Shown here: positions 1 to 64,000 of the stretch, piece after piece
How the letters are laid out: every line of letters begins with the position of its first letter
Position numbering within the stretch: the stretch's first letter is position 1
Source: Streptomyces sp. TSRI0107
GTDB taxonomy: Bacteria > Actinomycetota > Actinomycetes > Streptomycetales > Streptomycetaceae
NCBI RefSeq assembly: GCF_001905845.1
Contig: NZ_LIVZ01000003.1
Location: 558,001-622,000 of the forward strand
DNA: 64,000 nucleotides
Direction: 5' to 3'
The notes under the pieces: model-generated
Databases searched by the model: none
Told to the model about the DNA's origin: nothing
The model's input: only the letters and a program-made list of their open reading frames with translations
Program-made: the position numbers and the translations under genes

Positions 1-197
1 CCGATCTCGCTCATCGCCCCGCCCACCGCCCGCCCGGTCACCGAACCGGCCACGGCCACCACCGACTTCTCCGGCTGCCGGTAGTCGTGCAGCACGACTT
101 CGCACAGCGGACCAAAGGTGGCCACGAGCCCGTCGACGACGGGAACGAGCGCACCGATGATCGCGTCCCGCTCGGCGTCCAGGTCCTGCCCGGCCAT
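1..197 (-). CDS. YheO-like PAS-domain transcriptional regulator (partial, 3' end outside window)
   Basis: The first 65 residues can be read on the minus strand and the gene runs off the left edge. The segment PVVDGLVATFGPLCEVVLHD followed by a VTGRAVGG motif matches the start of YheO-type PAS regulators, where a conserved VVDGL...G..CEVVLHD block is followed by TGR.VG. Such proteins normally carry a C-terminal helix-turn-helix, which would lie outside the window. The start at 197 is preceded by a G-rich Shine-Dalgarno run at about 200-210. A double inverted repeat at 212-245 lies immediately upstream and is a good candidate operator for this gene. The ligand is unknown. Confidence 0.75.
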   Translation of the reverse strand, partial: MAGQDLDAERDAIIGALVPVVDGLVATFGPLCEVVLHDYRQPEKSVVAVAGSVTGRAVGGAMSEI

Positions 198-211
198 GAG
201 CCCCCCCCTCT

Positions 212-245
212 TGGACTGTCAGTCCAGCGTCTGGACCTCCAGTCT
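212..245. promoter_or_regulatory. Paired inverted repeat, candidate operator
   Basis: TGGACT-GTC-AGTCCA (212-226) is a perfect 6+3+6 palindrome. It is followed by an imperfect copy of the same half-sites, TGGAC at 232-236 and AGTCTA at 240-245. The element sits just upstream of the YheO-like gene start and downstream of the small gene ending at 256. Such double-dyad sites are typical of TetR-type or similar dimeric regulators; the cognate protein is not identifiable here. Confidence 0.55.
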
Positions 246-255
246 AATCAGGTGC

Positions 256-492
256 TCAGGCGTGTGCGTGCGTGACGTGGTAAGCGCGGGCCGTGTGGCC
301 CGGGTTCTCACTGTTGTGACGCCCCGCCCCGGTGACCGCGGCGCTCTCGCTGAAGAAGATCATCGTGCCGTCCGCGCCCCTGCTGTCCGGTACGAAGCAC
401 TGTTCTTGCCGGCACCAGATGGCCCAGTACGTGTCGGCGTCGTCGAAGCCGCTGCTGAGCTCGAGAACCTGTTCCTCGCTGGGGTTTTCCAT
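256..492 (-). CDS. Small hypothetical protein, 78 aa
   Basis: I do not recognise this protein. The start at 492 is chosen because GGAAGG lies about 9-10 nt upstream; a longer reading from 588 would run into the preceding gene's stop region and adds only a basic, low-complexity N-terminus. The product is acidic at its N-terminus (ENPSEEQVLELSSGFDD) and contains a WAIWCRQEQCF segment, but has no signal peptide or membrane segment. It follows the GTPase gene ending at 590 by 97 nt in the same direction and could be the last gene of the long operon or an independent gene. Coding is supported by the RBS and the non-repetitive composition only. Confidence 0.55.
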   Translation of the reverse strand: MENPSEEQVLELSSGFDDADTYWAIWCRQEQCFVPDSRGADGTMIFFSESAAVTGAGRHNSENPGHTARAYHVTHAHA

Positions 493-589
493 CAGAGATC
501 GCCTTCCACCGTGCGTTTCCGGTTTCCGCGCGACGCGTCGTGCTCTGTTACCAGCCTGCTCCCCCGCGACAACGGCCCGCAACACCACT

Positions 590-2140
590 TCAGTCCCGCA
601 GGCACCACGCCACGAACCGCCCGATGCTCGCGTCCACCCGGGCGTCGTCGTCCACCACCGAGGCCGTGCAGAAGAAGCGGACCTCCCGGAACTCCTGCTC
701 CATCGCCTCCACCAGGCTGCGCAGGCCCAGGCTCTCGCGCAGCCAGGTGCGGGCGCTGTCGCTGTCGTCCGGGCGGTCGGGGGCGAGGCCGTGGCCGGCG
801 AGCAGGTCCGTCTTGCTGACGGCGACCGCCAGGCGGGAGTCCGCCAGCGGCGCGCCCATGGCCGCGACCGCCTGGATCGACCGGCCGAAGACCTCCTCGG
901 GATCCACGGTCGAGGCGAGCGTGCGGTCCAGCGGCGCGTCCGGGCCGGGGGCCAGGGACGTCCAGAACGCCTTCACCGCCATGGGGTCGAGGACGAAGAC
1001 GAAGGTGCGGGCCTCCCGGGCGTAGCGCAGCGCGTCGGTCTCGTCGCGGTCGACGAAGCGTTCGCCGGCCGTGTCGAAGAGATGCACCAGCCGCTCGGCG
1101 CGGCCGCTGCCGAGGACGAAGGAGTGCGCCCGGGGCAGTGCCTTCTGGGTGGCCCGGGTGTGGCCCCGGATCCGCAGGACCTCCCGCAGCACCTGGTAGT
1201 TGCTGTTCGACTCCTCGTCGGCGAGGGTGATCGCCGGTCCGCCGTCGGCCGCCGCGTTCTCCAGCGACAGCAGCATCGCCGCCATCAACTGGGTCTTGCC
1301 CGCGGCCTGTCCGCCGATCAGCGGGAGGATCGTCTCGGGCATGTGCCCGGCGTCGGTGTTCATCGGCTTCCCGCAGTGCGGGTACACGCAGTACGCCTGG
1401 AGCCGCGCGTCCCGGCTCATCAGCATCAGCAGCGTCGGCATGCGCTGCCCGCACTCGCAGCGGCGCCGGAACAGGCCGTACGTCCCCGGGCGGATGTCGG
1501 CGTGCCGGCGCCGGCAGGCCGGGCTGGGGCAGTCGTACGCCGGGTAGGGGACGCGTTCGAAGCAGTGCGGGCAGAGCATGCCGGTGCGCAGCCGCTTCAT
1601 CAGGAGCACGGACCGGTCGAGGGCCCGCAGGGTGCCGGCGACGAGCCGGGCGCCGCCCATCAGCAGGAGCAGGACGAGCGCGTGCAGGCCGAACAGCAGG
1701 CCGAGCGGCGGCACGGCCAGCAGCGCGCCGAGGCACAGGCCCGCGTACAGGGTGAGCCCGTACGGCACGGTGACGGCGCGGGTCCGGGTGGGGGCGGTGA
1801 ACTGCCGTGTGGTCACGGCTCGGAAGGAGTCGCCGACCGTCCTGACGTACGACCGCCGTTCCAGGATGAGGAGTTGGCGCAGGTCGCGGAAGCCCGGTCC
1901 GAAGAAGTAGTTGCGGTACGCCTTCACGTCCTCGTCCTGGGGACGGTAGGGCGGCAGTGCCTGGAACTCGGGGGTGCGCCGGTACAGGACGCCGGCCAGC
2001 AGCCGTATGTGCCCGGTGAGCAGTTGCATCACCAGCGCCAGGCCGCGCAGCGCGGCGATGACGGGGGCGACGGGCAGGTACGCCGCGAGCGTGGCGAGGT
2101 AGAGGACGGGGATGAGGACGTAGGCGATGATCTCGGCCAC
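590..2140 (-). CDS. Membrane-anchored TRAFAC-type GTPase with zinc ribbons (double-GTPase system)
   Basis: 516 aa. Two hydrophobic N-terminal stretches (about 5-45 and 130-165) flank a soluble loop and should anchor the protein in the membrane. A cysteine-rich zinc-ribbon region follows (CPHC at 190-193, C204, C209, CEC at 228-230, CVYPHC at 251-256). The GTPase domain has a Walker A GGQAAGKT at 276-283, a DTAGE switch motif at 356-360 and a VSKTD base-recognition motif near 440. The gene starts 6 nt after the GAP1-like gene stop, so it is the distal gene of the overlapping block. A second GTPase of the same general plan is encoded two genes upstream, which fits the paired 'DO-GTPase' systems described by comparative genomics. 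The assignment to DO-GTPase1 or DO-GTPase2 is not resolved from sequence reading alone. Confidence 0.75.
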   Translation of the reverse strand: MAEIIAYVLIPVLYLATLAAYLPVAPVIAALRGLALVMQLLTGHIRLLAGVLYRRTPEFQALPPYRPQDEDVKAYRNYFFGPGFRDLRQLLILERRSYVRTVGDSFRAVTTRQFTAPTRTRAVTVPYGLTLYAGLCLGALLAVPPLGLLFGLHALVLLLLMGGARLVAGTLRALDRSVLLMKRLRTGMLCPHCFERVPYPAYDCPSPACRRRHADIRPGTYGLFRRRCECGQRMPTLLMLMSRDARLQAYCVYPHCGKPMNTDAGHMPETILPLIGGQAAGKTQLMAAMLLSLENAAADGGPAITLADEESNSNYQVLREVLRIRGHTRATQKALPRAHSFVLGSGRAERLVHLFDTAGERFVDRDETDALRYAREARTFVFVLDPMAVKAFWTSLAPGPDAPLDRTLASTVDPEEVFGRSIQAVAAMGAPLADSRLAVAVSKTDLLAGHGLAPDRPDDSDSARTWLRESLGLRSLVEAMEQEFREVRFFCTASVVDDDARVDASIGRFVAWCLRD

Positions 2141-2146
2141 CGGGTG

Positions 2147-4639
2147 TCACCGTCCCTTCTTCTTCCGGGAGTTGCCGGGGGGCTCTTCGCCCGGGGCGGC
2201 GGAGGACGTGCCGTCGGAGGTGCGGCGGCCGACGAAGGGGAGCTTGCGGACGAGTTTGCGCGCTCCGCCCTCGCGGGCCGTGATCCATTCGGCGTAGCGG
2301 TCGGCGAGGTCCCGGTCGTGGGGCCGGGTGGCGTGCTCCAGCCGTTTGAGGTCGGCGACCCGCCAGTACTGGGCGGGGTGGCTCATGATCGCGGCGGTGT
2401 CGTCCTTGTGCGCCTGGGAGAGGCCGGCCCGCGATCTGAGGGTGGCGGCCGCGACCACATGGCCGAGCGCGGTGTCGTCGAGCCGTTCCGCTCGTGTCAC
2501 CAGGCGGCGCACGGCGGTCAGATAGCCGTCGAGGGTGGAGTGGCTCAGCTCGGGGAGGCGGTCGCGGAGCCGGCGGACGTCGGCGGGCAGGGCCAGCATG
2601 GCGGGCACCAGGCGGTACCGCTTGAGCGCCTGCGGCGCCGCCCACCGGTCGATGCCCGCGATGGCGAACGCGGCGGCGAGTTCGGTGGCCTCGCGGGCCT
2701 CGTGCAGCGCGGTGTGCAGGTCGAGCGTGGTGCGTACCCGTTCCCGCGCGGCGGCCGGCAGCCAGGCGGAGCGCCCCGGGGAGGCGAGCACCCGGCACAG
2801 TTCCAGGCAGGCCTGGAGGTCGCTCTCGTCGTCGATGCGCTGGTTCAGGGCCCGGTCGAGCCACTGGCCGACCGCCGGGTCCACGCGCTCGCCGGCGGGC
2901 AGCCGTTCGGCGATCGTGACGGCCTCCCGGTGGGTCCAGGTCCGCGACGGCTGCCGCCACAGGCCGCGCAGCAGCTCCTCGTCGGGTGACGCCGCTTCCC
3001 TGATCCGCAGGATCTTGAACATGAGGTCGACCGTGTGCGAGGGCTCCCGCTCGGCCCGGGCCCGCAGGTGATGCTCCAGGAGGACGGGGTGGTCGCGCAG
3101 GTCCCGCTCGTGCAGCAGTTCGGCCGGGAACTGCGAGAAGAGCTGTTCCTGCCCGCGGCGCCCCTCCAGCGCCTCCCGCACCGCGATCACCAGGGCCTCG
3201 CGCATCTCCGGAAGCTCCCGCACCAGTTCGGCCACCTCCCGGCGCAGCCCGGGGCCGGGCGTGGCGGACGCCCCGACCAGGGCGTGGGCGAGGGCCAGCG
3301 TCTCGCGCGCCAGGACCTCCGGTGCCGGGGCGAGCCGTGCGCCGAGCGCCCACAGCAGCAGCCGGGTCCGCTGCCGGGCGGTCGCCGCCTCGCCGCTCAG
3401 CAGCCGCTCCCACAGTGCGGTGGCCCGCTGCCGCACCGCGCGGTCGGCGAGCGGTACGGGCTCGGCGGCGTCCTGCGCGCCGGTCATGTAGGCCCGCATG
3501 CGGGAGGCGTGCAGCTTGCCCTCGATCTCCTGGTGCACGGTGAGGTCGCCGCCTGCCTTCGCGGCGGCGCTGAGCGCGGCCAGCTGGCGGTCGTCCAGTT
3601 CCCGGTGCTTGCGGTGCAGGTCGGCGGCGACGCCCGCCCGGCGCGGCCCCAGGTGGTCGGCGCCGGCCAGCCAGTCGATCACCGCGCGCACGTCGGCGGC
3701 GGCGAGCGTGATGCCGCCCGAGGCGGCCGCCGCGGCGACCGGGGCGTGCCAGTCGCCGGGGGTCTCCTCGCCGCCGTGGGCGTAGTCCGCCGTCCAGGAC
3801 CAGACGGGCCGGACGGAGCCCACGCCGATCCGGGTGAGGAGCAGTGTCAGGTCGGGCGCGGCGACCTCGGGGAACACCCCGCGGGCGAAGTCGAAGACGG
3901 TGTACGCCGCCTCGTCGTCCGGCCCGAACTCCAGCTGCGCCTCGGGCACCGTGCCGATCAGGTGGAGCCGGCTGCGGGCGGGGCGCAGCACGTAGGTGGC
4001 GAAGGAGAGGCGGCGGGCGAGCGGGGGCGGCAGCAGGTAGGAGACGGCGGCGAACCAGTGCGCGACCCGGTCGCTGGTGTGGTCGACCACCACCACCGAG
4101 CCGTGTTCGGTGAGCGCGGCGAACACGGCGGCCAGCAGGTTCGGCAGCTGCGCCGCGTGCGGGTGGCCGTGCACGAAGTCGCGGACCGCGCGCACTCCGA
4201 GGGGCCCGCGCGGCGGTGCCGCGAGCGGTGGGAGCTCCGTGGTCGGGGACACGGTGCCGGCCCACACCGGGGAGCCCCACAGCTCGATGCCGAGCATCCC
4301 GTCCCCGGCCGCCGGGAAGTCCTCGCTGTGCAGGGCGTGCGCGAAGTAGTTGCCGAAGCGGCGGGCCGAGTCCCGGCCCACGTAGCGCACGCACAGCGCG
4401 GTGGCCCGGCGGCCCTGCCGGTCGTACGGCCGGTAGCAGAGGTTGACCGGGCAGCGCTCCAGCAGCTCCGGGGTGTCCGACTCCACCATGGAGCGCGGCG
4501 GTTCGTACCCGGCGAGCGCCTCCACGGCCTGCCGGGTCTCGGCGGTGACGCCCGCGCTGACGGCGTTGAACTGGAACCCGGAGAACCCGCTCAGCCCGTG
4601 CTCGCACGAGGTGTAGTACAGCTGCTGGAAGCGGGTCAT
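2147..4639 (-). CDS. GAP1-N/M/C-like large partner protein of double-GTPase systems
   Basis: 830 aa. The N-terminus (FQQLYYTSCEHGLSGFSGFQF) is characteristic of the GAP1-N2 type found beside double GTPases; proteins of this type are thought to be regulators or GTPase-activating-like partners, a function inferred in the literature from gene neighbourhoods. About 1-260 forms the N domain, which includes VVVVDHTSDRVAHWF and SFATYVLRP blocks. A mid region follows to about 450, then a long alpha-helical C-terminal region rich in Arg, Leu and Ala, ending in a basic RKKKGR tail. There are no membrane segments. The start ATG at 4639 overlaps the stop of the upstream GTPase gene (ATGA), which implies translational coupling. 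No catalytic residues can be named with confidence. Confidence 0.7.
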   Translation of the reverse strand: MTRFQQLYYTSCEHGLSGFSGFQFNAVSAGVTAETRQAVEALAGYEPPRSMVESDTPELLERCPVNLCYRPYDRQGRRATALCVRYVGRDSARRFGNYFAHALHSEDFPAAGDGMLGIELWGSPVWAGTVSPTTELPPLAAPPRGPLGVRAVRDFVHGHPHAAQLPNLLAAVFAALTEHGSVVVVDHTSDRVAHWFAAVSYLLPPPLARRLSFATYVLRPARSRLHLIGTVPEAQLEFGPDDEAAYTVFDFARGVFPEVAAPDLTLLLTRIGVGSVRPVWSWTADYAHGGEETPGDWHAPVAAAAASGGITLAAADVRAVIDWLAGADHLGPRRAGVAADLHRKHRELDDRQLAALSAAAKAGGDLTVHQEIEGKLHASRMRAYMTGAQDAAEPVPLADRAVRQRATALWERLLSGEAATARQRTRLLLWALGARLAPAPEVLARETLALAHALVGASATPGPGLRREVAELVRELPEMREALVIAVREALEGRRGQEQLFSQFPAELLHERDLRDHPVLLEHHLRARAEREPSHTVDLMFKILRIREAASPDEELLRGLWRQPSRTWTHREAVTIAERLPAGERVDPAVGQWLDRALNQRIDDESDLQACLELCRVLASPGRSAWLPAAARERVRTTLDLHTALHEAREATELAAAFAIAGIDRWAAPQALKRYRLVPAMLALPADVRRLRDRLPELSHSTLDGYLTAVRRLVTRAERLDDTALGHVVAAATLRSRAGLSQAHKDDTAAIMSHPAQYWRVADLKRLEHATRPHDRDLADRYAEWITAREGGARKLVRKLPFVGRRTSDGTSSAAPGEEPPGNSRKKKGR

Positions 4640-5826
4640 CCGCGCCCTGCCTTCGGCACCGAGCCGAACTCGCTGAGCAGCCACAGCAGCGGATCGGCGA
4701 CCCGGTAGGGCTGGATGCCGGTGGGGGCGACCCGGGCGTCGGGCGTGGGGTTGCGGCCGAGGGAGGAGACGCCGAAGTACCGGTAGCGGGTGTAGTGGTT
4801 GTCCAGCAGGTGGTCGATCGGCACGCCGTCCCAGTCCTTCAGCAGCCGGCGCACCTCCTCGTGGACGCTGAGGCTGTCGCCCACGTCGAACCGGCCGCGC
4901 GAGGTGGCGTGGGCGCGCAGCGGGCTGCCGCCCTCCAGCAGGTGCCAGAAGGCGTCCATCTTCGAGAACACCACCGCGATCGGCGTGTCGATCTTCTGCG
5001 CGGACCGGCCGCTGCGCGGGGCGAGGAGCAGGCTGGTGATCCGGGACAGGACGTTGATCGGCGCGTCCAGGCCCTCGGTGCCGGGCAGCGGAGTGCCGGG
5101 CAGGGCGCTGTCGCGGGCGCCCGGCATCTGCAGCGGGTCCAGCAGCAGCACGATGCCGTCGGCGCCGGTCAGATAGCGGGTGTTGAGTTCCACGCTCTCC
5201 CGGGAGCTGAAGTCCTCGCCGGCGGTGTCGAAGAACGACAGCACGGTGTGCTGCGGCCGTTCGCCGAGCAGGGTGCGCCGGCGCAGGCCGAAGCGGAACA
5301 CCAGCGGGTCCACCCGGTTGAGGTTGGTGGAGGCGGTCTGGGTGCCGGGGAACATCTGGTTGGCGCCGTAGAGGCGTTCCTCGTAGTCGGAGCTGTAGCG
5401 CCGCATCGTCGCGTCGTCCAGGCCCATCAGATGCGCGCCGAACGCCTCGCCGACCCGGTGGCGCATCTCGTGCAGCAGCACCGTCATGTAGACGGTCTTG
5501 CCGGACGCCTTGGCGCCGACCATGGCGATCAGCCGGCTGTCCACCATGCCGAACTGGACGGGCAGCGCGGAGTGGCACACCGGGCAGATCCGGTACGTCG
5601 TCTCGCCCTCGCAGTCCGGGCAGGGGGCGGTGGGCTTGCGGCCGTCGGCGGCGAACACCGGGCCCAGGTCGTGGCTGGGGCGCGGGCCCATCCGGTCGTC
5701 GAGCACCTGGTCGCGGCTGGGCTCGCACTTCTTCCCGGCCCGGCTCAGGCGGGTGTTGCAGCGGAAGCGGATCTCGCGCGGGGCGAAACTCTCGTAGCAG
5801 TAGGGGCAGGTGAGGCGTCTGGCCAT
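4636..5826 (-). CDS. Zinc-ribbon DO-GTPase-like protein
   Basis: 396 aa, soluble. Two treble-clef or ribbon-like cysteine clusters open the protein (C7, C10, C23, C34 and C69, C72, C81, C84). The P-loop GTPase core has Walker A VGAKASGKT at 103-111, a DTAGE motif at 200-204 after a hydrophobic strand (switch II), and SKMD at 288-291 as the guanine-recognition motif. This matches the 'double-GTPase' family associated with GAP1-type partners. Both ends overlap neighbours by ATGA (the Hsp70-like gene upstream and the GAP1-like gene downstream), so it is made as part of the same translation-coupled set. It probably switches an assembly on or off together with the second, membrane-bound GTPase. 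Confidence 0.8.
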   Translation of the reverse strand: MARRLTCPYCYESFAPREIRFRCNTRLSRAGKKCEPSRDQVLDDRMGPRPSHDLGPVFAADGRKPTAPCPDCEGETTYRICPVCHSALPVQFGMVDSRLIAMVGAKASGKTVYMTVLLHEMRHRVGEAFGAHLMGLDDATMRRYSSDYEERLYGANQMFPGTQTASTNLNRVDPLVFRFGLRRRTLLGERPQHTVLSFFDTAGEDFSSRESVELNTRYLTGADGIVLLLDPLQMPGARDSALPGTPLPGTEGLDAPINVLSRITSLLLAPRSGRSAQKIDTPIAVVFSKMDAFWHLLEGGSPLRAHATSRGRFDVGDSLSVHEEVRRLLKDWDGVPIDHLLDNHYTRYRYFGVSSLGRNPTPDARVAPTGIQPYRVADPLLWLLSEFGSVPKAGRG

Positions 5827-7883
5827 CAGGTCACTCGCAGTCTGTGCAATGCCGTCGGGCGGATCTCGATACCGGAGTCGGTGCCCGCGTTCGCGTCCGC
5901 GGGGAAGCAGACCAGCCAGGACGGGCCCCGGGTGGCCGGCAGCTGGACCTCCACGGTGAGCGGGGTGCCGGCGGGCAGGCGCTGCGCGGGCAGCTCGTGC
6001 ACGACGGTGCCCTCGGCCGTGCTGGTGGGGCGGAACCGGCCGAGGCTGTGGACGATGCGCAGGCCGGGCAGGTCGCAGCCGGTCTCCGAGGTGAACGTGA
6101 CGGTGGCCACCCGGCCCTTGAGGCGCCGGCGCACGGTCGGCTCGTACTCCACGACCGGCGGCTGCGCGGGGACGAGCAGCGACGAGGCGCCCTCGCACTC
6201 CCCGCCCAGGTCGGGGACCAGGGCCTCCACGGTCAGGGTGACCGCGCCCCGGCCGACGGCCAGGTCGAACCCGCCGTCGTGCTCGTACACCCGCCGCCGG
6301 CACACCACGTCCCCGTTCTTTGGTCCGCCGCCCGCCGAGCCGTCCTCCCGGCGCCAGCGGACCCGGGCGCTGAGGGCGCCCTCGGGCCACGCCCAGAGCA
6401 CGAGCAGGTGGTCGTCGCGGCGGACGGCCTGGAGTTCGCCCACCGGGACGGCGAACAGGGACGGCGCTTCACCGGGTGTGCCGGTGCCGTCCGGATGTGC
6501 CGAGTGGGGCGGCGGGGGCGGTGGCTCGGGGGCGGCCGCGGGGGGTGCGGCCGGGGCCGAGGGCTGTGAGAGGTCCGGCGGCTGTCGGGGGCCGGGGATG
6601 GTGGCGGCGGGTCCGGTCGTGGGCGGGGTGTCCGGAGGCGACTCGGGGGGCGGTGCGGCGGGCTGCTGCCGCGCGGACGGGCCGGGCTCGGAGGTGTTCC
6701 CTGGGGCCGAGCCGGGCTCACCGTGCGGTGCGGGGCTGCCGTTCCCCGCCGGGGAGGTGTCCGGGCGCGCGGAGCCGTCGCCGTACGGAGAGCCGTCGCC
6801 GCGCGGGGACGCGTTCCGGTGCCCGGCGTCGGCTGCGTCGGGCGCTGCCCCCGTGCTCGCCGGGTGGGGCTCCGGTTCGGGGTCGTCCGGCTCGGGGGGC
6901 CAGGTCAGCGGGTCCGGGTCGGCCACGGCGGCGGGGGGTGCGGTGCGCGTGTCCGGGTCCGTCACGGCGGCCGGGGGCGCGGTGTCCGGGCGGAAGTGGC
7001 CGAAGTCCGCGCGGGCGGCGCTCCGCGGCGAACCGGTCACGACGCGCAGCACGCCGAAGTCGTGCAGCGCCAGCAGTCCGCGTACGACGGCGAGTTCGGG
7101 CATGTAGCAGCGCACCGTGAGATCCCGCGCGAGCGGCAGCGCCTCGATCTCGGCCCGCCGGCCGGGCGCGGCGTTCAGCCCGCCGGCGAGCAGGACGGTG
7201 TCCACCGCCGGTTCGGCGTCGGCCAGTTGCTCGGCGACGGCGGCGAGGGCGCGCTCCCGCAGCGGCGCCACCGCCTCCTCGAAGGTGGCCCGGTCGAGGG
7301 TCACCGGGTGCGGTGCGCCGGCCGTGTCGAGCACCGGCTCGGTGACGCTGTCGGCGGCGCCGAGCGCGCGCCGCAGCATCTCCGCGGCCCGGCGCGGGTC
7401 CGCCCCGTCGGGCAGCCGCCCGGCGAGCCGGGCGGCGAGCGCGGCGTCCCAGTCGTCCCCGCCGAGCCGGACGCTGTGCGTGCGGACGACGTGGACGGTG
7501 AGATCGGGGCTGACGGCGAGGAGGGTCAGGTCCAGGGTCGTCGCCCCCTGGTCGCAGACGAGGACCGCGTGGTCCACGCCCTCGGCGACCGCGCCGTAGT
7601 GCAGGGCCACGGCCACCGGGTCCGGCAGCACCCGGTCGACGACGAGCCCCGCGCCGTCCGCCGCGCGCCGCAGCTCGTCCTCGCCGCCGCCGGTGGCGGG
7701 TATGCCGAGCACGGCCCGCCCGTCCGGGCCGGGCGGGGCGGAGCCGAGCAGGGCGGGCAGGGCCCGCTGCGGGTCGAGGACGCCGTCCGTGCCGTCCAGT
7801 CCGGTCGTGACCACGTCCGGCAGGCCGTCGGGGCCGATACGTCCGACGTGTCCGAAACGGTGCCCGAGATCGATGGCGATCAT
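5826..7883 (-). CDS. Hsp70/actin-fold ATPase with disordered tail and C-terminal beta domain
   Basis: 685 aa. The N-terminal ~300 residues carry Hsp70-type nucleotide-binding motifs: IDLG at 4-7 (phosphate 1), DQGATT at 111-116 (phosphate 2), GGDDWD at 141-146 (the Hsp70 GGEDFD signature) and LLAGGLN at 231-237 (adenosine). The usual Hsp70 substrate-binding domain is absent. Instead there is a long Pro/Ser/Asp/Gly-rich disordered stretch (about 300-465), then about 220 residues of predicted beta-rich sequence with an immunoglobulin or fibronectin-like look. The gene overlaps both neighbours by ATGA. Hsp70-like ATPases beside AAA, vWA and PP2C genes are known in predicted NTP-dependent conflict systems; the exact role is inference. 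Confidence 0.75.
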   Translation of the reverse strand: MIAIDLGHRFGHVGRIGPDGLPDVVTTGLDGTDGVLDPQRALPALLGSAPPGPDGRAVLGIPATGGGEDELRRAADGAGLVVDRVLPDPVAVALHYGAVAEGVDHAVLVCDQGATTLDLTLLAVSPDLTVHVVRTHSVRLGGDDWDAALAARLAGRLPDGADPRRAAEMLRRALGAADSVTEPVLDTAGAPHPVTLDRATFEEAVAPLRERALAAVAEQLADAEPAVDTVLLAGGLNAAPGRRAEIEALPLARDLTVRCYMPELAVVRGLLALHDFGVLRVVTGSPRSAARADFGHFRPDTAPPAAVTDPDTRTAPPAAVADPDPLTWPPEPDDPEPEPHPASTGAAPDAADAGHRNASPRGDGSPYGDGSARPDTSPAGNGSPAPHGEPGSAPGNTSEPGPSARQQPAAPPPESPPDTPPTTGPAATIPGPRQPPDLSQPSAPAAPPAAAPEPPPPPPHSAHPDGTGTPGEAPSLFAVPVGELQAVRRDDHLLVLWAWPEGALSARVRWRREDGSAGGGPKNGDVVCRRRVYEHDGGFDLAVGRGAVTLTVEALVPDLGGECEGASSLLVPAQPPVVEYEPTVRRRLKGRVATVTFTSETGCDLPGLRIVHSLGRFRPTSTAEGTVVHELPAQRLPAGTPLTVEVQLPATRGPSWLVCFPADANAGTDSGIEIRPTALHRLRVT

Positions 7884-9982
7884 GTCCTGCCGCTCCCCTC
7901 TCCCGTGAACGGCGCCGTCCCGTCGGCCGCCACCCGTACCGCGCCGTCGGCCCCGACGCCGACGCGCACGCGGCTGCCGGGCACGGGCCGGTGCTCCAGC
8001 AGATGGCGGACGACCGCCGACCGCACCTGTTCCAGCTCGTTGCGGATCTGCCGACCGCCGTACGCCTGGTGCTCGGGGTCCGCCATCCGCTCGGTGATCC
8101 ACGGGTGCAGGGTCGCGGTGTCGGGGACCAGCTCGACGCGATGGCGTTCGCGGACCGACTCGGAGAGCTGCGCGAGCAGCCGGTCGGCGATCCTGACCAC
8201 GTGCTCGTGGCGCAGCATGTCGAAGACGACCACGCCCGGCTTGAGCCGTCCGTAGATCTCCGGCCTGCCGATCTGCCGGAACTTGTCCTCCACGGCGCGG
8301 GTGAAGTGCGCCTGCAGCTCGGCGTAGGACAGGTCGTCGTCGCGTTCCTCCAGCAGGCTCTGCAGCGCCTCGGCGCCGGTGTTGGAGGTGAAGATGATCA
8401 GGCACTGGGAGAAGTAGGCCGTCTGGCCGCGGCCGTCGGTGAGGCGGCCGTCCTCCAGCACCTGGAGGAACTTGTCCAGCACCTTGGGGTGGGCCTTCTC
8501 GATCTCGTCGAAGAGCAGCACGCTGAACGGCCGCTCCTGCACCCGCCGGGTCAGTTCGCCGCCCTGCTCGTGGCCGATGTAGCCGGGTGGCGCGCCGGCC
8601 AGCCGTTCCGCCGCGTGCTCCTGCTGGTACTCGCTCATGTCGAAGCGGGCGTAGGCGCTCTGGTCGCCGAACATCAACTCGGCGACGGCCTTGGCGAGTT
8701 CGGTCTTGCCGACGCCGGTGGGTCCCACGAAGAAGAACGCTCCTCGGGGCCGGGCGGTCCCGGAGTTGCCGAAGTCGACGCCGACGAACGCGGACTGCAG
8801 CGCGGACGCCACGGCGTCGACGGCCGTGGCCTGGCCGACCACCCGGGTGCCGAGCACGTCGGCGGCGCGGGCGACGGTGTCCCGGTCGAGCTGGGTCCAC
8901 GGGTCGACACTCACGTTGAGCCGGTGCAGTTCGAGCAGCTTGTCCGGCTTCTGCAGGGGGGCGTTGCGCAGCCACGAGGTCCTGGACAGGGAGTCGATGT
9001 CCCAGCCCGCCATGCCGTCGGTGGCACCGACGAGCCGTTCGAGGTCGGCGCGGGTGGCGTCCTGGGCCCCGTTGAAGTGGTGCTGCAGCCAGGTCAGCCA
9101 CAGGCGCCGTTCGCTGGGGTCGGGCGGGCCGATGTGCAGGGCGGCGATCCGCGGGTCCTCCAGGTGGAACCAGCCGGGCAGCCGCCCGACGTCACCGACG
9201 GCGCACAGGACGGCGTTGCGGGCGTGCGGGGGCCGGCCGACGGCGGTGCGCGGGGTGACGGCGTCCGTCATGGCGGCGCGCAGCCGCAGATAGCCGAGCT
9301 GCGACTCGGGCTGGCCGGGCGGCAGCTGGTGGTCGACGTCCTCGAAGACGAAGGCGGTGGCCGCGTCGGGTGAGGCGACCAGGCGCTGCACGGTGGCGAC
9401 GACGTCGTCGAAGGTCCTGGGCCGCCCCGACCGCCGTGGCGCGAACAGCCGCTCCCGGCCGCGCTGCCGCTCGTCGGCGCGCCTGGAGGACGCCGAGGCC
9501 GGCCGGTCGCCACCGGCCGGCGCGTCACCGGCGGGCCCGCCACCGGACGGCGCGCTCCCTCCCTCGCCGGTTCGCTCACCGGCGTCGTCACCGGCCCCTT
9601 CCCCCGCCGCACCGCCCGCGGTCTCACGCGGCCGTTCCTCCCGAAGCCGGTCGAAGCGTTCCGCGTGGCCCGGCAGCGGGAAGGTGAGCCCGTCGACCGG
9701 GTCCCACCAGCCGACGACCTCCGCGCCGCGCAGTTCGAGCAGTCCGGCGACCACCTGCCGGAAGGAGGCGGGCCGGTCGCGGAACCACCAGCGGTCCCTG
9801 ATCTGCCCGTTGAGGATCACCTGGCGTCCGCGCCGCAGCTCCCAGCCGAGGGACACCGCCCACAGCGGCATCATGCCGTCCGCGGCGACCGGCTGCCCGT
9901 CCCCGCCCGTGCCCTCGCGCCGCTCGGGCGGCGGGGCCGACGGGGTGCCGTGCTGCGGTTTCGCCCATTCGACGGTGCTCAC
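7880..9982 (-). CDS. ClpB/ClpA-type AAA+ ATPase
   Basis: 700 aa from a GTG start that overlaps the preceding stop (GTGA). The C-terminal half is a canonical Clp-family second AAA module: Walker A GPTGVGKTE at about 418-426, the ARFDMSEYQ block, Walker B LLFDEIEKAHP at about 487-497, sensor-like LIIFTSNTG, and a ClpB small-domain tail at about 590-690. The N-terminal half is unusual: a WAVSLGWELRRG segment, a Glu/Gly/Ala-rich linker (about 120-180), and a degenerate NTPase-like region (FVFEDVDHQLP) without a P-loop. Only one active ATPase module is therefore expected. It may remodel a complex within the operon, perhaps with the Hsp70-like protein, as ClpB does with DnaK. Confidence 0.85.
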   Translation of the reverse strand: MSTVEWAKPQHGTPSAPPPERREGTGGDGQPVAADGMMPLWAVSLGWELRRGRQVILNGQIRDRWWFRDRPASFRQVVAGLLELRGAEVVGWWDPVDGLTFPLPGHAERFDRLREERPRETAGGAAGEGAGDDAGERTGEGGSAPSGGGPAGDAPAGGDRPASASSRRADERQRGRERLFAPRRSGRPRTFDDVVATVQRLVASPDAATAFVFEDVDHQLPPGQPESQLGYLRLRAAMTDAVTPRTAVGRPPHARNAVLCAVGDVGRLPGWFHLEDPRIAALHIGPPDPSERRLWLTWLQHHFNGAQDATRADLERLVGATDGMAGWDIDSLSRTSWLRNAPLQKPDKLLELHRLNVSVDPWTQLDRDTVARAADVLGTRVVGQATAVDAVASALQSAFVGVDFGNSGTARPRGAFFFVGPTGVGKTELAKAVAELMFGDQSAYARFDMSEYQQEHAAERLAGAPPGYIGHEQGGELTRRVQERPFSVLLFDEIEKAHPKVLDKFLQVLEDGRLTDGRGQTAYFSQCLIIFTSNTGAEALQSLLEERDDDLSYAELQAHFTRAVEDKFRQIGRPEIYGRLKPGVVVFDMLRHEHVVRIADRLLAQLSESVRERHRVELVPDTATLHPWITERMADPEHQAYGGRQIRNELEQVRSAVVRHLLEHRPVPGSRVRVGVGADGAVRVAADGTAPFTGEGSGRT

Positions 9983-11469
9983 CCGCTCCACCTCCACTCC
10001 CCGGCGTCCGGCAGCGACCTGCCCTCGCCGCGCGGCGGCCTGCTTCGGCCGTGCGGTTTGCCGTCCCAGGTGAGTTCGCCGGGCACGAAGCCGTCCCGTT
10101 CGCCGATCGCCTCGTGCACCCGTTCCAGCAGCTGCTCGGTGCTGTCGCAGACCGCGGCGTCCGGGTCGGGGCGCAGCGTCACGTCGGGTTCGCCGTCGAC
10201 GTGGTAGACGAGGACGGGTGTGCCGCCGCCGTCGGTGGCGATGGTCGTCTCGTACGTCGCCCCGCTGGGGCGTTCGAAGCCGAGCACCAGGCGTACGCCC
10301 TGCTCCTGTCCGCCGGTGAAGGCGAATCCCTCGCTGAGCATGGCGTCCTGGAGCGCCTGGGCGAGGTCCATCCGACGGGTGTGGGCGAGCTGCAGTTCGT
10401 CCAGGCGGAGTTCGGCTTCGGGGAGCAGTTCCTCGAGGGCGGTGACCGCCGTGAGCGCGTCGGCCGCCGCGCCGTCGGCGAGCGGCCCGGTGACGGCGTG
10501 GACGGCGGTCTCGATGCGGTGGGCGAGGTCCGGGTCGCCGAGTGTGCGGGCCTCGTCCGCCGCGTCCTCGGCGGAGCGGCGTACGACGCCGAGCCGGTCC
10601 CGCGCCTCGGCGAGGGCCTCGGCGTGGGCCGCGGCGAGCCGTTCCCGCTCGGCCTCCTCGGCGGCGGCCTGTGCGGCGGCCCGCTCCTCCGCCTCGCGCC
10701 GGGCCTCCTCGGCCTGGCGCTGTGCCTCCCGCGCCCGTTCGGCGCGCCGCCGTTCCTCGGCGGCCTGCCGCTCGGCGGTCGCGGCGTGCCGGGTGAGCGC
10801 GTGTTCCGCCGTGCCGAGCAGGGCCTCGAAGCGGGTCTCGCCGCCGGGTCCGGCGGTGGCGCGCAGTTCGCCGATGAGGTCGACGCAGGCCCGGTGCCCT
10901 TCCGGATCCTGTGCGGCGGCCTCGGGGCCGATGCCGGTCAGCCGGGCCTCCAGCGCGGCGAGCACGGCGTGCTGGTCGGCGCCCGGACCGGTGGGCTCGC
11001 CGCGGTGGCGCAGCAGGACGATCCGGCCGCGCAGTTCCTCGATCTCCCCGTCGAGGGGTTCGGCGCGGTCGATCCTGCCCTGGAGCGTGGCCAGCTGCTG
11101 TTCGAGGGCGGCCAGTTCGCCGGAGGCTGCGCCCCCGGACGCCATGGCCTCTCCCAGCAGGTTCCGCACCTCGGCCAGCCGGCGGGCGTCGGCGCCCGCC
11201 TGGTCCTGGCGCAGCCGGGCGGCGTGGGCGCGCTGTTCGGCGGCCCGCCGCTCGGCCAGCTCGGCCCTTCTGCGCTCCGCCTCCGCCCTGGCGCGCTCCC
11301 GGCGTGCGGCGGCCTCGGCGGCGCGCCTGGCGGCGCGTTCGGCGCGCTCCCTGGCGCGCTGTTCCTCGCGCCGCCGCCGGGCGGCGGCCTGGGCGCGGCG
11401 GCGTTCGGCCTCCTGCCGTGCGTAGGCCGGGGCGACCCTGACCGTGCTGTACTTCGGTGATCCGCTCAT
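9979..11469 (-). CDS. Long coiled-coil protein with conserved C-terminal domain
   Basis: 496 aa. Residues about 15-90 and 235-320 are highly charged Arg/Glu/Ala-rich coiled coil (RERAERAARRAAEAAARRE type), which places this among structural or scaffold proteins. The C-terminal ~120 residues form a globular domain starting at LAQALQDAMLSEGFAFTGG and ending in a basic tail with a GEWRW motif. No enzymatic motif is visible. The start ATG at 11469 overlaps the radical-SAM gene stop (ATGA) and the stop overlaps the AAA gene start (GTGA), so it is an integral member of the block and may bridge the AAA or Hsp70-like ATPases to other parts. Confidence 0.75.
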   Translation of the reverse strand: MSGSPKYSTVRVAPAYARQEAERRRAQAAARRRREEQRARERAERAARRAAEAAARRERARAEAERRRAELAERRAAEQRAHAARLRQDQAGADARRLAEVRNLLGEAMASGGAASGELAALEQQLATLQGRIDRAEPLDGEIEELRGRIVLLRHRGEPTGPGADQHAVLAALEARLTGIGPEAAAQDPEGHRACVDLIGELRATAGPGGETRFEALLGTAEHALTRHAATAERQAAEERRRAERAREAQRQAEEARREAEERAAAQAAAEEAERERLAAAHAEALAEARDRLGVVRRSAEDAADEARTLGDPDLAHRIETAVHAVTGPLADGAAADALTAVTALEELLPEAELRLDELQLAHTRRMDLAQALQDAMLSEGFAFTGGQEQGVRLVLGFERPSGATYETTIATDGGGTPVLVYHVDGEPDVTLRPDPDAAVCDSTEQLLERVHEAIGERDGFVPGELTWDGKPHGRSRPPRGEGRSLPDAGEWRWSG

Positions 11470-12116
11470 GTTTCCCTCCGCGCCTGGGTGTGCAGCACGA
11501 AGCCGCGCGCCGCGAGTCGTTCCTCGAGTCCCTCCCGGAAGCCGGGGGCCGGTGGCACCCCGGCCCAGGAGAGGGTTCCGTCGGCCTCCACGGACAGCTC
11601 GATCCCGGCGCTGGTGTCGGGCTGGGCCGCCAGGTCCGGGTAGCGGTCGGTGAGGGCGACGATGCGCTGGTTGGCGGAGCCGCGCCAGCGCAGACTGCCG
11701 TGCCGGGACGCCACGTAGGGGCCGTCGACGAGGAGGTCGAGGCGGCGCAGCAGCGCCTGCCGGTCGGGGCCGCCGCGGCGCAGGGCCTCGTACCGGAACC
11801 CGGAGTACGCCATCGCGCTGAGCTCCGGGCGGCGCGCCCGTACGGTGTCGAGCAGTTCGGCCAGTGCGGCCGCCTGGCTGAAGGGCTCCCCGCCGGAGAG
11901 GGTGACGCCCTCGATGCCGGGCAACCCGCATATCCAGTCGGCGAGTTCGGCCACCGGATGGGTCGTGCCGCCGTCGAAGGGCAGGGTCTCGGCGGCCACG
12001 CAGCCCCGGCAGCGCAGCGGGCAGCCCTGCACCCAGATCACGGCGCGGGCGCCGGGCCCGAGGACGGTGCAGCGGTCGAGCCGCCGGGCCACCGAGAGGA
12101 GCGTCAGCTCCGCCAT
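11466..12116 (-). CDS. Small radical-SAM / activase-like 4Fe-4S protein
   Basis: 216 aa. The protein carries the CX3CX2C cluster at C32, C36 and C39 (VQGCPLRCRGC), the GGEPF motif after a hydrophobic strand for SAM binding, and a VDGPYV block near residue 135. This overall plan and size match NrdG/PflA-type glycyl-radical activases or short single-domain radical-SAM proteins. No glycyl-radical enzyme is encoded nearby, so a peptide or nucleotide-modifying role is possible. The gene overlaps the kinase gene by 13 nt and the coiled-coil gene by ATGA. Its presence in a kinase, phosphatase and GTPase operon is the oddest feature of the block. Confidence 0.8.
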   Translation of the reverse strand: MAELTLLSVARRLDRCTVLGPGARAVIWVQGCPLRCRGCVAAETLPFDGGTTHPVAELADWICGLPGIEGVTLSGGEPFSQAAALAELLDTVRARRPELSAMAYSGFRYEALRRGGPDRQALLRRLDLLVDGPYVASRHGSLRWRGSANQRIVALTDRYPDLAAQPDTSAGIELSVEADGTLSWAGVPPAPGFREGLEERLAARGFVLHTQARRET

Positions 12117-13228
12117 GCGGTGTTCTCCTTCCGGTCGTGCGGGGTGGCGGCGGTGCGGGCCGCGGTGTCCGTGGCGGCGTCCGGGGGCCGGTCCGGGGCC
12201 GCGGGGCGGGCCTCCTGGCCCCGCTCGGCCAGGTCGCACCAGGGGCACCAGGGCCGTTCCACGGTGTGCACGTGCCGGGGGTCGGCCCGGCAGGTCCGCA
12301 GCCGTCCCGGCGCGCACTCCTCGGCGAGGGCGCCGGCCCAGTCCGCAGCGGTGGGCCGGTGCCCGCCGAACGCGGCGCGGAACAGAGCGAGGAGCCGGCG
12401 CGGCAGCAGGTCGGCGGGGGGCGCGGAGCGGGGCAGGACGACCGCCGTCCGGTCGAGGAGGCGGCAGCGGCCGTGCAGGACGTTGTCGTCGTAGGAGAGG
12501 TAGGCGCCGCCGTCGCCGGGGTGTCCGGCGAAGGGGTGGAGGCCGTGCATCAGCAGCTGGTGGACGAGGACGGCGAGCACGAAGTCGTCGGAGGCGTCGT
12601 CGGGCGCGGTGCCAGCGGGGGCGCCGATGCGTTCGGGGGCGGTGTATCCGGGGGTGCCCATGCGGCCGGGGAACACCTCGCCGCCGTCCCTGAACTGCCA
12701 GGAGTCGACGTCGGCGATACCGACCCCGCCGTGTCCGTCGACCCACAGGTTGTCGGGTTTGAGGTCGCCGACGACATAGCCCTCGCTGTGCAGGTCCGCG
12801 AGGAGGCGGGCGAGGGAGGCGGCGGCGGTGAGCGCGGTGGCCCAGGTCGCGCCGGGCAGGAACACCCGGCGGGCGGCCGGGGTCAGCAGGTGGGTGAGCG
12901 GCTGGTGGGCGTGGCGCATGTCGGTCATCAGGTAGCCGTCGACGCCGTCCGGTCCGGGGCCGCCGGCCCGTATCCCGGCCATCGGCCAGGCGACCCGCTG
13001 CGGGGTGCCGGAGAGCAGCCGGACGGTGCGCGGCTCGCGGCGCTGCCGCACCAGCCGGGCGATGCGGCGGCGGTAGGCGGCGGGGTCGGGCGGGGCGGGC
13101 ACGAGCTTGGCGACCAGCGGGCGCGGGTCGTCGACGCCGTACACGACTCCTTCGGAGCCGCTGCCGATGCGCCGGGTCAGCCGCCATTCCCGTCCGTCGC
13201 CGGACACCGCTGTCAGGGCCACCGTCAC
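12104..13228 (-). CDS. Ser/Thr protein kinase-like protein of TerY-P type
   Basis: 374 aa from GTG 13228, which overlaps the phosphatase stop (GTGA). The kinase core has a glycine loop IGSGSEGVVY at 21-30, the ATP lysine K41, a catalytic loop VVGDLKPDN at 152-160 (the Asp and Asn are kept but the usual His-Arg of HRD is Val-Gly), a metal-binding DVD at 173-175 in place of DFG, and GTPGYTAPER at 191-200. A C-terminal extension contains a short CxxC (CPWC) zinc-binding remnant and a disordered end. It is soluble and has no extracellular sensor. Together with the next two upstream genes it forms the kinase, PP2C and vWA triad. Confidence 0.85.
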   Translation of the reverse strand: MTVALTAVSGDGREWRLTRRIGSGSEGVVYGVDDPRPLVAKLVPAPPDPAAYRRRIARLVRQRREPRTVRLLSGTPQRVAWPMAGIRAGGPGPDGVDGYLMTDMRHAHQPLTHLLTPAARRVFLPGATWATALTAAASLARLLADLHSEGYVVGDLKPDNLWVDGHGGVGIADVDSWQFRDGGEVFPGRMGTPGYTAPERIGAPAGTAPDDASDDFVLAVLVHQLLMHGLHPFAGHPGDGGAYLSYDDNVLHGRCRLLDRTAVVLPRSAPPADLLPRRLLALFRAAFGGHRPTAADWAGALAEECAPGRLRTCRADPRHVHTVERPWCPWCDLAERGQEARPAAPDRPPDAATDTAARTAATPHDRKENTAWRS

Positions 13229-14031
13229 CCGCCGTCCGTCAGGGCGCACAGCACGGTCAGGTCGTCGCCGGAGCGGGCCGCCTGCGGTCCGGAGAGCAGG
13301 GCGCGCAGGGGTTCGGCGTCGCCGCCGTTGTCGCGGAGGGTCGCGGCGAGCCCGCCGAAGAACCGCGCGGACGGCAGGGGCCCGGCGTGCGGCGGGAGCC
13401 GGTGGACGGAGGGGTGGTCGAGGGTGAGGGCGGCGCAGCCGTCGGTGGCGAGGACGACGCCGCTGAGGTGCGGCTCCCACACCACGAACGTGCGGGTCCG
13501 CAGCGCGGCCCCGGGCGAGGAGAGGAAGACCGGTCCGGGCCCGCCGGGGGCGGGCGGCGGCAGGACGAGGTGGCAGCGTTCCGCCGGGTCGGTCCCGGCG
13601 GGCTCGCGGGTCAGTACGGTGCCGAAGCAGTCGCCGACCGACACGAACGCCGCCCACGGGGGCCGTACGACGGCTGCGGCGAGCGTGGCGGCGAGCGCGC
13701 CCGCGTCCACCGGCCGGTCCGGAGTGGTCGCGGCCAGCAGGCTCCCGACGGCGCGCCGGTGGTCGGCGACCACGCGGGCTCCGGTCTCGGCGATCCACCG
13801 GGTCCAGGTCTCGGGCGGGTCCTGCGGGCCGGGGACGTCCTCGGCCAGGACCCGGCAGGCGGTGTCCACGGCGAGGTGCGCGCCGAGCGCGCTGCGTTCG
13901 CGCCCGCCGGCGCCGTCCGCGACGGCCAGCACGACCGTGTCGCCCGACTCGACCGCCTTGAAGGCGTCCTGGCATCCCTGGCCGGCGGCCAGGTGTCCGG
14001 TGCCCTGGACGGAGGCGCCCGCGACGATCAC
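13225..14031 (-). CDS. PP2C-family protein phosphatase
   Basis: 268 aa from GTG 14031, overlapping the vWA gene stop (GTGA). The metal-binding motifs of PP2C are present: a QGCQDAF block near 18-24, VADGAGG near 38-44, FVSVGDCFG in the middle, VVLATDGC further on, and a C-terminal SGDDLTVLCAL. It is a compact, single-domain cytosolic enzyme that would reverse phosphorylation by the overlapping kinase gene product, with the TerY-like vWA protein as a third partner. The start is fixed by the 4-nt overlap; there is no room for a longer N-terminus. Confidence 0.85.
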   Translation of the reverse strand: MIVAGASVQGTGHLAAGQGCQDAFKAVESGDTVVLAVADGAGGRERSALGAHLAVDTACRVLAEDVPGPQDPPETWTRWIAETGARVVADHRRAVGSLLAATTPDRPVDAGALAATLAAAVVRPPWAAFVSVGDCFGTVLTREPAGTDPAERCHLVLPPPAPGGPGPVFLSSPGAALRTRTFVVWEPHLSGVVLATDGCAALTLDHPSVHRLPPHAGPLPSARFFGGLAATLRDNGGDAEPLRALLSGPQAARSGDDLTVLCALTDGG

Positions 14032-14798
14032 TGGTACTTCCGCTCGAGCTCGTCGAGGCGCTGCCGCTCCCGTGCCAGATCGGCCACCCGGCAGTGGATC
14101 TCGTCGGCGGCCTGCACGGCACCGATCCGGTCCGAGCTCTGGAACAGCAGGTCGAGGATCTGCCCGAAGTCCAGGCCCTCCAGCATCAGCGCGGCCTTGG
14201 GCGCGAGGACCCGCAGCAGCTCCAGGTCGGCGCCCCGCACGCCGATGGCCTGGAACACGCACTCGCCCCGCTCCTCGCCGCGGCGCACCTTCTCCGCGGT
14301 GCCGGCCAGCGCGGCGGGGTCCATCCGCCGGCCTTCGCGGTCGCTGGGCGCGCCGTCCGTCAGCACCCACAGGAACGGCCGCCGCACCTGGACGTGGCGC
14401 GCCTGGAGGGCCTGGTGGCGGTTCCTGGCGAGGTCGAGCGCGGTCTCGACGGCGTCGGTCATGCGGGTGAGCCCCGAGGCTTCGAGGCGGGGCGGGCGCA
14501 TCCGGTCCACGGGGACGAACAGCCGGTCCGGCGGGACCTCTTCGACGGGCACGAGCCGTTCCCTGACGGGGTCGAGGACCCGTACCCGCGAGTCGAAGGT
14601 CATCAGGCAGACCTCCACCCGGGCGCGCAGCCTGGGTTCCGCCCTGACCCCGTCGAACCAGCCGGTCAGGGCGTCGTTGAGCTCGTCGATCCGGGGGTTG
14701 CCGGCCGGCCGGCCCATGGAGGCCGAGGTGTCGAGGATCAGGACGACGGGCTGCCGTTCGTCGTAGCCCTGCGCGAAGCCGAAGTCGTACTCACTCAT
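14028..14798 (-). CDS. TerY-like von Willebrand factor A protein
   Basis: 256 aa. The MIDAS metal site is clear: DTSAS at 23-27 after the strand PVVLILD, a Thr in the SGLTRMTDAV block, and the Asp of LWVLTDGAPSD. TerY-type vWA proteins occur with PP2C phosphatases and kinases in the 'TerY-P' triad described for tellurite-resistance-linked stress systems; here all three are adjacent and overlapping. The C-terminus (about 215-256) is a charged helix (DLARERQRLDELERKYQ), possibly a docking coiled coil. The ATG at 14798 overlaps the stop of the 76-aa protein gene. Confidence 0.85.
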   Translation of the reverse strand: MSEYDFGFAQGYDERQPVVLILDTSASMGRPAGNPRIDELNDALTGWFDGVRAEPRLRARVEVCLMTFDSRVRVLDPVRERLVPVEEVPPDRLFVPVDRMRPPRLEASGLTRMTDAVETALDLARNRHQALQARHVQVRRPFLWVLTDGAPSDREGRRMDPAALAGTAEKVRRGEERGECVFQAIGVRGADLELLRVLAPKAALMLEGLDFGQILDLLFQSSDRIGAVQAADEIHCRVADLARERQRLDELERKYQ

Positions 14799-15025
14799 GC
14801 CCGCCCCGTCCCGTTCTCGTCGCCGGGGTCCGCCGTCGCGTGGGCGACGAGCCCGCCGCGCGCCGGGTCGTGGCGCACCTCGACCTCGGTTCCCGGGGGC
14901 AGTCCCGGGGTGTCCGGGAGCATGCGCAGCAGCACTCCCTCGACCAGCACGTACGCGTCGGGAGCCGGCCAGGTGACGATCCGGCCCCGTGCCCCATGAC
15001 CCCACTCTTCCATCCCGCCACTCAT
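14795..15025 (-). CDS. Small protein opening the operon, 76 aa
   Basis: I do not recognise the family. The protein is a small, likely beta-rich globule (VEGVLLRMLPDTPGLPPGTEVEVRHDPARGG) and has no membrane segment. It overlaps the vWA start by ATGA. Its start codon lies 6 nt after a TANNNT hexamer (15037-15032), a spacing typical of leaderless Streptomyces transcripts, so it is probably the first gene of the block. An internal ATG four codons later is an alternative start. A role as an adaptor of the vWA protein is only a guess. Confidence 0.65.
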   Translation of the reverse strand: MSGGMEEWGHGARGRIVTWPAPDAYVLVEGVLLRMLPDTPGLPPGTEVEVRHDPARGGLVAHATADPGDENGTGRA

Positions 15026-15031
15026 GTGCCC

Positions 15032-15037
15032 ACGTTA
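15032..15037 (-). promoter_or_regulatory. Candidate -10 element of a leaderless promoter for the 11-gene block
   Basis: On the minus strand TAACGT (15037 to 15032) fits the Streptomyces TANNNT -10 consensus. It is followed by 6 nt and then the ATG of the first gene, so transcription would begin at or near the start codon and produce a leaderless mRNA. A -35 match about 17-18 nt further upstream is weak (CGGACA). The 133-nt gap to the macro-domain gene holds no other clear element. Confidence 0.4.
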
Positions 15038-15158
15038 GGTGACGCGACATCAACTGTCCGCGTCAGAACGGAAATCGCGCGCCCGGGTACGCCCGCACGC
15101 TCCTGTGCGCCCCCCGTGCCTCCCTACGCGCACCGGGGTGCTCTTCCATTGCAGCGGA

Positions 15159-16295
15159 TCAGCCGGTCGGTCTCCGGTCACGGACCGGGCGGATTCCGGC
15201 CGGGATGCGCTCCACGAGTCCGGCCGCCTCCGGGGTGCTCACCACGAAGTGGACGTCCCAGGTCGCGCCGCGCGCCAACTCGGCTTCGACGGCCGCCCAT
15301 ACGGCGCCCAGCGACACGTGCGGCGGCAGCCCGCCGCGGCCCGAGCCGAGCAGCGGCAGGCAGATGGAGCGCAGCGGCGGGGTGTGGCGGCCCTGCTCCT
15401 CGGCGAGCAGCGCCAGCGCCCGGGCCACGGCCCGGGTGACGTCGGCCGGCAGCACGTTGTAGTCGTTGGTGCCGGCGCGGGGCACGGCGATCGCCGCGTG
15501 GTAGATCCGCCGTACGCCCTGCCCGGCGAGGGCGCCCGATCCGGTGGCGGCCACGGTGCCGGGCAGCACGGCGCGCCCCGACGTGCCGTGCCTGGCGGCC
15601 CAGGCGCGCAGTTCGCCGGGCAGCGGGTCCTCCAGGACCTCGCCGGTGACCCCGCGCACGGCGGCGGCGCGGCGCAGCGAGGCGGCGACGGACGCCTTGT
15701 AGGGCTCGGGCAGGGCGAGGTAGACGTTGGACGGGGAGACGACCACGTCCACGTCGCGCAGCAGGTCCACGGGGTGCAGATGGACGGTGAGCCGCACGGG
15801 GCGGCCGCCGGCCCAGGCGTCCACGGTGCGGTGGGTGCGGGCGCCCCACTCGCCGGCCGCGGCGCCGGACGGCACCCCGGCGGTCCCGTCCGGCTCCTGC
15901 GTGTCCCCCGTCTCGTCCGCGAGCCGCGCGATGTGCTCGGCGATCTCACCGAGGACCATCACCTCGTGGTCCTTGCGGAAGCGCTCGACGCTCACCCCGT
16001 ACACCGAGGCCGCCCGCGACCGGCGCGAGGACGCCGGCCAGTCCCGGGTGCCCTGCGCCAGCCCCAGCGTGTACTCGGCGGCGGTCCGCAGCGTCCCCGC
16101 GTCCAGGCGCGCCACGGCGAGCCGCAGCAACGCCTCCACGGCCGCGCCCGGCGTGCGGGCGGCGCCCGCGCCCACCGCCTGGGCCGCCGACTCCAGCGCC
16201 GGCAGCGAACGTCCGTGCAGCCGCACCAGTCCCGCACGCCGAACTTCCTTCAGTTCAGCGAGAAGTGACGAGTGATCAGGGGGAGACGTCGCCAT
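15159..16295 (-). CDS. Macro-domain (ADP-ribose-binding) protein with helical N-terminal domain
   Basis: 378 aa. The C-terminal ~200 residues show macro-domain landmarks: VDVVVSPSNVYL for the first binding loop, a HAAIAVPR segment, and ICLPLLGSGRGGLPPHVSLGAVWAAVEAEL, the glycine-rich loop and following helix that hold the distal ribose/phosphate. Binding or hydrolysis of ADP-ribose derivatives is the family expectation. Residues about 1-130 are helical with the RTAAEYTLGLAQGTRDWPASSRRSRAA block seen at the N-terminus of other Streptomyces signalling proteins, probably a protein-interaction domain. The gene lies 61 nt downstream of the RES toxin gene in the same direction. Confidence 0.75.
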   Translation of the reverse strand: MATSPPDHSSLLAELKEVRRAGLVRLHGRSLPALESAAQAVGAGAARTPGAAVEALLRLAVARLDAGTLRTAAEYTLGLAQGTRDWPASSRRSRAASVYGVSVERFRKDHEVMVLGEIAEHIARLADETGDTQEPDGTAGVPSGAAAGEWGARTHRTVDAWAGGRPVRLTVHLHPVDLLRDVDVVVSPSNVYLALPEPYKASVAASLRRAAAVRGVTGEVLEDPLPGELRAWAARHGTSGRAVLPGTVAATGSGALAGQGVRRIYHAAIAVPRAGTNDYNVLPADVTRAVARALALLAEEQGRHTPPLRSICLPLLGSGRGGLPPHVSLGAVWAAVEAELARGATWDVHFVVSTPEAAGLVERIPAGIRPVRDRRPTG

Positions 16296-16356
16296 GGGAC
16301 CACCATGGCATCACTCTTCACAGAGGGACAAGCCGCAGGCGGGCGGCCCCCGGGCC

Positions 16357-17046
16357 TCAGTGCCGCACGGGCCTGGAGATCTTCGCGCGCAGCGGATCCA
16401 GGATCTCGTCCGCCTGTTTCATGCCCTCCTCCGAGGCGAGATCCGGGATTCCCCGGTCGGGCAGCACCTCCAGCGGGCCGCCGTCGACGTGGGTGAGGCG
16501 ATCGTGGAAGAGCACCAGGGCGCGCTCGCCACGGTTGCGCCGGGAGTCCCAGACCAGGCCCATGACGTCCGGTGCCTGGGCGCGGATCTCGCTCGACCAG
16601 CGCCGTGTCCAGGCGTAGTTGCTCTCGTCGTCCAGCAGGGTGGCGTCCCGGCAGACCGCGGCCAGGTCCCGGCCGGTCACCAGGGAGGCCAGGGTCAGCT
16701 CGCACCGGGTGCGCAGGACGCTCAGCGACCGCTCCCGGACCACCGCGTACGGGATCCGCTGCTCGCTGTGCGCCGGTTCCCAGGGCCGGGAGCGCAGGAC
16801 GCTCTCCGCGAGGGCGGTCAGCGGGCTCTCGGCCAGGTACAGGCTGTGGTACCGGTCGAGCACGGTCCCCTCGAAGCGGCCTCCCTCGAAGTGGATGTCC
16901 GCGAGTCGCGGGTTGAACTCGCCGGGCCCGTACTCGGTCCTGTGCACCCGCCACAGCTCGGTACCCGCCGGGATCACCGCCCGGTTCGGGCGCAGGACCA
17001 GCTCCGTCATGGGAAAGAACCCGGTCATGGTCGAGACGTCGCTCAT
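16357..17046 (-). CDS. RES-domain toxin (NAD-degrading)
   Basis: 229 aa. The RES core is recognisable: LWRVH with R33, FNPRL.....EGGRFEG at 44-60, Y70 and the LYLAESPLTALAESV block with E73 and E81; Arg, Tyr and Glu of this kind line the active site in the family. RES toxins such as MbcT attack NAD+, releasing nicotinamide (MbcT by phosphorolysis to ADP-ribose-1''-phosphate). The ATG overlaps the antitoxin stop (ATGA), giving the usual antitoxin-then-toxin order. At 229 aa it is somewhat longer than many RES proteins (about 150-190 aa), with an extended C-terminus. It should act in the cytosol. Confidence 0.8.
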   Translation of the reverse strand: MSDVSTMTGFFPMTELVLRPNRAVIPAGTELWRVHRTEYGPGEFNPRLADIHFEGGRFEGTVLDRYHSLYLAESPLTALAESVLRSRPWEPAHSEQRIPYAVVRERSLSVLRTRCELTLASLVTGRDLAAVCRDATLLDDESNYAWTRRWSSEIRAQAPDVMGLVWDSRRNRGERALVLFHDRLTHVDGGPLEVLPDRGIPDLASEEGMKQADEILDPLRAKISRPVRH

Positions 17047-17849
17047 CCTTCGCCCTCCACCAGTGCGGTGGCCGCGCCGACCAGCCGGTGGTCGGGCAGC
17101 CGGCCGAGGAGCCGTGCGGGGGTTCCGCCCAGCCAGGTGTTGCCGCTGAGCCACCAGGCGGCGGCGCCCCACGGGTCGATGTCCGCGAGCAGCAGCCGGT
17201 TGACCTCCAGGACGACGTCGTACGGGCTGCCGCCGGCCGCGCCGAACTGGAACTCCGGGTAGCGGTCGCCGTCTCGGGGGTCGGCCAGCCGGATCAGCTC
17301 GGCGGGCGGGGCGCCGCCGCAGCGGGCCCGCGCCTCGGCCGCGGAGAGGGCGGGCGCGCGGAGCAGTTCGTCCTGACCGGTGTCGGTCTCGGTGGCTGGT
17401 TCGGGTGCTGGCTCGGGCGTTGGTTCTGGCGCAGGTTCGGGCGTCGGTTCGGGCGTTGATCCGAGCGCAGGCTCGGGCGTCGGTTCGGGCGTAAGCTCGG
17501 GCGTTGATCCGGGCGTCGGTTCGGGCGCCGCCGACGGGTGTGCCAGCCAGGTCACCAGTTCCCGCGCGCCCGCCACGGCCGACGGTCCGGGCGGTGCCGC
17601 GACCAGCCGGGACGAGTCCATCTCCTCGCGCACCGGGTGGTCGAGGGCCAGCGGCAGCAGCGCCAGGCGCACGCCCTGGAGCGCCTTGCGGACCGCTCTG
17701 TCGTCGTCCGGCGGTGTTCCGGCGAGTGCCGTGAGCCGGGTGAGCAGCAGCCGGTGCTGCTCGTCGTCCATGGCCTCGCGGATGCTGTCCCGGTGTTCGC
17801 CGATCAGGGCGAGCAGCCGTTCCGCCGCACCCGAGTCCCCTTGGTTCAC
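17043..17849 (-). CDS. MbcA/Xre/ParS-like antitoxin with long Pro-Glu-Thr linker
   Basis: 268 aa from GTG 17849 with GGAGG about 6 nt upstream. The C-terminal domain (about 185-262) ends with DPWGAAAWWLSGNTWLGGTPARLL and a LVGAATALVE helix, the pattern of the toxin-binding domain of MbcA/ParS/Xre antitoxins that cap RES toxins. Residues 1-105 are a helical domain that is not an obvious helix-turn-helix. Between them (about 109-154) lies a low-complexity linker of Glu-Pro-Thr-Pro repeats, encoded by a DNA tract of 6-18-nt repeats (17395-17525). The gene overlaps the CHAT gene upstream (GTGA) and the RES gene downstream (ATGA). Confidence 0.7.
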   Translation of the reverse strand: MNQGDSGAAERLLALIGEHRDSIREAMDDEQHRLLLTRLTALAGTPPDDDRAVRKALQGVRLALLPLALDHPVREEMDSSRLVAAPPGPSAVAGARELVTWLAHPSAAPEPTPGSTPELTPEPTPEPALGSTPEPTPEPAPEPTPEPAPEPATETDTGQDELLRAPALSAAEARARCGGAPPAELIRLADPRDGDRYPEFQFGAAGGSPYDVVLEVNRLLLADIDPWGAAAWWLSGNTWLGGTPARLLGRLPDHRLVGAATALVEGEG

Positions 17850-20800
17850 GCCTTCCTCCCTTCGGTCGTCGTCCGGGCCGGGCCCGGATGTCCCTGGTGG
17901 ATGAACGGGGCCCACAGCGCGACCCGTTCGAGCCCGGGCCGCCGCATCTGCCGCAGCAGTTCGCCGTGCAGGGAGCCCGGGTTCTCCCGCTCGGGGTCGA
18001 GCATCCACAGCTGCGCGGCGCGCAGCGCGTCGACGGGGCTGAGCCGGTCGACGGTGAGGTGGTGGTGGAACACGGCCATCAGCAGGGCCGACGCGCTGTC
18101 CCTGGCCGTCCATCGCGATCCGACGACGTCCCGCGCGCCCCCGGCGACGAACGCCGTGGTGAGGGTCAGCGCCTCGTCGTGGTCGCGGGTGCTCAGATCG
18201 GTCTCGCAGGCACTCAGCACGACCAGCGGGCCGTCGGCCGCCGCCCCCGGGTTCTCCCGGTCGAGCAGCCGGGTCACCGTCAGGCCGGCGCCCTCGGCGA
18301 GATGCAGACCCGAGACCGTCGGGCGGGTCCCCGCCGAGCCGTGCGCGGCGACGTGCAGCAGCGAGGCGCCGTCGGCGAGCAGGGCGAGGAGGTCGTCGGG
18401 CGTGCCGGGGACCAGTTCGTCGTCGTCGGCCTCGTAGATCGCACCGCACAGCCGTGATTCGGGGTAGAAGGAGTCGCGCAGGGCCATGACCTCGATCTCG
18501 GCGTGCAGCAGATCCATGTTCGGGTCGGCCACCAGGACGGGGGCCGCCGCCGGGTCGCGCGGCGCGCGCCGCACCGTACGCAGGAACTGGCCGCCGGAGG
18601 CCGCGTAGCTGACGACCGTGGTCCGGCAGAGGTGGTCGTGGGGCGCGTCGGGCGGGAAGCGCGCGGCGTGCCAGGGGACGATGCCGAGGCGTCCGCAGGG
18701 CACCAGGACTGCTCTGAGCGGCCCTTCGTCGCGTTCCCCGTCGGCCGTCAGCCGCTGCTCGATGCCGCCGAGGACGGGGCCGAGCACCTGGAACGCCCAG
18801 TCGCACAGCTCGTCGAGGGCGTCCTCCCAGGCCTGCGTGGCCGCGGCGTCGCGGGGGTGTCGCTGGTGGGCCGCCGTGGCGTCGAGGTAGGTCTCCAGCG
18901 GGCCGCTCCCGGTGCCGGACAGCAGCGGCAGCGGGCCCACGCCGACGCCGATCCGCGGCCCCACCGCGATGACGACGCCCGGGTCGTCGCGCTCGCCGGG
19001 GACGAGGTAGACGAGGACGTCCGCGCCGCTCTCCTCGACGCCGTCGGCGAGGTCGCCGAGCGTGGGCGTGCCGAGCAGGCCGCCCTCCCGCCGGTAGCCG
19101 AGGGCGTCGAGGGCCTGGCGGCGCAGGGTGCTGGGCAGCATGCCGGGGACCTCGCCCCCGGCCTCGGTGCCGCTGTCGCGGGAGGCCGCCCGCCAGGCCT
19201 CGGCCAGGTCGGGACGCCCGGCCCGCTCCAGCAGTTCCGGTACGGCCGAGGAGGTGGACGCGGCCTGAAGCACCAAGGCCCGGCCCAGTTCCAGGGCGGT
19301 GACGGCCTCGTGCACCCGCCCGTACGACAGCGCCCACCGGGCGGCCAGCAGTCCGCGGCTCGCCCCGGAGCGGGCGGCCATCAGCCCGTGCTCCGCGCCG
19401 GACTGGAGCAGCACGTCGGCGGCGAGCGTGGTCAGCGACTCCAGGGCGGTGTCCAGGGCGGAGACGTCCTCGCGGTCGTCCCTGAGCAGGCGGCGCGTGT
19501 GGTACGCCTCGGCCAGGTGCCACAGCGCCTCGGCGGCGATCCGGGGTGCCCGGCCCTCCCGTACCCCGTCACGCACCCGTTCCAGCTCGTCGATCGCGGC
19601 GTCGAGCAGCGCCGGGTCCTGCGCCTGGGCGTAACGCACGGTCAGGGCGAGTGCCGAGGTGTAGAGGGTGTCCGTCGAGGCGTCGGCGGGCGGGGGCTCG
19701 TGATCGGGTACCGCGGTCGGCTGTTCGCCGGTGAGCACCGCGCGCATCAGGCCGAAGTCGGGGGCGTAGGGCAGCGGAAGCTCGGAACCGAAGGGCAGAC
19801 CGCTCTCCTTGGCGCCGGTCGTGCCCTTCTCGATGGCCGACAGGGACCGCAGCAGGTGCTCCTTGTCCCGGGTGACCGCGCCGAGCCTGCCGTACGCCGC
19901 GCCGAGCGTCCACTCGGCCATGAAGCGCAGCGGAGCGTCCTCGGGGACCGACCGTCCCAGCGCTTCGGCCTCTTCCACCAGCTCTTCGAGCGCCGCTAGG
20001 TCCTCGGCCTCCCCGGCCGCCATGATGCGGGCGTACAGCGGCAGCGCGCGGCCCAGGACGGTGGGGTCGCCGACGTGCGGGGGCAGTGATCCGGCGATCT
20101 TCTCCATGTGGCCGGCGATGGCCTCGCTGTGGTCGCGGCCGGCCGACCAGTCCGCGTAGGTGCCGCCGACGCCCGGGCTGATGTGGAGCAGCAGGGCCCG
20201 CAGGCTCTCCAGGGCGGAGGTCGCGTTCGCGGCACCCGGCAGGGACAGGTCCTGCACCGAACGCAGCCTGCCGAGCAGGTGGTTGAGCGCCTGGGGGTCG
20301 CCGCTCTTCAGAACGTCGTCGAGTCCGGAGGTGGTGGCGTGGACGGCGTCCAGGGCGGCGACCATGTTGCGCAGGTCGTCGGCGGTGAGGGCCGGTTTCG
20401 GTTCGGGTTCCGGCTCGGGTTCCGGTTCCGGCTCTGGTTCCGGCTGGGATGGTTCCCGCTCGGGTTCCGGTTCCGGCCGGGCTTGTGGTTCCGGCTCCGG
20501 CCGTGCGCCGGGGCCCGGAGCGGTGCCGGGCGTGCCGCCGCCCGCTCCGAACATCCGCTCCATCATCCGCCGCAGCTCGTCCGCGTGCGGAGAACCGGCG
20601 GGCATCATGCCCGCCACCAGATCGCTCAGGCCGGGCCCGGACGGAGCCGACAGGACCGCCAGCGACCGGCGCAGGTGCTCCAGAAGCTCCGGTGGCAGCG
20701 GCAGCTCCAGCACCTCCGTCATCAGCCGCTGGATCTCCGTCGCCGCGGCCATCATCCCGGCGAGGCCGACACGCGACTGCCAGTCCAGGAACGCGGTGAG

Positions 20801-21220
20801 GTCGGGCGGGGCGCCGGGGGCGCCCGGCTGCGGCCGGACCGGCGAGACATGGGTCATCAGGAACAGCGCCGCCCACCGGCGGTCCTCCTCGGACACCGCC
20901 GCGCCGAGCGGAGTGGCCGGGTCACGTGCCTCGCGCAGCAGCTTCTCGGCCCGCTCCCGGTCCGCGGGCGTCCCGCCCCCGGCGGCGTGCCGCAGGGTCA
21001 GCGCGCCCGCCAGCCAGACGTCCACCGCGCCGCGCAGCTCCGCGTCGTGGTCCAGCAGCCGGGACAGCTGGTCGAGTTCGGTGACGGACGCGTCGTACGC
21101 CCGCGTCGTCGGCGTGGCGCCGCCCATGCCGGGCATCAGCCGCCGTACCCGCTCCGCCGCGTCCGTCGCCCAGGCGCGCAGGCCCTGGACACCGCCGCTC
21201 TCCTCCTGGCTCACCGGCAC
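17846..21220 (-). CDS. CHAT-domain protease with long helical N-terminal region
   Basis: 1124 aa. The C-terminal ~350 residues are a CHAT (caspase-like) domain with the catalytic pair in LLHVAAHGSAG (His960) and VVLSACETD (Cys1005), followed by DVVGSRW and a typical CHAT tail. The upstream part has helical, TPR-like repeats and a Pro/Glu linker (about 235-275). CHAT proteases in prokaryotic defence cut partner proteins after sensing. The annotated start is GTG 21220; GTG 21214 is an alternative that aligns better with the paralogue at 22103. The stop overlaps the antitoxin start (GTGA). The paralogue has the same architecture and a nearly identical N-terminal motif (EESGGV.GLRAWA). Confidence 0.9.
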   Translation of the reverse strand: MPVSQEESGGVQGLRAWATDAAERVRRLMPGMGGATPTTRAYDASVTELDQLSRLLDHDAELRGAVDVWLAGALTLRHAAGGGTPADRERAEKLLREARDPATPLGAAVSEEDRRWAALFLMTHVSPVRPQPGAPGAPPDLTAFLDWQSRVGLAGMMAAATEIQRLMTEVLELPLPPELLEHLRRSLAVLSAPSGPGLSDLVAGMMPAGSPHADELRRMMERMFGAGGGTPGTAPGPGARPEPEPQARPEPEPEREPSQPEPEPEPEPEPEPEPKPALTADDLRNMVAALDAVHATTSGLDDVLKSGDPQALNHLLGRLRSVQDLSLPGAANATSALESLRALLLHISPGVGGTYADWSAGRDHSEAIAGHMEKIAGSLPPHVGDPTVLGRALPLYARIMAAGEAEDLAALEELVEEAEALGRSVPEDAPLRFMAEWTLGAAYGRLGAVTRDKEHLLRSLSAIEKGTTGAKESGLPFGSELPLPYAPDFGLMRAVLTGEQPTAVPDHEPPPADASTDTLYTSALALTVRYAQAQDPALLDAAIDELERVRDGVREGRAPRIAAEALWHLAEAYHTRRLLRDDREDVSALDTALESLTTLAADVLLQSGAEHGLMAARSGASRGLLAARWALSYGRVHEAVTALELGRALVLQAASTSSAVPELLERAGRPDLAEAWRAASRDSGTEAGGEVPGMLPSTLRRQALDALGYRREGGLLGTPTLGDLADGVEESGADVLVYLVPGERDDPGVVIAVGPRIGVGVGPLPLLSGTGSGPLETYLDATAAHQRHPRDAAATQAWEDALDELCDWAFQVLGPVLGGIEQRLTADGERDEGPLRAVLVPCGRLGIVPWHAARFPPDAPHDHLCRTTVVSYAASGGQFLRTVRRAPRDPAAAPVLVADPNMDLLHAEIEVMALRDSFYPESRLCGAIYEADDDELVPGTPDDLLALLADGASLLHVAAHGSAGTRPTVSGLHLAEGAGLTVTRLLDRENPGAAADGPLVVLSACETDLSTRDHDEALTLTTAFVAGGARDVVGSRWTARDSASALLMAVFHHHLTVDRLSPVDALRAAQLWMLDPERENPGSLHGELLRQMRRPGLERVALWAPFIHQGHPGPARTTTEGRKA

Positions 21221-21311
21221 CCTGCCTCTCCGGGACCTCGACAGCCCTTTGGATCACCCCACTATGCCGATCCACCGCGCGCCCGGGGGCGACTTCCACC
21301 GGTTCTCCCGC

Positions 21312-21854
21312 TCAACGCCCGGAATCCGACCGCGCCGCGCCCAGGTCGGCGCGCATCGCCCGGCGCATCTCCCGCAGCCGCTCCCACAGGGCGTCGATGT
21401 CGCGCTGGACGGCGGCCGGCGAGTCCCCCGGTCCCGGCACCCCGTCGTCGAGCCGCCGCACCATGCCGTACAGGGCGCCCAGTTCGTGGCTGACGGTGGC
21501 CGCCGGGCCGAGCACCCGGTCCGGCAGCCGCATCTGGGCCTCGGCGTACACCTCGCGGTGCTGGTCGCGCGCGGCGGTGAGCCGCTGCCGTACGGACGGC
21601 AGCTCGGTTTCACGGCCCAGGGCGTGCAACACGTCGGTGAGGGCGGCGAGATAGTGCCGGGCGGCGGTGTTGACCGCCACATAGCAGGCCCGCAGCTCCA
21701 GCGCCTCGCTGCGCCGCTCCCACAGTTCCTCGGCGCGTTGCTGCTCGCGCCGGCGGCCGCGGTCCGCCGCGCGCTGGGTCAGCAGCGCGGACAGCAGCGT
21801 TCCGACCACTCCGACGACCGCGACCAGCGTCGCGGTCCCCACACCGACGTCCAC
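21312..21854 (-). CDS. Small single-pass membrane protein
   Basis: 180 aa from GTG 21854, preceded by a G-rich stretch. Residues 1-25 form a transmembrane helix (VGTATLVAVVGVVGTLLSALLTQ). It is followed by a positively charged segment and a long helical cytoplasmic part with a YVAVNTAARHYL block. I know similar proteins from Streptomyces genomes without a function. The gene lies 91 nt upstream of the CHAT gene start in the same direction and could be co-transcribed with it. A longer reading from 22046 would add an implausible basic N-terminus overlapping the divergent promoter region, so it was rejected. Confidence 0.65.
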   Translation of the reverse strand: MDVGVGTATLVAVVGVVGTLLSALLTQRAADRGRRREQQRAEELWERRSEALELRACYVAVNTAARHYLAALTDVLHALGRETELPSVRQRLTAARDQHREVYAEAQMRLPDRVLGPAATVSHELGALYGMVRRLDDGVPGPGDSPAAVQRDIDALWERLREMRRAMRADLGAARSDSGR

Positions 21855-22102
21855 CCGGCCCCCATCCCTCGTTTCCGCCGCACGACCAGGGAAGCAGCGC
21901 GGGCCGGGCCCGGTGAATGCCCGGCCCGGACGTCGCCCGGTGTTCGCCCCGCCGCCGACCAGCCGGGCGGCCGGCGGGCGAATCCCGGTCGGCACCCGGG
22001 CGCTTGGGCCGAAACCGGTGCGCCCGGTGGTGCCGCGCCGCATCATGTGCCCACGGGCGCGACCGGGGCGTCGCGGCGCGGCGGGCGAGGCGGGGAGGCA
22101 CG

Positions 22103-25100
22103 GTGCGGGACGAGGAGAGCGGCGGCGTACGGGGACTGCGGGCCTGGGCCGCCGAGGCGACCACGCGAGGTGCCGAGCTGATCCGCCGGGTGGGCAAGGA
22201 ACCCGTGACCGCCGAGGAGTTCGACGCTACGGCCGCCGAACTCCGGCAGCTGCGGCTGCTGCTGGACCACGACCGGGCGCTGCTCGGCACGGTCACGCTG
22301 TCGCTCGGGGCCCTGCTCGCCATGCGGCACGCCACCGGGCAGGGCACACCGGCGGACCGCGAGGAGGCGAGACGTCTGCTCGAGGAGGTGCGGGACCCGG
22401 CGACGCCCGCCGGGGAGGCGGTGCCGGCGGAGGGGCGGCGCTGGGCGGCGCTGTACCTGCTGACGCTGAACGAGCTGGCGGTGCCGGGTTCCGGCCCGGG
22501 ATCCGCACCGGACTTCTGGTCCGTCTTCGACCAGTCGCTGGGTGCGAGGCACGGTGATCCGGCCGCCGAGGCGGCGAAGGTCGCGTCGCTGGCCGCCGAG
22601 CTGGAGGGGCTGCCGTTGCCCCCGGAGGCCCGGGACCAGGTGCGGCAGATCCAGGACGTGCTGTCGTACGTGTCGCGGGCCGACTTCTCCGACCCCGGGA
22701 CGCTGATGTCGATGCTGCCCGCGGACTTCCCGTTCACCGAGCAGCTGAGGATGCTGCTGAACCTGATGCCGTCCGTTCCGGACACCCCGGACACCCCGGC
22801 CACCCCGGCCACCCCGGCCACCCCGGACACCCCGGCCACTCCGGCCACTTCGAACACGGAGGACTCCGGACCGCGGCAGGAGCCGAGGGCGCGTACCGGG
22901 GCGGAGGCCGAGGGGGACGACACCGTCACCGGGGCGTGGCTCGCCGCGCTGCTCGGCACCACGGAAGCCATGCGCGACGGCGATCCGGAAGCCCTCAGCC
23001 GGCTCCTCCAGCGGCTGGCCGGGGACCTCGACCGGCTGCCGGACGGTCATGACCGGGCCGGCGAGATCCGGCAGCTCATCGGACTGGTGCTTCAGACGGG
23101 CGAACCGCTCGGGGGCAGCCGGATCGACGGCGCCGTCGCCGAGACCCACCGGGAGTCCGTCGGCGAGCACTACGCGCGGCTGGCGGAGGCCGATCCCGCC
23201 GCCGCCCAGCTCACCGTCCCGCTGCGGGCGATGAACCTGCTGGTCGCCCTGCGCGCGGCGGAGGACGCCGAGGACGAGCGCGAGCTGCTGCGGCTGGTGG
23301 GCGAGCTCGCGGAACTGGAGCGGACCACTCCGGAGGATCACGCCTTCCGGTCGCTGGTGCTGCTGGCGCACGGCAACGCGCTCGCCACGCTCGGCCACCG
23401 CACCGGGAACACCGAGAACATGGTGCGGGGCCTGGCCCGGCAGCAGGAGGCCCTGACGGCCTCGTCGGTGCGGGAACTCGGCCTGCCGGAGAGCCTTCTC
23501 ACCTCCGTCCAGGAGGCTCTGCAGGCCTCCCGGGCCGTGGTCGGCGGGACCCCCGACCTGATGCCCGCGCCCACGCCGCTGCCCGCGAACGCCTCCACGG
23601 ACACCCGTTACCTCGCCGGTCTCTCGGCGACGCTCCGGCACTCCGTGACCCGGGACCCGGCCGACCTGGACTTCGCCATCGGCGAGCTGGAGCAGGTCCG
23701 GGCGCAGGTCCGCAAGGGCCGGTCACCGCAGCTCGCGGGCGACGCGCTGTGGCAGCTCGCGGAGAACTACCGGACCCGGTCGGGCCGTACCGGGGACGCC
23801 TCGGACCGGGCGGCGGCCACGAACGCGGCGCTGGAAGCGCTCCAGGCGCTCGCCGGTGACGTCGTCCTGCAGACCGGCCCCGACCACGGCCTGCTGGCCG
23901 CCCGGTCGGGTGCCGACCGCGGGGTGCGGGCGGCGATCTGGGCGGCCGCCGAGGGACGGGTCGAGGACGCCGTGGCCGCGCTGGAGCTGGGCCGGGCCCT
24001 GGTGCTGCAGGCGGCGGCCACCTCGCGGGCGGTGCCCGAACTGCTCCAGGCCCGCGGGCACTGCGAACTCGCGCGGGCATGGCGGGACGCGGAGGCGGGA
24101 GCGCCGGGCACCGCCGACGGACTGCCCCGCGAACTGCCCAGCTCGCTGCGCCGCCGCGCGCTCCAGGCGCTGGGGCACCGGGATCCGGACGGGGCGCTGT
24201 TCCGCACGCCCACGGTCGGAGAACTCAAGGCCGGGGTCGCGGCGGGTGACGCCGACGCGCTGGTCTACCTGCTCGCCGGCCAGGGCGACACGCCCGGCAT
24301 GGCGATCGTGGTGGGCCCGGACACCGGCACCGGCGTCCGCGCGTTGCCGCTGCTGTCCGGTGAGCACAGCGGTCCGCTGGAGCGCTACCTCGACGCGGCG
24401 GGCGCGCGCCAGCGGCAGCCCCGGGACGCGGGCGTCGCCCAGGCGTGGGAACAGGCCCTCGCCGAGCTGTGCGACTGGGCGACCGGCGCGGTGATCGCCC
24501 CCGTCATGACGGGCATCGCGGAACGGCTCGCCGCCGACGACGGCCGGCGCAAGGACCGTCCCGGCCCGCCCAGGCTGGTGCTGGTGCCCTGCGGGCGGCT
24601 CGGCATCGTGCCGTGGCACGCGGCCCGGCTGCCCTCCGAGGCGCCGCACGACTACGTCTGCGAGGCCATGGTGATCAGCTACGCCGCGTCCGGCAGGCAG
24701 TTCCTCGACACCGTCCGCCGCGCGCCGCGCGTCCCGGGCGCCGCGGCCGTCCTGGTGGCGGACCCGACGATGACCCTCACCCACGCCGAACTGGAGGTCA
24801 CGGCGCTGCGGCAGGGGCCGTACCCCGAGGCCCGGCTGTACGGCGACTTCTTCGAGCCCCCGGTCGAACCGGTGGGGCCCGGCACGCCCGACGATCTGCT
24901 CGACGAGCTCACCGGCGGCGCGTCCCTGCTGCACCTGGCGTGCCACGGCTCGGCGGGCGTCAGCCCGACGGAGTCCTCGCTGCAACTGGCCTCCCCCGAC
25001 GTCTCCTCGGCGGGAACGGATCCGGGCCTGCTGACCGTGTCCCGGCTGCTCGCCCGGCCGGCCGGCGAACGAACCGGGACCGACGGCCCGTTGGTCGTGC

Positions 25101-25462
25101 TCAGTGCCTGCGAGACCGATCTGACCCACCGTGACCACGACGAGGCACTGACCCTGACGACCGCCTTCGTGGCGCGCGGCGCGCGCGACGTGGTCGGCTC
25201 GCGGTGGGCCACCGCCGACTCGGCGGCGGCGCTGATGATGGCCGTCTTCCACCACTACCTGACCGTCGAGGGCCGGAGCCCGGTCGACGCGCTCAGGGCC
25301 GCGCAGGCGTGGATGCTGAACCCGCGCCGCGAGAACCCGGGTTCACTCGACGGCCGGCTCCTCGACGAACTGCGCAAGGGCCCCACCCTGGACCATCCGG
25401 CCGCCTGGGCCGCGTTCATCCACCAGGGCCATCCGGGTCCGGCCACGCCGGGGAGGCGGTGA
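22103..25462 (+). CDS. CHAT-domain protease, paralogue of the 17846-21220 gene
   Basis: 1119 aa from GTG 22103 with GGGGAGG 4-5 nt upstream; this start aligns with the paralogue. The CHAT catalytic pair is His948 in LLHLACHGSAG and Cys1003 in VVLSACETD. The architecture matches the other CHAT protein: an N-terminal RDEESGGVRGLRAWA motif, helical repeats, a Pro/Thr/Asp-rich linker (about 224-250, made of repeated Thr-Pro-Ala/Asp units), more helical repeats, then CHAT. It is divergent from the small membrane-protein gene across a 248-nt gap in which I see no clear promoter. It has no cotranscribed toxin; downstream is a repeat-bearing gap. Confidence 0.9.
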   Translation: MRDEESGGVRGLRAWAAEATTRGAELIRRVGKEPVTAEEFDATAAELRQLRLLLDHDRALLGTVTLSLGALLAMRHATGQGTPADREEARRLLEEVRDPATPAGEAVPAEGRRWAALYLLTLNELAVPGSGPGSAPDFWSVFDQSLGARHGDPAAEAAKVASLAAELEGLPLPPEARDQVRQIQDVLSYVSRADFSDPGTLMSMLPADFPFTEQLRMLLNLMPSVPDTPDTPATPATPATPDTPATPATSNTEDSGPRQEPRARTGAEAEGDDTVTGAWLAALLGTTEAMRDGDPEALSRLLQRLAGDLDRLPDGHDRAGEIRQLIGLVLQTGEPLGGSRIDGAVAETHRESVGEHYARLAEADPAAAQLTVPLRAMNLLVALRAAEDAEDERELLRLVGELAELERTTPEDHAFRSLVLLAHGNALATLGHRTGNTENMVRGLARQQEALTASSVRELGLPESLLTSVQEALQASRAVVGGTPDLMPAPTPLPANASTDTRYLAGLSATLRHSVTRDPADLDFAIGELEQVRAQVRKGRSPQLAGDALWQLAENYRTRSGRTGDASDRAAATNAALEALQALAGDVVLQTGPDHGLLAARSGADRGVRAAIWAAAEGRVEDAVAALELGRALVLQAAATSRAVPELLQARGHCELARAWRDAEAGAPGTADGLPRELPSSLRRRALQALGHRDPDGALFRTPTVGELKAGVAAGDADALVYLLAGQGDTPGMAIVVGPDTGTGVRALPLLSGEHSGPLERYLDAAGARQRQPRDAGVAQAWEQALAELCDWATGAVIAPVMTGIAERLAADDGRRKDRPGPPRLVLVPCGRLGIVPWHAARLPSEAPHDYVCEAMVISYAASGRQFLDTVRRAPRVPGAAAVLVADPTMTLTHAELEVTALRQGPYPEARLYGDFFEPPVEPVGPGTPDDLLDELTGGASLLHLACHGSAGVSPTESSLQLASPDVSSAGTDPGLLTVSRLLARPAGERTGTDGPLVVLSACETDLTHRDHDEALTLTTAFVARGARDVVGSRWATADSAAALMMAVFHHYLTVEGRSPVDALRAAQAWMLNPRRENPGSLDGRLLDELRKGPTLDHPAAWAAFIHQGHPGPATPGRR

Positions 25463-25630
25463 ACGCGGGCCGCGCGTCCACGGGAGCGGTCCGCCTCGCG
25501 CGGCACCGGTCCGTCTCACGGGGCGCCGGTTCACGGTCGAGCGCGTGAACGCGGGCCGCGCGCCCACGGGACCTGTCCGTCTCACGCGGCACCGGTCCGC
25601 CCCGCGCGGCGCCGGTTCACGGTCGAGCGG
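25459..25630. repeat. Tandem direct repeat, 86-nt unit, two copies
   Basis: Copy 1 (25459-25544) and copy 2 (25545-25630) are imperfect direct repeats that each begin GTGAACGCGGGCCGCGCG and end GCCGGTTCACGGTCGAGCG. The stop codon of the CHAT gene is inside copy 1. Each copy holds GTGAAC at its start and GTTCAC near its end, so a unit can fold into a large hairpin. The second copy does not encode an obvious product. Confidence 0.75.
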
Positions 25631-25634
25631 CCGG

Positions 25635-25700
25635 CCGCGCCGCTCGCACCACCCCGCCGCGCCGCTCGCACCGCCCTGCCGCGCCGCTCGCACCACCCCG
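25635..25700. repeat. 22-nt tandem repeat, three copies
   Basis: Three consecutive copies of a CCGCGCCGCTCGCACC-containing 22-nt unit (25635-25656, 25657-25678, 25679-25700) with two mismatches in the middle copy. It lies directly between the 86-nt repeats and the end of the STAND gene. No coding or terminator function is evident. Confidence 0.75.
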
Positions 25701-25705
25701 CCGCG

Positions 25706-27673
25706 TCAGCGAGTCGCCGGGCCGGCGGTGAGCAGCGGCCGGTGCCCGTCCGCGGGCGGTGCCGGCGTGGGCGGCCGGCCGTGCCCCGCCGGCGCCCCGG
25801 ACTCGATGTCGGCGACCAGTTGCCGTAGCGCGGCGACCACCTGCGGGGACGGCGGTCCGGCGGGCAGGCCGCCCAGCGCGCGGCGGGCCCGGTGCCAGGC
25901 GCGTCCGCGGTGGCCGTCCCGCTGGTCCACGACGGCCTGGGCGTACCGCGCCAGGAGGCAGGCCCAGGTGTCGTCCCGGACGTCCGGGTCGGCCAGGGCG
26001 CGCCGGGCGCTGCGGCGGGCGGCGCCGGGGGCGAACGCCGCCTGGGCCACGGCCGCGGCGGCCCGGCTGACGGCCGGGGAGGGGCCGCCGGGGGCACCGT
26101 AGGGGATGCCGTCCGCGGCCTGCTGGAAGTGCGCGGCGGCGGCCGGGGCGTCGTGCTCGTGCAGGGCCAGGAGGCCCTGCACATGGGCGATGCGGCCGAG
26201 GGTGGCGTCGTCCCCGGCCAGCACGGCGGCCGGCCAGGCGCGGCCCAGCAGGGTGCGGGCCTCCAGTGGGTCGGTGGCCGCGGTCAGCCATGCCGCGAGC
26301 CACAGCGCGCGCACCGCCACGGGGCTGTCCGGTTCGCACAGCGGCAGCAGGTGGGTGATGTGCCGGCGGCCCTCCTCGGCGCTGTCGTACACCGCCCACC
26401 AGAACCACAGGCCGACGACGGCCTCCAGGGCGCCGTGCGCGTACTCGGGGTGGGCGACGGCGTACCGCACCGCCGCGCCGATCTCGGCGTGTTCGTCGCG
26501 GGCGACCTGGACGGCCTGCCGCTGGCTGCCGCCGTGCCACAGGTTCTCCGCGACGGCGGCCGCGCGCCGGCAGTGCGCGAGGTGCCGTTCGGCGGCCACG
26601 GGCAGCTCGCCCGCCTCCCGCAGCCGTTCGGCGCCGAACTCCCGGGCGGCCCGCGTCATCCGGTAGCGGGGCTGGAGCGCTCCGCCGGTGCCGCCCACCG
26701 GTTCCAGGATGCCCACCGCCGTCAGCTGGGCCAGGCACGCGGGCACCTGGTCGGCCCGGACACCCGCGCCGGCGCACAGGAAGACGGCGGTGGACTCGGC
26801 GAAGGAGTCCACGAAGACGCTGGCCCGGTCCCACACGATCCGCACCGCCCGGTCGTACAGCACGTATCCGGCGCCGATCGCCTCGCGCAGCGAGCGGTGT
26901 CTGCGCAGCGTCGGGTGCGGGCTGCTCAGCCAGCCCTGATCGCGCCGCAGCAGCCCGGCGAGTTCGCCGACCGGGAGCCGGGGCGTCTGCGCGGCGGCCA
27001 GTTCGATGGCGAGGGGCACTCCCTCGACCAGCCGGCACACCTCCGCCGCCGCGCGCAGCTGCTCGTCCCCGGCGTGGAACCCCCGTGCCGCGGCGCGGGC
27101 CCGTTCGACGAACAGCCGTACGGCGGGGCCGGGGGCGCCCGGGTCGTCCGGCACCTCGCAGCTCAGCGGGGCGAGCCGCAGCACGCGCTCGTCGCCGAGG
27201 CCGAGGACGCGGCGGGCGGTGACGAGCACGCGCAGATCCGGTACGGCCATCAGCAGCCGCTGCACGAGGCCCACGCACTCGGCGTGGACGGGGTCGACGT
27301 CGTCCAGGAACAGCAGGACGGGGGCGGCGTGCAGGTCCCGGACCAGCGCGATCACATCGGTCCCCGCGTCGATCCTGCGCCTGCCGGTCACCGCCCGGGC
27401 GAGGGCCGCGCCGAGCGCTCCGGGCCCGCCCGGTCCGCTGCCCTGCCAGCGCACCCTGACCGTGCGCCGCCACGGGCGGTCCCGCCGGGACGCCGCGACT
27501 TCGGCGGCCAGGCGGCTCTTGCCCACGCCCGCCATGCCGGTGACGGTCACCAGCCGGTGAGCGGCGAGGTACTCGCGCAGCAGGGCCGTCTCCCGCTCCC
27601 TGCCGACGAGGGCGTCCGAGGTCCGGTTCCCGGACGCGGGCCGGAACACCGGCCCTCCGACACTTGTCCACAC
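25706..27673 (-). CDS. AfsR-like STAND NTPase without DNA-binding domain
   Basis: 655 aa. The protein begins almost directly with the P-loop NTPase: DALVGRERE at about 20-28, Walker A GMAGVGKS near 46-53, Walker B LLFLDDVD near 119-126, and the GxP motif in VEGVPLAIELA. This is the NB-ARC-type core of AfsR/LuxR-like regulators. A winged-helix segment and about 280 residues of helical TPR-like repeats follow. Typical AfsR-type SARPs carry an N-terminal BTAD/DNA-binding domain; none is present, nor is any effector domain visible, so it may act through a partner protein. It is adjacent to the CHAT-rich island, where STAND NTPases are common. Confidence 0.8.
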   Translation of the reverse strand: MWTSVGGPVFRPASGNRTSDALVGRERETALLREYLAAHRLVTVTGMAGVGKSRLAAEVAASRRDRPWRRTVRVRWQGSGPGGPGALGAALARAVTGRRRIDAGTDVIALVRDLHAAPVLLFLDDVDPVHAECVGLVQRLLMAVPDLRVLVTARRVLGLGDERVLRLAPLSCEVPDDPGAPGPAVRLFVERARAAARGFHAGDEQLRAAAEVCRLVEGVPLAIELAAAQTPRLPVGELAGLLRRDQGWLSSPHPTLRRHRSLREAIGAGYVLYDRAVRIVWDRASVFVDSFAESTAVFLCAGAGVRADQVPACLAQLTAVGILEPVGGTGGALQPRYRMTRAAREFGAERLREAGELPVAAERHLAHCRRAAAVAENLWHGGSQRQAVQVARDEHAEIGAAVRYAVAHPEYAHGALEAVVGLWFWWAVYDSAEEGRRHITHLLPLCEPDSPVAVRALWLAAWLTAATDPLEARTLLGRAWPAAVLAGDDATLGRIAHVQGLLALHEHDAPAAAAHFQQAADGIPYGAPGGPSPAVSRAAAAVAQAAFAPGAARRSARRALADPDVRDDTWACLLARYAQAVVDQRDGHRGRAWHRARRALGGLPAGPPSPQVVAALRQLVADIESGAPAGHGRPPTPAPPADGHRPLLTAGPATR

Positions 27674-27953
27674 GTCCTTGACTCCCCGAACCGTTTCGGT
27701 GCGCGATCGCCTGCCGACGCCGCCGCAGTCGCCGCAGCGGACTGCAGAACCGTCACTGCAAAGGCCTCATGGCAACCCCAACGCGACGCCGGGCACCGGG
27801 TAGCGCCCACCGGCCCCGGACCACACCGGACGACGAACGTCCGAACACCCGCACGTACGGGCCGGCCCGCAACCCGGTACCCCACCGCCGGGTCCGGTCG
27901 GGCACCGCCCGCGGAAGACTTCTGAGGGAACCATCAGGACTGTGGGTGATGGT

Positions 27954-27959
27954 TAGACT
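27954..27959 (+). promoter_or_regulatory. Candidate -10 element of a leaderless promoter for the TetR gene
   Basis: TAGACT matches the TANNNT -10 form and is followed by 6 nt and then the ATG at 27966, the same geometry as in the candidate promoter at 15032-15037. No convincing -35 was found. The rest of the 292-nt gap (27674-27965) contains an inverted repeat GCAGTC-N9-GACTGC at 27725-27745, close to the STAND gene's upstream region, and nothing else I can interpret. Confidence 0.45.
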
Positions 27960-27965
27960 CGGCGT

Positions 27966-28601
27966 ATGCCGACGTCAGCCCCGCCCGCCAACCGGTTCGA
28001 ACGCCGCCGCGCCGCGACTCGGCAGGCCCTGATCAGCGCGGCCCGGCAGATCCTGGCCGAGACCGGCGACACCAGCGTGAGCATCCAGGCCATCGCCGAT
28101 CGCGCGGACGTCGGCTTCGGCTCCTTCTACAACCACTTCGAGTCCAAGACCGCCCTCTTCGACGAGGCGGTGCTCGACGCCCTCGACGAGTACGGGCGGA
28201 CGATCGACGAACGGCTGGCCGGCGTCGACGACCCCGCCGAGCGGATCGCGTTCGGTGTCCGCCTCAGCGCCGCGATGGCCGACACGCATCCGGAGATCAT
28301 GCGCGTGCTGCGCCACCGCGGGCTCGGGCACATCCACTCCGAGCGCGGCCTGTCCCCCCGCGCCCTCGGCGACCTGGAGACCGGCAAGGCCTCCGGCCGC
28401 TTCACCGTCACCGACTCCGCGATCGCCCTCTCCGCGCTGGGCGGCAGTCTGCTGGCCCTGCTGGACCTCCGCCTCCACCAGCCGCTCCGCGACAGCGAGG
28501 AGGCCGCCAGGAGCATGGCCGAGCTGATGCTGCGCATGCTCGGCGTCCCGGCGGACGAGGCCCACGGCATCGCCCACCGCCCGCTGCCCGCCCACGGCTG
28601 A
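27966..28601 (+). CDS. TetR-family transcriptional regulator
   Basis: 211 aa. The N-terminal helix-turn-helix is typical: AARQILAETGDTSVSIQAIADRADVGFGSFYNHFESKTALFDEAV at about 24-70, with the GFGSFYNHF turn of TetR proteins. The C-terminal domain is all-helical and would bind an unknown ligand. There is no Shine-Dalgarno and a -10-like element lies 6 nt before the ATG, so a leaderless transcript is likely. The gene points toward the convergent pirin gene. Its target is not obvious; autoregulation is usual for this family. Confidence 0.9.
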   Translation: MPTSAPPANRFERRRAATRQALISAARQILAETGDTSVSIQAIADRADVGFGSFYNHFESKTALFDEAVLDALDEYGRTIDERLAGVDDPAERIAFGVRLSAAMADTHPEIMRVLRHRGLGHIHSERGLSPRALGDLETGKASGRFTVTDSAIALSALGGSLLALLDLRLHQPLRDSEEAARSMAELMLRMLGVPADEAHGIAHRPLPAHG

Positions 28602-28657
28602 ACCGGGCCCGCCTCTGGACCGGGCCCGCGCCTGAACCGGGCCCGCGGCTGAACCGG
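28599..28657. repeat. 17-nt tandem repeat including the TetR stop codon
   Basis: Three full units (28599-28615, 28616-28632, 28633-28649) and a half unit share the core ACCGGGCCCGC. The TGA of the TetR gene is the first three bases of unit 1, so the array begins exactly at the stop codon. Each unit contains the palindrome CGGGCCCG and the set could act as a weak terminator in this convergent gap. Confidence 0.7.
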
Positions 28658-28701
28658 CACCGCGCGGCACCGGCCCGCGCGCGCCGGCGGCAGGGCGGCA
28701 C

Positions 28702-29694
28702 TCAGCGGCGCGGCGGGTTCCCGCGCGGCCGGATGGTGGCGTGGGGCAGGGCGGGGGCGGGCAGCCGCTCACCCGGGTAACCGGCCACGGCGCCGAAGCG
28801 GTCGGAGGCGTTCTCCCAGTCCTCCCGCGCGCGGACGATGTCCTCGTGGTCGCGCCCGATGAAGTTCCACCACATGACGATCTCCTCCTCGAACGGCGGG
28901 CCGCCGAGCAGCACGAGGCGGGCCGTGCCGTCCGACTCGTTGACGAGGGTCAGGGTGTCGGCGCCGGGGTGCGTGTAGCCCAGCTCGGCCGGGCGCAGGA
29001 GGGTTCCGGCCAGGCGGACGTCCCCCCGGTCGACGAGGAGGCCGTGCTCGAAGCCGGGGTCCACGGGCAGGGTGAGCGTCGCGCGCGGTTCCAGCACGAT
29101 CTCGGCGCCGAGGAGCGGCGTGAAGGTCCGCACCGGGGAGGTGACGCCGGCGAGGGTGCCGAGGAAGACCCTGATCTCGGCGCCGTCCCGCCGCACCGGC
29201 TCGGGGACGTGGTGCTGGAAGTCCCTCGCCGTGGCGCGGTGTTCCCCGGGGAGCGCCACCCACAGCTGTACGCCGTGCAGGATCGTGGTGCGCGGGGTGG
29301 AGACCTCCGAGTGGGCGATGCCGTGGCCGCCCGTCATGAGGTTCAGCTCGCCGGGGCGCACGAGGGCGTGGCTGCCGAGGCTGTCGCGGTGCTCGATCTC
29401 ACCGCTGAACAGCCAGCTCACGGTCTGCAGTCCGGTGTGCGGGTGCGGGGCGACGTCCATGCCGCCGGTGCGGGCGACGTCGTCGGGGCCGTAGTGGTCG
29501 GCGAAGCACCAGGCGCCGATCAGCGTCCGGGCGCGCTGGGGCAGCGTGCGCCGTACGGTCATCGCACGCGGACCGCCGAGGGGCACGTCGCGCGGGGTGA
29601 GCACGTCCACGCGCGGCTCGACGGAGGAGGGCGCGCCGCCGTCCTCGGTGGATCCGCATCGCACCTCGACGGGTCGTGTCTCGACGTTGCTCAT
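28702..29694 (-). CDS. Pirin family protein
   Basis: 330 aa, typical for the family. The cupin-fold metal motifs are present: GMDVAPHPHTGLQTVSW with the HxH pair, and LMTGGHGIAHSE with further His ligands and Glu. Pirins bind iron and several have quercetinase activity or modulate other proteins; the substrate is not readable from sequence. The C-terminal pirin domain (FEEEIVMWWNFIGRDHEDI) is complete. A nested inverted repeat upstream (29733-29752) suggests dedicated repression. The gene is divergent from the VOC protein gene. Confidence 0.92.
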   Translation of the reverse strand: MSNVETRPVEVRCGSTEDGGAPSSVEPRVDVLTPRDVPLGGPRAMTVRRTLPQRARTLIGAWCFADHYGPDDVARTGGMDVAPHPHTGLQTVSWLFSGEIEHRDSLGSHALVRPGELNLMTGGHGIAHSEVSTPRTTILHGVQLWVALPGEHRATARDFQHHVPEPVRRDGAEIRVFLGTLAGVTSPVRTFTPLLGAEIVLEPRATLTLPVDPGFEHGLLVDRGDVRLAGTLLRPAELGYTHPGADTLTLVNESDGTARLVLLGGPPFEEEIVMWWNFIGRDHEDIVRAREDWENASDRFGAVAGYPGERLPAPALPHATIRPRGNPPRR

Positions 29695-29732
29695 CTGGGT
29701 CCGCCTCCTGCCACCATGATTCGTCCATCATG

Positions 29733-29752
29733 ATTGTTTTGATTTCAACAAT
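29733..29752. promoter_or_regulatory. Nested inverted repeat upstream of pirin gene, candidate operator
   Basis: ATTGTT (29733-29738) and AACAAT (29747-29752) form a perfect inverted repeat, and between and overlapping them TTGA-TT-TCAA (29739-29748) forms a second one. The region is markedly AT-rich in a GC-rich genome. TTGA..TCAA cores are common in MarR/HxlR-type operators. It lies 39-58 nt upstream of the pirin start and about 117 nt before the VOC gene, so it may serve either. Confidence 0.6.
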
Positions 29753-29868
29753 ACGCCACGGCGACGCCCCGCCGTGAGCGCGGCTGACGGGCGATTGTCA
29801 GTGGCCGGTGTCACGCTGGGTCCACACAGGACCAGTCCACACAGGAACAAGGGAAGGGCACCGCCGCC

Positions 29869-30666
29869 ATGATCACCACGGACTTCTCCCCCGGCTCCCC
29901 CTGCTGGCTGGACCTCGGCACCCCCGACGTGCGGGCCACGGCGTCCTTCTACGGCGCCGTGCTCGGCTGGGACTACGAGTCCATGGGCGAGAGCGAGGAG
30001 ATGGAAGGGGGCGTGTTCCGCAAGGACGGCAAGATCGTCGCCGGGCTCGGCAAGCTCACCGAGGAGGGCGCCCGCTCCGCGTGGATGATCTACTTCGGTG
30101 TCGCCGACGCCGACGCGACCACCCAGGCGGTGCGCGACGCGGGCGGCACGGTGCGGGTCGAGCCGAGGGACCTCGACGAGTGGGGCCGGATGGCGCAGTA
30201 CGACGACCCGCTGGGAGGCCAGTTCGCCGTCTGGCAGCCGGGCACCAGCAAGGGCGTGGAGCTGGTCGACGAGCCGGGCTCGCTGTCCTGGACCGAGCTG
30301 TACACGAGCGACGCCGCGGGCGCGAAGGACTTCTACGGCGCGGTCCTCGGCTGGCGGTTCAACGACACGGAACTGCCGGGCGGCGGCGGCACCTACTCCC
30401 TCATCACCCCCGCCGGACTGCCCGAGGAGCGCATGCACGGCGGCATCATGCAGCTGCCCTCGGAGCACCTCGCCCTGGCCGGCGGGCGGCCGTACTGGCA
30501 CCCCGTCTTCCACGTCGAGGACTGCGACGCGGCGGTCGCCAAGGTCACCGGCAACGGCGGCAGCGTCCAGATGGGACCGGAGGACGCGCCGGGCGTCGGC
30601 CGGCTGGCGGTCTGCCTCGACCCGGCGAACGCGGACTTCGTGGTCCTCACCCCCACCCGGGGCTGA
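29869..30666 (+). CDS. VOC (glyoxalase/bleomycin-resistance fold) protein, two domains
   Basis: 265 aa. Two tandem VOC modules are visible: residues about 8-125 (CWLDLGTPDVRATASFYGAVLGWDYE ... GGQFAVWQ) and about 135-262 (SWTELYTSDAAGAKDFYGAVLGWRF ... ANADFVVLTPTRG). Such duplicated VOC proteins are frequent in actinomycetes and mostly lack an assigned substrate. The RBS GGAAGGG lies about 13 nt before the ATG. It is upstream of, but probably not co-transcribed with, the membrane phosphatase gene (69-nt gap). Confidence 0.88.
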   Translation: MITTDFSPGSPCWLDLGTPDVRATASFYGAVLGWDYESMGESEEMEGGVFRKDGKIVAGLGKLTEEGARSAWMIYFGVADADATTQAVRDAGGTVRVEPRDLDEWGRMAQYDDPLGGQFAVWQPGTSKGVELVDEPGSLSWTELYTSDAAGAKDFYGAVLGWRFNDTELPGGGGTYSLITPAGLPEERMHGGIMQLPSEHLALAGGRPYWHPVFHVEDCDAAVAKVTGNGGSVQMGPEDAPGVGRLAVCLDPANADFVVLTPTRG

Positions 30667-30735
30667 CCGCCGGGACGGCGGCCGGCACACCCGCGCGAGG
30701 AGGTGCCCGGCACCGCGCGGGTGTATGCAGGTTCC

Positions 30736-31902
30736 ATGGGCCTTCGGCTGCGGCGCGGCGGTCACCGCGGATCCTGGGAAGGGCAGCACGCTCTGCTCGC
30801 GGTGCCGCTCGCGCTCATCGCGATCGTCACCGTGAGCGACATCATCGCGCCCGCCGAAGTGCACCTCGGACCCTTCCTGGCCGCCGCTCCCGCCCTCACC
30901 GCGTCCTTCGCGGGCCCCTGGACCACCGCGTGCGTCGGTGCCCTCGCCGTCCTGGCGCAGTCGGTCGTGGCGGTCGTACGGACCAGTCTCGTCGACCTCA
31001 ACCACAGTCTCCAGATCACCGCGCTGGTGGTGATCTCGGTGTGCGTCACCTTCTTCGCCCACCTGCGGGAACAGCACGAGAGACAGCTCTCGCAACTGCG
31101 CACGGTGGCCGATGCCGCCCAGCAGGTCGTGCTGCGGCCGCTGCCCCGCCGGATCGGCCCGCTGCGCGTGGCCTCGGTGTACCTGGCCGCCGAGGCCGAG
31201 GCACAGATCGGCGGTGATCTGTTCGCCGCGGTGCGCACCGCGCGGGGGACCCGGTTCATCGTCGGGGACGTGCGCGGCAAGGGGCTGGCGGCGATCGGTG
31301 ACGCCGCGCTGCTGCTGGGCGCCTTCCGCGCCGCCGCGCACCGGCAGGCCGACCTGCCCTCGCTGGTCGCCTGGCTGGAGGGAACCGTCTCCTCCGACCT
31401 CGACGACCCCGGGGCGGCGGCGCCCGGCACCGGAAAGGCCCCCAGCGAGGCCTTCATCACCGCCGCCGTCCTCGACGTCCCCGACGAGACATCCGTCCTG
31501 CACCTGATCAACTGCGGCCATCCGCCGCCCCTGCTGCTCAGCGAAGGCCGGGTCACCCCCCTGGAGGTACGCGATCCCGCCCCGCCGCTGGGGCTCACCG
31601 CGTTCCAGGACTCCCCCTTCACCGTGCAGGACTTCGCCTTCCGTCCCGGCGATCTCCTGCTGCTGTACACCGACGGCGTCATGGAGGCCCGCGACGGCTC
31701 CGGGGCCTTCTATCCGCTGGCCCAGCGCATGGCCGCCGCCCCCGGGGACGGCCCGCAGGCCCTTCTGCGCCATATGCGCGCGGACCTGCTCGCCCACACG
31801 CTGGGCGGCCACCTCGGGGACGACGCGGCCATGGTGGCCATCGCCCGCGAGGCGTCGCCCGGTGTCACCGCACCGCGGCCGGGTCGCCCCGGACGACCGT
31901 GA
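30736..31902 (+). CDS. Membrane-bound PP2C/SpoIIE-type phosphatase
   Basis: 388 aa from ATG 30736; earlier in-frame GTGs at 30703 and 30721 are possible but sit on or too far from the GGAGG at 30698. Residues about 15-105 contain three to four hydrophobic helices (LLAVPLALIAIVTVSDII, HLGPFLAAAPALTASFAG, ITALVVISVCVTFFAH). A linker and then a SpoIIE/PPM phosphatase domain follow, with AQIGGDLFAAV, FIVGDVRGKGLAAIGDAALL, HLINCGHPPPLLL, GDLLLLYTDGVMEARD and GDDAAMVAIARE. It would dephosphorylate anti-anti-sigma type partners; none is encoded next to it. Its 3' end overlaps the convergent gene by 38 nt. Confidence 0.88.
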   Translation: MGLRLRRGGHRGSWEGQHALLAVPLALIAIVTVSDIIAPAEVHLGPFLAAAPALTASFAGPWTTACVGALAVLAQSVVAVVRTSLVDLNHSLQITALVVISVCVTFFAHLREQHERQLSQLRTVADAAQQVVLRPLPRRIGPLRVASVYLAAEAEAQIGGDLFAAVRTARGTRFIVGDVRGKGLAAIGDAALLLGAFRAAAHRQADLPSLVAWLEGTVSSDLDDPGAAAPGTGKAPSEAFITAAVLDVPDETSVLHLINCGHPPPLLLSEGRVTPLEVRDPAPPLGLTAFQDSPFTVQDFAFRPGDLLLLYTDGVMEARDGSGAFYPLAQRMAAAPGDGPQALLRHMRADLLAHTLGGHLGDDAAMVAIAREASPGVTAPRPGRPGRP

Positions 31903-32476
31903 CCCGGTCGGGCTCGCCGAGGCCCGCCCGGTTGATCCGGCCGCGTCCCCCGTCCACGCCGTCGGCGGCCAGGCGGGAACGCGGCCCGGGCGGCGCCAGC
32001 CGGCCCACGAAGCCCTCGCTGAGCCCCCGTCCCGTGTCGGCGTACTCGTACCGAACGGCGTACGTCCGGCCGTCGTGCAGCCATTCGCAGCGCGCCGGCG
32101 GCCGCGCGAGGACCGACTCGAACCAGTCGGCCGTCCGGCTCGCCGCCTCCGCCGGGCCGACGCGGTCGGCGGCGAAGGCGAGTTCGGTCGGCGTCCCGGG
32201 AAGCGTGAAGTCCTGGTTGTGGAGCCGGTCGCCGCGGACGGCGGCACCGTCGAAGTGGGCGCCGACCGTCAGCACTCCCCTGCGCAGCTCCGGGTCGTCG
32301 ATGTCCAGGTAGGCGAGCAGCCGTCCGTACGGGGTGCGCGGCGGCGGCAGCAGTACGGCGCCGAGCGGGTCCACGGGCCACGAGCGCGCCCGCGCGGCGA
32401 GCACATCGGCGAACAGCCGCTGACCGGCGCTCAGCGCGTCCTCGTCGTCGTATTCGAACGGGGGAATCTCCTCCAC
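31865..32476 (-). CDS. Hypothetical protein, 203 aa
   Basis: I do not recognise the family. The product is soluble and acidic at its N-terminus (EEIPPFEYDDEDALSAGQRLFADVL), with a central TADWFESVL...RCEWLHDGRTYAVRYEYADTGRGLSEGF segment. No catalytic motif is visible. The start is a GTG at 32476 lying in the first of two 24-nt repeats. The 3' end overlaps the SpoIIE-type gene by 38 nt on the other strand, so the two transcripts would pair at their ends. Confidence 0.65.
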   Translation of the reverse strand: MEEIPPFEYDDEDALSAGQRLFADVLAARARSWPVDPLGAVLLPPPRTPYGRLLAYLDIDDPELRRGVLTVGAHFDGAAVRGDRLHNQDFTLPGTPTELAFAADRVGPAEAASRTADWFESVLARPPARCEWLHDGRTYAVRYEYADTGRGLSEGFVGRLAPPGPRSRLAADGVDGGRGRINRAGLGEPDRVTVVRGDPAAVR

Positions 32477-32521
32477 GACGGCACCTTACGGCGGGCTCAC
32501 GACGGCACCCTACGGCGGGCT
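32474..32521. repeat. 24-nt tandem repeat between two minus-strand genes
   Basis: Two adjacent copies (32474-32497 and 32498-32521) of a 24-nt unit with core ACGGCACCYTACGGCGGGCT, one mismatch. The repeat spans the gap between the end of the ROK gene and the GTG start of the 203-aa gene, so a duplication probably created the present spacing. An in-frame TAA separates the second copy from the start. Confidence 0.75.
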
Positions 32522-33831
32522 CATGACGTCACCCGGTCCCGTATCGCCGTCTGCCACGCCGGGGCCGGTGTGCCGGGCCGCTCCTGCGGGCGCCGGCCGC
32601 CGCGGGCGAAGAAGTCGGCGAGGGGCAGCACGGCCGCGCCGACGGTGACCGCCTCGGGGCCGAGTCTGCCCAGGTCGATACGGGTGCGCGCGGCCGGGTG
32701 GCGCAACGCGTACGCCGTGGCGTGGGTCTTCACCTCGTCGAGGAAGCGGCTGCCGAGCTGGAGGCCGGCCCAGCCGCCGACGAGGATGCGTTCGGGCTGG
32801 AAGAGGTTGATGAGGTCGGCGAAGCCGGCGCCCAGGTATTCGGCGGTCTCCTCCAGCACGGCGAGGGCGGTCCGGTCGGGCTCCGTCTCCGCGTCGTCCG
32901 GATAGGCGGCGGCGAGCATCGCGGTGAGCGCCGTCTCCTCGTGGGTGCCCTCGGGCGGGGTGCCGCCGGCCTCCCGCCACCGGTCGAGCAGCGCCTCCGC
33001 GCCCGCGTACGCCTCCAGGCAGCCGAGGGTTCCGCAGCGGCAGCGGCGGCCCCGGACCCGGACGGTCAGATGGCCCCATTCGACGGCCCGGCCGGGCCCC
33101 ATGTCCTCGGAGATCACGCTGGCGCCGACACCGGAGCCGAAGAGGACGAAGACCGCGCTGCGCGCGCCGCGCCCGGCGCCGAACCACATCTCGGCCTGGC
33201 CGAGGGTCTTGGCGCCGTTGTCGATGCGGTACGGCACGCTCGCCGGCAGGGCGCCGCTCTCGCGCAGCAGGCGCTCCAGCGGGACGCCGTTCCAGCCGAT
33301 GGTCTGGCCGTGCACCACGGCGCCGTCCTGCGGGGTGTGTTCGACGATGCCGGGTACGCCGATGCCGACGCCGAGCAGCCGTTCGGCCGGGACGCCGGCC
33401 CGGCGCAGCACCTCGGCGATGCCGTCCTGGACGTGCCCGACGACGACCGCGACGTCGTAGCGGGCGTGCCGGTCGGTCTCGGTGGTGGACAGGGCCCGCT
33501 CGGTGCGGGCGAGTTCGGTGAGCGTGAGGTCGAACAGCTCGACGCGGACGCGGGTCTCGCCGATGTCGACGCCGATCATGCGGCCGCCGGCCGGGCTGAC
33601 GCGCAGCAGGGTGCGCGGCCGGCCCCCGGCGGAGTCGACGCTGCCGGCCTCCTCGACCAGTCCCTCGGCGACGAGTTCGGCGACCACGTTGCTGACCGAG
33701 CCGGAGCTGAGCCCGATGGCCGGGCCGAGGGCGAGGCGGCTGAGCGGCCCGTCGAAATACAACCGTTGCAGAACCGCGGCACGGTTCTCGCGCCGCAGGT
33801 CACGCACCGTGCGGCCACTTCTCGCTGGCAC
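32521..33831 (-). CDS. ROK-family transcriptional regulator of the adjacent sugar cluster
   Basis: 436 aa from GTG 33831, preceded by a GGGGG run 5-9 nt upstream; the longer reading from 33894 has no RBS. An N-terminal winged-helix (NRAAVLQRLYFDGPLSRLALGPAIGLSSGSVSNVVAELVAEGLVEE at about 15-60) is followed by the ROK sugar-kinase-like fold: MIGVDIGETRVRVELFDL, a LGVGIGVPGIVEH block, the GSGVGASVI loop, and the zinc-type signature CRCGTLGCLEAYAG. It is divergent from the ABC importer genes across a 169-nt AT-containing gap and is the obvious candidate controller of that operon. Confidence 0.88.
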   Translation of the reverse strand: MPARSGRTVRDLRRENRAAVLQRLYFDGPLSRLALGPAIGLSSGSVSNVVAELVAEGLVEEAGSVDSAGGRPRTLLRVSPAGGRMIGVDIGETRVRVELFDLTLTELARTERALSTTETDRHARYDVAVVVGHVQDGIAEVLRRAGVPAERLLGVGIGVPGIVEHTPQDGAVVHGQTIGWNGVPLERLLRESGALPASVPYRIDNGAKTLGQAEMWFGAGRGARSAVFVLFGSGVGASVISEDMGPGRAVEWGHLTVRVRGRRCRCGTLGCLEAYAGAEALLDRWREAGGTPPEGTHEETALTAMLAAAYPDDAETEPDRTALAVLEETAEYLGAGFADLINLFQPERILVGGWAGLQLGSRFLDEVKTHATAYALRHPAARTRIDLGRLGPEAVTVGAAVLPLADFFARGGRRPQERPGTPAPAWQTAIRDRVTS

Positions 33832-33898
33832 TTCGCCCCCTGTCCTTAGGGTCCCTGCCCGCAACATACCCGTGGCAAGGGCCTTGACGCACACTTCT

Positions 33899-33935
33899 CG
33901 TGGTTATTAACTCACGGCGTAAATTAAGCCGTACG
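33899..33935. promoter_or_regulatory. AT-rich segment with two TTAA sites in the ROK/importer divergent gap
   Basis: The only AT-rich run in the 169-nt gap lies here, with TTAA at 33907-33910 and 33924-33927, 13 nt apart, and TTATTAAC at 33904-33911. This is the most likely place for promoter and regulator contacts of the importer operon. I could not find a clean palindrome, so it is recorded as a probable regulatory region rather than a defined operator. Confidence 0.35.
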
Positions 33936-34000
33936 GAGAGCCATGCGGGGCGCTCGCCGTGCCGGTTCCACGTCATCCCCCGAAAGGGTCCGGAGCAGCC

Positions 34001-35317
34001 ATGCGCAGAATCAGAGCCGCAGTCACCGGCGCCGTCACCTTGTCCCTCGCGCTCACCGCGGCCGCGTGCGGCGGCGGTTCCACCACGGGCGGCGGGTCGA
34101 ACGACTCGCCCAAGACCTTGACCTACTGGGCCTCCAACCAGGGCGCGAGCGTCGAGGTCGACAAGAAGGTCCTCCAGCCCGAGCTCGACAAGTTCGAGAA
34201 GCGCACCGGCATCAAGGTGAAGCTGGAGGTCGTGCCCTGGTCGGACCTGCTGAACCGGATCCTGACCGCCACCACCTCCGGCCAGGGTCCCGACGTCCTC
34301 AACATCGGCAACACCTGGTCGGCCTCGCTCCAGGCGACCGGCGCGCTGCTCCCCTGGGACGAGAAGAACCTCGACAAGATCGGCGGCAGGGACCGCTTCG
34401 TGGAGTCGGCGCTCGGCTCGACCGGCGTCCAGGGCCAGGACCCGGCCGCCGTGCCGCTGTACTCGATGGCGTACGCCCTCTACTACAACAAGAAGCTGTT
34501 CGCGGAGGCCGGCATAGAGAAGCCGCCGGCCACCTGGGACGAGCTGGTCGCCGCCGGCAAGAAGCTCACCGCCAAGGGCAAGAACGGCATCGGCGTCGAG
34601 GGCTCCAACCTGTCCAACAACATCCACCAGGTCTTCGTGCTCGGCAAGCAGCACGGCGCGGACTTCTTCACCCCCGACGGCAAGCCGGACTTCACCTCCG
34701 ACGGCGCGGTCGCCGCGGTCAAGCAGTACGTCGACCTGATGGCCGAGCACGAGATCGTCGCCCCGGGCAACGCCGAGTACGCCCAGAACCAGTCCCTGAG
34801 CGACTTCTCCAACGACAAGACCGGCATGGTGCTGTGGCAGACCGCCTCCGCCACCTTCAAGACGCAGGGCATGAAGGACGACGAGTGGGGCGTGGCACCC
34901 GCACCCGTCCAGTCCGGCCGGCCCGGCACCGGCGAGGCCACCAACTCCATGGTCGCCGGCATCAACATGTCGGTGTTCAAGAACACCGACAACCTCGACG
35001 GCGCGCTCGACTTCGTGAAGTTCATGACCAGCGACGAGGAACAGAAGATCCTCAACAAGGCCTACGGCTCCATCCCGCCGGTCAAGAGCGCCCAGCAGGA
35101 CCCCGCGTTCGACGCCCCGGCCCTGGCCGTGCTGCGCGACACCCTCGCCACCAGCGCCGCCGCGCTGCCGCAGGTCCCCGAGGAGTCCCAGTTCGAGACC
35201 GTCGTCGGCACCGCGGTCAAGGACCTCTTCGCCGACGCCGCCGCCGGCCGCGCCGTCACCACGGCGTCGGTGCGCGCGAAGCTCGAGAAGGCCCAGCAGC
35301 AGATGCCGAAGAAGTAG
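34001..35317 (+). CDS. Sugar ABC transporter substrate-binding lipoprotein
   Basis: 438 aa. A lipoprotein signal peptide ends at Cys23 (lipobox LTAAAC), so the mature protein is tethered to the membrane. The Gly/Ser/Thr-rich spacer and the body (TLTYWASNQGASVEVDKKV ... GQGPDVLNIGNTW ... MAYALYYNKKLFAEAGIEKPPATWDEL) are typical of family 1 (carbohydrate) binding proteins. GGAG lies 7 nt before the ATG. The two permease genes follow within 14 nt and by overlap, but no ATPase gene is present; as usual in Streptomyces a shared MsiK-type ATPase elsewhere may serve the importer. The downstream GH1 enzyme suggests a beta-linked glucoside substrate. Confidence 0.9.
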   Translation: MRRIRAAVTGAVTLSLALTAAACGGGSTTGGGSNDSPKTLTYWASNQGASVEVDKKVLQPELDKFEKRTGIKVKLEVVPWSDLLNRILTATTSGQGPDVLNIGNTWSASLQATGALLPWDEKNLDKIGGRDRFVESALGSTGVQGQDPAAVPLYSMAYALYYNKKLFAEAGIEKPPATWDELVAAGKKLTAKGKNGIGVEGSNLSNNIHQVFVLGKQHGADFFTPDGKPDFTSDGAVAAVKQYVDLMAEHEIVAPGNAEYAQNQSLSDFSNDKTGMVLWQTASATFKTQGMKDDEWGVAPAPVQSGRPGTGEATNSMVAGINMSVFKNTDNLDGALDFVKFMTSDEEQKILNKAYGSIPPVKSAQQDPAFDAPALAVLRDTLATSAAALPQVPEESQFETVVGTAVKDLFADAAAGRAVTTASVRAKLEKAQQQMPKK

Positions 35318-35331
35318 GCGCGATCCCTGCC

Positions 35332-36339
35332 ATGACCACGACCGTCGCATCCCGCCACGACAGGCCCGGGCCGGGGACGACGCGCAAGACGGGCCGTCCC
35401 GGAGCGCAGCGGAACCCCCGCCGCTCCGGGCGGCGGCTGCGCCACGTCTCACTGCCCTACCTGTTGCTCCTGCCCGCCCTGGTCCTCGAACTCCTCGTCC
35501 ACCTCGTGCCGATGCTGATGGGCATCGTCATGAGCTTCAAGGAACTGACCCAGTTCTACATCTCCAACTGGTCCGAAGCCCCGTGGGCCGGCCTCGACAA
35601 CTTCCGGATGGCGGTCGACTTCAACGCCCCGGTGGGCGAGGCGCTGCTGAAGTCGTTCCTGACCACCTGTCTGTTCACCGTCTGCTCGGTCGGCCTGTGC
35701 TGGCTGATCGGCACCGCCGCCGCGATCTTCCTCCAGGAGAAGTTCCGCGGCCGGGGCCTGCTGCGCACCCTGTTCCTCGTCCCGTACGCGCTGCCCGTGT
35801 ACGCGGCCGTGATCACCTGGGTGTTCATGTTCCAGCGGGACAACGGCCTGGTGAACCACGTGCTGCACGACCAGCTCGGCATCGGCGACGACCCGGCCTT
35901 CTGGCTCGTCGGCGACAACGCCTTCTGGGCGCTGCTGACCGTGTCGGTGTGGAAGGGCTGGCCGTTCGCCTTCCTGACCCTGATGGCCGGCCTCCAGAAC
36001 ATCCCCAAGGACATGTACGAGGCGGCCGCCCTGGACGGCGCGGGCGTCTGGAAGCAGATCCGGCACATCACCCTGCCGTCGCTGCGCCCCGTCAACCAGG
36101 TGCTGGTGCTCGTGCTGTTCCTGTGGACGTTCAACGACTTCAACACACCGTTCGTGCTGTTCGGCAAGGCGGCCCCGGAGTCCGCCGACCTGATCTCCCT
36201 GCACATCTACCAGTCCTCGTTCCAGACCTGGAACTTCGGCACCGGCTCGGCCATGTCCGTCCTGCTGCTGCTGTTCCTGCTCGTCGTGACCGGCGTCTAC
36301 CTGCTGGTCACCGGCCGGGGAGGGAAGGCCCGTGCCTGA
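35332..36339 (+). CDS. Sugar ABC transporter permease, MalF type
   Basis: 335 aa. Six hydrophobic segments are visible after a basic 35-residue N-terminus (LPYLLLLPALVLELLVHLVPML, LLKSFLTTCLFTVCSVGL, FLVPYALPVYAAVITWVF, ALLTVSVWKGWPFAFL, VLVLVLFLWTFNDFN, VLLLLFLLVVTGVYLL). The EAA loop that docks to the ATPase is EAAALDGAGVWKQIRHITLPSL near 240-260. It starts 14 nt after the binding-protein stop and its end overlaps the next permease start by 8 nt, so it is co-translated with it. Confidence 0.92.
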   Translation: MTTTVASRHDRPGPGTTRKTGRPGAQRNPRRSGRRLRHVSLPYLLLLPALVLELLVHLVPMLMGIVMSFKELTQFYISNWSEAPWAGLDNFRMAVDFNAPVGEALLKSFLTTCLFTVCSVGLCWLIGTAAAIFLQEKFRGRGLLRTLFLVPYALPVYAAVITWVFMFQRDNGLVNHVLHDQLGIGDDPAFWLVGDNAFWALLTVSVWKGWPFAFLTLMAGLQNIPKDMYEAAALDGAGVWKQIRHITLPSLRPVNQVLVLVLFLWTFNDFNTPFVLFGKAAPESADLISLHIYQSSFQTWNFGTGSAMSVLLLLFLLVVTGVYLLVTGRGGKARA

Positions 36340-37210
36340 CACCTCGAAACGGCGCGCCCCGCGCTCGCCGATGTCCGCCCCGCCGTCCTTCCTGTGGACC
36401 CGGCGGCTCTTCCTCACGGTCCTGACCGTGTTCGTGCTGCTTCCGGTGTACGTGATGCTCTCCAGCTCGCTGAAGCCGCTGGAGGACGTCTCGGGGAAGT
36501 TCCAGTGGATCCCGTCCGGGCTGACGGTCCGGCCGTACATCGACATCTGGGACACGGTGCCGCTCGCGGACTACTTCGTGAACTCCCTGATCGTCTCGGG
36601 CGCCGCCACCGTCTGCTCGGTGGCCATCGCGGTCTTCGCCGCCTACGCCGTCAGCCGCTACGACTTCCGCGGCAAGCGGGTCTTCACGGTCACCGTGCTG
36701 TCGACGCAGATGTTCCCCGGCATCCTGTTCCTGCTGCCGCTGTTCCTCATCTACGTCAACATCGGCAACGCCACCGGCATCGCCCTGTTCGGCTCCCGCG
36801 GCGGACTGATCCTCACCTACCTCACCTTCTCCCTGCCGTTCTCCATCTGGATGCTGATCGGGTACTTCGACTCGATCCCGCGCGACCTGGACGAGGCGGC
36901 CAAGGTCGACGGGTGCGGTCCGGTCGGCGCGCTGTTCCGGGTGATCGTCCCGGCGGCCGTGCCGGGCATCATCGCGGTCGCCGTGTACGCCTTCATGACC
37001 GCCTGGGGCGAGGTGCTGTTCGCCTCCGTCATGACGAACGACACCACACGCACCCTCGCCGTCGGCCTCCAGGGCTACTCCACGCTCAACGACGTGTACT
37101 GGAACCAGATCATGGCGGCGTCCCTCGTGGTGAGCGTGCCGGTCGTCGCCGGCTTCCTGCTGCTGCAGCGCTATCTGATCACCGGCCTGACCGCGGGCGC
37201 CGTGAAGTGA
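36332..37210 (+). CDS. Sugar ABC transporter permease, MalG type
   Basis: 292 aa from GTG 36332, overlapping the preceding permease by 8 nt. It has six membrane segments and the EAA loop [20 protein letters not shown] near 190-209, which contacts the nucleotide-binding subunit. With the previous gene it forms the heterodimeric channel. A strong hairpin follows the stop at 37221-37257, before the GH1 gene, so beta-glucosidase expression may be attenuated relative to the transporter. Confidence 0.92.
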
Positions 37211-37220
37211 CGCCCGCGCC

Positions 37221-37257
37221 GGCTCCCGCCGCGTCCGCCTGCCGGGCGGCGGGAGCC
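37221..37257 (+). terminator. GC hairpin between permease and GH1 genes
   Basis: GGCTCCCGCCG (37221-37231) pairs perfectly with CGGCGGGAGCC (37247-37257) over 11 bp with a 15-nt loop. No U-run follows, so it may be a partial terminator or mRNA-stabilising element rather than a full stop within this operon. Confidence 0.55.
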
Positions 37258-37305
37258 GCAGTCCCTCCTTCTCCCGCTCCCCCGCGCATTCCCGAAAGGT
37301 CTTCC

Positions 37306-38676
37306 GTGTCCGAATCCGCAGCCCCGCACGCCCTCGACCTGGCCGCCTTCCCGGCCGACTTCACCTGGGGCACCGCGACCTCCGCCTACCAGATCGAGGG
37401 CGCGGTGGCCGAGGACGGCCGTGCCCCGTCCATCTGGGACACCTTCTCCCACACCCCCGGCAAGGTCGACAACGACGACCACGGCGACATCGCCTGCGAC
37501 CACTACCACCGCTGGCCCGAGGACATCGCCCTGATGCGGGAACTCGGCACCGACGGCTACCGGATGTCCATCGCCTGGCCGCGCGTCCTGCCCGGCGGCG
37601 ACGGCCCCGTCAACCCGGCCGGTCTCGACTTCTACGACCGCCTCGTCGACGCCCTGCTCGCCGCCGGCATCACCCCCTCCGTCACCCTCTACCACTGGGA
37701 CCTGCCCCAGGCCCTCCAGGACCGCGGCGGCTGGACGGAACGGGACACCGCGGAACACCTCGCCGCCTACGCCTCGGTCGTCGCCGCCCGGCTCGGCGAC
37801 CGCGTCACCCGGTGGGCCACCCTCAACGAGCCGCTGTGCTCCGGCTGGATCGGGCACCTGGAAGGCAGGATGGCCCCCGGCCTGACCGACCTCACCGCGG
37901 CCGTACGCGCCTCCTACCACCTCCTGCTCGCGCACGGCCTGGCCGTGCGGGCGGTCCGGGCCGCCGCGCCCGGCGCGCAGATCGGCCTGGTCACGAACCA
38001 CTCCACCGTGGAACCCGCCTCCGCCCGTCCCGAGGACACCGCGGCCGCCGTCCGCATGGACGGCCACAGCAACCGCTGGTGGCTCGACCCGGTGTACGGG
38101 CGCGGTTTCCCCGCCGACATGCGCGAGCTGTACGGCGTGGAGCTGCCCGAGCGGCCCGGCGACCTGGAGGTGATGGCGACGCCGACCGACTGGCACGGCC
38201 TCAACTACTACTTCCCGGTGGTCGTCGCCGACGACCCCGAGGGCCCGGTGCCGTACGCCCGTGAGGTCAAGGTGCCCGGCGTGCCCCGTTCCGGCATGGA
38301 CTGGCCGGTCGACGCGGCGGGCCTGGAGGGCATGCTGATGCGCCTGACCGAGGACTACGGGGCCCGCCGCATCTACGTCACCGAGAACGGCTCCGCCTAC
38401 CCGGACACGGTCGCCGCCGACGGCAGCGTGCACGACCCCGAGCGCATCCGGTACCTGGAGGAGCATCTCGCCGCCTGTGCCCGCGCCGTGCGCAAGGGCG
38501 CCCCGCTGGCCGGGTACTACGCCTGGTCGCTGCTGGACAACTTCGAGTGGGCGTACGGCTACGACAAGCGGTTCGGGCTGGTCCACGTCGACTACGCGAC
38601 CCAGCGGCGCACGCTGAAGAGCAGCGGGCGCCGCTACGCGGAGATCATCCGCGCGCACCGGAGCACCGTGTCCTGA
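37306..38676 (+). CDS. GH1 beta-glucosidase, intracellular
   Basis: 456 aa from GTG 37306, with GAAAGG about 10 nt upstream. The family 1 landmarks are all present: the N-terminal [20 protein letters not shown] with the acid/base E175, and YVTENGSAY with the nucleophile E360; the length is normal. There is no signal peptide, so it should hydrolyse imported beta-glucosides in the cytosol. It is the last gene of the importer operon. A bidirectional hairpin separates it from the convergent LacI gene. Confidence 0.95.
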
Positions 38677-38695
38677 GCCCGGATGCCCGGTCCTC

Positions 38696-38722
38696 GGTGC
38701 CGGTCCCGGGCGGACCGGCACC
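38696..38722. terminator. Bidirectional terminator between GH1 and LacI genes
   Basis: GGTGCCGGTCC (38696-38706) pairs perfectly with GGACCGGCACC (38712-38722), an 11-bp stem with a 5-nt loop, placed between the two convergent stops. It is the expected shared terminator; no U-tract is seen, as is common in Streptomyces. Confidence 0.75.
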
Positions 38723-38727
38723 CCGGG

Positions 38728-39747
38728 TCAGGCCGACTCGCGGACCACCAGCTCCGGTTCGAAGACCACCGACGAGGGCTGCTCGGCGGTGCCGCGCAGC
38801 TGCTCCACGAGCAGCCGGGCCGCCGCCGCGGCCATCTCCTCCACCGGCTGGCGCACCGTCGTCAGCGGCGGCCTGCACTCGCCGGCCGCGCTGGAGTCGT
38901 CGAAGCCCACCACGGCCACGTCGCCCGGCACCGACAGCCCCTGCTCCCGCAGGTACTGGCACGCCCCCTGGGCCATCAGGTCGTTCGCGGCGAACACTCC
39001 GTCCAGGCGGGGGTGTTCGCGCAGGAGGCGGGCCATCGCCCGCCGTCCGCTCTCCGCGGTGAACCGCCCCTTGACCACGGGCACCTCGGTGACGCCCGCC
39101 GCGGCCAGTGCCTCGCGGAAGCCGTCCAGGCGCTGCCGGGCGGCGGGGGCGGAGTCGGGGGCGGCGATGGTGGCGAGGCGGCGCCGGCCCCGGGCCAGCA
39201 GGTGTCCGGCCGCGAGCCGGGCGCCCGCCTCGTTGTCGAGGTCGACGAAGCCCGCCCGCGGACCACCCGGCGGGCGGCCGAACGTGACCGTCGTGATCCC
39301 CGCCGCGACCAGCATCCCCGGCAGCGGGTCGTCCACGTCGAGCGAGACCACCAGGGCCCCGTCGGCGGCGCCCTGCCCGAGGTAGTCCACCACCTGGCTC
39401 CTGGCCTGCGCCGACTCGGCCACCAGCAGGACCGGCTGGACACCCCGCTCGCGCAGCAGGCCGAGCGCTCCGTCGACCACGCGCCCGAAGAACGGGTCGG
39501 CGAAGACCCGGGCGGCGAAGGCCTCGCCGACCGCGGAGAGCACCAGCGCCACCGCGCCCGTGCGGCGTGTCACCAGGGACCGGGCCGCCTGGTTGGGCGT
39601 GTAGCCGGTCCGGGTGATGGCCCGGCGCACCACTTCCTGGATCTCCGGGTCCACGTTGCGCACCCCGTTGACCACGCGCGACACCGTCGCGCGCGACACC
39701 CCGGCCTCGCGCGCGACGTCTTCCAGTGTCGGTCCCCTCTTCGCCAC
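38728..39747 (-). CDS. LacI-family transcriptional regulator
   Basis: 339 aa. The DNA-binding headpiece is complete: PTLEDVAREAGVSRATVSRVVNGVRNV at 6-32 followed by the hinge helix motif TPNQAARSLVTRRTG. A periplasmic-binding-protein-like effector domain follows. It is divergent from the F5/8C beta-helix gene and a perfect operator-like palindrome lies over that gene's promoter (39880-39895). The ROK protein on the other side of the importer operon is a second regulator for the same cluster, so the LacI protein may control mainly the secreted enzymes, or both sets. Confidence 0.93.
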   Translation of the reverse strand: MAKRGPTLEDVAREAGVSRATVSRVVNGVRNVDPEIQEVVRRAITRTGYTPNQAARSLVTRRTGAVALVLSAVGEAFAARVFADPFFGRVVDGALGLLRERGVQPVLLVAESAQARSQVVDYLGQGAADGALVVSLDVDDPLPGMLVAAGITTVTFGRPPGGPRAGFVDLDNEAGARLAAGHLLARGRRRLATIAAPDSAPAARQRLDGFREALAAAGVTEVPVVKGRFTAESGRRAMARLLREHPRLDGVFAANDLMAQGACQYLREQGLSVPGDVAVVGFDDSSAAGECRPPLTTVRQPVEEMAAAAARLLVEQLRGTAEQPSSVVFEPELVVRESA

Positions 39748-39808
39748 GCAGGAACCCTAACGCGCTGTCGTCGTCCGGGTACGCGCAGGTGCCGCACGTG
39801 ATCACCCA

Positions 39809-39823
39809 GACTTAAGCCAAGTC
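39809..39823. promoter_or_regulatory. Inverted repeat upstream of LacI gene
   Basis: GACTT-AAGCC-AAGTC (39809-39823) is a perfect 5+5+5 palindrome that includes CTTAAG. It lies 62 nt upstream of the LacI start, so it could be a second or autoregulatory site. It differs in sequence from the 39880-39895 palindrome. Confidence 0.45.
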
Positions 39824-39846
39824 AAAAGAAAAGCGCCGCACGACGC

Positions 39847-39895
39847 TTGACCGGCCACCGACAGGGCGGGCAAGGTTCCGGGAGAGCGCTCTCCC
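39847..39895 (+). promoter_or_regulatory. Promoter with overlapping LacI-type operator
   Basis: A -35 TTGACC (39847-39852) and a -10-like CAAGGT (39871-39876) are separated by 18 nt. Immediately downstream the perfect 16-bp palindrome GGGAGAGCGCTCTCCC (39880-39895) would cover the transcription start. The central GAGCGCTC is the core of LacI-family operators in Streptomyces, including the CebR box. This is the classic repressor position and the adjacent LacI gene is the natural regulator. The first downstream gene starts at 39944 after GAGGAG. Confidence 0.7.
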
Positions 39896-39943
39896 ACACG
39901 CGCTCCCACTCTTCTCCCCTCAGTCAGACCAAGAGGAGCCCCC

Positions 39944-42130
39944 ATGCCTTCAGTCGGGACACCGCCGACCTTCCGGCGCCCTTCCCCGACAGCCAGACGC
40001 GCCACCGCCGGCGCCCTGGTCTCGTCCCTGGTCGGAACGCTGCTGGCGCTCGGACCGGCCACGTCCGCCCAGGCAGCCGACCCGGTGCTGCTCTCGCAGG
40101 GCCGGACGGCCACCGCCTCGTCGACCGAGGGCGCGGCGTTCGCCGCCTCCGCGGCGGTCGACGGCAACCTCACCGGCACCCGCTGGGCCAGCCAGTGGAC
40201 CGACGACCAGTGGCTCCAGGTCGACCTCGGCACCAGCGCCGACATCAGCCGCGTCGTCCTCACCTGGGAAGCCGCCTACGGCAAGGCCTACGACATCCAG
40301 CTCTCCGACAACGGCACCGACTGGCACACCGCCAAGTCCGTCACCGCCGGCGACGGCGGAACCGACGACCTCACCCTCTCCGGAACCGGCCGCTACGTCC
40401 GCCTCAAAGGCCTCACCCGCGCCACCGGATACGGCTACTCCCTCTGGGAGTTCCAGGTCTACGGCAACGGCGACACCACCCAGCTGCCGGGTGGCGGCGA
40501 CCTCGGCCCGAACGTGCATGTGATCGACCCGTCGACGCCCGACATCCAGGGCAAGCTCGACACGGTGTTCAAGCAGCAGGAGTCGGCGCAGTTCGGCAAC
40601 GGCCGGCACGCCTTCCTGTTCAAGCCGGGCACCTACGACAACCTCAACGCCCAGATCGGCTTCTACACCCAGATCGCGGGCCTCGGGCTCAAGCCCGACG
40701 ACACGCTGATCAACGGTGACATCACCGTCGACGCCGGCTGGTTCAACGGCAACGCCACGCAGAACTTCTGGCGCGGCGCCGAGAACCTCGCGGTCGACCC
40801 GGTCAACGGCACCGACCGGTGGGCCGTCTCGCAGGCCTCCTCCTTCCGCCGGATGCACGTCAAGGGCGGTCTCAACCTGGCGCCGAACGGCTACGGCTGG
40901 GCCAGCGGCGGCTACATCGCCGACTCGAAGATCGACGGGCAGATCGGCAACTACTCGCAGCAGCAGTGGTACACGCGGGACAGCTCCATCGGCGGATGGT
41001 CGAACTCCGTGTGGAACCAGGTCTTCTCCGGTGTCGCGGGCGCCCCGGCGAACAGCTTCCCCGAGCCGCGCTACACCACCCTCCAGAACACCCCGGTCTC
41101 CCGCGAGAAGCCGTTCCTGTACCTCGACGGCAACGAGTACAAGGTGTTCGCGCCGGCCAAGCGCACCAACGCGCGTGGCACGACCTGGGAGAGCGGCACC
41201 CCGCAGGGTCAGTCCGTCCCGCTCAGCCGCTTCTACGTGGTCAAGCCCGGCGCCACCGCCGCGACCATCAACCAGGCGCTCGCGCAGGGCCTCCACCTGC
41301 TGTTCACGCCCGGTGTGTACCACGTCGACCGGACCATCGAGATCAACCGGCCCGACACGATCGTGCTCGGCCTGGGCCTCGCCACGATCATCCCGGACAA
41401 CGGCGTCACCGCCATGCGGGTCGCCGACGTGGACGGCGTGCGGCTGGCGGGCTTCCTGATCGACGCGGGACCGGTCAACTCGCCGACACTGCTGGAGGTC
41501 GGCCCGCAGAACGCCTCCGCCGACCACTCCGCGAACCCCACCACCGTGCAGGACGTGTACATCCGCATCGGCGGCGCGGGCGCGGGCAAGGCCACCACCA
41601 GCATGGTCGTCAACAACGACGACACCATCGTCGACCACACCTGGGTGTGGCGCGCCGACCACGGCGAGGGCGTCGGCTGGGAGACCAACCGGGCCGACTA
41701 CGGCGTCCGGGTCAACGGTGACGACGTGCTGGCCACCGGCCTGTTCGTGGAGCACTTCAACAAGTACGACGTCGAGTGGTACGGCGAGCGCGGCCGCACG
41801 ATCTTCTTCCAGAACGAGAAGGCGTACGACGCCCCGAACCAGGCCGCCATCCAGAACGGCGCCACCAAGGGCTACGCGGCGTACCGCGTCGACGACTCCG
41901 TGGACACCCACGAGGGCTGGGGCATGGGCAGCTACTGCTACTACAACGTCGACCCGACGATCCGTCAGGACCACGGCTTCAAGGCTCCGGTGAAGCCCGG
42001 CGTGAAGTTCCACAGCCTGCTCACCGTCTCGCTCGGCGGCAACGGCCAGTTCGAGCACGTCATCAACGACACCGGCGCCCCCACCGAGGGCACCGCGACC
42101 GTCCCGTCGACCGTCGTCTCCTTCCCCTGA
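39944..42130 (+). CDS. Secreted F5/8C domain plus beta-helix protein, probable polysaccharidase
   Basis: 728 aa. A signal peptide of about 45 residues is followed by an F5/8 type C (discoidin, carbohydrate-binding) domain at about 46-180. The rest (about 190-728) is a right-handed parallel beta-helix type protein with repeated short strands (HVDRTIEINRPDTIVLGLGLATIIPDNGVTAMRVADVDGVRLAGFLID). The general plan resembles beta-1,3-glucanase or related glycosidase beta-helices (GH55/GH87-like), but I cannot identify catalytic residues, so the family is not fixed. Some databases call similar proteins 'adenylyl cyclase', for which nothing here argues. The gene is preceded by a LacI-type promoter/operator. 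Confidence 0.7.
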   Translation: MPSVGTPPTFRRPSPTARRATAGALVSSLVGTLLALGPATSAQAADPVLLSQGRTATASSTEGAAFAASAAVDGNLTGTRWASQWTDDQWLQVDLGTSADISRVVLTWEAAYGKAYDIQLSDNGTDWHTAKSVTAGDGGTDDLTLSGTGRYVRLKGLTRATGYGYSLWEFQVYGNGDTTQLPGGGDLGPNVHVIDPSTPDIQGKLDTVFKQQESAQFGNGRHAFLFKPGTYDNLNAQIGFYTQIAGLGLKPDDTLINGDITVDAGWFNGNATQNFWRGAENLAVDPVNGTDRWAVSQASSFRRMHVKGGLNLAPNGYGWASGGYIADSKIDGQIGNYSQQQWYTRDSSIGGWSNSVWNQVFSGVAGAPANSFPEPRYTTLQNTPVSREKPFLYLDGNEYKVFAPAKRTNARGTTWESGTPQGQSVPLSRFYVVKPGATAATINQALAQGLHLLFTPGVYHVDRTIEINRPDTIVLGLGLATIIPDNGVTAMRVADVDGVRLAGFLIDAGPVNSPTLLEVGPQNASADHSANPTTVQDVYIRIGGAGAGKATTSMVVNNDDTIVDHTWVWRADHGEGVGWETNRADYGVRVNGDDVLATGLFVEHFNKYDVEWYGERGRTIFFQNEKAYDAPNQAAIQNGATKGYAAYRVDDSVDTHEGWGMGSYCYYNVDPTIRQDHGFKAPVKPGVKFHSLLTVSLGGNGQFEHVINDTGAPTEGTATVPSTVVSFP
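40151..40477. repeat. Near-identical F5/8C coding repeat, copy 1
   Basis: These 327 nt match 42413-42739 with one difference (A at 40326, G at 42588). Identity starts right after a mismatch at 40150/42412 and ends at the linker after YGNGDT. Flanking sequence, including synonymous sites, is clearly less similar, so this block was recently copied or converted between the two neighbouring genes. Confidence 0.9.
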
Positions 42131-42143
42131 CGGTCCCGTGAAC

Positions 42144-42191
42144 TCCCTCCCGGGCGGCGCCCCGAGTCCCCGCCGCGCCACCCGGGAGGGA
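42144..42191 (+). terminator. Hairpin between the two F5/8C genes
   Basis: TCCCTCCCGGG (42144-42154) pairs with CCCGGGAGGGA (42181-42191), an 11-bp perfect stem with a 26-nt loop that can itself pair (GGCG with CGCC). It follows the stop at 42130. It could terminate or attenuate transcription before the TIM-barrel gene. Confidence 0.6.
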
Positions 42192-42229
42192 AACCGACCT
42201 CCCCTCCGTACGCCCGCACAGGAGCCGCC

Positions 42230-44392
42230 ATGCACCCGCACCGCACCTTGAGAAGAAGACGACGCGCGGCCTGTCTCGTGTCGTTGGGCGCCCTGCTCGC
42301 CGGATCCGTCACCGTGGTGACGGCCGCGCCCGCCACCGCTGCCGAAACCCTGCTCTCGCAGGGCAAGTCCGCCACCGCGTCGTCCAGCGAGGGCGCCGCG
42401 TTCGCCGCCTCGGCGGCGGTCGACGGCAACCTCACCGGCACCCGCTGGGCCAGCCAGTGGACCGACGACCAGTGGCTCCAGGTCGACCTCGGCACCAGCG
42501 CCGACATCAGCCGCGTCGTCCTCACCTGGGAAGCCGCCTACGGCAAGGCCTACGACATCCAGCTCTCCGACAACGGCACCGACTGGCGCACCGCCAAGTC
42601 CGTCACCGCCGGCGACGGCGGAACCGACGACCTCACCCTCTCCGGAACCGGCCGCTACGTCCGCCTCAAAGGCCTCACCCGCGCCACCGGATACGGCTAC
42701 TCCCTCTGGGAGTTCCAGGTCTACGGCAACGGCGACACCCAGCCCGGCCCCGGCGGCGCCGTCCGGGTCACCGGCTCGCAGGGCGACTGGCAGCTGACCG
42801 TCGGCGGGCAGCCGTACACCGTCAAGGGCGTCACCTGGGGTCCGGCGATCGCCGACGCCGGACGTCACATGCCCGATGTGAAGTCCATGGGCGTCAACAC
42901 CATCCGCACCTGGGGCACCGACGGCGGCACCAAGCCGCTGCTGGACGCCGCGGCCGCCCACGGCATCCGGGTGATCAACGGCTTCTGGCTGCAGCCGGGC
43001 GGCGGCCCGGGATCCGGCGGCTGTGTGAACTACGTGACCGACTCCGCGTACAAGACGAACATGCTGACCGAGTTCGCCCAGTGGGTCGAGACGTACAAGT
43101 CCCACCCGGCGACGCTGATGTGGAACGTCGGCAACGAGTCCGTCCTCGGCCTGCAGAACTGCTACAGCGGCAGCGCACTGGAGGCGCAGCGCGACGCGTA
43201 CACGTCCTTCGTCAACGACGTCGCGAAGAAGATCCACTCCATCGACCCGGACCACCCCGTGACGTCCACCGACGCCTGGACGGGTGCCTGGCCGTACTAC
43301 AAGCGCAACGCCCCCGACCTGGACCTGTACTCGATGAACTCCTACGGCGACATCTGCGGTGTGCGCCAGGACTGGGAGGAGGGCGGCTACAGCAAGCCGT
43401 ACATCGTCACCGAGACCGGCCCGGCCGGCGAGTGGGAGGTGCCCGACGACGCCAACGGGGTCCCCGACGAGCCGACCGACGTGCAGAAGGCGGAGGGCTA
43501 CACCGAGGCGTGGAACTGCGTCACCGGCCACGACGGTGTCGCCCTGGGCGCGACGGTGTTCCACTACGGCGTCGAGCACGACTTCGGCGGCGTCTGGTTC
43601 AACCTGGTGCCCGACGGCCTGAAGCGGCTGTCGTACTACGCCGTGAAGAAGGCGTACACGGGTTCCACGGCGGGCGACAACACCCCGCCGGTCGTCTCCG
43701 GCATGACCGTCAGTCCCGCGGGATCCGCCCCTGCGGGCGGTGAGTTCACCGTGCGCGCCGACGTCCGCGACCCCGACGGCGACGCCGTCACGTACAAGAT
43801 CTTCCTGAGCGGCAACTACGCCAACGGCGACAAGCGCCTGGTCGAGGCGGAGTGGCGGGCCACCGGCAACGGCACGTTCGCCGTCACCGCCCCCGAGAAG
43901 CTCGGCGTGTGGAAGGTGTACGTCCAGGCCGAGGACGGACACGGCAACGCAGGCATCGAGACCAAGTCCGTCAAGGTCGTCGCCCCTCCCGTCACCGGCA
44001 CCGACCTGGCCCTGAACCGGCCCACCACCGCCTCCTCCTTCCAGGCCTCCTACGGCGACTGCCCGTGCACCCCGCAGAACGCCACCGACGGCAACGCCAC
44101 CACCCGCTGGGCCAGCGACTGGAGCGACCCGCAGTGGATCCAGGTGGACCTCGGCTCGGTCCGCTCCGTCCGCCGGCTCCAGCTCGTCTGGGACCCGGCC
44201 TACGCCAAGGCGTACGAGGTCCGGGTCTCCGACGACGGCACCAACTGGCGCACCGTGCACAGCACCACCACCGGCAACGGCGACGTCGACACGGTCGACG
44301 TGGCCGCCGATGCCCGCCACGTCCGGCTCCAGCTCACCGCCCGCGGCACCGGCTGGGGCTACTCCCTCCATGAGTTCGGCGTCTACGGCTGA
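42230..44392 (+). CDS. Secreted TIM-barrel glycosidase with two F5/8C domains
   Basis: 720 aa with GGAG 9 nt before the ATG. Order: signal peptide about 1-38; F5/8C domain about 40-170; clan GH-A TIM barrel about 175-475, with acid/base E303 in WNVGNES and nucleophile E395 in VTETGPAGEWE; an Ig-like domain about 480-585; and a second F5/8C domain about 590-720 of a different sequence type. The barrel resembles the GH2 TIM domain or GH5-like glucanases, so a beta-glucan substrate is likely. It is the second secreted enzyme of the LacI-controlled unit. The N-terminal F5/8C DNA is almost identical to that of the previous gene. Confidence 0.82.
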   Translation: MHPHRTLRRRRRAACLVSLGALLAGSVTVVTAAPATAAETLLSQGKSATASSSEGAAFAASAAVDGNLTGTRWASQWTDDQWLQVDLGTSADISRVVLTWEAAYGKAYDIQLSDNGTDWRTAKSVTAGDGGTDDLTLSGTGRYVRLKGLTRATGYGYSLWEFQVYGNGDTQPGPGGAVRVTGSQGDWQLTVGGQPYTVKGVTWGPAIADAGRHMPDVKSMGVNTIRTWGTDGGTKPLLDAAAAHGIRVINGFWLQPGGGPGSGGCVNYVTDSAYKTNMLTEFAQWVETYKSHPATLMWNVGNESVLGLQNCYSGSALEAQRDAYTSFVNDVAKKIHSIDPDHPVTSTDAWTGAWPYYKRNAPDLDLYSMNSYGDICGVRQDWEEGGYSKPYIVTETGPAGEWEVPDDANGVPDEPTDVQKAEGYTEAWNCVTGHDGVALGATVFHYGVEHDFGGVWFNLVPDGLKRLSYYAVKKAYTGSTAGDNTPPVVSGMTVSPAGSAPAGGEFTVRADVRDPDGDAVTYKIFLSGNYANGDKRLVEAEWRATGNGTFAVTAPEKLGVWKVYVQAEDGHGNAGIETKSVKVVAPPVTGTDLALNRPTTASSFQASYGDCPCTPQNATDGNATTRWASDWSDPQWIQVDLGSVRSVRRLQLVWDPAYAKAYEVRVSDDGTNWRTVHSTTTGNGDVDTVDVAADARHVRLQLTARGTGWGYSLHEFGVYG
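42413..42739. repeat. Near-identical F5/8C coding repeat, copy 2
   Basis: Partner of 40151-40477 with a constant offset of 2262 nt; the single mismatch (42588) changes His to Arg. In both genes the block covers most of the carbohydrate-binding domain. Confidence 0.9.
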
Positions 44393-44416
44393 TCCAACCC
44401 CACCGAGGAGAAGCTG

Positions 44417-45493
44417 ATGAGATCACGATCGAGAACCCTGTCCGCCCTCTTACTGACGGTCGCGCTGGCCGCCTCCGCGTCGGTCGCCGGCACGTTCGCC
44501 GCGGCGTCCGACGACGGCGGCCGCGCCGGAGCGTCCGCCCACGCCGGACACGCCATGGCGGCGGCCGCGGTACCCACGGCCGACGACCCCGACGGCGACG
44601 GCTACATCCCGGCTAACCCGCCGGTCACCGGCGTCACCCCGTCGCAGGCGACCCCACCGCCGCGCTACCACAAGGAGTTCCAGGCCAACTGTTCCGTCAC
44701 GCACACCGCGCCGGACGACCCGATCGTGTACCCGGGGCAGCCCGGCAGGTCCCACGACCACACGTTCATGGGCAACACGACGACGAACGCCGGCAGCACC
44801 ACGGCGAGCCTCTACGGAGGGAACACCACCTGCCTGGCACCGGCCGACGCCTCCGCGTACTGGATGCCGTCGCTGTACAAGGGGGACAAGAAGATCCTCC
44901 CCGTCGGCCCGCAGGTCATCTACTACAAGGCCGGTGTCACCGACTACACCAGCGTGCGGCCCTTCCCCAAGGGACTGCGGTACGTCGTCGGCAACCCCAT
45001 GCAGAGCGCCCAGGAGTTCCGCGCCCACAAGGGCTTCGTCGAGGGCTGGGAATGCGGTGACAGCTTCTTCAACGTCGACATCCCGGCGAGCTGCCCGAGC
45101 CGGCCCGACGTTCAGCTCAACATCCGCTTCCAGGCTCCCAGTTGCTGGGACGGCAAGTACCTCGACACCCCCGACCACCAGAGCCACATGGCCTACCCGG
45201 TGGTCAAACCCGGCACCAACGACAACATGTGCCCGGCCTCCCACCCGGTCGCCCTGCCGATGATCGAGTTCAAGATGGCCTTCCCGGTCAACGGCGACAT
45301 GAGCGACGTCCGCCTGGCCAGCGGACGCGGCTACTCCTTCCACTACGACTTCTTCAACGCCTGGGAGGAGCGCACCCTCAAGGCGCTGGTCGACCACTGC
45401 ATCGTCGGCGGACTGCAGTGCGACACCCGCGGCTACGACCAGAACCACCCGGAGCGGGGCGCGGTACTGAACGCCGACCACCGCCTCCCCTGA
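44417..45493 (+). CDS. Secreted DUF1996 protein, TTA-containing
   Basis: 358 aa with GAGGAG before the ATG. A signal peptide (RTLSALLLTVALAASASVAG) is followed by the DUF1996 core: FQANCSVTHTAPDDPIVYPGQPGRSHDHTF, then CWDGKYLDTPDHQSHMAYP and CPASHPVALPMIEFKM, with conserved Cys and His residues. DUF1996 proteins are common as secreted proteins of fungi and actinomycetes, and their activity is unknown to me. Codon 12 is TTA (44450-44452), the rare codon read by the bldA tRNA in Streptomyces, so translation may depend on development. The gene sits between two glycosidase genes of the cluster. Confidence 0.88.
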   Translation: MRSRSRTLSALLLTVALAASASVAGTFAAASDDGGRAGASAHAGHAMAAAAVPTADDPDGDGYIPANPPVTGVTPSQATPPPRYHKEFQANCSVTHTAPDDPIVYPGQPGRSHDHTFMGNTTTNAGSTTASLYGGNTTCLAPADASAYWMPSLYKGDKKILPVGPQVIYYKAGVTDYTSVRPFPKGLRYVVGNPMQSAQEFRAHKGFVEGWECGDSFFNVDIPASCPSRPDVQLNIRFQAPSCWDGKYLDTPDHQSHMAYPVVKPGTNDNMCPASHPVALPMIEFKMAFPVNGDMSDVRLASGRGYSFHYDFFNAWEERTLKALVDHCIVGGLQCDTRGYDQNHPERGAVLNADHRLP

Positions 45494-45510
45494 CCCCCTC
45501 CCCCTCCCGT

Positions 45511-45549
45511 CGGCCCGGACGCCTCCTCCCCCTCCCGGCGTCCGGGCCG
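45511..45549 (+). terminator. Hairpin between DUF1996 and second GH1 gene
   Basis: CGGCCCGGACGCC (45511-45523) and GGCGTCCGGGCCG (45537-45549) pair perfectly over 13 bp with a 13-nt loop. It is placed 18 nt after the DUF1996 stop and 32 nt before the GH1 start, so it may stop or reduce transcription into GH1. Confidence 0.7.
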
Positions 45550-45580
45550 GCGGCCACTCCAGCGAGGACCGCCACCCGCC

Positions 45581-47002
<1,422 letters not shown>

Positions 47003-47063
47003 CCCGGCCCCGGTGCCGCGCGCCACATCGCTTCGGAGCGGGGGATCAGCGCGGCCGGCCGCA

Positions 47064-47352
47064 GTGGACGTGCCTGCCGTGCCCGGCGTCACCGGGGCCG
47101 AGGACGTGGCCCCTGCTGGTGAGCGAGGTCGACGCCCGTCCCGCGGGCTCCGACGTCGAAGCGCCGCGGTTCCTGCTCGACAACGCCGGTCTGCCCACGG
47201 ACATCACCGGCGCGTTCAGCGCGGCGACGGCCCGCGACCTCGCCTCGTTCCAGGAGTCCCACGGGCTGCCGGCGACCGGCGAGGCGGATGTGCCGACCTG
47301 GCGCGCGCTGATGGCGGCTCAGGCGCCGACGCTGCGCACCCGGCCGTCCTGA
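47064..47352 (+). pseudogene. Remnant of a peptidoglycan-binding domain gene, probably frameshifted
   Basis: The frame read from 47119 (GTG) to 47352 gives RFLLDNAGLPTDITGAFSAATARDLASFQESHGLPATGEADVPTWRAL, the pattern of a peptidoglycan-binding domain. The expected start of such a domain (WPLL) lies just upstream, in the same frame, with no start codon and a Pro/Arg-rich non-coding run before it. The GTG at 47064 (VDVPAVPGVTGAED) is in another frame and ends by running into this region, which suggests a one-base shift near 47105-47110. It may instead be a short genuine gene of 78 aa from 47119. I see nothing else in the rest of the 383-nt gap. Confidence 0.45.
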
Positions 47353-47385
47353 GCGGGGTCCGGCCGGCTCACCCGCCCGCGCTGC

Positions 47386-48036
47386 TCACACGCGCGTGCA
47401 GGTGTGGACGGTCATGCCGCTCGGCTCGATGTGGCGGATGCGCAGCACGCCGCTCTGCTTGGTGTAGTTCACGTCGAGCTGCTGGCCGTCGCCGGTCCCC
47501 GGCATCCCCGGCGGCTGCCAGGGCAGGAACAGGGACACGGAGTCGCCGACGGTCGCCGGCACGTTCTCGGCGGCGGCCTCGTCGGTCGGCTCGCCCGGCT
47601 CGCCGGCGCCCTCACCGCTGCCGAAATCGTCGGAGACGCCCAGCACCAGCCGACCGCCCTGGAGCGCCCAGGTGCCCTGCTCGGCCTTGCCGGCGCCGAA
47701 GTCCAGTGTCCAGGCGCCGTCCCGGACGGTCGCGGAGTACGAGAACGTCTCCCCGTCGGTGGTCTCCGTGGTGATCTTCCAGGTACCGCGGACGAAGGCG
47801 GCGAGGGTGTTGCCCGCGACTCCCTTGGTCCCGCCGCTCCCGCTCCCGGTCCCGCCGCCGTCCTGGCCGTCGCCGCCGGTCGTCCCGCCGTCGTTCTTCG
47901 TCCCGCCGCCGCTCTTCTTGTCCCCGTCGCCCTTGCAGGCGGCGACCAGCGAGGCGCCGACACCGACGGCGAGGTAGCGCAGAGCGGTACGGCGGCCCAC
48001 CATCCGGGACATCGCCCGCAACACGTCGAGACTCAT
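47386..48036 (-). CDS. Lipoprotein with Tat-like signal
   Basis: 216 aa from ATG 48036, chosen because GGGGA lies 7 nt upstream; ATG 48054 has no such site. A twin-arginine-type signal (GRRTALRYLAVGVGASLVAAC) ends in a lipobox with Cys34, followed by a Gly/Ser/Thr/Asp-rich tether and a beta-rich domain (TWKITTETTDGETFSYSATVRDGAWTLDFGAGKAEQGTWAL). No known enzymatic motif was recognised. It should be anchored at the outer face of the membrane. Its end faces the peptidoglycan-binding remnant convergently. Confidence 0.75.
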   Translation of the reverse strand: MSLDVLRAMSRMVGRRTALRYLAVGVGASLVAACKGDGDKKSGGGTKNDGGTTGGDGQDGGGTGSGSGGTKGVAGNTLAAFVRGTWKITTETTDGETFSYSATVRDGAWTLDFGAGKAEQGTWALQGGRLVLGVSDDFGSGEGAGEPGEPTDEAAAENVPATVGDSVSLFLPWQPPGMPGTGDGQQLDVNYTKQSGVLRIRHIEPSGMTVHTCTRV

Positions 48037-48185
48037 CTCTTTTTCCCCGTTCATGCCAATCGCGTGATCGACGGCGAGCCTACTGCGGCCGTCGTTGAAC
48101 CGGGCAAGTGGCCCGGCTCACATGGCATGTCAGGGCCACCGCCGACACCATGGTCCTCGTCACCGGCAGGCCGAAGGGATCCAGG

Positions 48186-51100
48186 ATGTTCCGCAAGGTG
48201 CTGGTCGCCAACCGAGGCGAGATTGCGATTCGCGCGTTCCGCGCCGGATATGAGCTGGGCGCGCGCACCGTCGCGGTCTTCCCTTACGAGGACCGCAACT
48301 CACTGCACCGGCTCAAGGCCGACGAGGCCTACCAGATCGGTGAGCAGGGGCACCCGGTGCGCGCCTATCTGTCCGTGGAGGAGATCGTCCGGGCCGCCCG
48401 CGAGGCCGGTGCGGACGCCGTGTACCCGGGGTACGGGTTCCTGTCCGAGAACCCGGAGCTGGCGCGCGCCTGCGCCGAGGCCGGCATCACGTTCGTCGGC
48501 CCGGACGCCGACACGCTGGAGCTGACCGGCAACAAGGCCCGCGCGGTGGCCGCCGCCCGCGCGGCCGGGGTGCCGGTGCTCGGCTCCTCGGCGCCGTCCA
48601 CCGACGTCGACGAGCTGGTCCGTGCCGCCGAGGACATCGGTTTCCCGGTGTTCGTCAAGGCGGTCGCGGGCGGCGGCGGTCGCGGCATGCGCCGCGTGGA
48701 GGATCCGGCGGCGCTGCGCGAGTCCATCGAGGCGGCCTCGCGGGAGGCGGCGTCGGCGTTCGGCGACCCGACCGTGTTCCTGGAGAAGGCGGTCGTCGAT
48801 CCGCGCCACATCGAGGTGCAGATCCTCGCCGACGGCCAGGGCAACGTCATGCACCTGTTCGAGCGGGACTGTTCGCTCCAGCGCCGCCACCAGAAGGTGA
48901 TCGAGCTGGCGCCGGCGCCGAACCTGGCTCCCGAGCTGCGGGAGCGGATCTGCGCGGACGCGGTGCGGTTCGCCCGCGAGATCGGCTACCGCAACGCGGG
49001 CACGGTGGAGTTCCTGCTCGACCGGGACGGCAACCACGTCTTCATCGAGATGAACCCGCGCATCCAGGTCGAGCACACCGTCACCGAGGAGGTGACGGAC
49101 GTCGACCTGGTCCAGTCCCAGCTGCGGATCGCGGCCGGTGAGACGCTGGCGGACCTGGGGCTGTCCCAGGAGACCCTGACGCTGCGCGGCGCGGCCCTGC
49201 AGTGCCGTATCACCACCGAGGACCCGGCGAACGGCTTCCGCCCGGACACCGGCCGGATCAGCGCCTACCGCTCCCCCGGCGGCTCCGGCATCCGGCTGGA
49301 CGGCGGCACCACCCACGCCGGTACGGAGATCAGCGCGCACTTCGACTCCATGCTGGTGAAGCTGACCTGCCGGGGCCGGGACTTCACGGCCGCGATCGGC
49401 CGGGCCCGGCGCGCGGTGGCCGAGTTCCGCATCCGCGGCGTCGCCACGAACATCCCCTTCCTGCAGGCTGTGCTGGACGACCCGGACTTCCAGGCCGGCC
49501 GGGTCACCACCTCGTTCATCGAGGAGCGCCCGCATCTGCTGACCGCGCGGCACTCCGCCGACCGCGGCACCAAGCTCCTGACGTACCTCGCCGACGTCAC
49601 GGTGAACAAGCCGTACGGCGAGCGCCCCGAGCTGGGGGACCCGGCGGGCAAGCTGCCGCCGCTGCCCGCCGGCGCGCCGCCCGCGGGTTCGCGCCAGCGC
49701 CTCACCGAACTCGGCCCCGAGGGCTTCGCCCGCGCGCTGCGCGAGGCGCCCACCCTGGGCGTCACCGACACCACGTTCCGCGACGCCCACCAGTCGCTGC
49801 TGGCGACCCGGGTGCGCACCAAGGACCTGCTGGCGGTCGCCCCGCACGTGGCGCACACCCTGCCCGGACTGCTGTCCCTGGAGTGCTGGGGCGGCGCCAC
49901 CTACGACGTGGCGCTGCGCTTCCTCGCCGAGGACCCGTGGGAGCGGCTGGCGGCGCTGCGCGAGGCGGTGCCGAACATCTGCCTCCAGATGCTGCTGCGC
50001 GGCCGCAACACCGTCGGCTACACGCCGTACCCCACGGAGGTGACCGACGCGTTCGTGCAGGAGGCCGCGGCCACCGGCATCGACATCTTCCGCATCTTCG
50101 ACGCGCTCAACGACGTCTCCCAGATGCGTCCGGCGATCGAGGCCGTACGGGAGACCGGTACGGCGGTCGCGGAGGTCGCGCTCTGCTACACAGCCGACCT
50201 CTCCGACCCGAACGAGCGGCTCTACACCCTCGACTACTACCTGCGGCTGGCCGAGCAGATCGTCGAGGCCGGCGCCCATGTGCTGGCCGTCAAGGACATG
50301 GCGGGCCTGCTGCGCGCCCCGGCGGCGGCGACGCTGGTGTCCGCGCTGCGCCGCGAGTTCGACCTGCCGGTCCATCTGCACACCCACGACACGGCGGGCG
50401 GCCAGCTCGCCACCTACCTCGCGGCGGCGCAGGCGGGCGTGGACGCGGTGGACGGGGCGGTGGCCTCCATGGCGGGCACCACCTCGCAGCCGTCGCTGTC
50501 GGCGATCGTGGCGGCGACCGACCACTCCGACCGGCCGACCGGCCTTGACCTCCAGGCCGTCGGTGACCTGGAGCCGTACTGGGAGGGCGTCCGCAAGATC
50601 TACGCCCCCTTCGAGTCCGGGCTCGCCTCCCCCACCGGGCGTGTCTACCACCACGAGATCCCGGGCGGGCAGCTGTCCAACCTGCGCACCCAGGCGGTCG
50701 CGCTGGGCCTCGGGGACCGCTTCGAGGACATCGAGGCGATGTACGCCGCCGCCGACCGCATCCTGGGCCGGCTGGTGAAGGTCACCCCGTCCTCCAAGGT
50801 GGTCGGCGACCTGGCCCTGCACCTGGTGGGTGCCGGGGTGGCGCCGGAGGACTTCGAGGCGACGCCGGACCGGTTCGACATCCCGGACTCCGTCATCGGG
50901 TTCCTGCGCGGCGAGCTGGGCACCCCGCCTGGCGGCTGGCCGGAGCCGTTCCGCACCAAGGCGCTCCAGGGGCGCGGCGAGGCCAAGCCGGTCCAGGAGC
51001 TGACGGAGGAGGACCGGGCGGGCCTGGAGAAGTCCCGGCGCTCCACGCTCAACCGGCTGCTGTTCCCGGGCCCGACGCGTGACTTCGAGGCCCACCGTCA

Positions 51101-51560
51101 GGCGTACGGCGACACCGGCGTGCTGGACAGCAAGGACTTCTTCTACGGTCTGCGCCCCGCCAAGGAGTACGCCGTCGACCTGGAGCCCGGCGTGCGGCTG
51201 CTCATCGAGCTGCAGGCCATCGGCGAGGCCGACGCGCGCGGCATGCGCACCGTGATGTCCAGCCTGAACGGCCAGTTGCGGCCGATCCAGGTGCGGGACG
51301 CCGCGGCCGCGTCGGACGCGCCCGTCACCGAGAAGGCCGACCGGTCCGACCCCGGCCATGTGGCGGCCCCGTTCGCGGGCGTGGTGACGCTGGCCGTCGC
51401 CGAGGGCGACGAGGTGGCGGCGGGGGCGACGGTGGCCACCATCGAGGCGATGAAGATGGAGGCCGCGATCACCGCCCCGAAGGCCGGGCGGGTGCGCAGG
51501 CTCGCCATCAACCGGGTCCAGCAGGTGGAGGGCGGTGACCTGCTGGTCGAGATCGGCTGA
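48186..51560 (+). CDS. pyc: Pyruvate carboxylase
   Basis: 1124 aa, a full-length single-chain enzyme that carboxylates pyruvate to oxaloacetate using ATP, bicarbonate and biotin. Domains in order: biotin carboxylase about 1-450 (FRKVLVANRGEIAIR, ATP loop GGGGRGMR near 160-167, FIEMNPRIQVEHTVTE); carboxyltransferase about 530-830 (DTTFRDAHQSLLATRVRT, ECWGGATYDVALRF, HTHDT); and a biotinyl domain with AMKM and biotin-Lys1090. The start ATG 48186 follows GGGATCCAGG; longer in-frame readings from 48108 lack an RBS. A strong terminator follows. It replenishes the TCA cycle and is not evidently tied to its neighbours. Confidence 0.97.
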   Translation: MFRKVLVANRGEIAIRAFRAGYELGARTVAVFPYEDRNSLHRLKADEAYQIGEQGHPVRAYLSVEEIVRAAREAGADAVYPGYGFLSENPELARACAEAGITFVGPDADTLELTGNKARAVAAARAAGVPVLGSSAPSTDVDELVRAAEDIGFPVFVKAVAGGGGRGMRRVEDPAALRESIEAASREAASAFGDPTVFLEKAVVDPRHIEVQILADGQGNVMHLFERDCSLQRRHQKVIELAPAPNLAPELRERICADAVRFAREIGYRNAGTVEFLLDRDGNHVFIEMNPRIQVEHTVTEEVTDVDLVQSQLRIAAGETLADLGLSQETLTLRGAALQCRITTEDPANGFRPDTGRISAYRSPGGSGIRLDGGTTHAGTEISAHFDSMLVKLTCRGRDFTAAIGRARRAVAEFRIRGVATNIPFLQAVLDDPDFQAGRVTTSFIEERPHLLTARHSADRGTKLLTYLADVTVNKPYGERPELGDPAGKLPPLPAGAPPAGSRQRLTELGPEGFARALREAPTLGVTDTTFRDAHQSLLATRVRTKDLLAVAPHVAHTLPGLLSLECWGGATYDVALRFLAEDPWERLAALREAVPNICLQMLLRGRNTVGYTPYPTEVTDAFVQEAAATGIDIFRIFDALNDVSQMRPAIEAVRETGTAVAEVALCYTADLSDPNERLYTLDYYLRLAEQIVEAGAHVLAVKDMAGLLRAPAAATLVSALRREFDLPVHLHTHDTAGGQLATYLAAAQAGVDAVDGAVASMAGTTSQPSLSAIVAATDHSDRPTGLDLQAVGDLEPYWEGVRKIYAPFESGLASPTGRVYHHEIPGGQLSNLRTQAVALGLGDRFEDIEAMYAAADRILGRLVKVTPSSKVVGDLALHLVGAGVAPEDFEATPDRFDIPDSVIGFLRGELGTPPGGWPEPFRTKALQGRGEAKPVQELTEEDRAGLEKSRRSTLNRLLFPGPTRDFEAHRQAYGDTGVLDSKDFFYGLRPAKEYAVDLEPGVRLLIELQAIGEADARGMRTVMSSLNGQLRPIQVRDAAAASDAPVTEKADRSDPGHVAAPFAGVVTLAVAEGDEVAAGATVATIEAMKMEAAITAPKAGRVRRLAINRVQQVEGGDLLVEIG

Positions 51561-51577
51561 CCTTCGCGCACGATCAC

Positions 51578-51618
51578 ACCCGGCCGGGGCGGCTCCGTCG
51601 CCCCGGCCGGGTGTTTTC
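51578..51618 (+). terminator. Rho-independent terminator after pyc
   Basis: CACCCGGCCGGGGCG (51578-51592) pairs with CGCCCCGGCCGGGTG (51600-51614), a perfect 15-bp stem with a 7-nt loop, followed by a TTTT run. Confidence 0.92.
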
Positions 51619-51688
51619 CGGGTTCTTGCGCTTCACCCGACCCCCGCATGCTCGTTTCTGCTTGGAACTGCTTCTTTTCAATCACCTA

Positions 51689-51718
51689 TTGACACCTGGC
51701 GCTTGCGTGGACAAAGTC
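51689..51718 (+). promoter_or_regulatory. Candidate promoter of the GH109-like gene
   Basis: A consensus -35 TTGACA (51689-51694) sits in an unusually AT-rich stretch (51640-51720). At 17-18 nt spacing only a weak -10-like CAAAGT (51712-51717) is seen. It lies about 50 nt upstream of the ATG at 51767. Confidence 0.4.
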
Positions 51719-51766
51719 ATGCGGCAGCAAGAGCAGCCGGCCACGCATAAGGGAGCGATCCGCGCC

Positions 51767-53212
51767 ATGCATGAAATCCCTGCTGTCTCACGCCGTACCC
51801 TCATGGGCGGGGCCCTGGCCTCCGGTGCCGTCGTCGCCGGACTCGGCGCCCCGGCCTCCGCCGCGCCCGCCGCCGCCCCCGACGCCCCGACCGCCGACGG
51901 CGCACCGCCGCGGCGCCGGGGCCAGAAGTCCATGGTCGACGTCCCGTTCGACGAGTACCGCACGGTCCGCGTCGCCCTGATCGGTCTCGGCAACCGGGGC
52001 CACGGCATGGCGTCCGGCTGGGCCGCCGTCCCGGGCTGCACGGTGACCGCCGTGTGCGACATCCGCACCGACCGCGCCAGACGCACCGCCGACCGGCTCG
52101 TCGCCGAGGGGCGGCCCAGGCCCGCCGAGTACGGCGGCTCCGCCGACGCCTACGCGCGCATGCTGCGCCGCGACGACATCGACCTCGTCTACATCGCCAC
52201 ACCGTGGGAGTTCCACTACGAACAGGGCCGTGCCGCGCTGCTGGCGGGCAAGCACGCCCTGGTCGAACTGCCCGTCGCCACCGAACTGCACGAGCTGTGG
52301 GACCTCGTCGACACCAGCGAGCGCACCCGCCGCCATCTGTTCCTGTCCGAGAACTGCAACTACGGCCGCAACGAGCTGGCGATGCTGAAGATGGCCCACG
52401 ACGGGCTGTTCGGCGAGATCACCAACGGCCACGGCGGCTATCTGCACGATCTTCGCGCCCTGCTGTTCTCCGACACCTACTACACCGACTCCTGGCGGCG
52501 GCTGTGGCACACCCGCAGCACCGCGTCCTTCTACGCCATGCACGGCCTCGGCCCGATCGCGGCGGCCATGGACATCAACCGCGGCGACCGGCTGACCACC
52601 CTGCGGGCCACCGCCACCGAGCCGAAGGGCCTCGCCGACTACCGCGAACGGTTCGTGCCCAAGTCCCACCCGAGCTGGAAGGAGACCTACATCAACGGTG
52701 ACCTCGTCACCTGTCTCATCGACACCGCGCAGGGCCGGGTCATCCGCGCCGAGCACGACGTCAGCTCGCCGCGCCCCTACAGCCGTATCAACTCGCTGGC
52801 CGGCAGCCGCGGCATCTTCGAGGACTACGCGGGGGTGACGTCCGCGAGCGGCGGCCGGGTGTACATCGAACCGGACCACAGCGGCCACACCTGGCGGGCG
52901 TTCGACGCCTTCCGCAAGGAGTTCGACCACTGGCTGTGGCTGAAGATCGGCGACGACGCCGCCAACAACGGCGGCCACGGCGGGATGGACTACGTCCTGC
53001 AGTGGCGCATGGTGCAGCAGATGCGCGCCGGGCTCGTCCCCGACATGGACGTCTACGACGCCGCCGCCTGGTGCTCGCCCGTCCCCCTGAGCGTCAAGTC
53101 CCTGGCGGCGGGCGGCCGTCCGGTCGCCGTGCCGGACTTCACCCGCGGCTCGTGGGTCAACCACCGCACGGGACTCGACTCGCGCCCGAGTGAGATGCCG
53201 CCGGTCCCCTGA
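51767..53212 (+). CDS. Tat-exported Gfo/Idh/MocA-fold protein, GH109-like
   Basis: 481 aa. A twin-arginine motif SRRTLMG at 8-14 and an Ala-rich hydrophobic run give a Tat signal, so it is exported folded with its cofactor. The Rossmann NAD(P) motif VRVALIGLGNRGHG is at about 66-79. The downstream YIATPWEFHYEQGRAALLAGKHALVELP, NCNYGRNELAMLKMAHDGLFGEI and HGGYLHDLR blocks are those of GH109-type alpha-N-acetylgalactosaminidases, which cleave glycosides through an NAD-dependent mechanism. It is a good candidate for that family, although the substrate cannot be proven here. It is expressed alone, between two terminators. Confidence 0.82.
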   Translation: MHEIPAVSRRTLMGGALASGAVVAGLGAPASAAPAAAPDAPTADGAPPRRRGQKSMVDVPFDEYRTVRVALIGLGNRGHGMASGWAAVPGCTVTAVCDIRTDRARRTADRLVAEGRPRPAEYGGSADAYARMLRRDDIDLVYIATPWEFHYEQGRAALLAGKHALVELPVATELHELWDLVDTSERTRRHLFLSENCNYGRNELAMLKMAHDGLFGEITNGHGGYLHDLRALLFSDTYYTDSWRRLWHTRSTASFYAMHGLGPIAAAMDINRGDRLTTLRATATEPKGLADYRERFVPKSHPSWKETYINGDLVTCLIDTAQGRVIRAEHDVSSPRPYSRINSLAGSRGIFEDYAGVTSASGGRVYIEPDHSGHTWRAFDAFRKEFDHWLWLKIGDDAANNGGHGGMDYVLQWRMVQQMRAGLVPDMDVYDAAAWCSPVPLSVKSLAAGGRPVAVPDFTRGSWVNHRTGLDSRPSEMPPVP

Positions 53213-53226
53213 TCCCGGGAACCGCT

Positions 53227-53261
53227 CGCCGGGGCCGGCGCGGGCACCGCCGGCCCCGGCG
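53227..53261 (+). terminator. Terminator after the GH109-like gene
   Basis: CGCCGGGGCCGGCG (53227-53240) pairs with CGCCGGCCCCGGCG (53248-53261), a perfect 14-bp stem with a 7-nt loop. Confidence 0.8.
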
Positions 53262-53383
53262 GCTGACCGGTTTCGGCCGTCTCACCGCGCACAGGCAACC
53301 CACGAGGCCGCTCTCCGCCTCCTCCTGCACGAGGGGCGACCGCCGCAACGGCGCCCCGGACCCGGGAGTTGAGGAGAGGATCA

Positions 53384-56167
53384 TTGATACGTGCCCGAAT
53401 AACGTGGGCCGCCGCCCTCGCGGCGGTGACACTGGCGGGTGTGACGCCCGCCGTGGCGCAGGCCCGTCCGCAGCCGGCCGGCGCCGCCGTCACGGCGACG
53501 GGTGACGGCGCGGACGAACTGCCGCCCGGCTGGCGGATCATCGCCACCGACGAGGGGAACGCCCTCGAATGGCGCGCGCCGCGGCGCGTCCCGCCGGGCG
53601 ACGCCCGCGTGGAGTTCCGCACCGACGGCGGACTGGTGGGCGTACCGACACCGGACGAGGACGGGCGTACCTTTCGGCTGCCCCTGGAGGAGTCCCGGCC
53701 GGTCGAGTTGACGGGCCTTCAGGTGGTGGCGGGCGGCCGCCGGCTTGACCGGCCGTCCGGCGCGTCGGACCGGCCGGACGCGTCCGCCCCGCGTGCCCCG
53801 CAGCTCCCTCCCCGGCTGCCCGCGGGCGCTGTCGACCCGGGCAAGCCGGGCCCGTTCGCCACGGTCACCGGCGAGTACGCCCTCGACTCGATCCGGCTGC
53901 CCGGCTACAAGGCGCCGATCGAGATGCGGGGCGTGGTCGTGGCCCCGAAGGGAGCTACCGGCAAGCGTCCCCTCGCCCTCTTCCTGCACGGCCGGCACGC
54001 CACCTGTTACGTGCCCGGCCAGGGCGAGGACCAGACGACGATCGACTGGCCCTGCGCCGCCGGCGCCAAGCCGATCCCGAGCCACCGCGGCTACCTGCGG
54101 GACCAGAAGCTGCTCGCCTCCCAGGGCTATGTGACGGTCTCCGTCTCCGCCAACGGAGTCAACGGCCAGGACGCCGAGGTGGAGGACGCGGGCGCGCAGG
54201 CCCGTTCGTCGCTGGTGCGCAAGCATCTGGCGCGCTGGGCGGACTGGTCCGCCAAGCCGTCCACCGCGCCGGAGGCCGTGCGCAAGGCCCCGAAGGCCGA
54301 CCTGTCCCGGGTGCTGCTGGTCGGCCACTCGCGCGGCGGTGAGGGCGTGAACCGGGCCGCCATGGACTCCCTCTACCCGCCGCCGCCCGCCCAGGACGGC
54401 AACGTGGGGCGGGCCCGCTGGACCGTGCGCGGCACCGTGCTCATCGGCCCGACCGTCTTCGGCCAGAACCCCGTGCCCGACGTGCCGTCGCTGACGATCC
54501 TGCCGGGCTGCGACGGTGACGTCTCCGACCTCCAGGGCCAGGTGTACGTCGACGGCACCCGTGGCGTGAGCAGCGGCAAGGCCCTGCACAGCGCGGTCCA
54601 CATCACGGGCGCCAACCACAACTTCTTCAACAGCGAGTGGACGCCGGGCGAGGCGAAGGCGCCCGCGAGCGACGACTTCTGGGACGACCCCGAGGACCGG
54701 GACCCGGTGTGCTCCGCCGGCACCGCCACCCGTCTCACCGCCCAGCAGCAGCACCGCGCCGGCGCCACCTACATCGCCGCCGCCGCGCGGCTGTTCGTCG
54801 CCGGTGACGACCGGGTGCGCGAGCTGGTGGACGGCACCGGCCGCCGGGCCCCCTCGGCGGATCCCGCGCGCGTCCTGACCCACGCGGTCGGCGCGGGCCG
54901 GGGCGCCGGCTTCCTGCCCGACGGCTCGGTGAAGGTGACCGGCGGACGGCTGTGCAACGCGGTCGACACGGACGAGCGGACCGCCTGCCTGGGCGAGAAC
55001 GTGTCCGGTTCGTCGCCGCACTTCGCGCGCTGGTGGCCGGAGCGCGAGGAGGGGCGGCGCGCCGTCGCCCTGAAGTGGTCCGCGCCGGACACACCGGCCC
55101 GGGTCCGGCCCGCCGAGCCCGTCTCCCTCAAGGGGGCGAAGAGCCTGGCGCTGCGTGTCATCGTGCCGCCCAACAGCAGTGGCACACGGCTCGACGTCTC
55201 CGTCACCGACGCGTCCGGCAAGCGCGCCACCCTCGGCACCGTCCGGGCGGACGGGCTGCCGGGCAGCGAGCGCACCGCCTCCTACTGGGCGCAGGAGCTG
55301 CGCGTCCCGCTCACCGCGGCCGTCCGCGCGGGTCTCGACCTGTCCAAGGTCGGCGCGCTTGAGCTGACGCCGCGTTCGCGGTCCGGCAAGGCCTGGCTGA
55401 TGGACGCCCACGCGTGGAAGCCGGGCACGCCCGCCGTGCGCGCGGCGAGCCTGAGCCGGGTCGACATCGGCCGCGTCACGGTCGACGAGGGCGACTCGGG
55501 CGAGCGCACCTACCAGGTGCCGGTCCGGGTCTCCGGAAAGGGCGGCGGCGCGGTCCGGCTGTACGTCGTGGACCCGGACACCGGGGCGACCCGGCATCGC
55601 CTCGTCACCATGCGTCCCGGGCACCCCGGCACGGACGTGACGGTGAAGGTGACGGGCAACGAGCGCTACGCCTGGGACATCACCCACAACCTGCTCGCGA
55701 AGGCGGTCCGCGGCACGGTCGTCGGCTCGTACTCCGGTGGTGTCACCGTCCGCAACGACGACCCGATGCCCGAGGTCAGCGTGACGCCGGCCGCCGGCGA
55801 GGTCACCGAGGGACAGCCGCTGCGCTGGCGGATCTCGCTGTCCGCGCCCGCCGACGTACCGCTGGCGTCCCCGCTGAGCGTGGCACCGGCCGGCGACCGA
55901 CCCGAGCTGTCCACCCGGGACGTCGACCCGGAGTGGCTGCGCGACATGGTCGGCGAGGTGCCCGACGGCGAAGTGCCGCTGTCCGAACTGGACTACTTCT
56001 CCCTGTGGGCCCCGGTGCCGGCCGGTGAGCTGAGCGCGGAGGTGGCGGTGCCCACGGTCCGCGACCGGGTCGCCGAGCCCACGGAGTACGTGGTCTTCCA
56101 GCCCACCGACATGGAGGGCGAGCCGCACGGCCCGGCCGTGACAGGCGCGGTCCGCGACGCGTCGTAA
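53384..56167 (+). CDS. Large secreted alpha/beta hydrolase
   Basis: 927 aa. The start is a TTG at 53384 with GAGGAGAGG just upstream; no ATG or GTG is available in frame near the RBS. A signal peptide covers about 1-27 (ending AVAQA). The hydrolase fold lies within about 160-560, with HGRHATC as an oxyanion-loop candidate and the nucleophile elbow GHSRGG with Ser316; a late NHNFF motif probably holds the catalytic His. Further beta-rich domains follow (about 560-927), including a Calx-beta-like segment (VTVDEGDSGERTYQVPVRVSG). The substrate is unknown, perhaps an ester or polymer. The first codons include two rare ATA codons. Confidence 0.82.
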   Translation: MIRARITWAAALAAVTLAGVTPAVAQARPQPAGAAVTATGDGADELPPGWRIIATDEGNALEWRAPRRVPPGDARVEFRTDGGLVGVPTPDEDGRTFRLPLEESRPVELTGLQVVAGGRRLDRPSGASDRPDASAPRAPQLPPRLPAGAVDPGKPGPFATVTGEYALDSIRLPGYKAPIEMRGVVVAPKGATGKRPLALFLHGRHATCYVPGQGEDQTTIDWPCAAGAKPIPSHRGYLRDQKLLASQGYVTVSVSANGVNGQDAEVEDAGAQARSSLVRKHLARWADWSAKPSTAPEAVRKAPKADLSRVLLVGHSRGGEGVNRAAMDSLYPPPPAQDGNVGRARWTVRGTVLIGPTVFGQNPVPDVPSLTILPGCDGDVSDLQGQVYVDGTRGVSSGKALHSAVHITGANHNFFNSEWTPGEAKAPASDDFWDDPEDRDPVCSAGTATRLTAQQQHRAGATYIAAAARLFVAGDDRVRELVDGTGRRAPSADPARVLTHAVGAGRGAGFLPDGSVKVTGGRLCNAVDTDERTACLGENVSGSSPHFARWWPEREEGRRAVALKWSAPDTPARVRPAEPVSLKGAKSLALRVIVPPNSSGTRLDVSVTDASGKRATLGTVRADGLPGSERTASYWAQELRVPLTAAVRAGLDLSKVGALELTPRSRSGKAWLMDAHAWKPGTPAVRAASLSRVDIGRVTVDEGDSGERTYQVPVRVSGKGGGAVRLYVVDPDTGATRHRLVTMRPGHPGTDVTVKVTGNERYAWDITHNLLAKAVRGTVVGSYSGGVTVRNDDPMPEVSVTPAAGEVTEGQPLRWRISLSAPADVPLASPLSVAPAGDRPELSTRDVDPEWLRDMVGEVPDGEVPLSELDYFSLWAPVPAGELSAEVAVPTVRDRVAEPTEYVVFQPTDMEGEPHGPAVTGAVRDAS

Positions 56168-56189
56168 CTCCCCTTCGGAGTCCCGCACT

Positions 56190-56226
56190 CGGGCCCCGTA
56201 CCCCTGCCCGGCGGGGGTGCGGGGCC
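56190..56226 (+). terminator. Terminator after the secreted hydrolase
   Basis: GGGCCCCGTACCCC (56190-56203) pairs with GGGGTGCGGGGCCC (56213-56226) over 14 bp (one G-T pair) with a 9-nt loop. Confidence 0.8.
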
Positions 56227-56325
56227 CTCTGGCGGACGCGCGTAGAGCTCGGGCATCATCTCCCTGCACCGCCTTGCACAGTCACCCCACCGGTAGACAC
56301 GACTCAGCGCAGGGAAGGGGTCCGT

Positions 56326-56847
56326 ATGAAGGCTCGCAAGGCCGTCACGGGCAAGCTCCGCTCGATCCTCACCGCTCTCACCCTCCTCGTCGCCCCCGGC
56401 CTCGTCGTGGTCGGCGGCGCCGGTGAGGCGTTCGCCGTCACCAAGATCAGTCACGCCACCGCGACCTCCATGTTCCGCGAGGTCGGCATCACCTGGTCGT
56501 CGTCGGGCGGCTGTTCCGACCGCAACAACCCGACCTGTACGTCCTTCGAGCAGCTGAACCTCGCCACCGCCCAGGGCGCCCAGACCCTGAAGCGGGCCAG
56601 CGGATGCGCGCTGAACATCACCGGCGGCACGGAGACCGGTCACGCGTCCGGCACGTACTCGCACTGGAACGGCTACAAGCTCGACTACAGCAAGTACACC
56701 TGCCTCGGGAACTACATCAAGAACAACTTCACCTACATCGGCGTGCGCGGCGACGGCGCCCCGCAGTGGCGGTCCGGCTCCGGCAACATCTACGCCGACG
56801 AGGGCAACCACTGGGACGTCCTGTACTACAACTGCGGCGGCTGCTGA
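56326..56847 (+). CDS. Secreted M15-like peptidase candidate
   Basis: 173 aa with GGAAGGGG 8 nt before the ATG. A signal peptide (about 1-37) is followed by a domain with a TGGTETGHASGTYSHWNGYKLD block (His106, His113, Asp120) and NHWDV (His162). The spacing His-x6-Asp and a late His-Trp recalls the zinc ligands of M15 D-Ala-D-Ala or phage-endolysin type peptidases. Six cysteines suggest disulphides. Cell-wall cleavage is the likely role, but the family match is from pattern only. Confidence 0.65.
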   Translation: MKARKAVTGKLRSILTALTLLVAPGLVVVGGAGEAFAVTKISHATATSMFREVGITWSSSGGCSDRNNPTCTSFEQLNLATAQGAQTLKRASGCALNITGGTETGHASGTYSHWNGYKLDYSKYTCLGNYIKNNFTYIGVRGDGAPQWRSGSGNIYADEGNHWDVLYYNCGGC

Positions 56848-56961
56848 GCCCGGACGGCAGGCCCGTGATCACCCCGTGAAGGCGGGGGCTATTGTCTGCA
56901 CGTCAGCCACACATGGGGGGCTGACCTGTGTGGATGCTGTGCGGGAGGGGTGGTTCGTCCT

Positions 56962-57840
56962 ATGGGGAAGAAGATCGAGGAACTCCAGGTGGAGATCGAC
57001 GAGCTGGCGTTGTCACTCGTCGGGTGGCAGGTCGACGACGTTCGCGCGCGCCTGGTGACGCAGAGTTTCGACGACACCCACTTCCAGGAGATCGCCGTCT
57101 CGGGCACGGCCCGGTTCCTCGCGGAGGACTGGACGGACCGCTTCTCCCGCGGCGAGGCCGACGACTACCCGCCCACGCTCCTGCTCGGGGTGAGCCCCGT
57201 GGACCGGCCGGAGGCCGTCAGTTACACGCACGCCCTGCTGGAGACGATCCGGAAGGCGGGCAAGCGGCCGGTGCGGTTCTCGCACTCGAGCGACACCTGG
57301 GAGTGCTCGAAGCCGGTCAGGCCCGAGCAGATCCGGTTCCAGGTGACGTCCTTCGACCTGGCGGACACCAACCTCGACCTGGGATGGCCGACCGGGAAGA
57401 CCAAGCCGCTGCCGGTCGAGGTGATCGACGAGACGGCCCACGAGGCGGTACGGCTGAAGCCGGCCGTCTGCGACGCGGCCGTCGTCGGCAAGAAGCGGGA
57501 CGCCTCGGTGCAGGTCCGGCTCGGCGGCTTCGCCGAGTTCGGGTCCGCCCAGGACCTGTGGAGCGTGCTCGCGGCCACCGAGCCGTGGCGCGACGAGGAC
57601 GACCGGGAGGAAGCGTTCGAGACGCCGTTGCCGGGCGTCGTCGTGGAGGTCCTCGACGACACCGGCTTCCTCCTCGACAAGCGGGACTCCTACCTCGGCG
57701 GCTTCGTGCCCGTCGCGGAAGGCGGCCGGCTGCCCGCGCGGCAGCCGCGCTGGGTCGCCCAGTACTCGTTCGGCGTGCACGACCTGGCCGGTGACCCGGC
57801 GCGTGTCGTGGTGCGGCTCCTGGACGCGGAGGACCTGTGA
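56962..57840 (+). CDS. Hypothetical protein paired with the sacsin-like ATPase gene
   Basis: 292 aa from ATG 56962 with GGAGGGG about 11 nt upstream. I do not recognise a family. The N-terminal ~25 residues form a helical, possibly coiled-coil segment (KKIEELQVEIDELALSLVGW), followed by a mostly beta-rich body (TARFLAEDW, VRFSHSSDTWEC, PARVVVRLLD). It has no signal or membrane segment. Its TGA overlaps the start of the next gene (GTGA), so the two are made together; it is presumably the sensor, cofactor or antagonist of the ATPase. Confidence 0.7.
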   Translation: MGKKIEELQVEIDELALSLVGWQVDDVRARLVTQSFDDTHFQEIAVSGTARFLAEDWTDRFSRGEADDYPPTLLLGVSPVDRPEAVSYTHALLETIRKAGKRPVRFSHSSDTWECSKPVRPEQIRFQVTSFDLADTNLDLGWPTGKTKPLPVEVIDETAHEAVRLKPAVCDAAVVGKKRDASVQVRLGGFAEFGSAQDLWSVLAATEPWRDEDDREEAFETPLPGVVVEVLDDTGFLLDKRDSYLGGFVPVAEGGRLPARQPRWVAQYSFGVHDLAGDPARVVVRLLDAEDL

Positions 57841-59672
57841 CCGACCTGATCGGCGAGGTCGCCGCGCTGCAGCGGACCCTCGTGGCCGAACACGGGCAGG
57901 CTCCGGGGCTGTTCCGGGAGATCGCCCGCATGGAGGAGCTGCTCGCCGACACCTACCGCGACCGGGTGCCGTACGAGTTGCTGCAGAACTCCGACGACGC
58001 CGGCTCGACGACGGTGGTGGTGGAGGACCTGGGGGACGGCCGGTTCCGGTGGAGCAACGACGGCCGGCCGCTGGACGCCGCCGACGTGGAAGCCCTGTGC
58101 CGGAGCGCCAACTCGACCAAGACCCGGGGCGGTGACTCGATCGGCTACCGCGGCATCGGCTTCAAGTCGCTCGCCGCGATCGCCGCGCGCATCGAGGTCC
58201 GGTCCGCCGGTGTCCGTTTCGCCTTCGACCGGGCGACGGCGGCCGCGCTGCTCGGCACGTCGGCCGAGGACGCGGTGCCGCTGATCCGGATCCCGGCCGA
58301 GGTGGGCCCGGACGCCCCCGTCGACGGGGTGGCCTTCACCGTCAGGTACCGGCCCGACGCCGCGGGCGCGGGCGTGCCGGGGGCCGTCGACCCGCTCAGC
58401 GCGCTGTTCCTGCGGCATGTGACCGAGATCCGCACACGGATGGCGGGCGGGCGCCAGGACATCCGGATCGAGCGGGGCGCGTCCCGGGTCGTGCTCCGTC
58501 TCGGCGAAGAGGCGGCGGCCTTCGCGCTGCTGCGGCACGGGGCCGCGACCGTCGCCGTGCCGCTCGACGCGCGCGCCCTGGCCATGACGGGCGTCCGGGG
58601 GCGGCTGGCCTGCTTCCTGCCGCTGCAGGACGACGTCGGGCTGCCGGTGATCGTCTCGGGTGACGTCCTGACCGATCCGTCCCGGACGCACGCGGTCACG
58701 GCGGACGCCTCGACCCGTACGGTCCTCGCCGACGCGGCCCGGGCGATCGCCGCGGGGCTCCGCTCGCCCGGCGACCCGGTGTTCGACCGGCTGTGGCAGC
58801 TGGTCCTGGAGGGCGAGGACCTGCGGGCCATGATGGTCTCGGGCCACGCGTCCGCGGCCAAGCTGTTCGTGACCGCCCTGCGTGCGGAGATGACCGCGCG
58901 GCGCCCGCAGTTCGCCCACTCGTCGCTGCCGCTGACACCGGACGACGTGGCCGTGCTCTTCCCGGGCGGCGCTCCCCGGGCGCTGTACGAGCCCGGCAAC
59001 CAGGCCGCCGCGCGGGCGCTGAAGGCGGTGCTGGGCCTGCCCGCCCTCGACTTCGGCACCGCGCTGGAGCGCACGGACCCGTCCCGCCTCTCGGAGGAGC
59101 TGCGGGCCGGCCTCGGGGACCACTTCCGCGAACTCGCCCGTACCCATGGCCGGAAACTCACCGCGGCGGAGAGCCGGCTGGTGGCGGAAGCCGAGCCGCG
59201 GCGGACGGTGGAGACCCCGGCACCGGCCGCCGACGCCGTCCGGGTCACCAAGGCCGCCGCCCCGGCCGACGACTCTCTGGGGTCGGTCCTCAAGCGCTGG
59301 CGGGCGGCGGAGGTCGCGGCGATGGAGTACCTCAACCGGCTCGGCTGGAACCTGCGTGACGTCAGCGCGCAGAACGTGGGGTACGACCTGGAGGGGACGG
59401 ACGCCCGCGGTGCGTCCGTCCGTATCGAGGTGAAGAAGGTGGACCGGCCCGACGCGCGGTTCGCCATGACCAACAACGAGATGTCGCTCATGCTGACGCA
59501 GCCGGGCGGCTATCTGCTCGCGCTCGTCGTCGGCGACGGCCGCCACGCGCGCCTGATGCTGCTCGACCCGTCCCGGGACGACCTGCCCAAGGAGCGCGTC
59601 TGCCGCCGCTGGGACTGGGAGTTCACCGACTGGTCCCGGTTCGCGGTGCCGGTCGACACCGGTACCATGTAG
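57837..59672 (+). CDS. Sacsin/Hsp90-type (GHKL) ATPase with C-terminal DUF3883 domain
   Basis: 611 aa from GTG 57837. The N-terminal Bergerat fold has ELLQNSDDAG with the Mg-binding Asn51, SNDGRPLD at 73-80, and the lid loop GYRGIGFKS at 103-111, as in the sacsin-repeat ATPases. The C-terminus (about 505-600) is a DUF3883 domain: NRLGWNLRDVSAQNVGYDLEG followed by IEVKK, the form of a restriction-endonuclease-like (PD-(D/E)xK) core. Such a combination is found in predicted phage-defence proteins. With the preceding unknown gene it forms a two-gene unit. Confidence 0.82.
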   Translation: MTDLIGEVAALQRTLVAEHGQAPGLFREIARMEELLADTYRDRVPYELLQNSDDAGSTTVVVEDLGDGRFRWSNDGRPLDAADVEALCRSANSTKTRGGDSIGYRGIGFKSLAAIAARIEVRSAGVRFAFDRATAAALLGTSAEDAVPLIRIPAEVGPDAPVDGVAFTVRYRPDAAGAGVPGAVDPLSALFLRHVTEIRTRMAGGRQDIRIERGASRVVLRLGEEAAAFALLRHGAATVAVPLDARALAMTGVRGRLACFLPLQDDVGLPVIVSGDVLTDPSRTHAVTADASTRTVLADAARAIAAGLRSPGDPVFDRLWQLVLEGEDLRAMMVSGHASAAKLFVTALRAEMTARRPQFAHSSLPLTPDDVAVLFPGGAPRALYEPGNQAAARALKAVLGLPALDFGTALERTDPSRLSEELRAGLGDHFRELARTHGRKLTAAESRLVAEAEPRRTVETPAPAADAVRVTKAAAPADDSLGSVLKRWRAAEVAAMEYLNRLGWNLRDVSAQNVGYDLEGTDARGASVRIEVKKVDRPDARFAMTNNEMSLMLTQPGGYLLALVVGDGRHARLMLLDPSRDDLPKERVCRRWDWEFTDWSRFAVPVDTGTM

Positions 59673-59699
59673 CGGAAACACATTTCCGCATTACGGAAA
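59672..59699. promoter_or_regulatory. Interlocking inverted repeats before the urea transporter gene
   Basis: GCGGAAA-CACA-TTTCCGC (59672-59689) is a perfect 7-bp hairpin or palindrome, and TTTCCG-CATTA-CGGAAA (59683-59699) is a second one sharing its right arm. It lies directly after the DUF3883 gene stop and 33-60 nt before the transporter start. It may be an operator with three half-sites or a short terminator. Confidence 0.6.
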
Positions 59700-59731
59700 G
59701 CATGGGTGGGGCTCGTCTGAGGGGGCGGGGC

Positions 59732-60760
59732 GTGCGACGGTCGGCGTGGACTCGGTGGTGGCGTCCGGAACACACCTGGGGCTTCGGCGCGCAGGTACTG
59801 CGCGGCCTGGCCCAGGTGCTGTTCCTGGCCAACCCGTGGACGGGCGCCGTCTTCCTGCTGACCCTGTGCCTGGCCGACTGGCGGTACGCCGGGTACGCGC
59901 TGGGCGGCGCCCTCCTCGGCACCGGCACCGCACGCGCGCTGGGGGTGTCCCGCGACCGGGTCGATCCGGGGCTGGAGGGCTTCAACTCCTGCCTCACCGC
60001 CCTGTGCTTCGCGGTCGTCCTCGGCGCGGACAGACCGTCCACGGCCCTGCTCGCCGCCGCGGGCAGCGTCGTCGTCACGATCCTCACCGCGGCGGTCGTG
60101 CGCCTGCTGCACGTCTGGAGCCTGCCGCCGCTGACCCTGCCGTACTGCCTGCTGGCGGTCGCGACGACCGTCGCCGCGCCCGCCTTCCAACGGGTCCGGC
60201 GCGGCGGCGACGGCGTCGCCGCGCTGCCCGCCACCGCGTCCGGCCCGACCGCCCTGCCCCTGGAGGAGCTGGGAGCGGCGTTCTTCCGCAACGTGTCCCA
60301 GCTCTTCTTCCTCGACCAGTGGTACGCGGGCGCGCTGCTGCTCGCGGGCGTCTTCCTGGCCAGCCGGACGGCCGGGGCGGCCGCCTGCGCCGGCAGCGCC
60401 GCGGGCATCCTGACCGCGTGGGCGCTCGGCGCGCCGGCCGAGCGCGTCGCCGACGGCACCATGGGCTGCAACGCGGTGCTCGTCGCCCTCGCCCTGTGCG
60501 GGGTGTTCCTGCCGGCGACGCCGGCCAGCCTGCTCTACGCGCTGCTCGGCGCGGCCACCGCGACCGTCCTGACACCCGCCCTCGCCGCCCTGCTCGCCCC
60601 CTCCGGCGGCCGCGCGTTCACCCTGCCGTTCGTCCTGACGACCCTCGGCTTCCTGGCCGCCGCCCGGTCCTTCCCCCGGCTGACCGGCGACGGAAACCCG
60701 GGCCCGGCACCGCTCGGCCGCCGTACATGTCGGGAATCATCCGTGCCGGCCGGACGTTGA
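59732..60760 (+). CDS. Urea transporter
   Basis: 342 aa from GTG 59732, chosen for the GAGGGGGCGGGG run just upstream; ATG 59702 is also in frame but lacks an RBS and abuts the palindromes. The protein is almost wholly membrane helices and has the duplicated urea transporter signatures: GLEGFNSCLTALCF and LPPLTLPYCLL in the first half, DGTMGCNAVLVALAL and FTLPFVLTT in the second. It would admit urea as a nitrogen source. No urease gene is in the window. Confidence 0.9.
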   Translation: MRRSAWTRWWRPEHTWGFGAQVLRGLAQVLFLANPWTGAVFLLTLCLADWRYAGYALGGALLGTGTARALGVSRDRVDPGLEGFNSCLTALCFAVVLGADRPSTALLAAAGSVVVTILTAAVVRLLHVWSLPPLTLPYCLLAVATTVAAPAFQRVRRGGDGVAALPATASGPTALPLEELGAAFFRNVSQLFFLDQWYAGALLLAGVFLASRTAGAAACAGSAAGILTAWALGAPAERVADGTMGCNAVLVALALCGVFLPATPASLLYALLGAATATVLTPALAALLAPSGGRAFTLPFVLTTLGFLAAARSFPRLTGDGNPGPAPLGRRTCRESSVPAGR

Positions 60761-60791
60761 TCGATCGGAAGCGGGAGACGGAGACGGTCGA

Positions 60792-61856
60792 GTGCACGGT
60801 GAGTTCAAGATCCCCGGCGGCAAGCTGGTCGTGGTCGACGTGGACGCCGAGGACGGTGTGCTGTGCCGGACACGTGTCGCGGGCGACTTCTTCCTGGAAC
60901 CGGACGAGGCCCTCGACGCGGTGAACCGCGCGCTGGACGGGGCGCCGGCGGACACGGACGCGGCGGGCCTGGCCGCCCGCGTCGACGCGGCGCTCCCCGA
61001 GGGGACGGTGATGTACGGGCTGACCTCGGAAGGCATCGCCATCGCCGTCCGCCGCGCCCTCGCGCACGCCACGGACTGGACCGACTACGACTGGCAGCTG
61101 ATCCACGAGGGGCCGCAGTCCCCGGCCCTGCACATGGCGCTGGACGAGGTGCTGACCGCCGAGGTCGCCGCGGGCCGGCGCGCGCCGACGCTGCGGGTGT
61201 GGGAGTGGGACGCCCCCGCGGTGATCATCGGCAGCTTCCAGTCCCTGCGCAACGAGGTCGACGCCGAGGGCGCCGCCCGGCACGGCGTGGAGGTCGTACG
61301 CCGGATCTCCGGCGGCGGCGCGATGTTCGTGGAGCCGGGCAACACGATCACCTATTCGCTGTCCGTGCCCGAGGCGCTGGTCCAGGGACTGTCCTTCCAG
61401 GACAGCTACGCCTACCTCGACGACTGGGTGCTCGGCGCGCTCGGCGACATGGGGATCAGAGCCTGGTACCAGCCGCTGAACGACATCGCGACGGACCAGG
61501 GCAAGATCGCGGGCGCCGCCCAGAAGCGGGTCGTGGGGCCCGACGGGCGTCCCGGCGCCGTGCTGCACCACGTGACCATGTCGTACGACATCGACGCCGG
61601 CAAGATGCTCGAAGTGCTGCGCATCGGGCGGGAGAAACTGTCCGACAAGGGCATCAAGAGCGCGAGGAAGCGCGTGGACCCGCTGCGCCGGCAGACCGGC
61701 CTGCCCCGCGAGGCCGTCATCGACCGGATGATCGACTCCTTCCACGGCCGGTACGGGCTGTCGCCGGGCAAGGTGACGGACGAGGAGCTGGCCCGCGCCC
61801 AGGAGCTGGCGCGCACCAAGTTCTCCTCACCGGACTGGACGGCCCGCGTGCCGTGA
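60792..61856 (+). CDS. Lipoate-protein ligase A-like protein
   Basis: 354 aa from a GTG start. The central and C-terminal part is the LplA/BirA-fold ligase: ALHMALDEVLTAEV, PAVIIGSFQSLRNEVD, VVRRISGGGAMFVEPGN (the conserved RR.SGGG loop) and DIATDQGKIAGAAQKR, with the Lys that contacts lipoyl-AMP. The N-terminal ~85 residues (GEFKIPGGKLVVVDVD) look like the accessory domain normally found at the C-terminus of E. coli LplA, so the domains are permuted or the accessory domain is fused in front. It probably lipoylates the H protein or the E2 subunits. Confidence 0.85.
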   Translation: MHGEFKIPGGKLVVVDVDAEDGVLCRTRVAGDFFLEPDEALDAVNRALDGAPADTDAAGLAARVDAALPEGTVMYGLTSEGIAIAVRRALAHATDWTDYDWQLIHEGPQSPALHMALDEVLTAEVAAGRRAPTLRVWEWDAPAVIIGSFQSLRNEVDAEGAARHGVEVVRRISGGGAMFVEPGNTITYSLSVPEALVQGLSFQDSYAYLDDWVLGALGDMGIRAWYQPLNDIATDQGKIAGAAQKRVVGPDGRPGAVLHHVTMSYDIDAGKMLEVLRIGREKLSDKGIKSARKRVDPLRRQTGLPREAVIDRMIDSFHGRYGLSPGKVTDEELARAQELARTKFSSPDWTARVP

Positions 61857-61868
61857 CCGGCCCGCCGG

Positions 61869-62354
61869 TCAGTCCACCGGGTGGCCGGGGCTGATGTCGA
61901 GGGCGTCGCGCAGGCGCAGCAGCGGACCCTCCTCCGCCTGCCCGCCGCCGCGTACCGGCTCCAGGACGAAGCCGACGTGATCGCCGCCGTCGACCCGGAT
62001 CCGCACGGTGCCGACGAACCAGGCGGCCGCGTCCTCGAGCACCAGCGCCCCGTCGTCCTCCCGCCGCCAGCGCACCCGCGTGAACTTGTCGACCTCGTCG
62101 CCGGACTCCCCGCCGAACAGCGCGGCCAGATCGTGCCGGTCCCGGGTCAGCAGGTGGACGGTGAGGCGGTCCGCGTCACGGGCCACCTCGTAGGTCCGGT
62201 TGAGCTTGGACAGCCACACCACGTAGCGCGCCGGCCGCATGGAGCACTGCGCGGAGAAGCCCACCAGGCAGCCCGCGCGCTGCTCCCCCACCGCGGCCGT
62301 GACCACGCACATCTCGGGGTTGAGCCGGTCGAGGAACGCATCGATGTCCGCCAC
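61869..62354 (-). CDS. Flavin-reductase-like FMN-binding protein
   Basis: 161 aa from GTG 62354. The sequence MCVVTAAVGEQRAGCLVGFSAQCSMRPARYVVWLSKLNRTYEVARDADRLTVHLL follows the FMN-binding split-barrel flavin reductase pattern, with the GF.A.S.QPP-like loop and a late HVGFVLEPV strand. It would bind FMN and may supply reduced flavin to a monooxygenase. It converges on the lipoate-ligase-like gene (12-nt gap). Confidence 0.8.
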   Translation of the reverse strand: MADIDAFLDRLNPEMCVVTAAVGEQRAGCLVGFSAQCSMRPARYVVWLSKLNRTYEVARDADRLTVHLLTRDRHDLAALFGGESGDEVDKFTRVRWRREDDGALVLEDAAAWFVGTVRIRVDGGDHVGFVLEPVRGGGQAEEGPLLRLRDALDISPGHPVD

Positions 62355-62475
62355 GCCCCTATGAGTGCCCCGTCCGCCCCTCGGTTCACTCCCTCGGGGA
62401 ACCCGGAAGCCGTTCGGGACGTCATCCGTGGTGAGCGGAGCCCGTCGGCTGCCGACGACGAGACGAGGACGACGT

Positions 62476-62730
62476 ATGAGTGACAAGGCCCGGAAACTGT
62501 TCGAGGCGCTGGACCTCGACCACGACGGGACCCTGACCCGCGAAGAGGTGATCGTCGCCCTGCGGACCAAGGGGCCCTCCCTGGCGGCGGCCGGTGTGCT
62601 GCCGTCCTGGGGGCTCCAGGACGCCGACGCCTCCTCCGCCCTGTTCGACGCGGCCGACCAGAACGGGGACGCCGTGCTCACGCTGGACGAGTTCGCCGCG
62701 GTGGTGGACCGCCGGTTCGGCTGGAGCTGA
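62476..62730 (+). CDS. EF-hand calcium-binding protein
   Basis: 84 aa, starting at ATG 62476. Two EF-hand loops are complete: DLDHDGTLTREE at about 13-24, and DQNGDAVLTLDE at about 62-73, each with Asp/Asn at positions 1, 3, 5 and Glu at 12. It is a small calmodulin-like pair protein, a type found in several Streptomyces. It faces the PucR gene convergently (9-nt gap). The partner is unknown. Confidence 0.9.
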   Translation: MSDKARKLFEALDLDHDGTLTREEVIVALRTKGPSLAAAGVLPSWGLQDADASSALFDAADQNGDAVLTLDEFAAVVDRRFGWS

Positions 62731-62739
62731 CCGGCGCCG

Positions 62740-63996
62740 TCAGCGGGGAGCCGGAACGCTCCCGTCCCGCAGGGCGCGGGTGCGCAGCGCCAGCAGCGCC
62801 TCGAACCGGAAGGCGGGGTCGTCGAGCCGGTCCCCGAACAGCTCCTCCAGCTTCCGCAGCCGCTTGCGTGCCGTCTGCGGATGGATGTCCAGCGCACGTG
62901 CCACCTCCGGGGCCGTACGGCTCCACGACATCAGCAGCGCGTCCAGCGTCTCCGCCAGCCGCGCCGCCCGGCCGGCCGGCAGGTCCCGCAGGACGCCCAG
63001 CACCCGGTCGCCGAGCAGCCGGCCGATGTGGATCCCGTGGCGCAGATGCGCCTCCGCCAGCCCGTCCCCCGCACTGACGAACGCGCCGCCCCCGGCCGCC
63101 GCGCCTTCCCTGCCCGCGGTGGAGCCGTGGCCGGTCAGCATCAGGCGGGCGCAGTGCAGCGACACCCAGGCGTCCCGCGGTGACACCGCGGGCCCGAGCG
63201 CCGCCGTCCGCCCGCGCACGGCCGTCCGCAGCCGCTCCACCGTCCCCCTGTCCTCCGGGCCGGGGACGATCAGCACCAGGTCGGCGCCGTGCGTCAGCGT
63301 GAGGATCCCCGTGTCGCGTTCCGGCCCCAGACCCGGCAGCCGCCCGGCGCCCGCGCCGTGGCGCACCAGCAGGCACGCGACCGCCTCCGGCAGCGGCCAC
63401 TCGGCCTCCACGGCGAGTCGCTGCACCGCGTCCCACTGCCCGGCGCGCCGCTGGTCCAGCAGGCACGCGGCGAGCGTCCGCCGGCTGCGCCGGAGCCCGC
63501 CCTCCGCTCTGGCCTGGGCCGCCGCGAACCCCTTCACCGACTCGTTGGACAGCACGTTGATGTGCGTGAGCACCGCCTCGTGCAGCGGCATCACCACCTC
63601 GAAGGGCAGCGAAGCCGACTGCGCGGTCTCGGCGTAGAGCCGGGCGCCGACGCGGGCGCCCACCCGGAAGGCGGCCTGCAACGAGTCGGTGGTGCGCCCG
63701 TTCAGGAACTCCAGCCGGCCCAGTCCGCGGAAGTGCCGCACATGATGGTCCTGGAGGCTGTGCGGTTCCTCCGTCAGCTCCACGAACTGCCCGATGGCCC
63801 GCCGCACCGACCCGGCGAGGTCCCGTCCCATCGCGGAGTCCAGCGGCCTTCGGTAGGCGGGCACCTCCTCACGGATCACGTCGATCATGTCCGCGGCGAT
63901 CGCGTCGATCCGCGGTCTCAGCACCACCGCCAGCGCGGGCGGCAGCTCCCGCCAGGGGCGGCGGGTGAACACCTGGTCCGGCTGCCGCGTCGGCAT
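62740..63996 (-). CDS. PucR/CdaR-like transcriptional regulator
   Basis: 418 aa. The C-terminus holds the PucR-type helix-turn-helix (LDALLMSWSRTAPEVARALDIHPQTARKRLRKLEELFG), and the middle region has the GGDEF-like/CdaR fold of this family. The N-terminal half is helical, without an obvious ligand domain, and of the RsbR-like sort. The start ATG lies 4 nt from the window edge, so an upstream start cannot be excluded. Target genes are not visible. Confidence 0.88.
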   Translation of the reverse strand: MPTRQPDQVFTRRPWRELPPALAVVLRPRIDAIAADMIDVIREEVPAYRRPLDSAMGRDLAGSVRRAIGQFVELTEEPHSLQDHHVRHFRGLGRLEFLNGRTTDSLQAAFRVGARVGARLYAETAQSASLPFEVVMPLHEAVLTHINVLSNESVKGFAAAQARAEGGLRRSRRTLAACLLDQRRAGQWDAVQRLAVEAEWPLPEAVACLLVRHGAGAGRLPGLGPERDTGILTLTHGADLVLIVPGPEDRGTVERLRTAVRGRTAALGPAVSPRDAWVSLHCARLMLTGHGSTAGREGAAAGGGAFVSAGDGLAEAHLRHGIHIGRLLGDRVLGVLRDLPAGRAARLAETLDALLMSWSRTAPEVARALDIHPQTARKRLRKLEELFGDRLDDPAFRFEALLALRTRALRDGSVPAPR

Positions 63997-64000
63997 CGTC

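Follow-up and report, generated by a model that had tools for sequence, protein, structure and literature searches.

A GHKL ATPase–NOV_C protein and its linked small partner: a candidate two-gene anti-phage module from Streptomyces

A gene pair of Streptomyces sp. TSRI0107 is probably a horizontally transferred module directed against phages or other mobile elements, in which a small protein, A, would act as the regulator and a larger protein, B, as an ATP-gated nuclease. The pair lies in a window of 64,000 nucleotides (the whole stretch of DNA analysed here) from a genome of 8.74 Mb, and its closest named relatives are in Streptomyces. The direct basis for this reading is the gene pair itself, the motifs and predicted folds of its products, the linkage of B to A and to other small partners, a defence neighbourhood across the B family, a patchy spread, and signs of decay.

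The gene pair and its proteins

Both genes are on the forward strand, and the following features are referred to throughout.

56962..57840, forward strand: gene A, 292 aa, ATG start; predicted two-domain beta-sandwich partner protein (type P1, see below)
57837..57840, forward strand: GTGA, where the start codon of B lies on the stop codon of A
57837..59672, forward strand: gene B, 611 aa, GTG start; GHKL ATPase–NOV_C (DUF3883) protein
57894..58472, forward strand: sacsin/Hsp90-type ATP-binding domain, B residues 20–212 (E47, N51, D54, GYRGIGFKS at 103–111)
58473..59048, forward strand: transducer/middle region of Hsp90-GyrB-MutL type, B residues 213–404 (conserved TDPSR motif at 279–283)
59310..59555, forward strand: NOV_C/DUF3883 domain, B residues 492–573 (E492, D517, E531-x-K533, N547-E548)

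The initial annotation had described two genes sharing a GTGA overlap, and both the genes and the overlap are as it described. Ribosome-binding-like sequences precede each gene: GGGAGGGG at about 56943, upstream of A, and GGAGG at about 57826, upstream of B. Because the latter lies within A, it fits coupled translation. The GTGA overlap is identical in three other intact Streptomyces copies, and an overlap of the same kind recurs in distant genera. Comparison of intact Streptomyces copies indicates purifying selection on both genes (e.g., window versus L002: dN 0.18 and dS 0.51 for A, dN 0.14 and dS 0.60 for B). Against L002, L003 and L004, respectively, dN/dS is about 0.35, 0.37 and 0.60 for A and about 0.24, 0.25 and 0.23 for B; A evolves faster than B in all three comparisons. 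A terminator-like hairpin (window 56872–56887) lies between the pair and the preceding gene, which encodes a 173-aa protein. Given this hairpin, the pair may have its own transcript.

B carries a sacsin-type ATPase region and a C-terminal NOV_C domain. It matches the NF047352 model of the sacsin N-terminal ATP-binding domain at 66.7 bits (curated cut-off 50) and Pfam NOV_C/DUF3883 (PF13020) at 41.7 bits (gathering cut-off 22.1). The Hsp90-like motifs attributed to B from the letters alone are at the places given for them, with N51 at residue 51 and GYRGIGFKS at 103–111. An alignment of 51 relatives shows E47, Q50, N51, D53, D54, N74, G76, and G103–K110 of the ATPase to be invariant, as are the nuclease-type residues E492, G515, D517, E531, K533, N547, and E548. 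The TDPSR motif of the middle region is likewise invariant except at D280. The GHKL and PD-(D/E)xK residue sets are both complete in B and near-invariant across 51–63 relatives, in which the NOV_C catalytic-type residues are conserved at 97–100%. The suggestion of a nuclease-like C-terminus thus stands, with E492, D517, E531, and K533 kept in nearly all of these relatives.

The AlphaFold2 model of B is confident (mean pLDDT 89), with a low-confidence linker (residues 458–476) between the ATPase part and the NOV_C domain. Residues 20–404 of the model align to Hsp90, TRAP1, and GyrB (Z 13–15), and sacsin SR1 and MORC4 align over shorter ranges within this segment (also Z 13–15). By sequence profile, sacsin SR1 structures are the sole solved relatives of B. 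Fold searches with the B model returned no direct match for the NOV_C domain; the ATPase part filled the results, so the support for a nuclease comes from profile and motif and not from a structural match. DUF3883 has been described as a novel REase domain (PMC3710099). This description and the conserved motif together suggest that the NOV_C domain of B may cut nucleic acid.

Protein A was initially called unrecognised, and searches of Pfam, NCBIfam, PADLOC, and PDB sequences give no match for it. Its predicted model, built from nine sequences, is confident (pLDDT 91, pTM 0.86), and the secondary structure of the model suggests two beta-sandwich domains (residues about 1–160 and 161–292). The second domain has a weak likeness to Ig-like domains from GH2 enzymes and elsewhere (Z up to 5), which may be a common arrangement and nothing more. 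Foldseek gave no PDB match to the A model below E 1e-3. We assign A no named fold and claim no specific relative, since the best VIA-align Z is 5. Viral relatives of the A fold were also rejected: five viral models fell under 1e-3, but their TM-scores are below 0.3.

Linkage, partner types, and mobility

Homologous pairs in the same gene order occur in other Streptomyces and in Mycobacterium, Actinomadura, Nocardia, Rhodococcus, Tomitella, and Brachybacterium. The intact pair is rare among the 199 Streptomyces genomes searched: A occurs in four, beside B in all four, and is absent from the other 195. A fifth occurrence of B in this set is a remnant. Conservation of the pair had been set beforehand as a test of the initial annotation, and it is found. 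A profile search of 11 genomes places A next to B wherever B is intact (10 actinobacterial genomes) and outside the pair only once, as an additional copy close downstream of B in Nocardia vaccinii. This extra A-type gene (7953–8837 of locus L013) is on the opposite strand, directly after B. In Actinomadura (L012), A is split across two frames.

The wider B family comprises 74 loci and spans Actinobacteria, Bacteroidetes, Proteobacteria, Cyanobacteria, Firmicutes, Verrucomicrobia, a Phycisphaerales bacterium, and a Methanoregula archaeon. Partners were counted over 72 loci, and in 64 of these a small partner of one of four types lies next to B.

P1 partner: the A type, a predicted two-domain beta-sandwich; Actinobacteria
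P2 partner: a 110-aa beta-rich domain, often inside a 230–270-aa protein; many phyla
P3 partner: helical-looking, about 210 aa; also plasmid-borne in Planococcus
P4 partner: downstream of B, about 153 aa, weak DUF4352 similarity

The commonest arrangement of partner and B is a 4-nt overlap (19 cases), and two partner copies are present at 15 of the 72 loci. Partners may be upstream of B, downstream, or on the opposite strand, but adjacency to B is constant; this persistence of adjacency through shifts of gene order argues for a joint function. P2 matches, found in 18 genomes, are all beside B, and one P2 partner has weak DUF5067 similarity. At a Rhodocyclaceae locus (L077, 2823–4022), a P2-type partner downstream of B is fused to ankyrin repeats.

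Partner types cluster by clade on the B tree, with 15 changes over 11 labels versus 31.8 in shuffles; three Streptomyces rows labelled ‘none’ in this count lay outside the partner scan, yet carry A. Distances among partners correlate with those among their B proteins (Mantel r 0.89, 0 of 2000), with r at 0.39 when divergent pairs only are used. We considered and rejected a single homologous family of P1–P4 partners. Comparison of the A and P2 profiles is not significant (hhalign 0.05–0.15, probability about 1%), and the partner types are therefore taken as analogous. The sole sequence bridge between types is a weak BLAST match (1.5e-4) between the A fragment of L018 and the P2 partner of L081.

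The Streptomyces copies occupy unrelated places, in neighbourhoods that have no genes in common except at one site shared by genomes G154 and G031. There, G154 has the intact pair, and the related S. buecherae genome G031 has a C-terminal remnant of B without A (L115), indicating that the system is being lost at this site. The window copy lies in a stretch that is missing at the corresponding site of a near relative, G017.

56167..59693, no strand: stretch of 3.5 kb absent at the matching site of G017; holds the A–B pair and the gene for the 173-aa secreted-looking protein

At that site in G017, 126 bp link the two flanks in place of these 3.5 kb. The 173-aa protein (window 56326–56847) contains cysteines and has no Pfam match. 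Of 150 Streptomyces genomes, 88 carry its gene, which in G017 is on another contig. As this gene is common elsewhere in the genus, the 3.5-kb stretch is either a composite insert or the product of a rearrangement at this site. We saw no mobile-element ends, target duplications, repeats, or integrase around the 3.5-kb insert. In Planococcus lenghuensis, a mobilizable plasmid of 329 kb carries a helical-partner pair (L111, 8334–11010), with an IS66 transposase nearby. None of 50,697 phage records contains an A–B pair. The viral contigs searched hold one full-length B relative (L084, with a helical partner) and weaker ATPase-only matches, and no relatives of A or P2.

Defence neighbourhoods and known systems

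Genes near B-family members are strongly associated with defence. The 88 nearest sizeable genes of 36 loci, a homology-derived sample, match 222 PADLOC families, versus 3 for 88 control genes taken from one distant region each in 18 of the same genomes (1e-8); one protein can match many PADLOC families, so the two counts are not made of independent matches, and the contrast is large still. The matches include BrxL, PglZ, DpdE/DrmD-like helicases, Mokosh, and type I, IIG, and IV restriction enzymes. For example, the Tomitella pair adjoins a type IIG enzyme and the Dietzia pair a type IV enzyme, and in the vicinity of the Streptomyces relatives lie a PNP-type effector, a PDC-S27 candidate, and an nSTAND-WD40 protein. 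No defence genes were found among the window genes scanned; the neighbours of the window copy are ordinary (carboxylase, glycosidase-like, esterase-like, urea-transporter, and lipoate-ligase genes). The expected proximity to known defence genes therefore holds across the B family and is not seen among the genes scanned around the window copy.

Several known proteins share parts of this architecture. One is VcSduA, a GHKL-type Shedu protein of Vibrio cholerae with tested phage defence, which fuses a GHKL ATPase to a PD-(D/E)xK nuclease and whose authors propose that the ATPase controls the nuclease (PMC12137116). Like B, VcSduA has its GHKL ATPase at the N-terminus and its PD-(D/E)xK-type nuclease at the C-terminus, and it is rare (PMC12137116). 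However, its nuclease is DUF4263, not NOV_C/DUF3883, and it is described as a single protein, whereas B has an obligate second gene. Assignment of B to Shedu (SduA) was rejected, as no DUF4263 or Shedu model is among its Pfam and PADLOC matches. Tiamat (TmtA) shares a sacsin-like N-terminal ATPase region with B and gives its best PADLOC score (7e-29). The TmtA models are nonetheless 1302–1782 positions long, and the best stretch covers about positions 18–151 of 1370, the N-terminal tenth of the best model, so B was not assigned to Tiamat either. We know of no partner gene for Tiamat.

MORC and paraMORC proteins of restriction-modification operons resemble B in placing a GHKL-S5 ATPase with nucleases in defence operons, but they occur mostly with superfamily II helicases (PMC2292703); what stays constant beside B is a small partner, either beta-sandwich or helical. 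Other DUF3883/NOV_C proteins (e.g., SNF2-DUF3883 in RM operons (PMC3710099) and plant NO VEIN) belong to the same C-terminal family as B, but have another ATPase and another partner. Human and lizard sacsin SR1 (5V44–5V47) are the closest solved sequence relatives of the B ATPase domain. Sacsin itself, in contrast, is a giant chaperone-like protein with a HEPN domain and no nuclease pair.

The pair does not correspond to a known PADLOC two-gene system, since A has no match there and B has partial TmtA matches only. Neither a system with the A–B architecture nor the partner families are named in PADLOC, Pfam, or NCBIfam, and a sacsin–DUF3883 pair was absent from the literature searched, mostly open rather than subscription papers. 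Coupling of a GHKL ATPase to a nuclease in defence is a known idea; what appears to be new is the use of NOV_C together with swappable partners in trans.

Proposed mechanism, alternatives, and significance

A defence role of the system is well supported by context, and we hold it to be likely. Across many bacteria, and in an archaeon, relatives with interchangeable partners have anti-virus genes around them, and the system is thus probably an undescribed anti-phage system. We conjecture that it works as follows; the dimerisation of B, its gating by ATP, its cleavage of DNA, the sensing role of A, and protection against phage are all inferred. Hsp90, MutL, and gyrase dimerise and close on ATP. 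By analogy, B would form a dimer and work as an ATP-driven GHKL/sacsin-type clamp, the opening and closing of which would control the C-terminal PD-(D/E)xK-type nuclease by positioning or releasing it. The partner is obligate, faster-evolving, and clade-specific, which makes it a natural candidate for a regulator (sensor, adaptor, or inhibitor). A would be a dedicated cytosolic regulator, translated in a coupled way just ahead of B. It most likely recognises an infection cue, keeps B inactive, or both, and would release or direct the nuclease onto DNA, either that of the phage or the cell’s own as abortive infection. If the system is defensive, we would place the A-type partner as sensor or adaptor slightly above the partner as inhibitor.

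The small gene in first position, translational coupling, and strict linkage would also suit a toxin–antitoxin-like pair, in which A neutralises a self-toxic B nuclease and the main role is maintenance or stress growth control in place of phage sensing. Occurrence of a pair on a plasmid and persistence of just a B remnant in G031 point the same way. We nevertheless regard such a role as unlikely: the B family clusters strongly with dedicated defence systems, a large multi-domain ATP-dependent effector is atypical of a toxin of this kind, and ankyrin-fused or duplicated partners fit recognition better. Toxin–antitoxin and defence roles can, however, overlap. It is less probable still that B serves stress responses or repair by remodelling proteins or acting on DNA topology in an ATP-dependent way, its NOV_C domain being a DNA-binding or structural element and not a nuclease. 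The ATPase part is homologous to Hsp90, sacsin, GyrB, and MutL, and the window copy has ordinary chromosomal genes around it; both points are consistent with this account, but the near-complete conservation of the NOV_C catalytic-type residues argues against it, and a rare, mobile distribution with defence neighbours is ill-suited to housekeeping. Finally, although A belongs to no known family, an accidental adjacency in one lineage without joint function is refuted by conservation and has almost no claim left, as all 10 genomes carry A solely in the company of B, the 195 other Streptomyces genomes searched lack A, and the same kind of overlap recurs in distant genera.

Beyond the A–B pair as a defence module, the data may, more tentatively, reflect a widespread, unnamed family of ATP-gated GHKL–NOV_C nuclease effectors, in which the effector is retained while a small sensor or inhibitor (P1 to P4) is swapped by clade, so that a single killing component would be coupled in trans to different sensors of infection. 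If the defence reading is true, a system found across many bacterial phyla and in an archaeon has been missed, or seen only as a Tiamat fragment, in the catalogue searched. It would then offer a compact case for studying the gating of a nuclease by a GHKL (Hsp90/MutL-like) clamp, and the way in which interchangeable small partners distinguish infection from normal life. It would also bear on the origin of the sacsin-type ATPase module.
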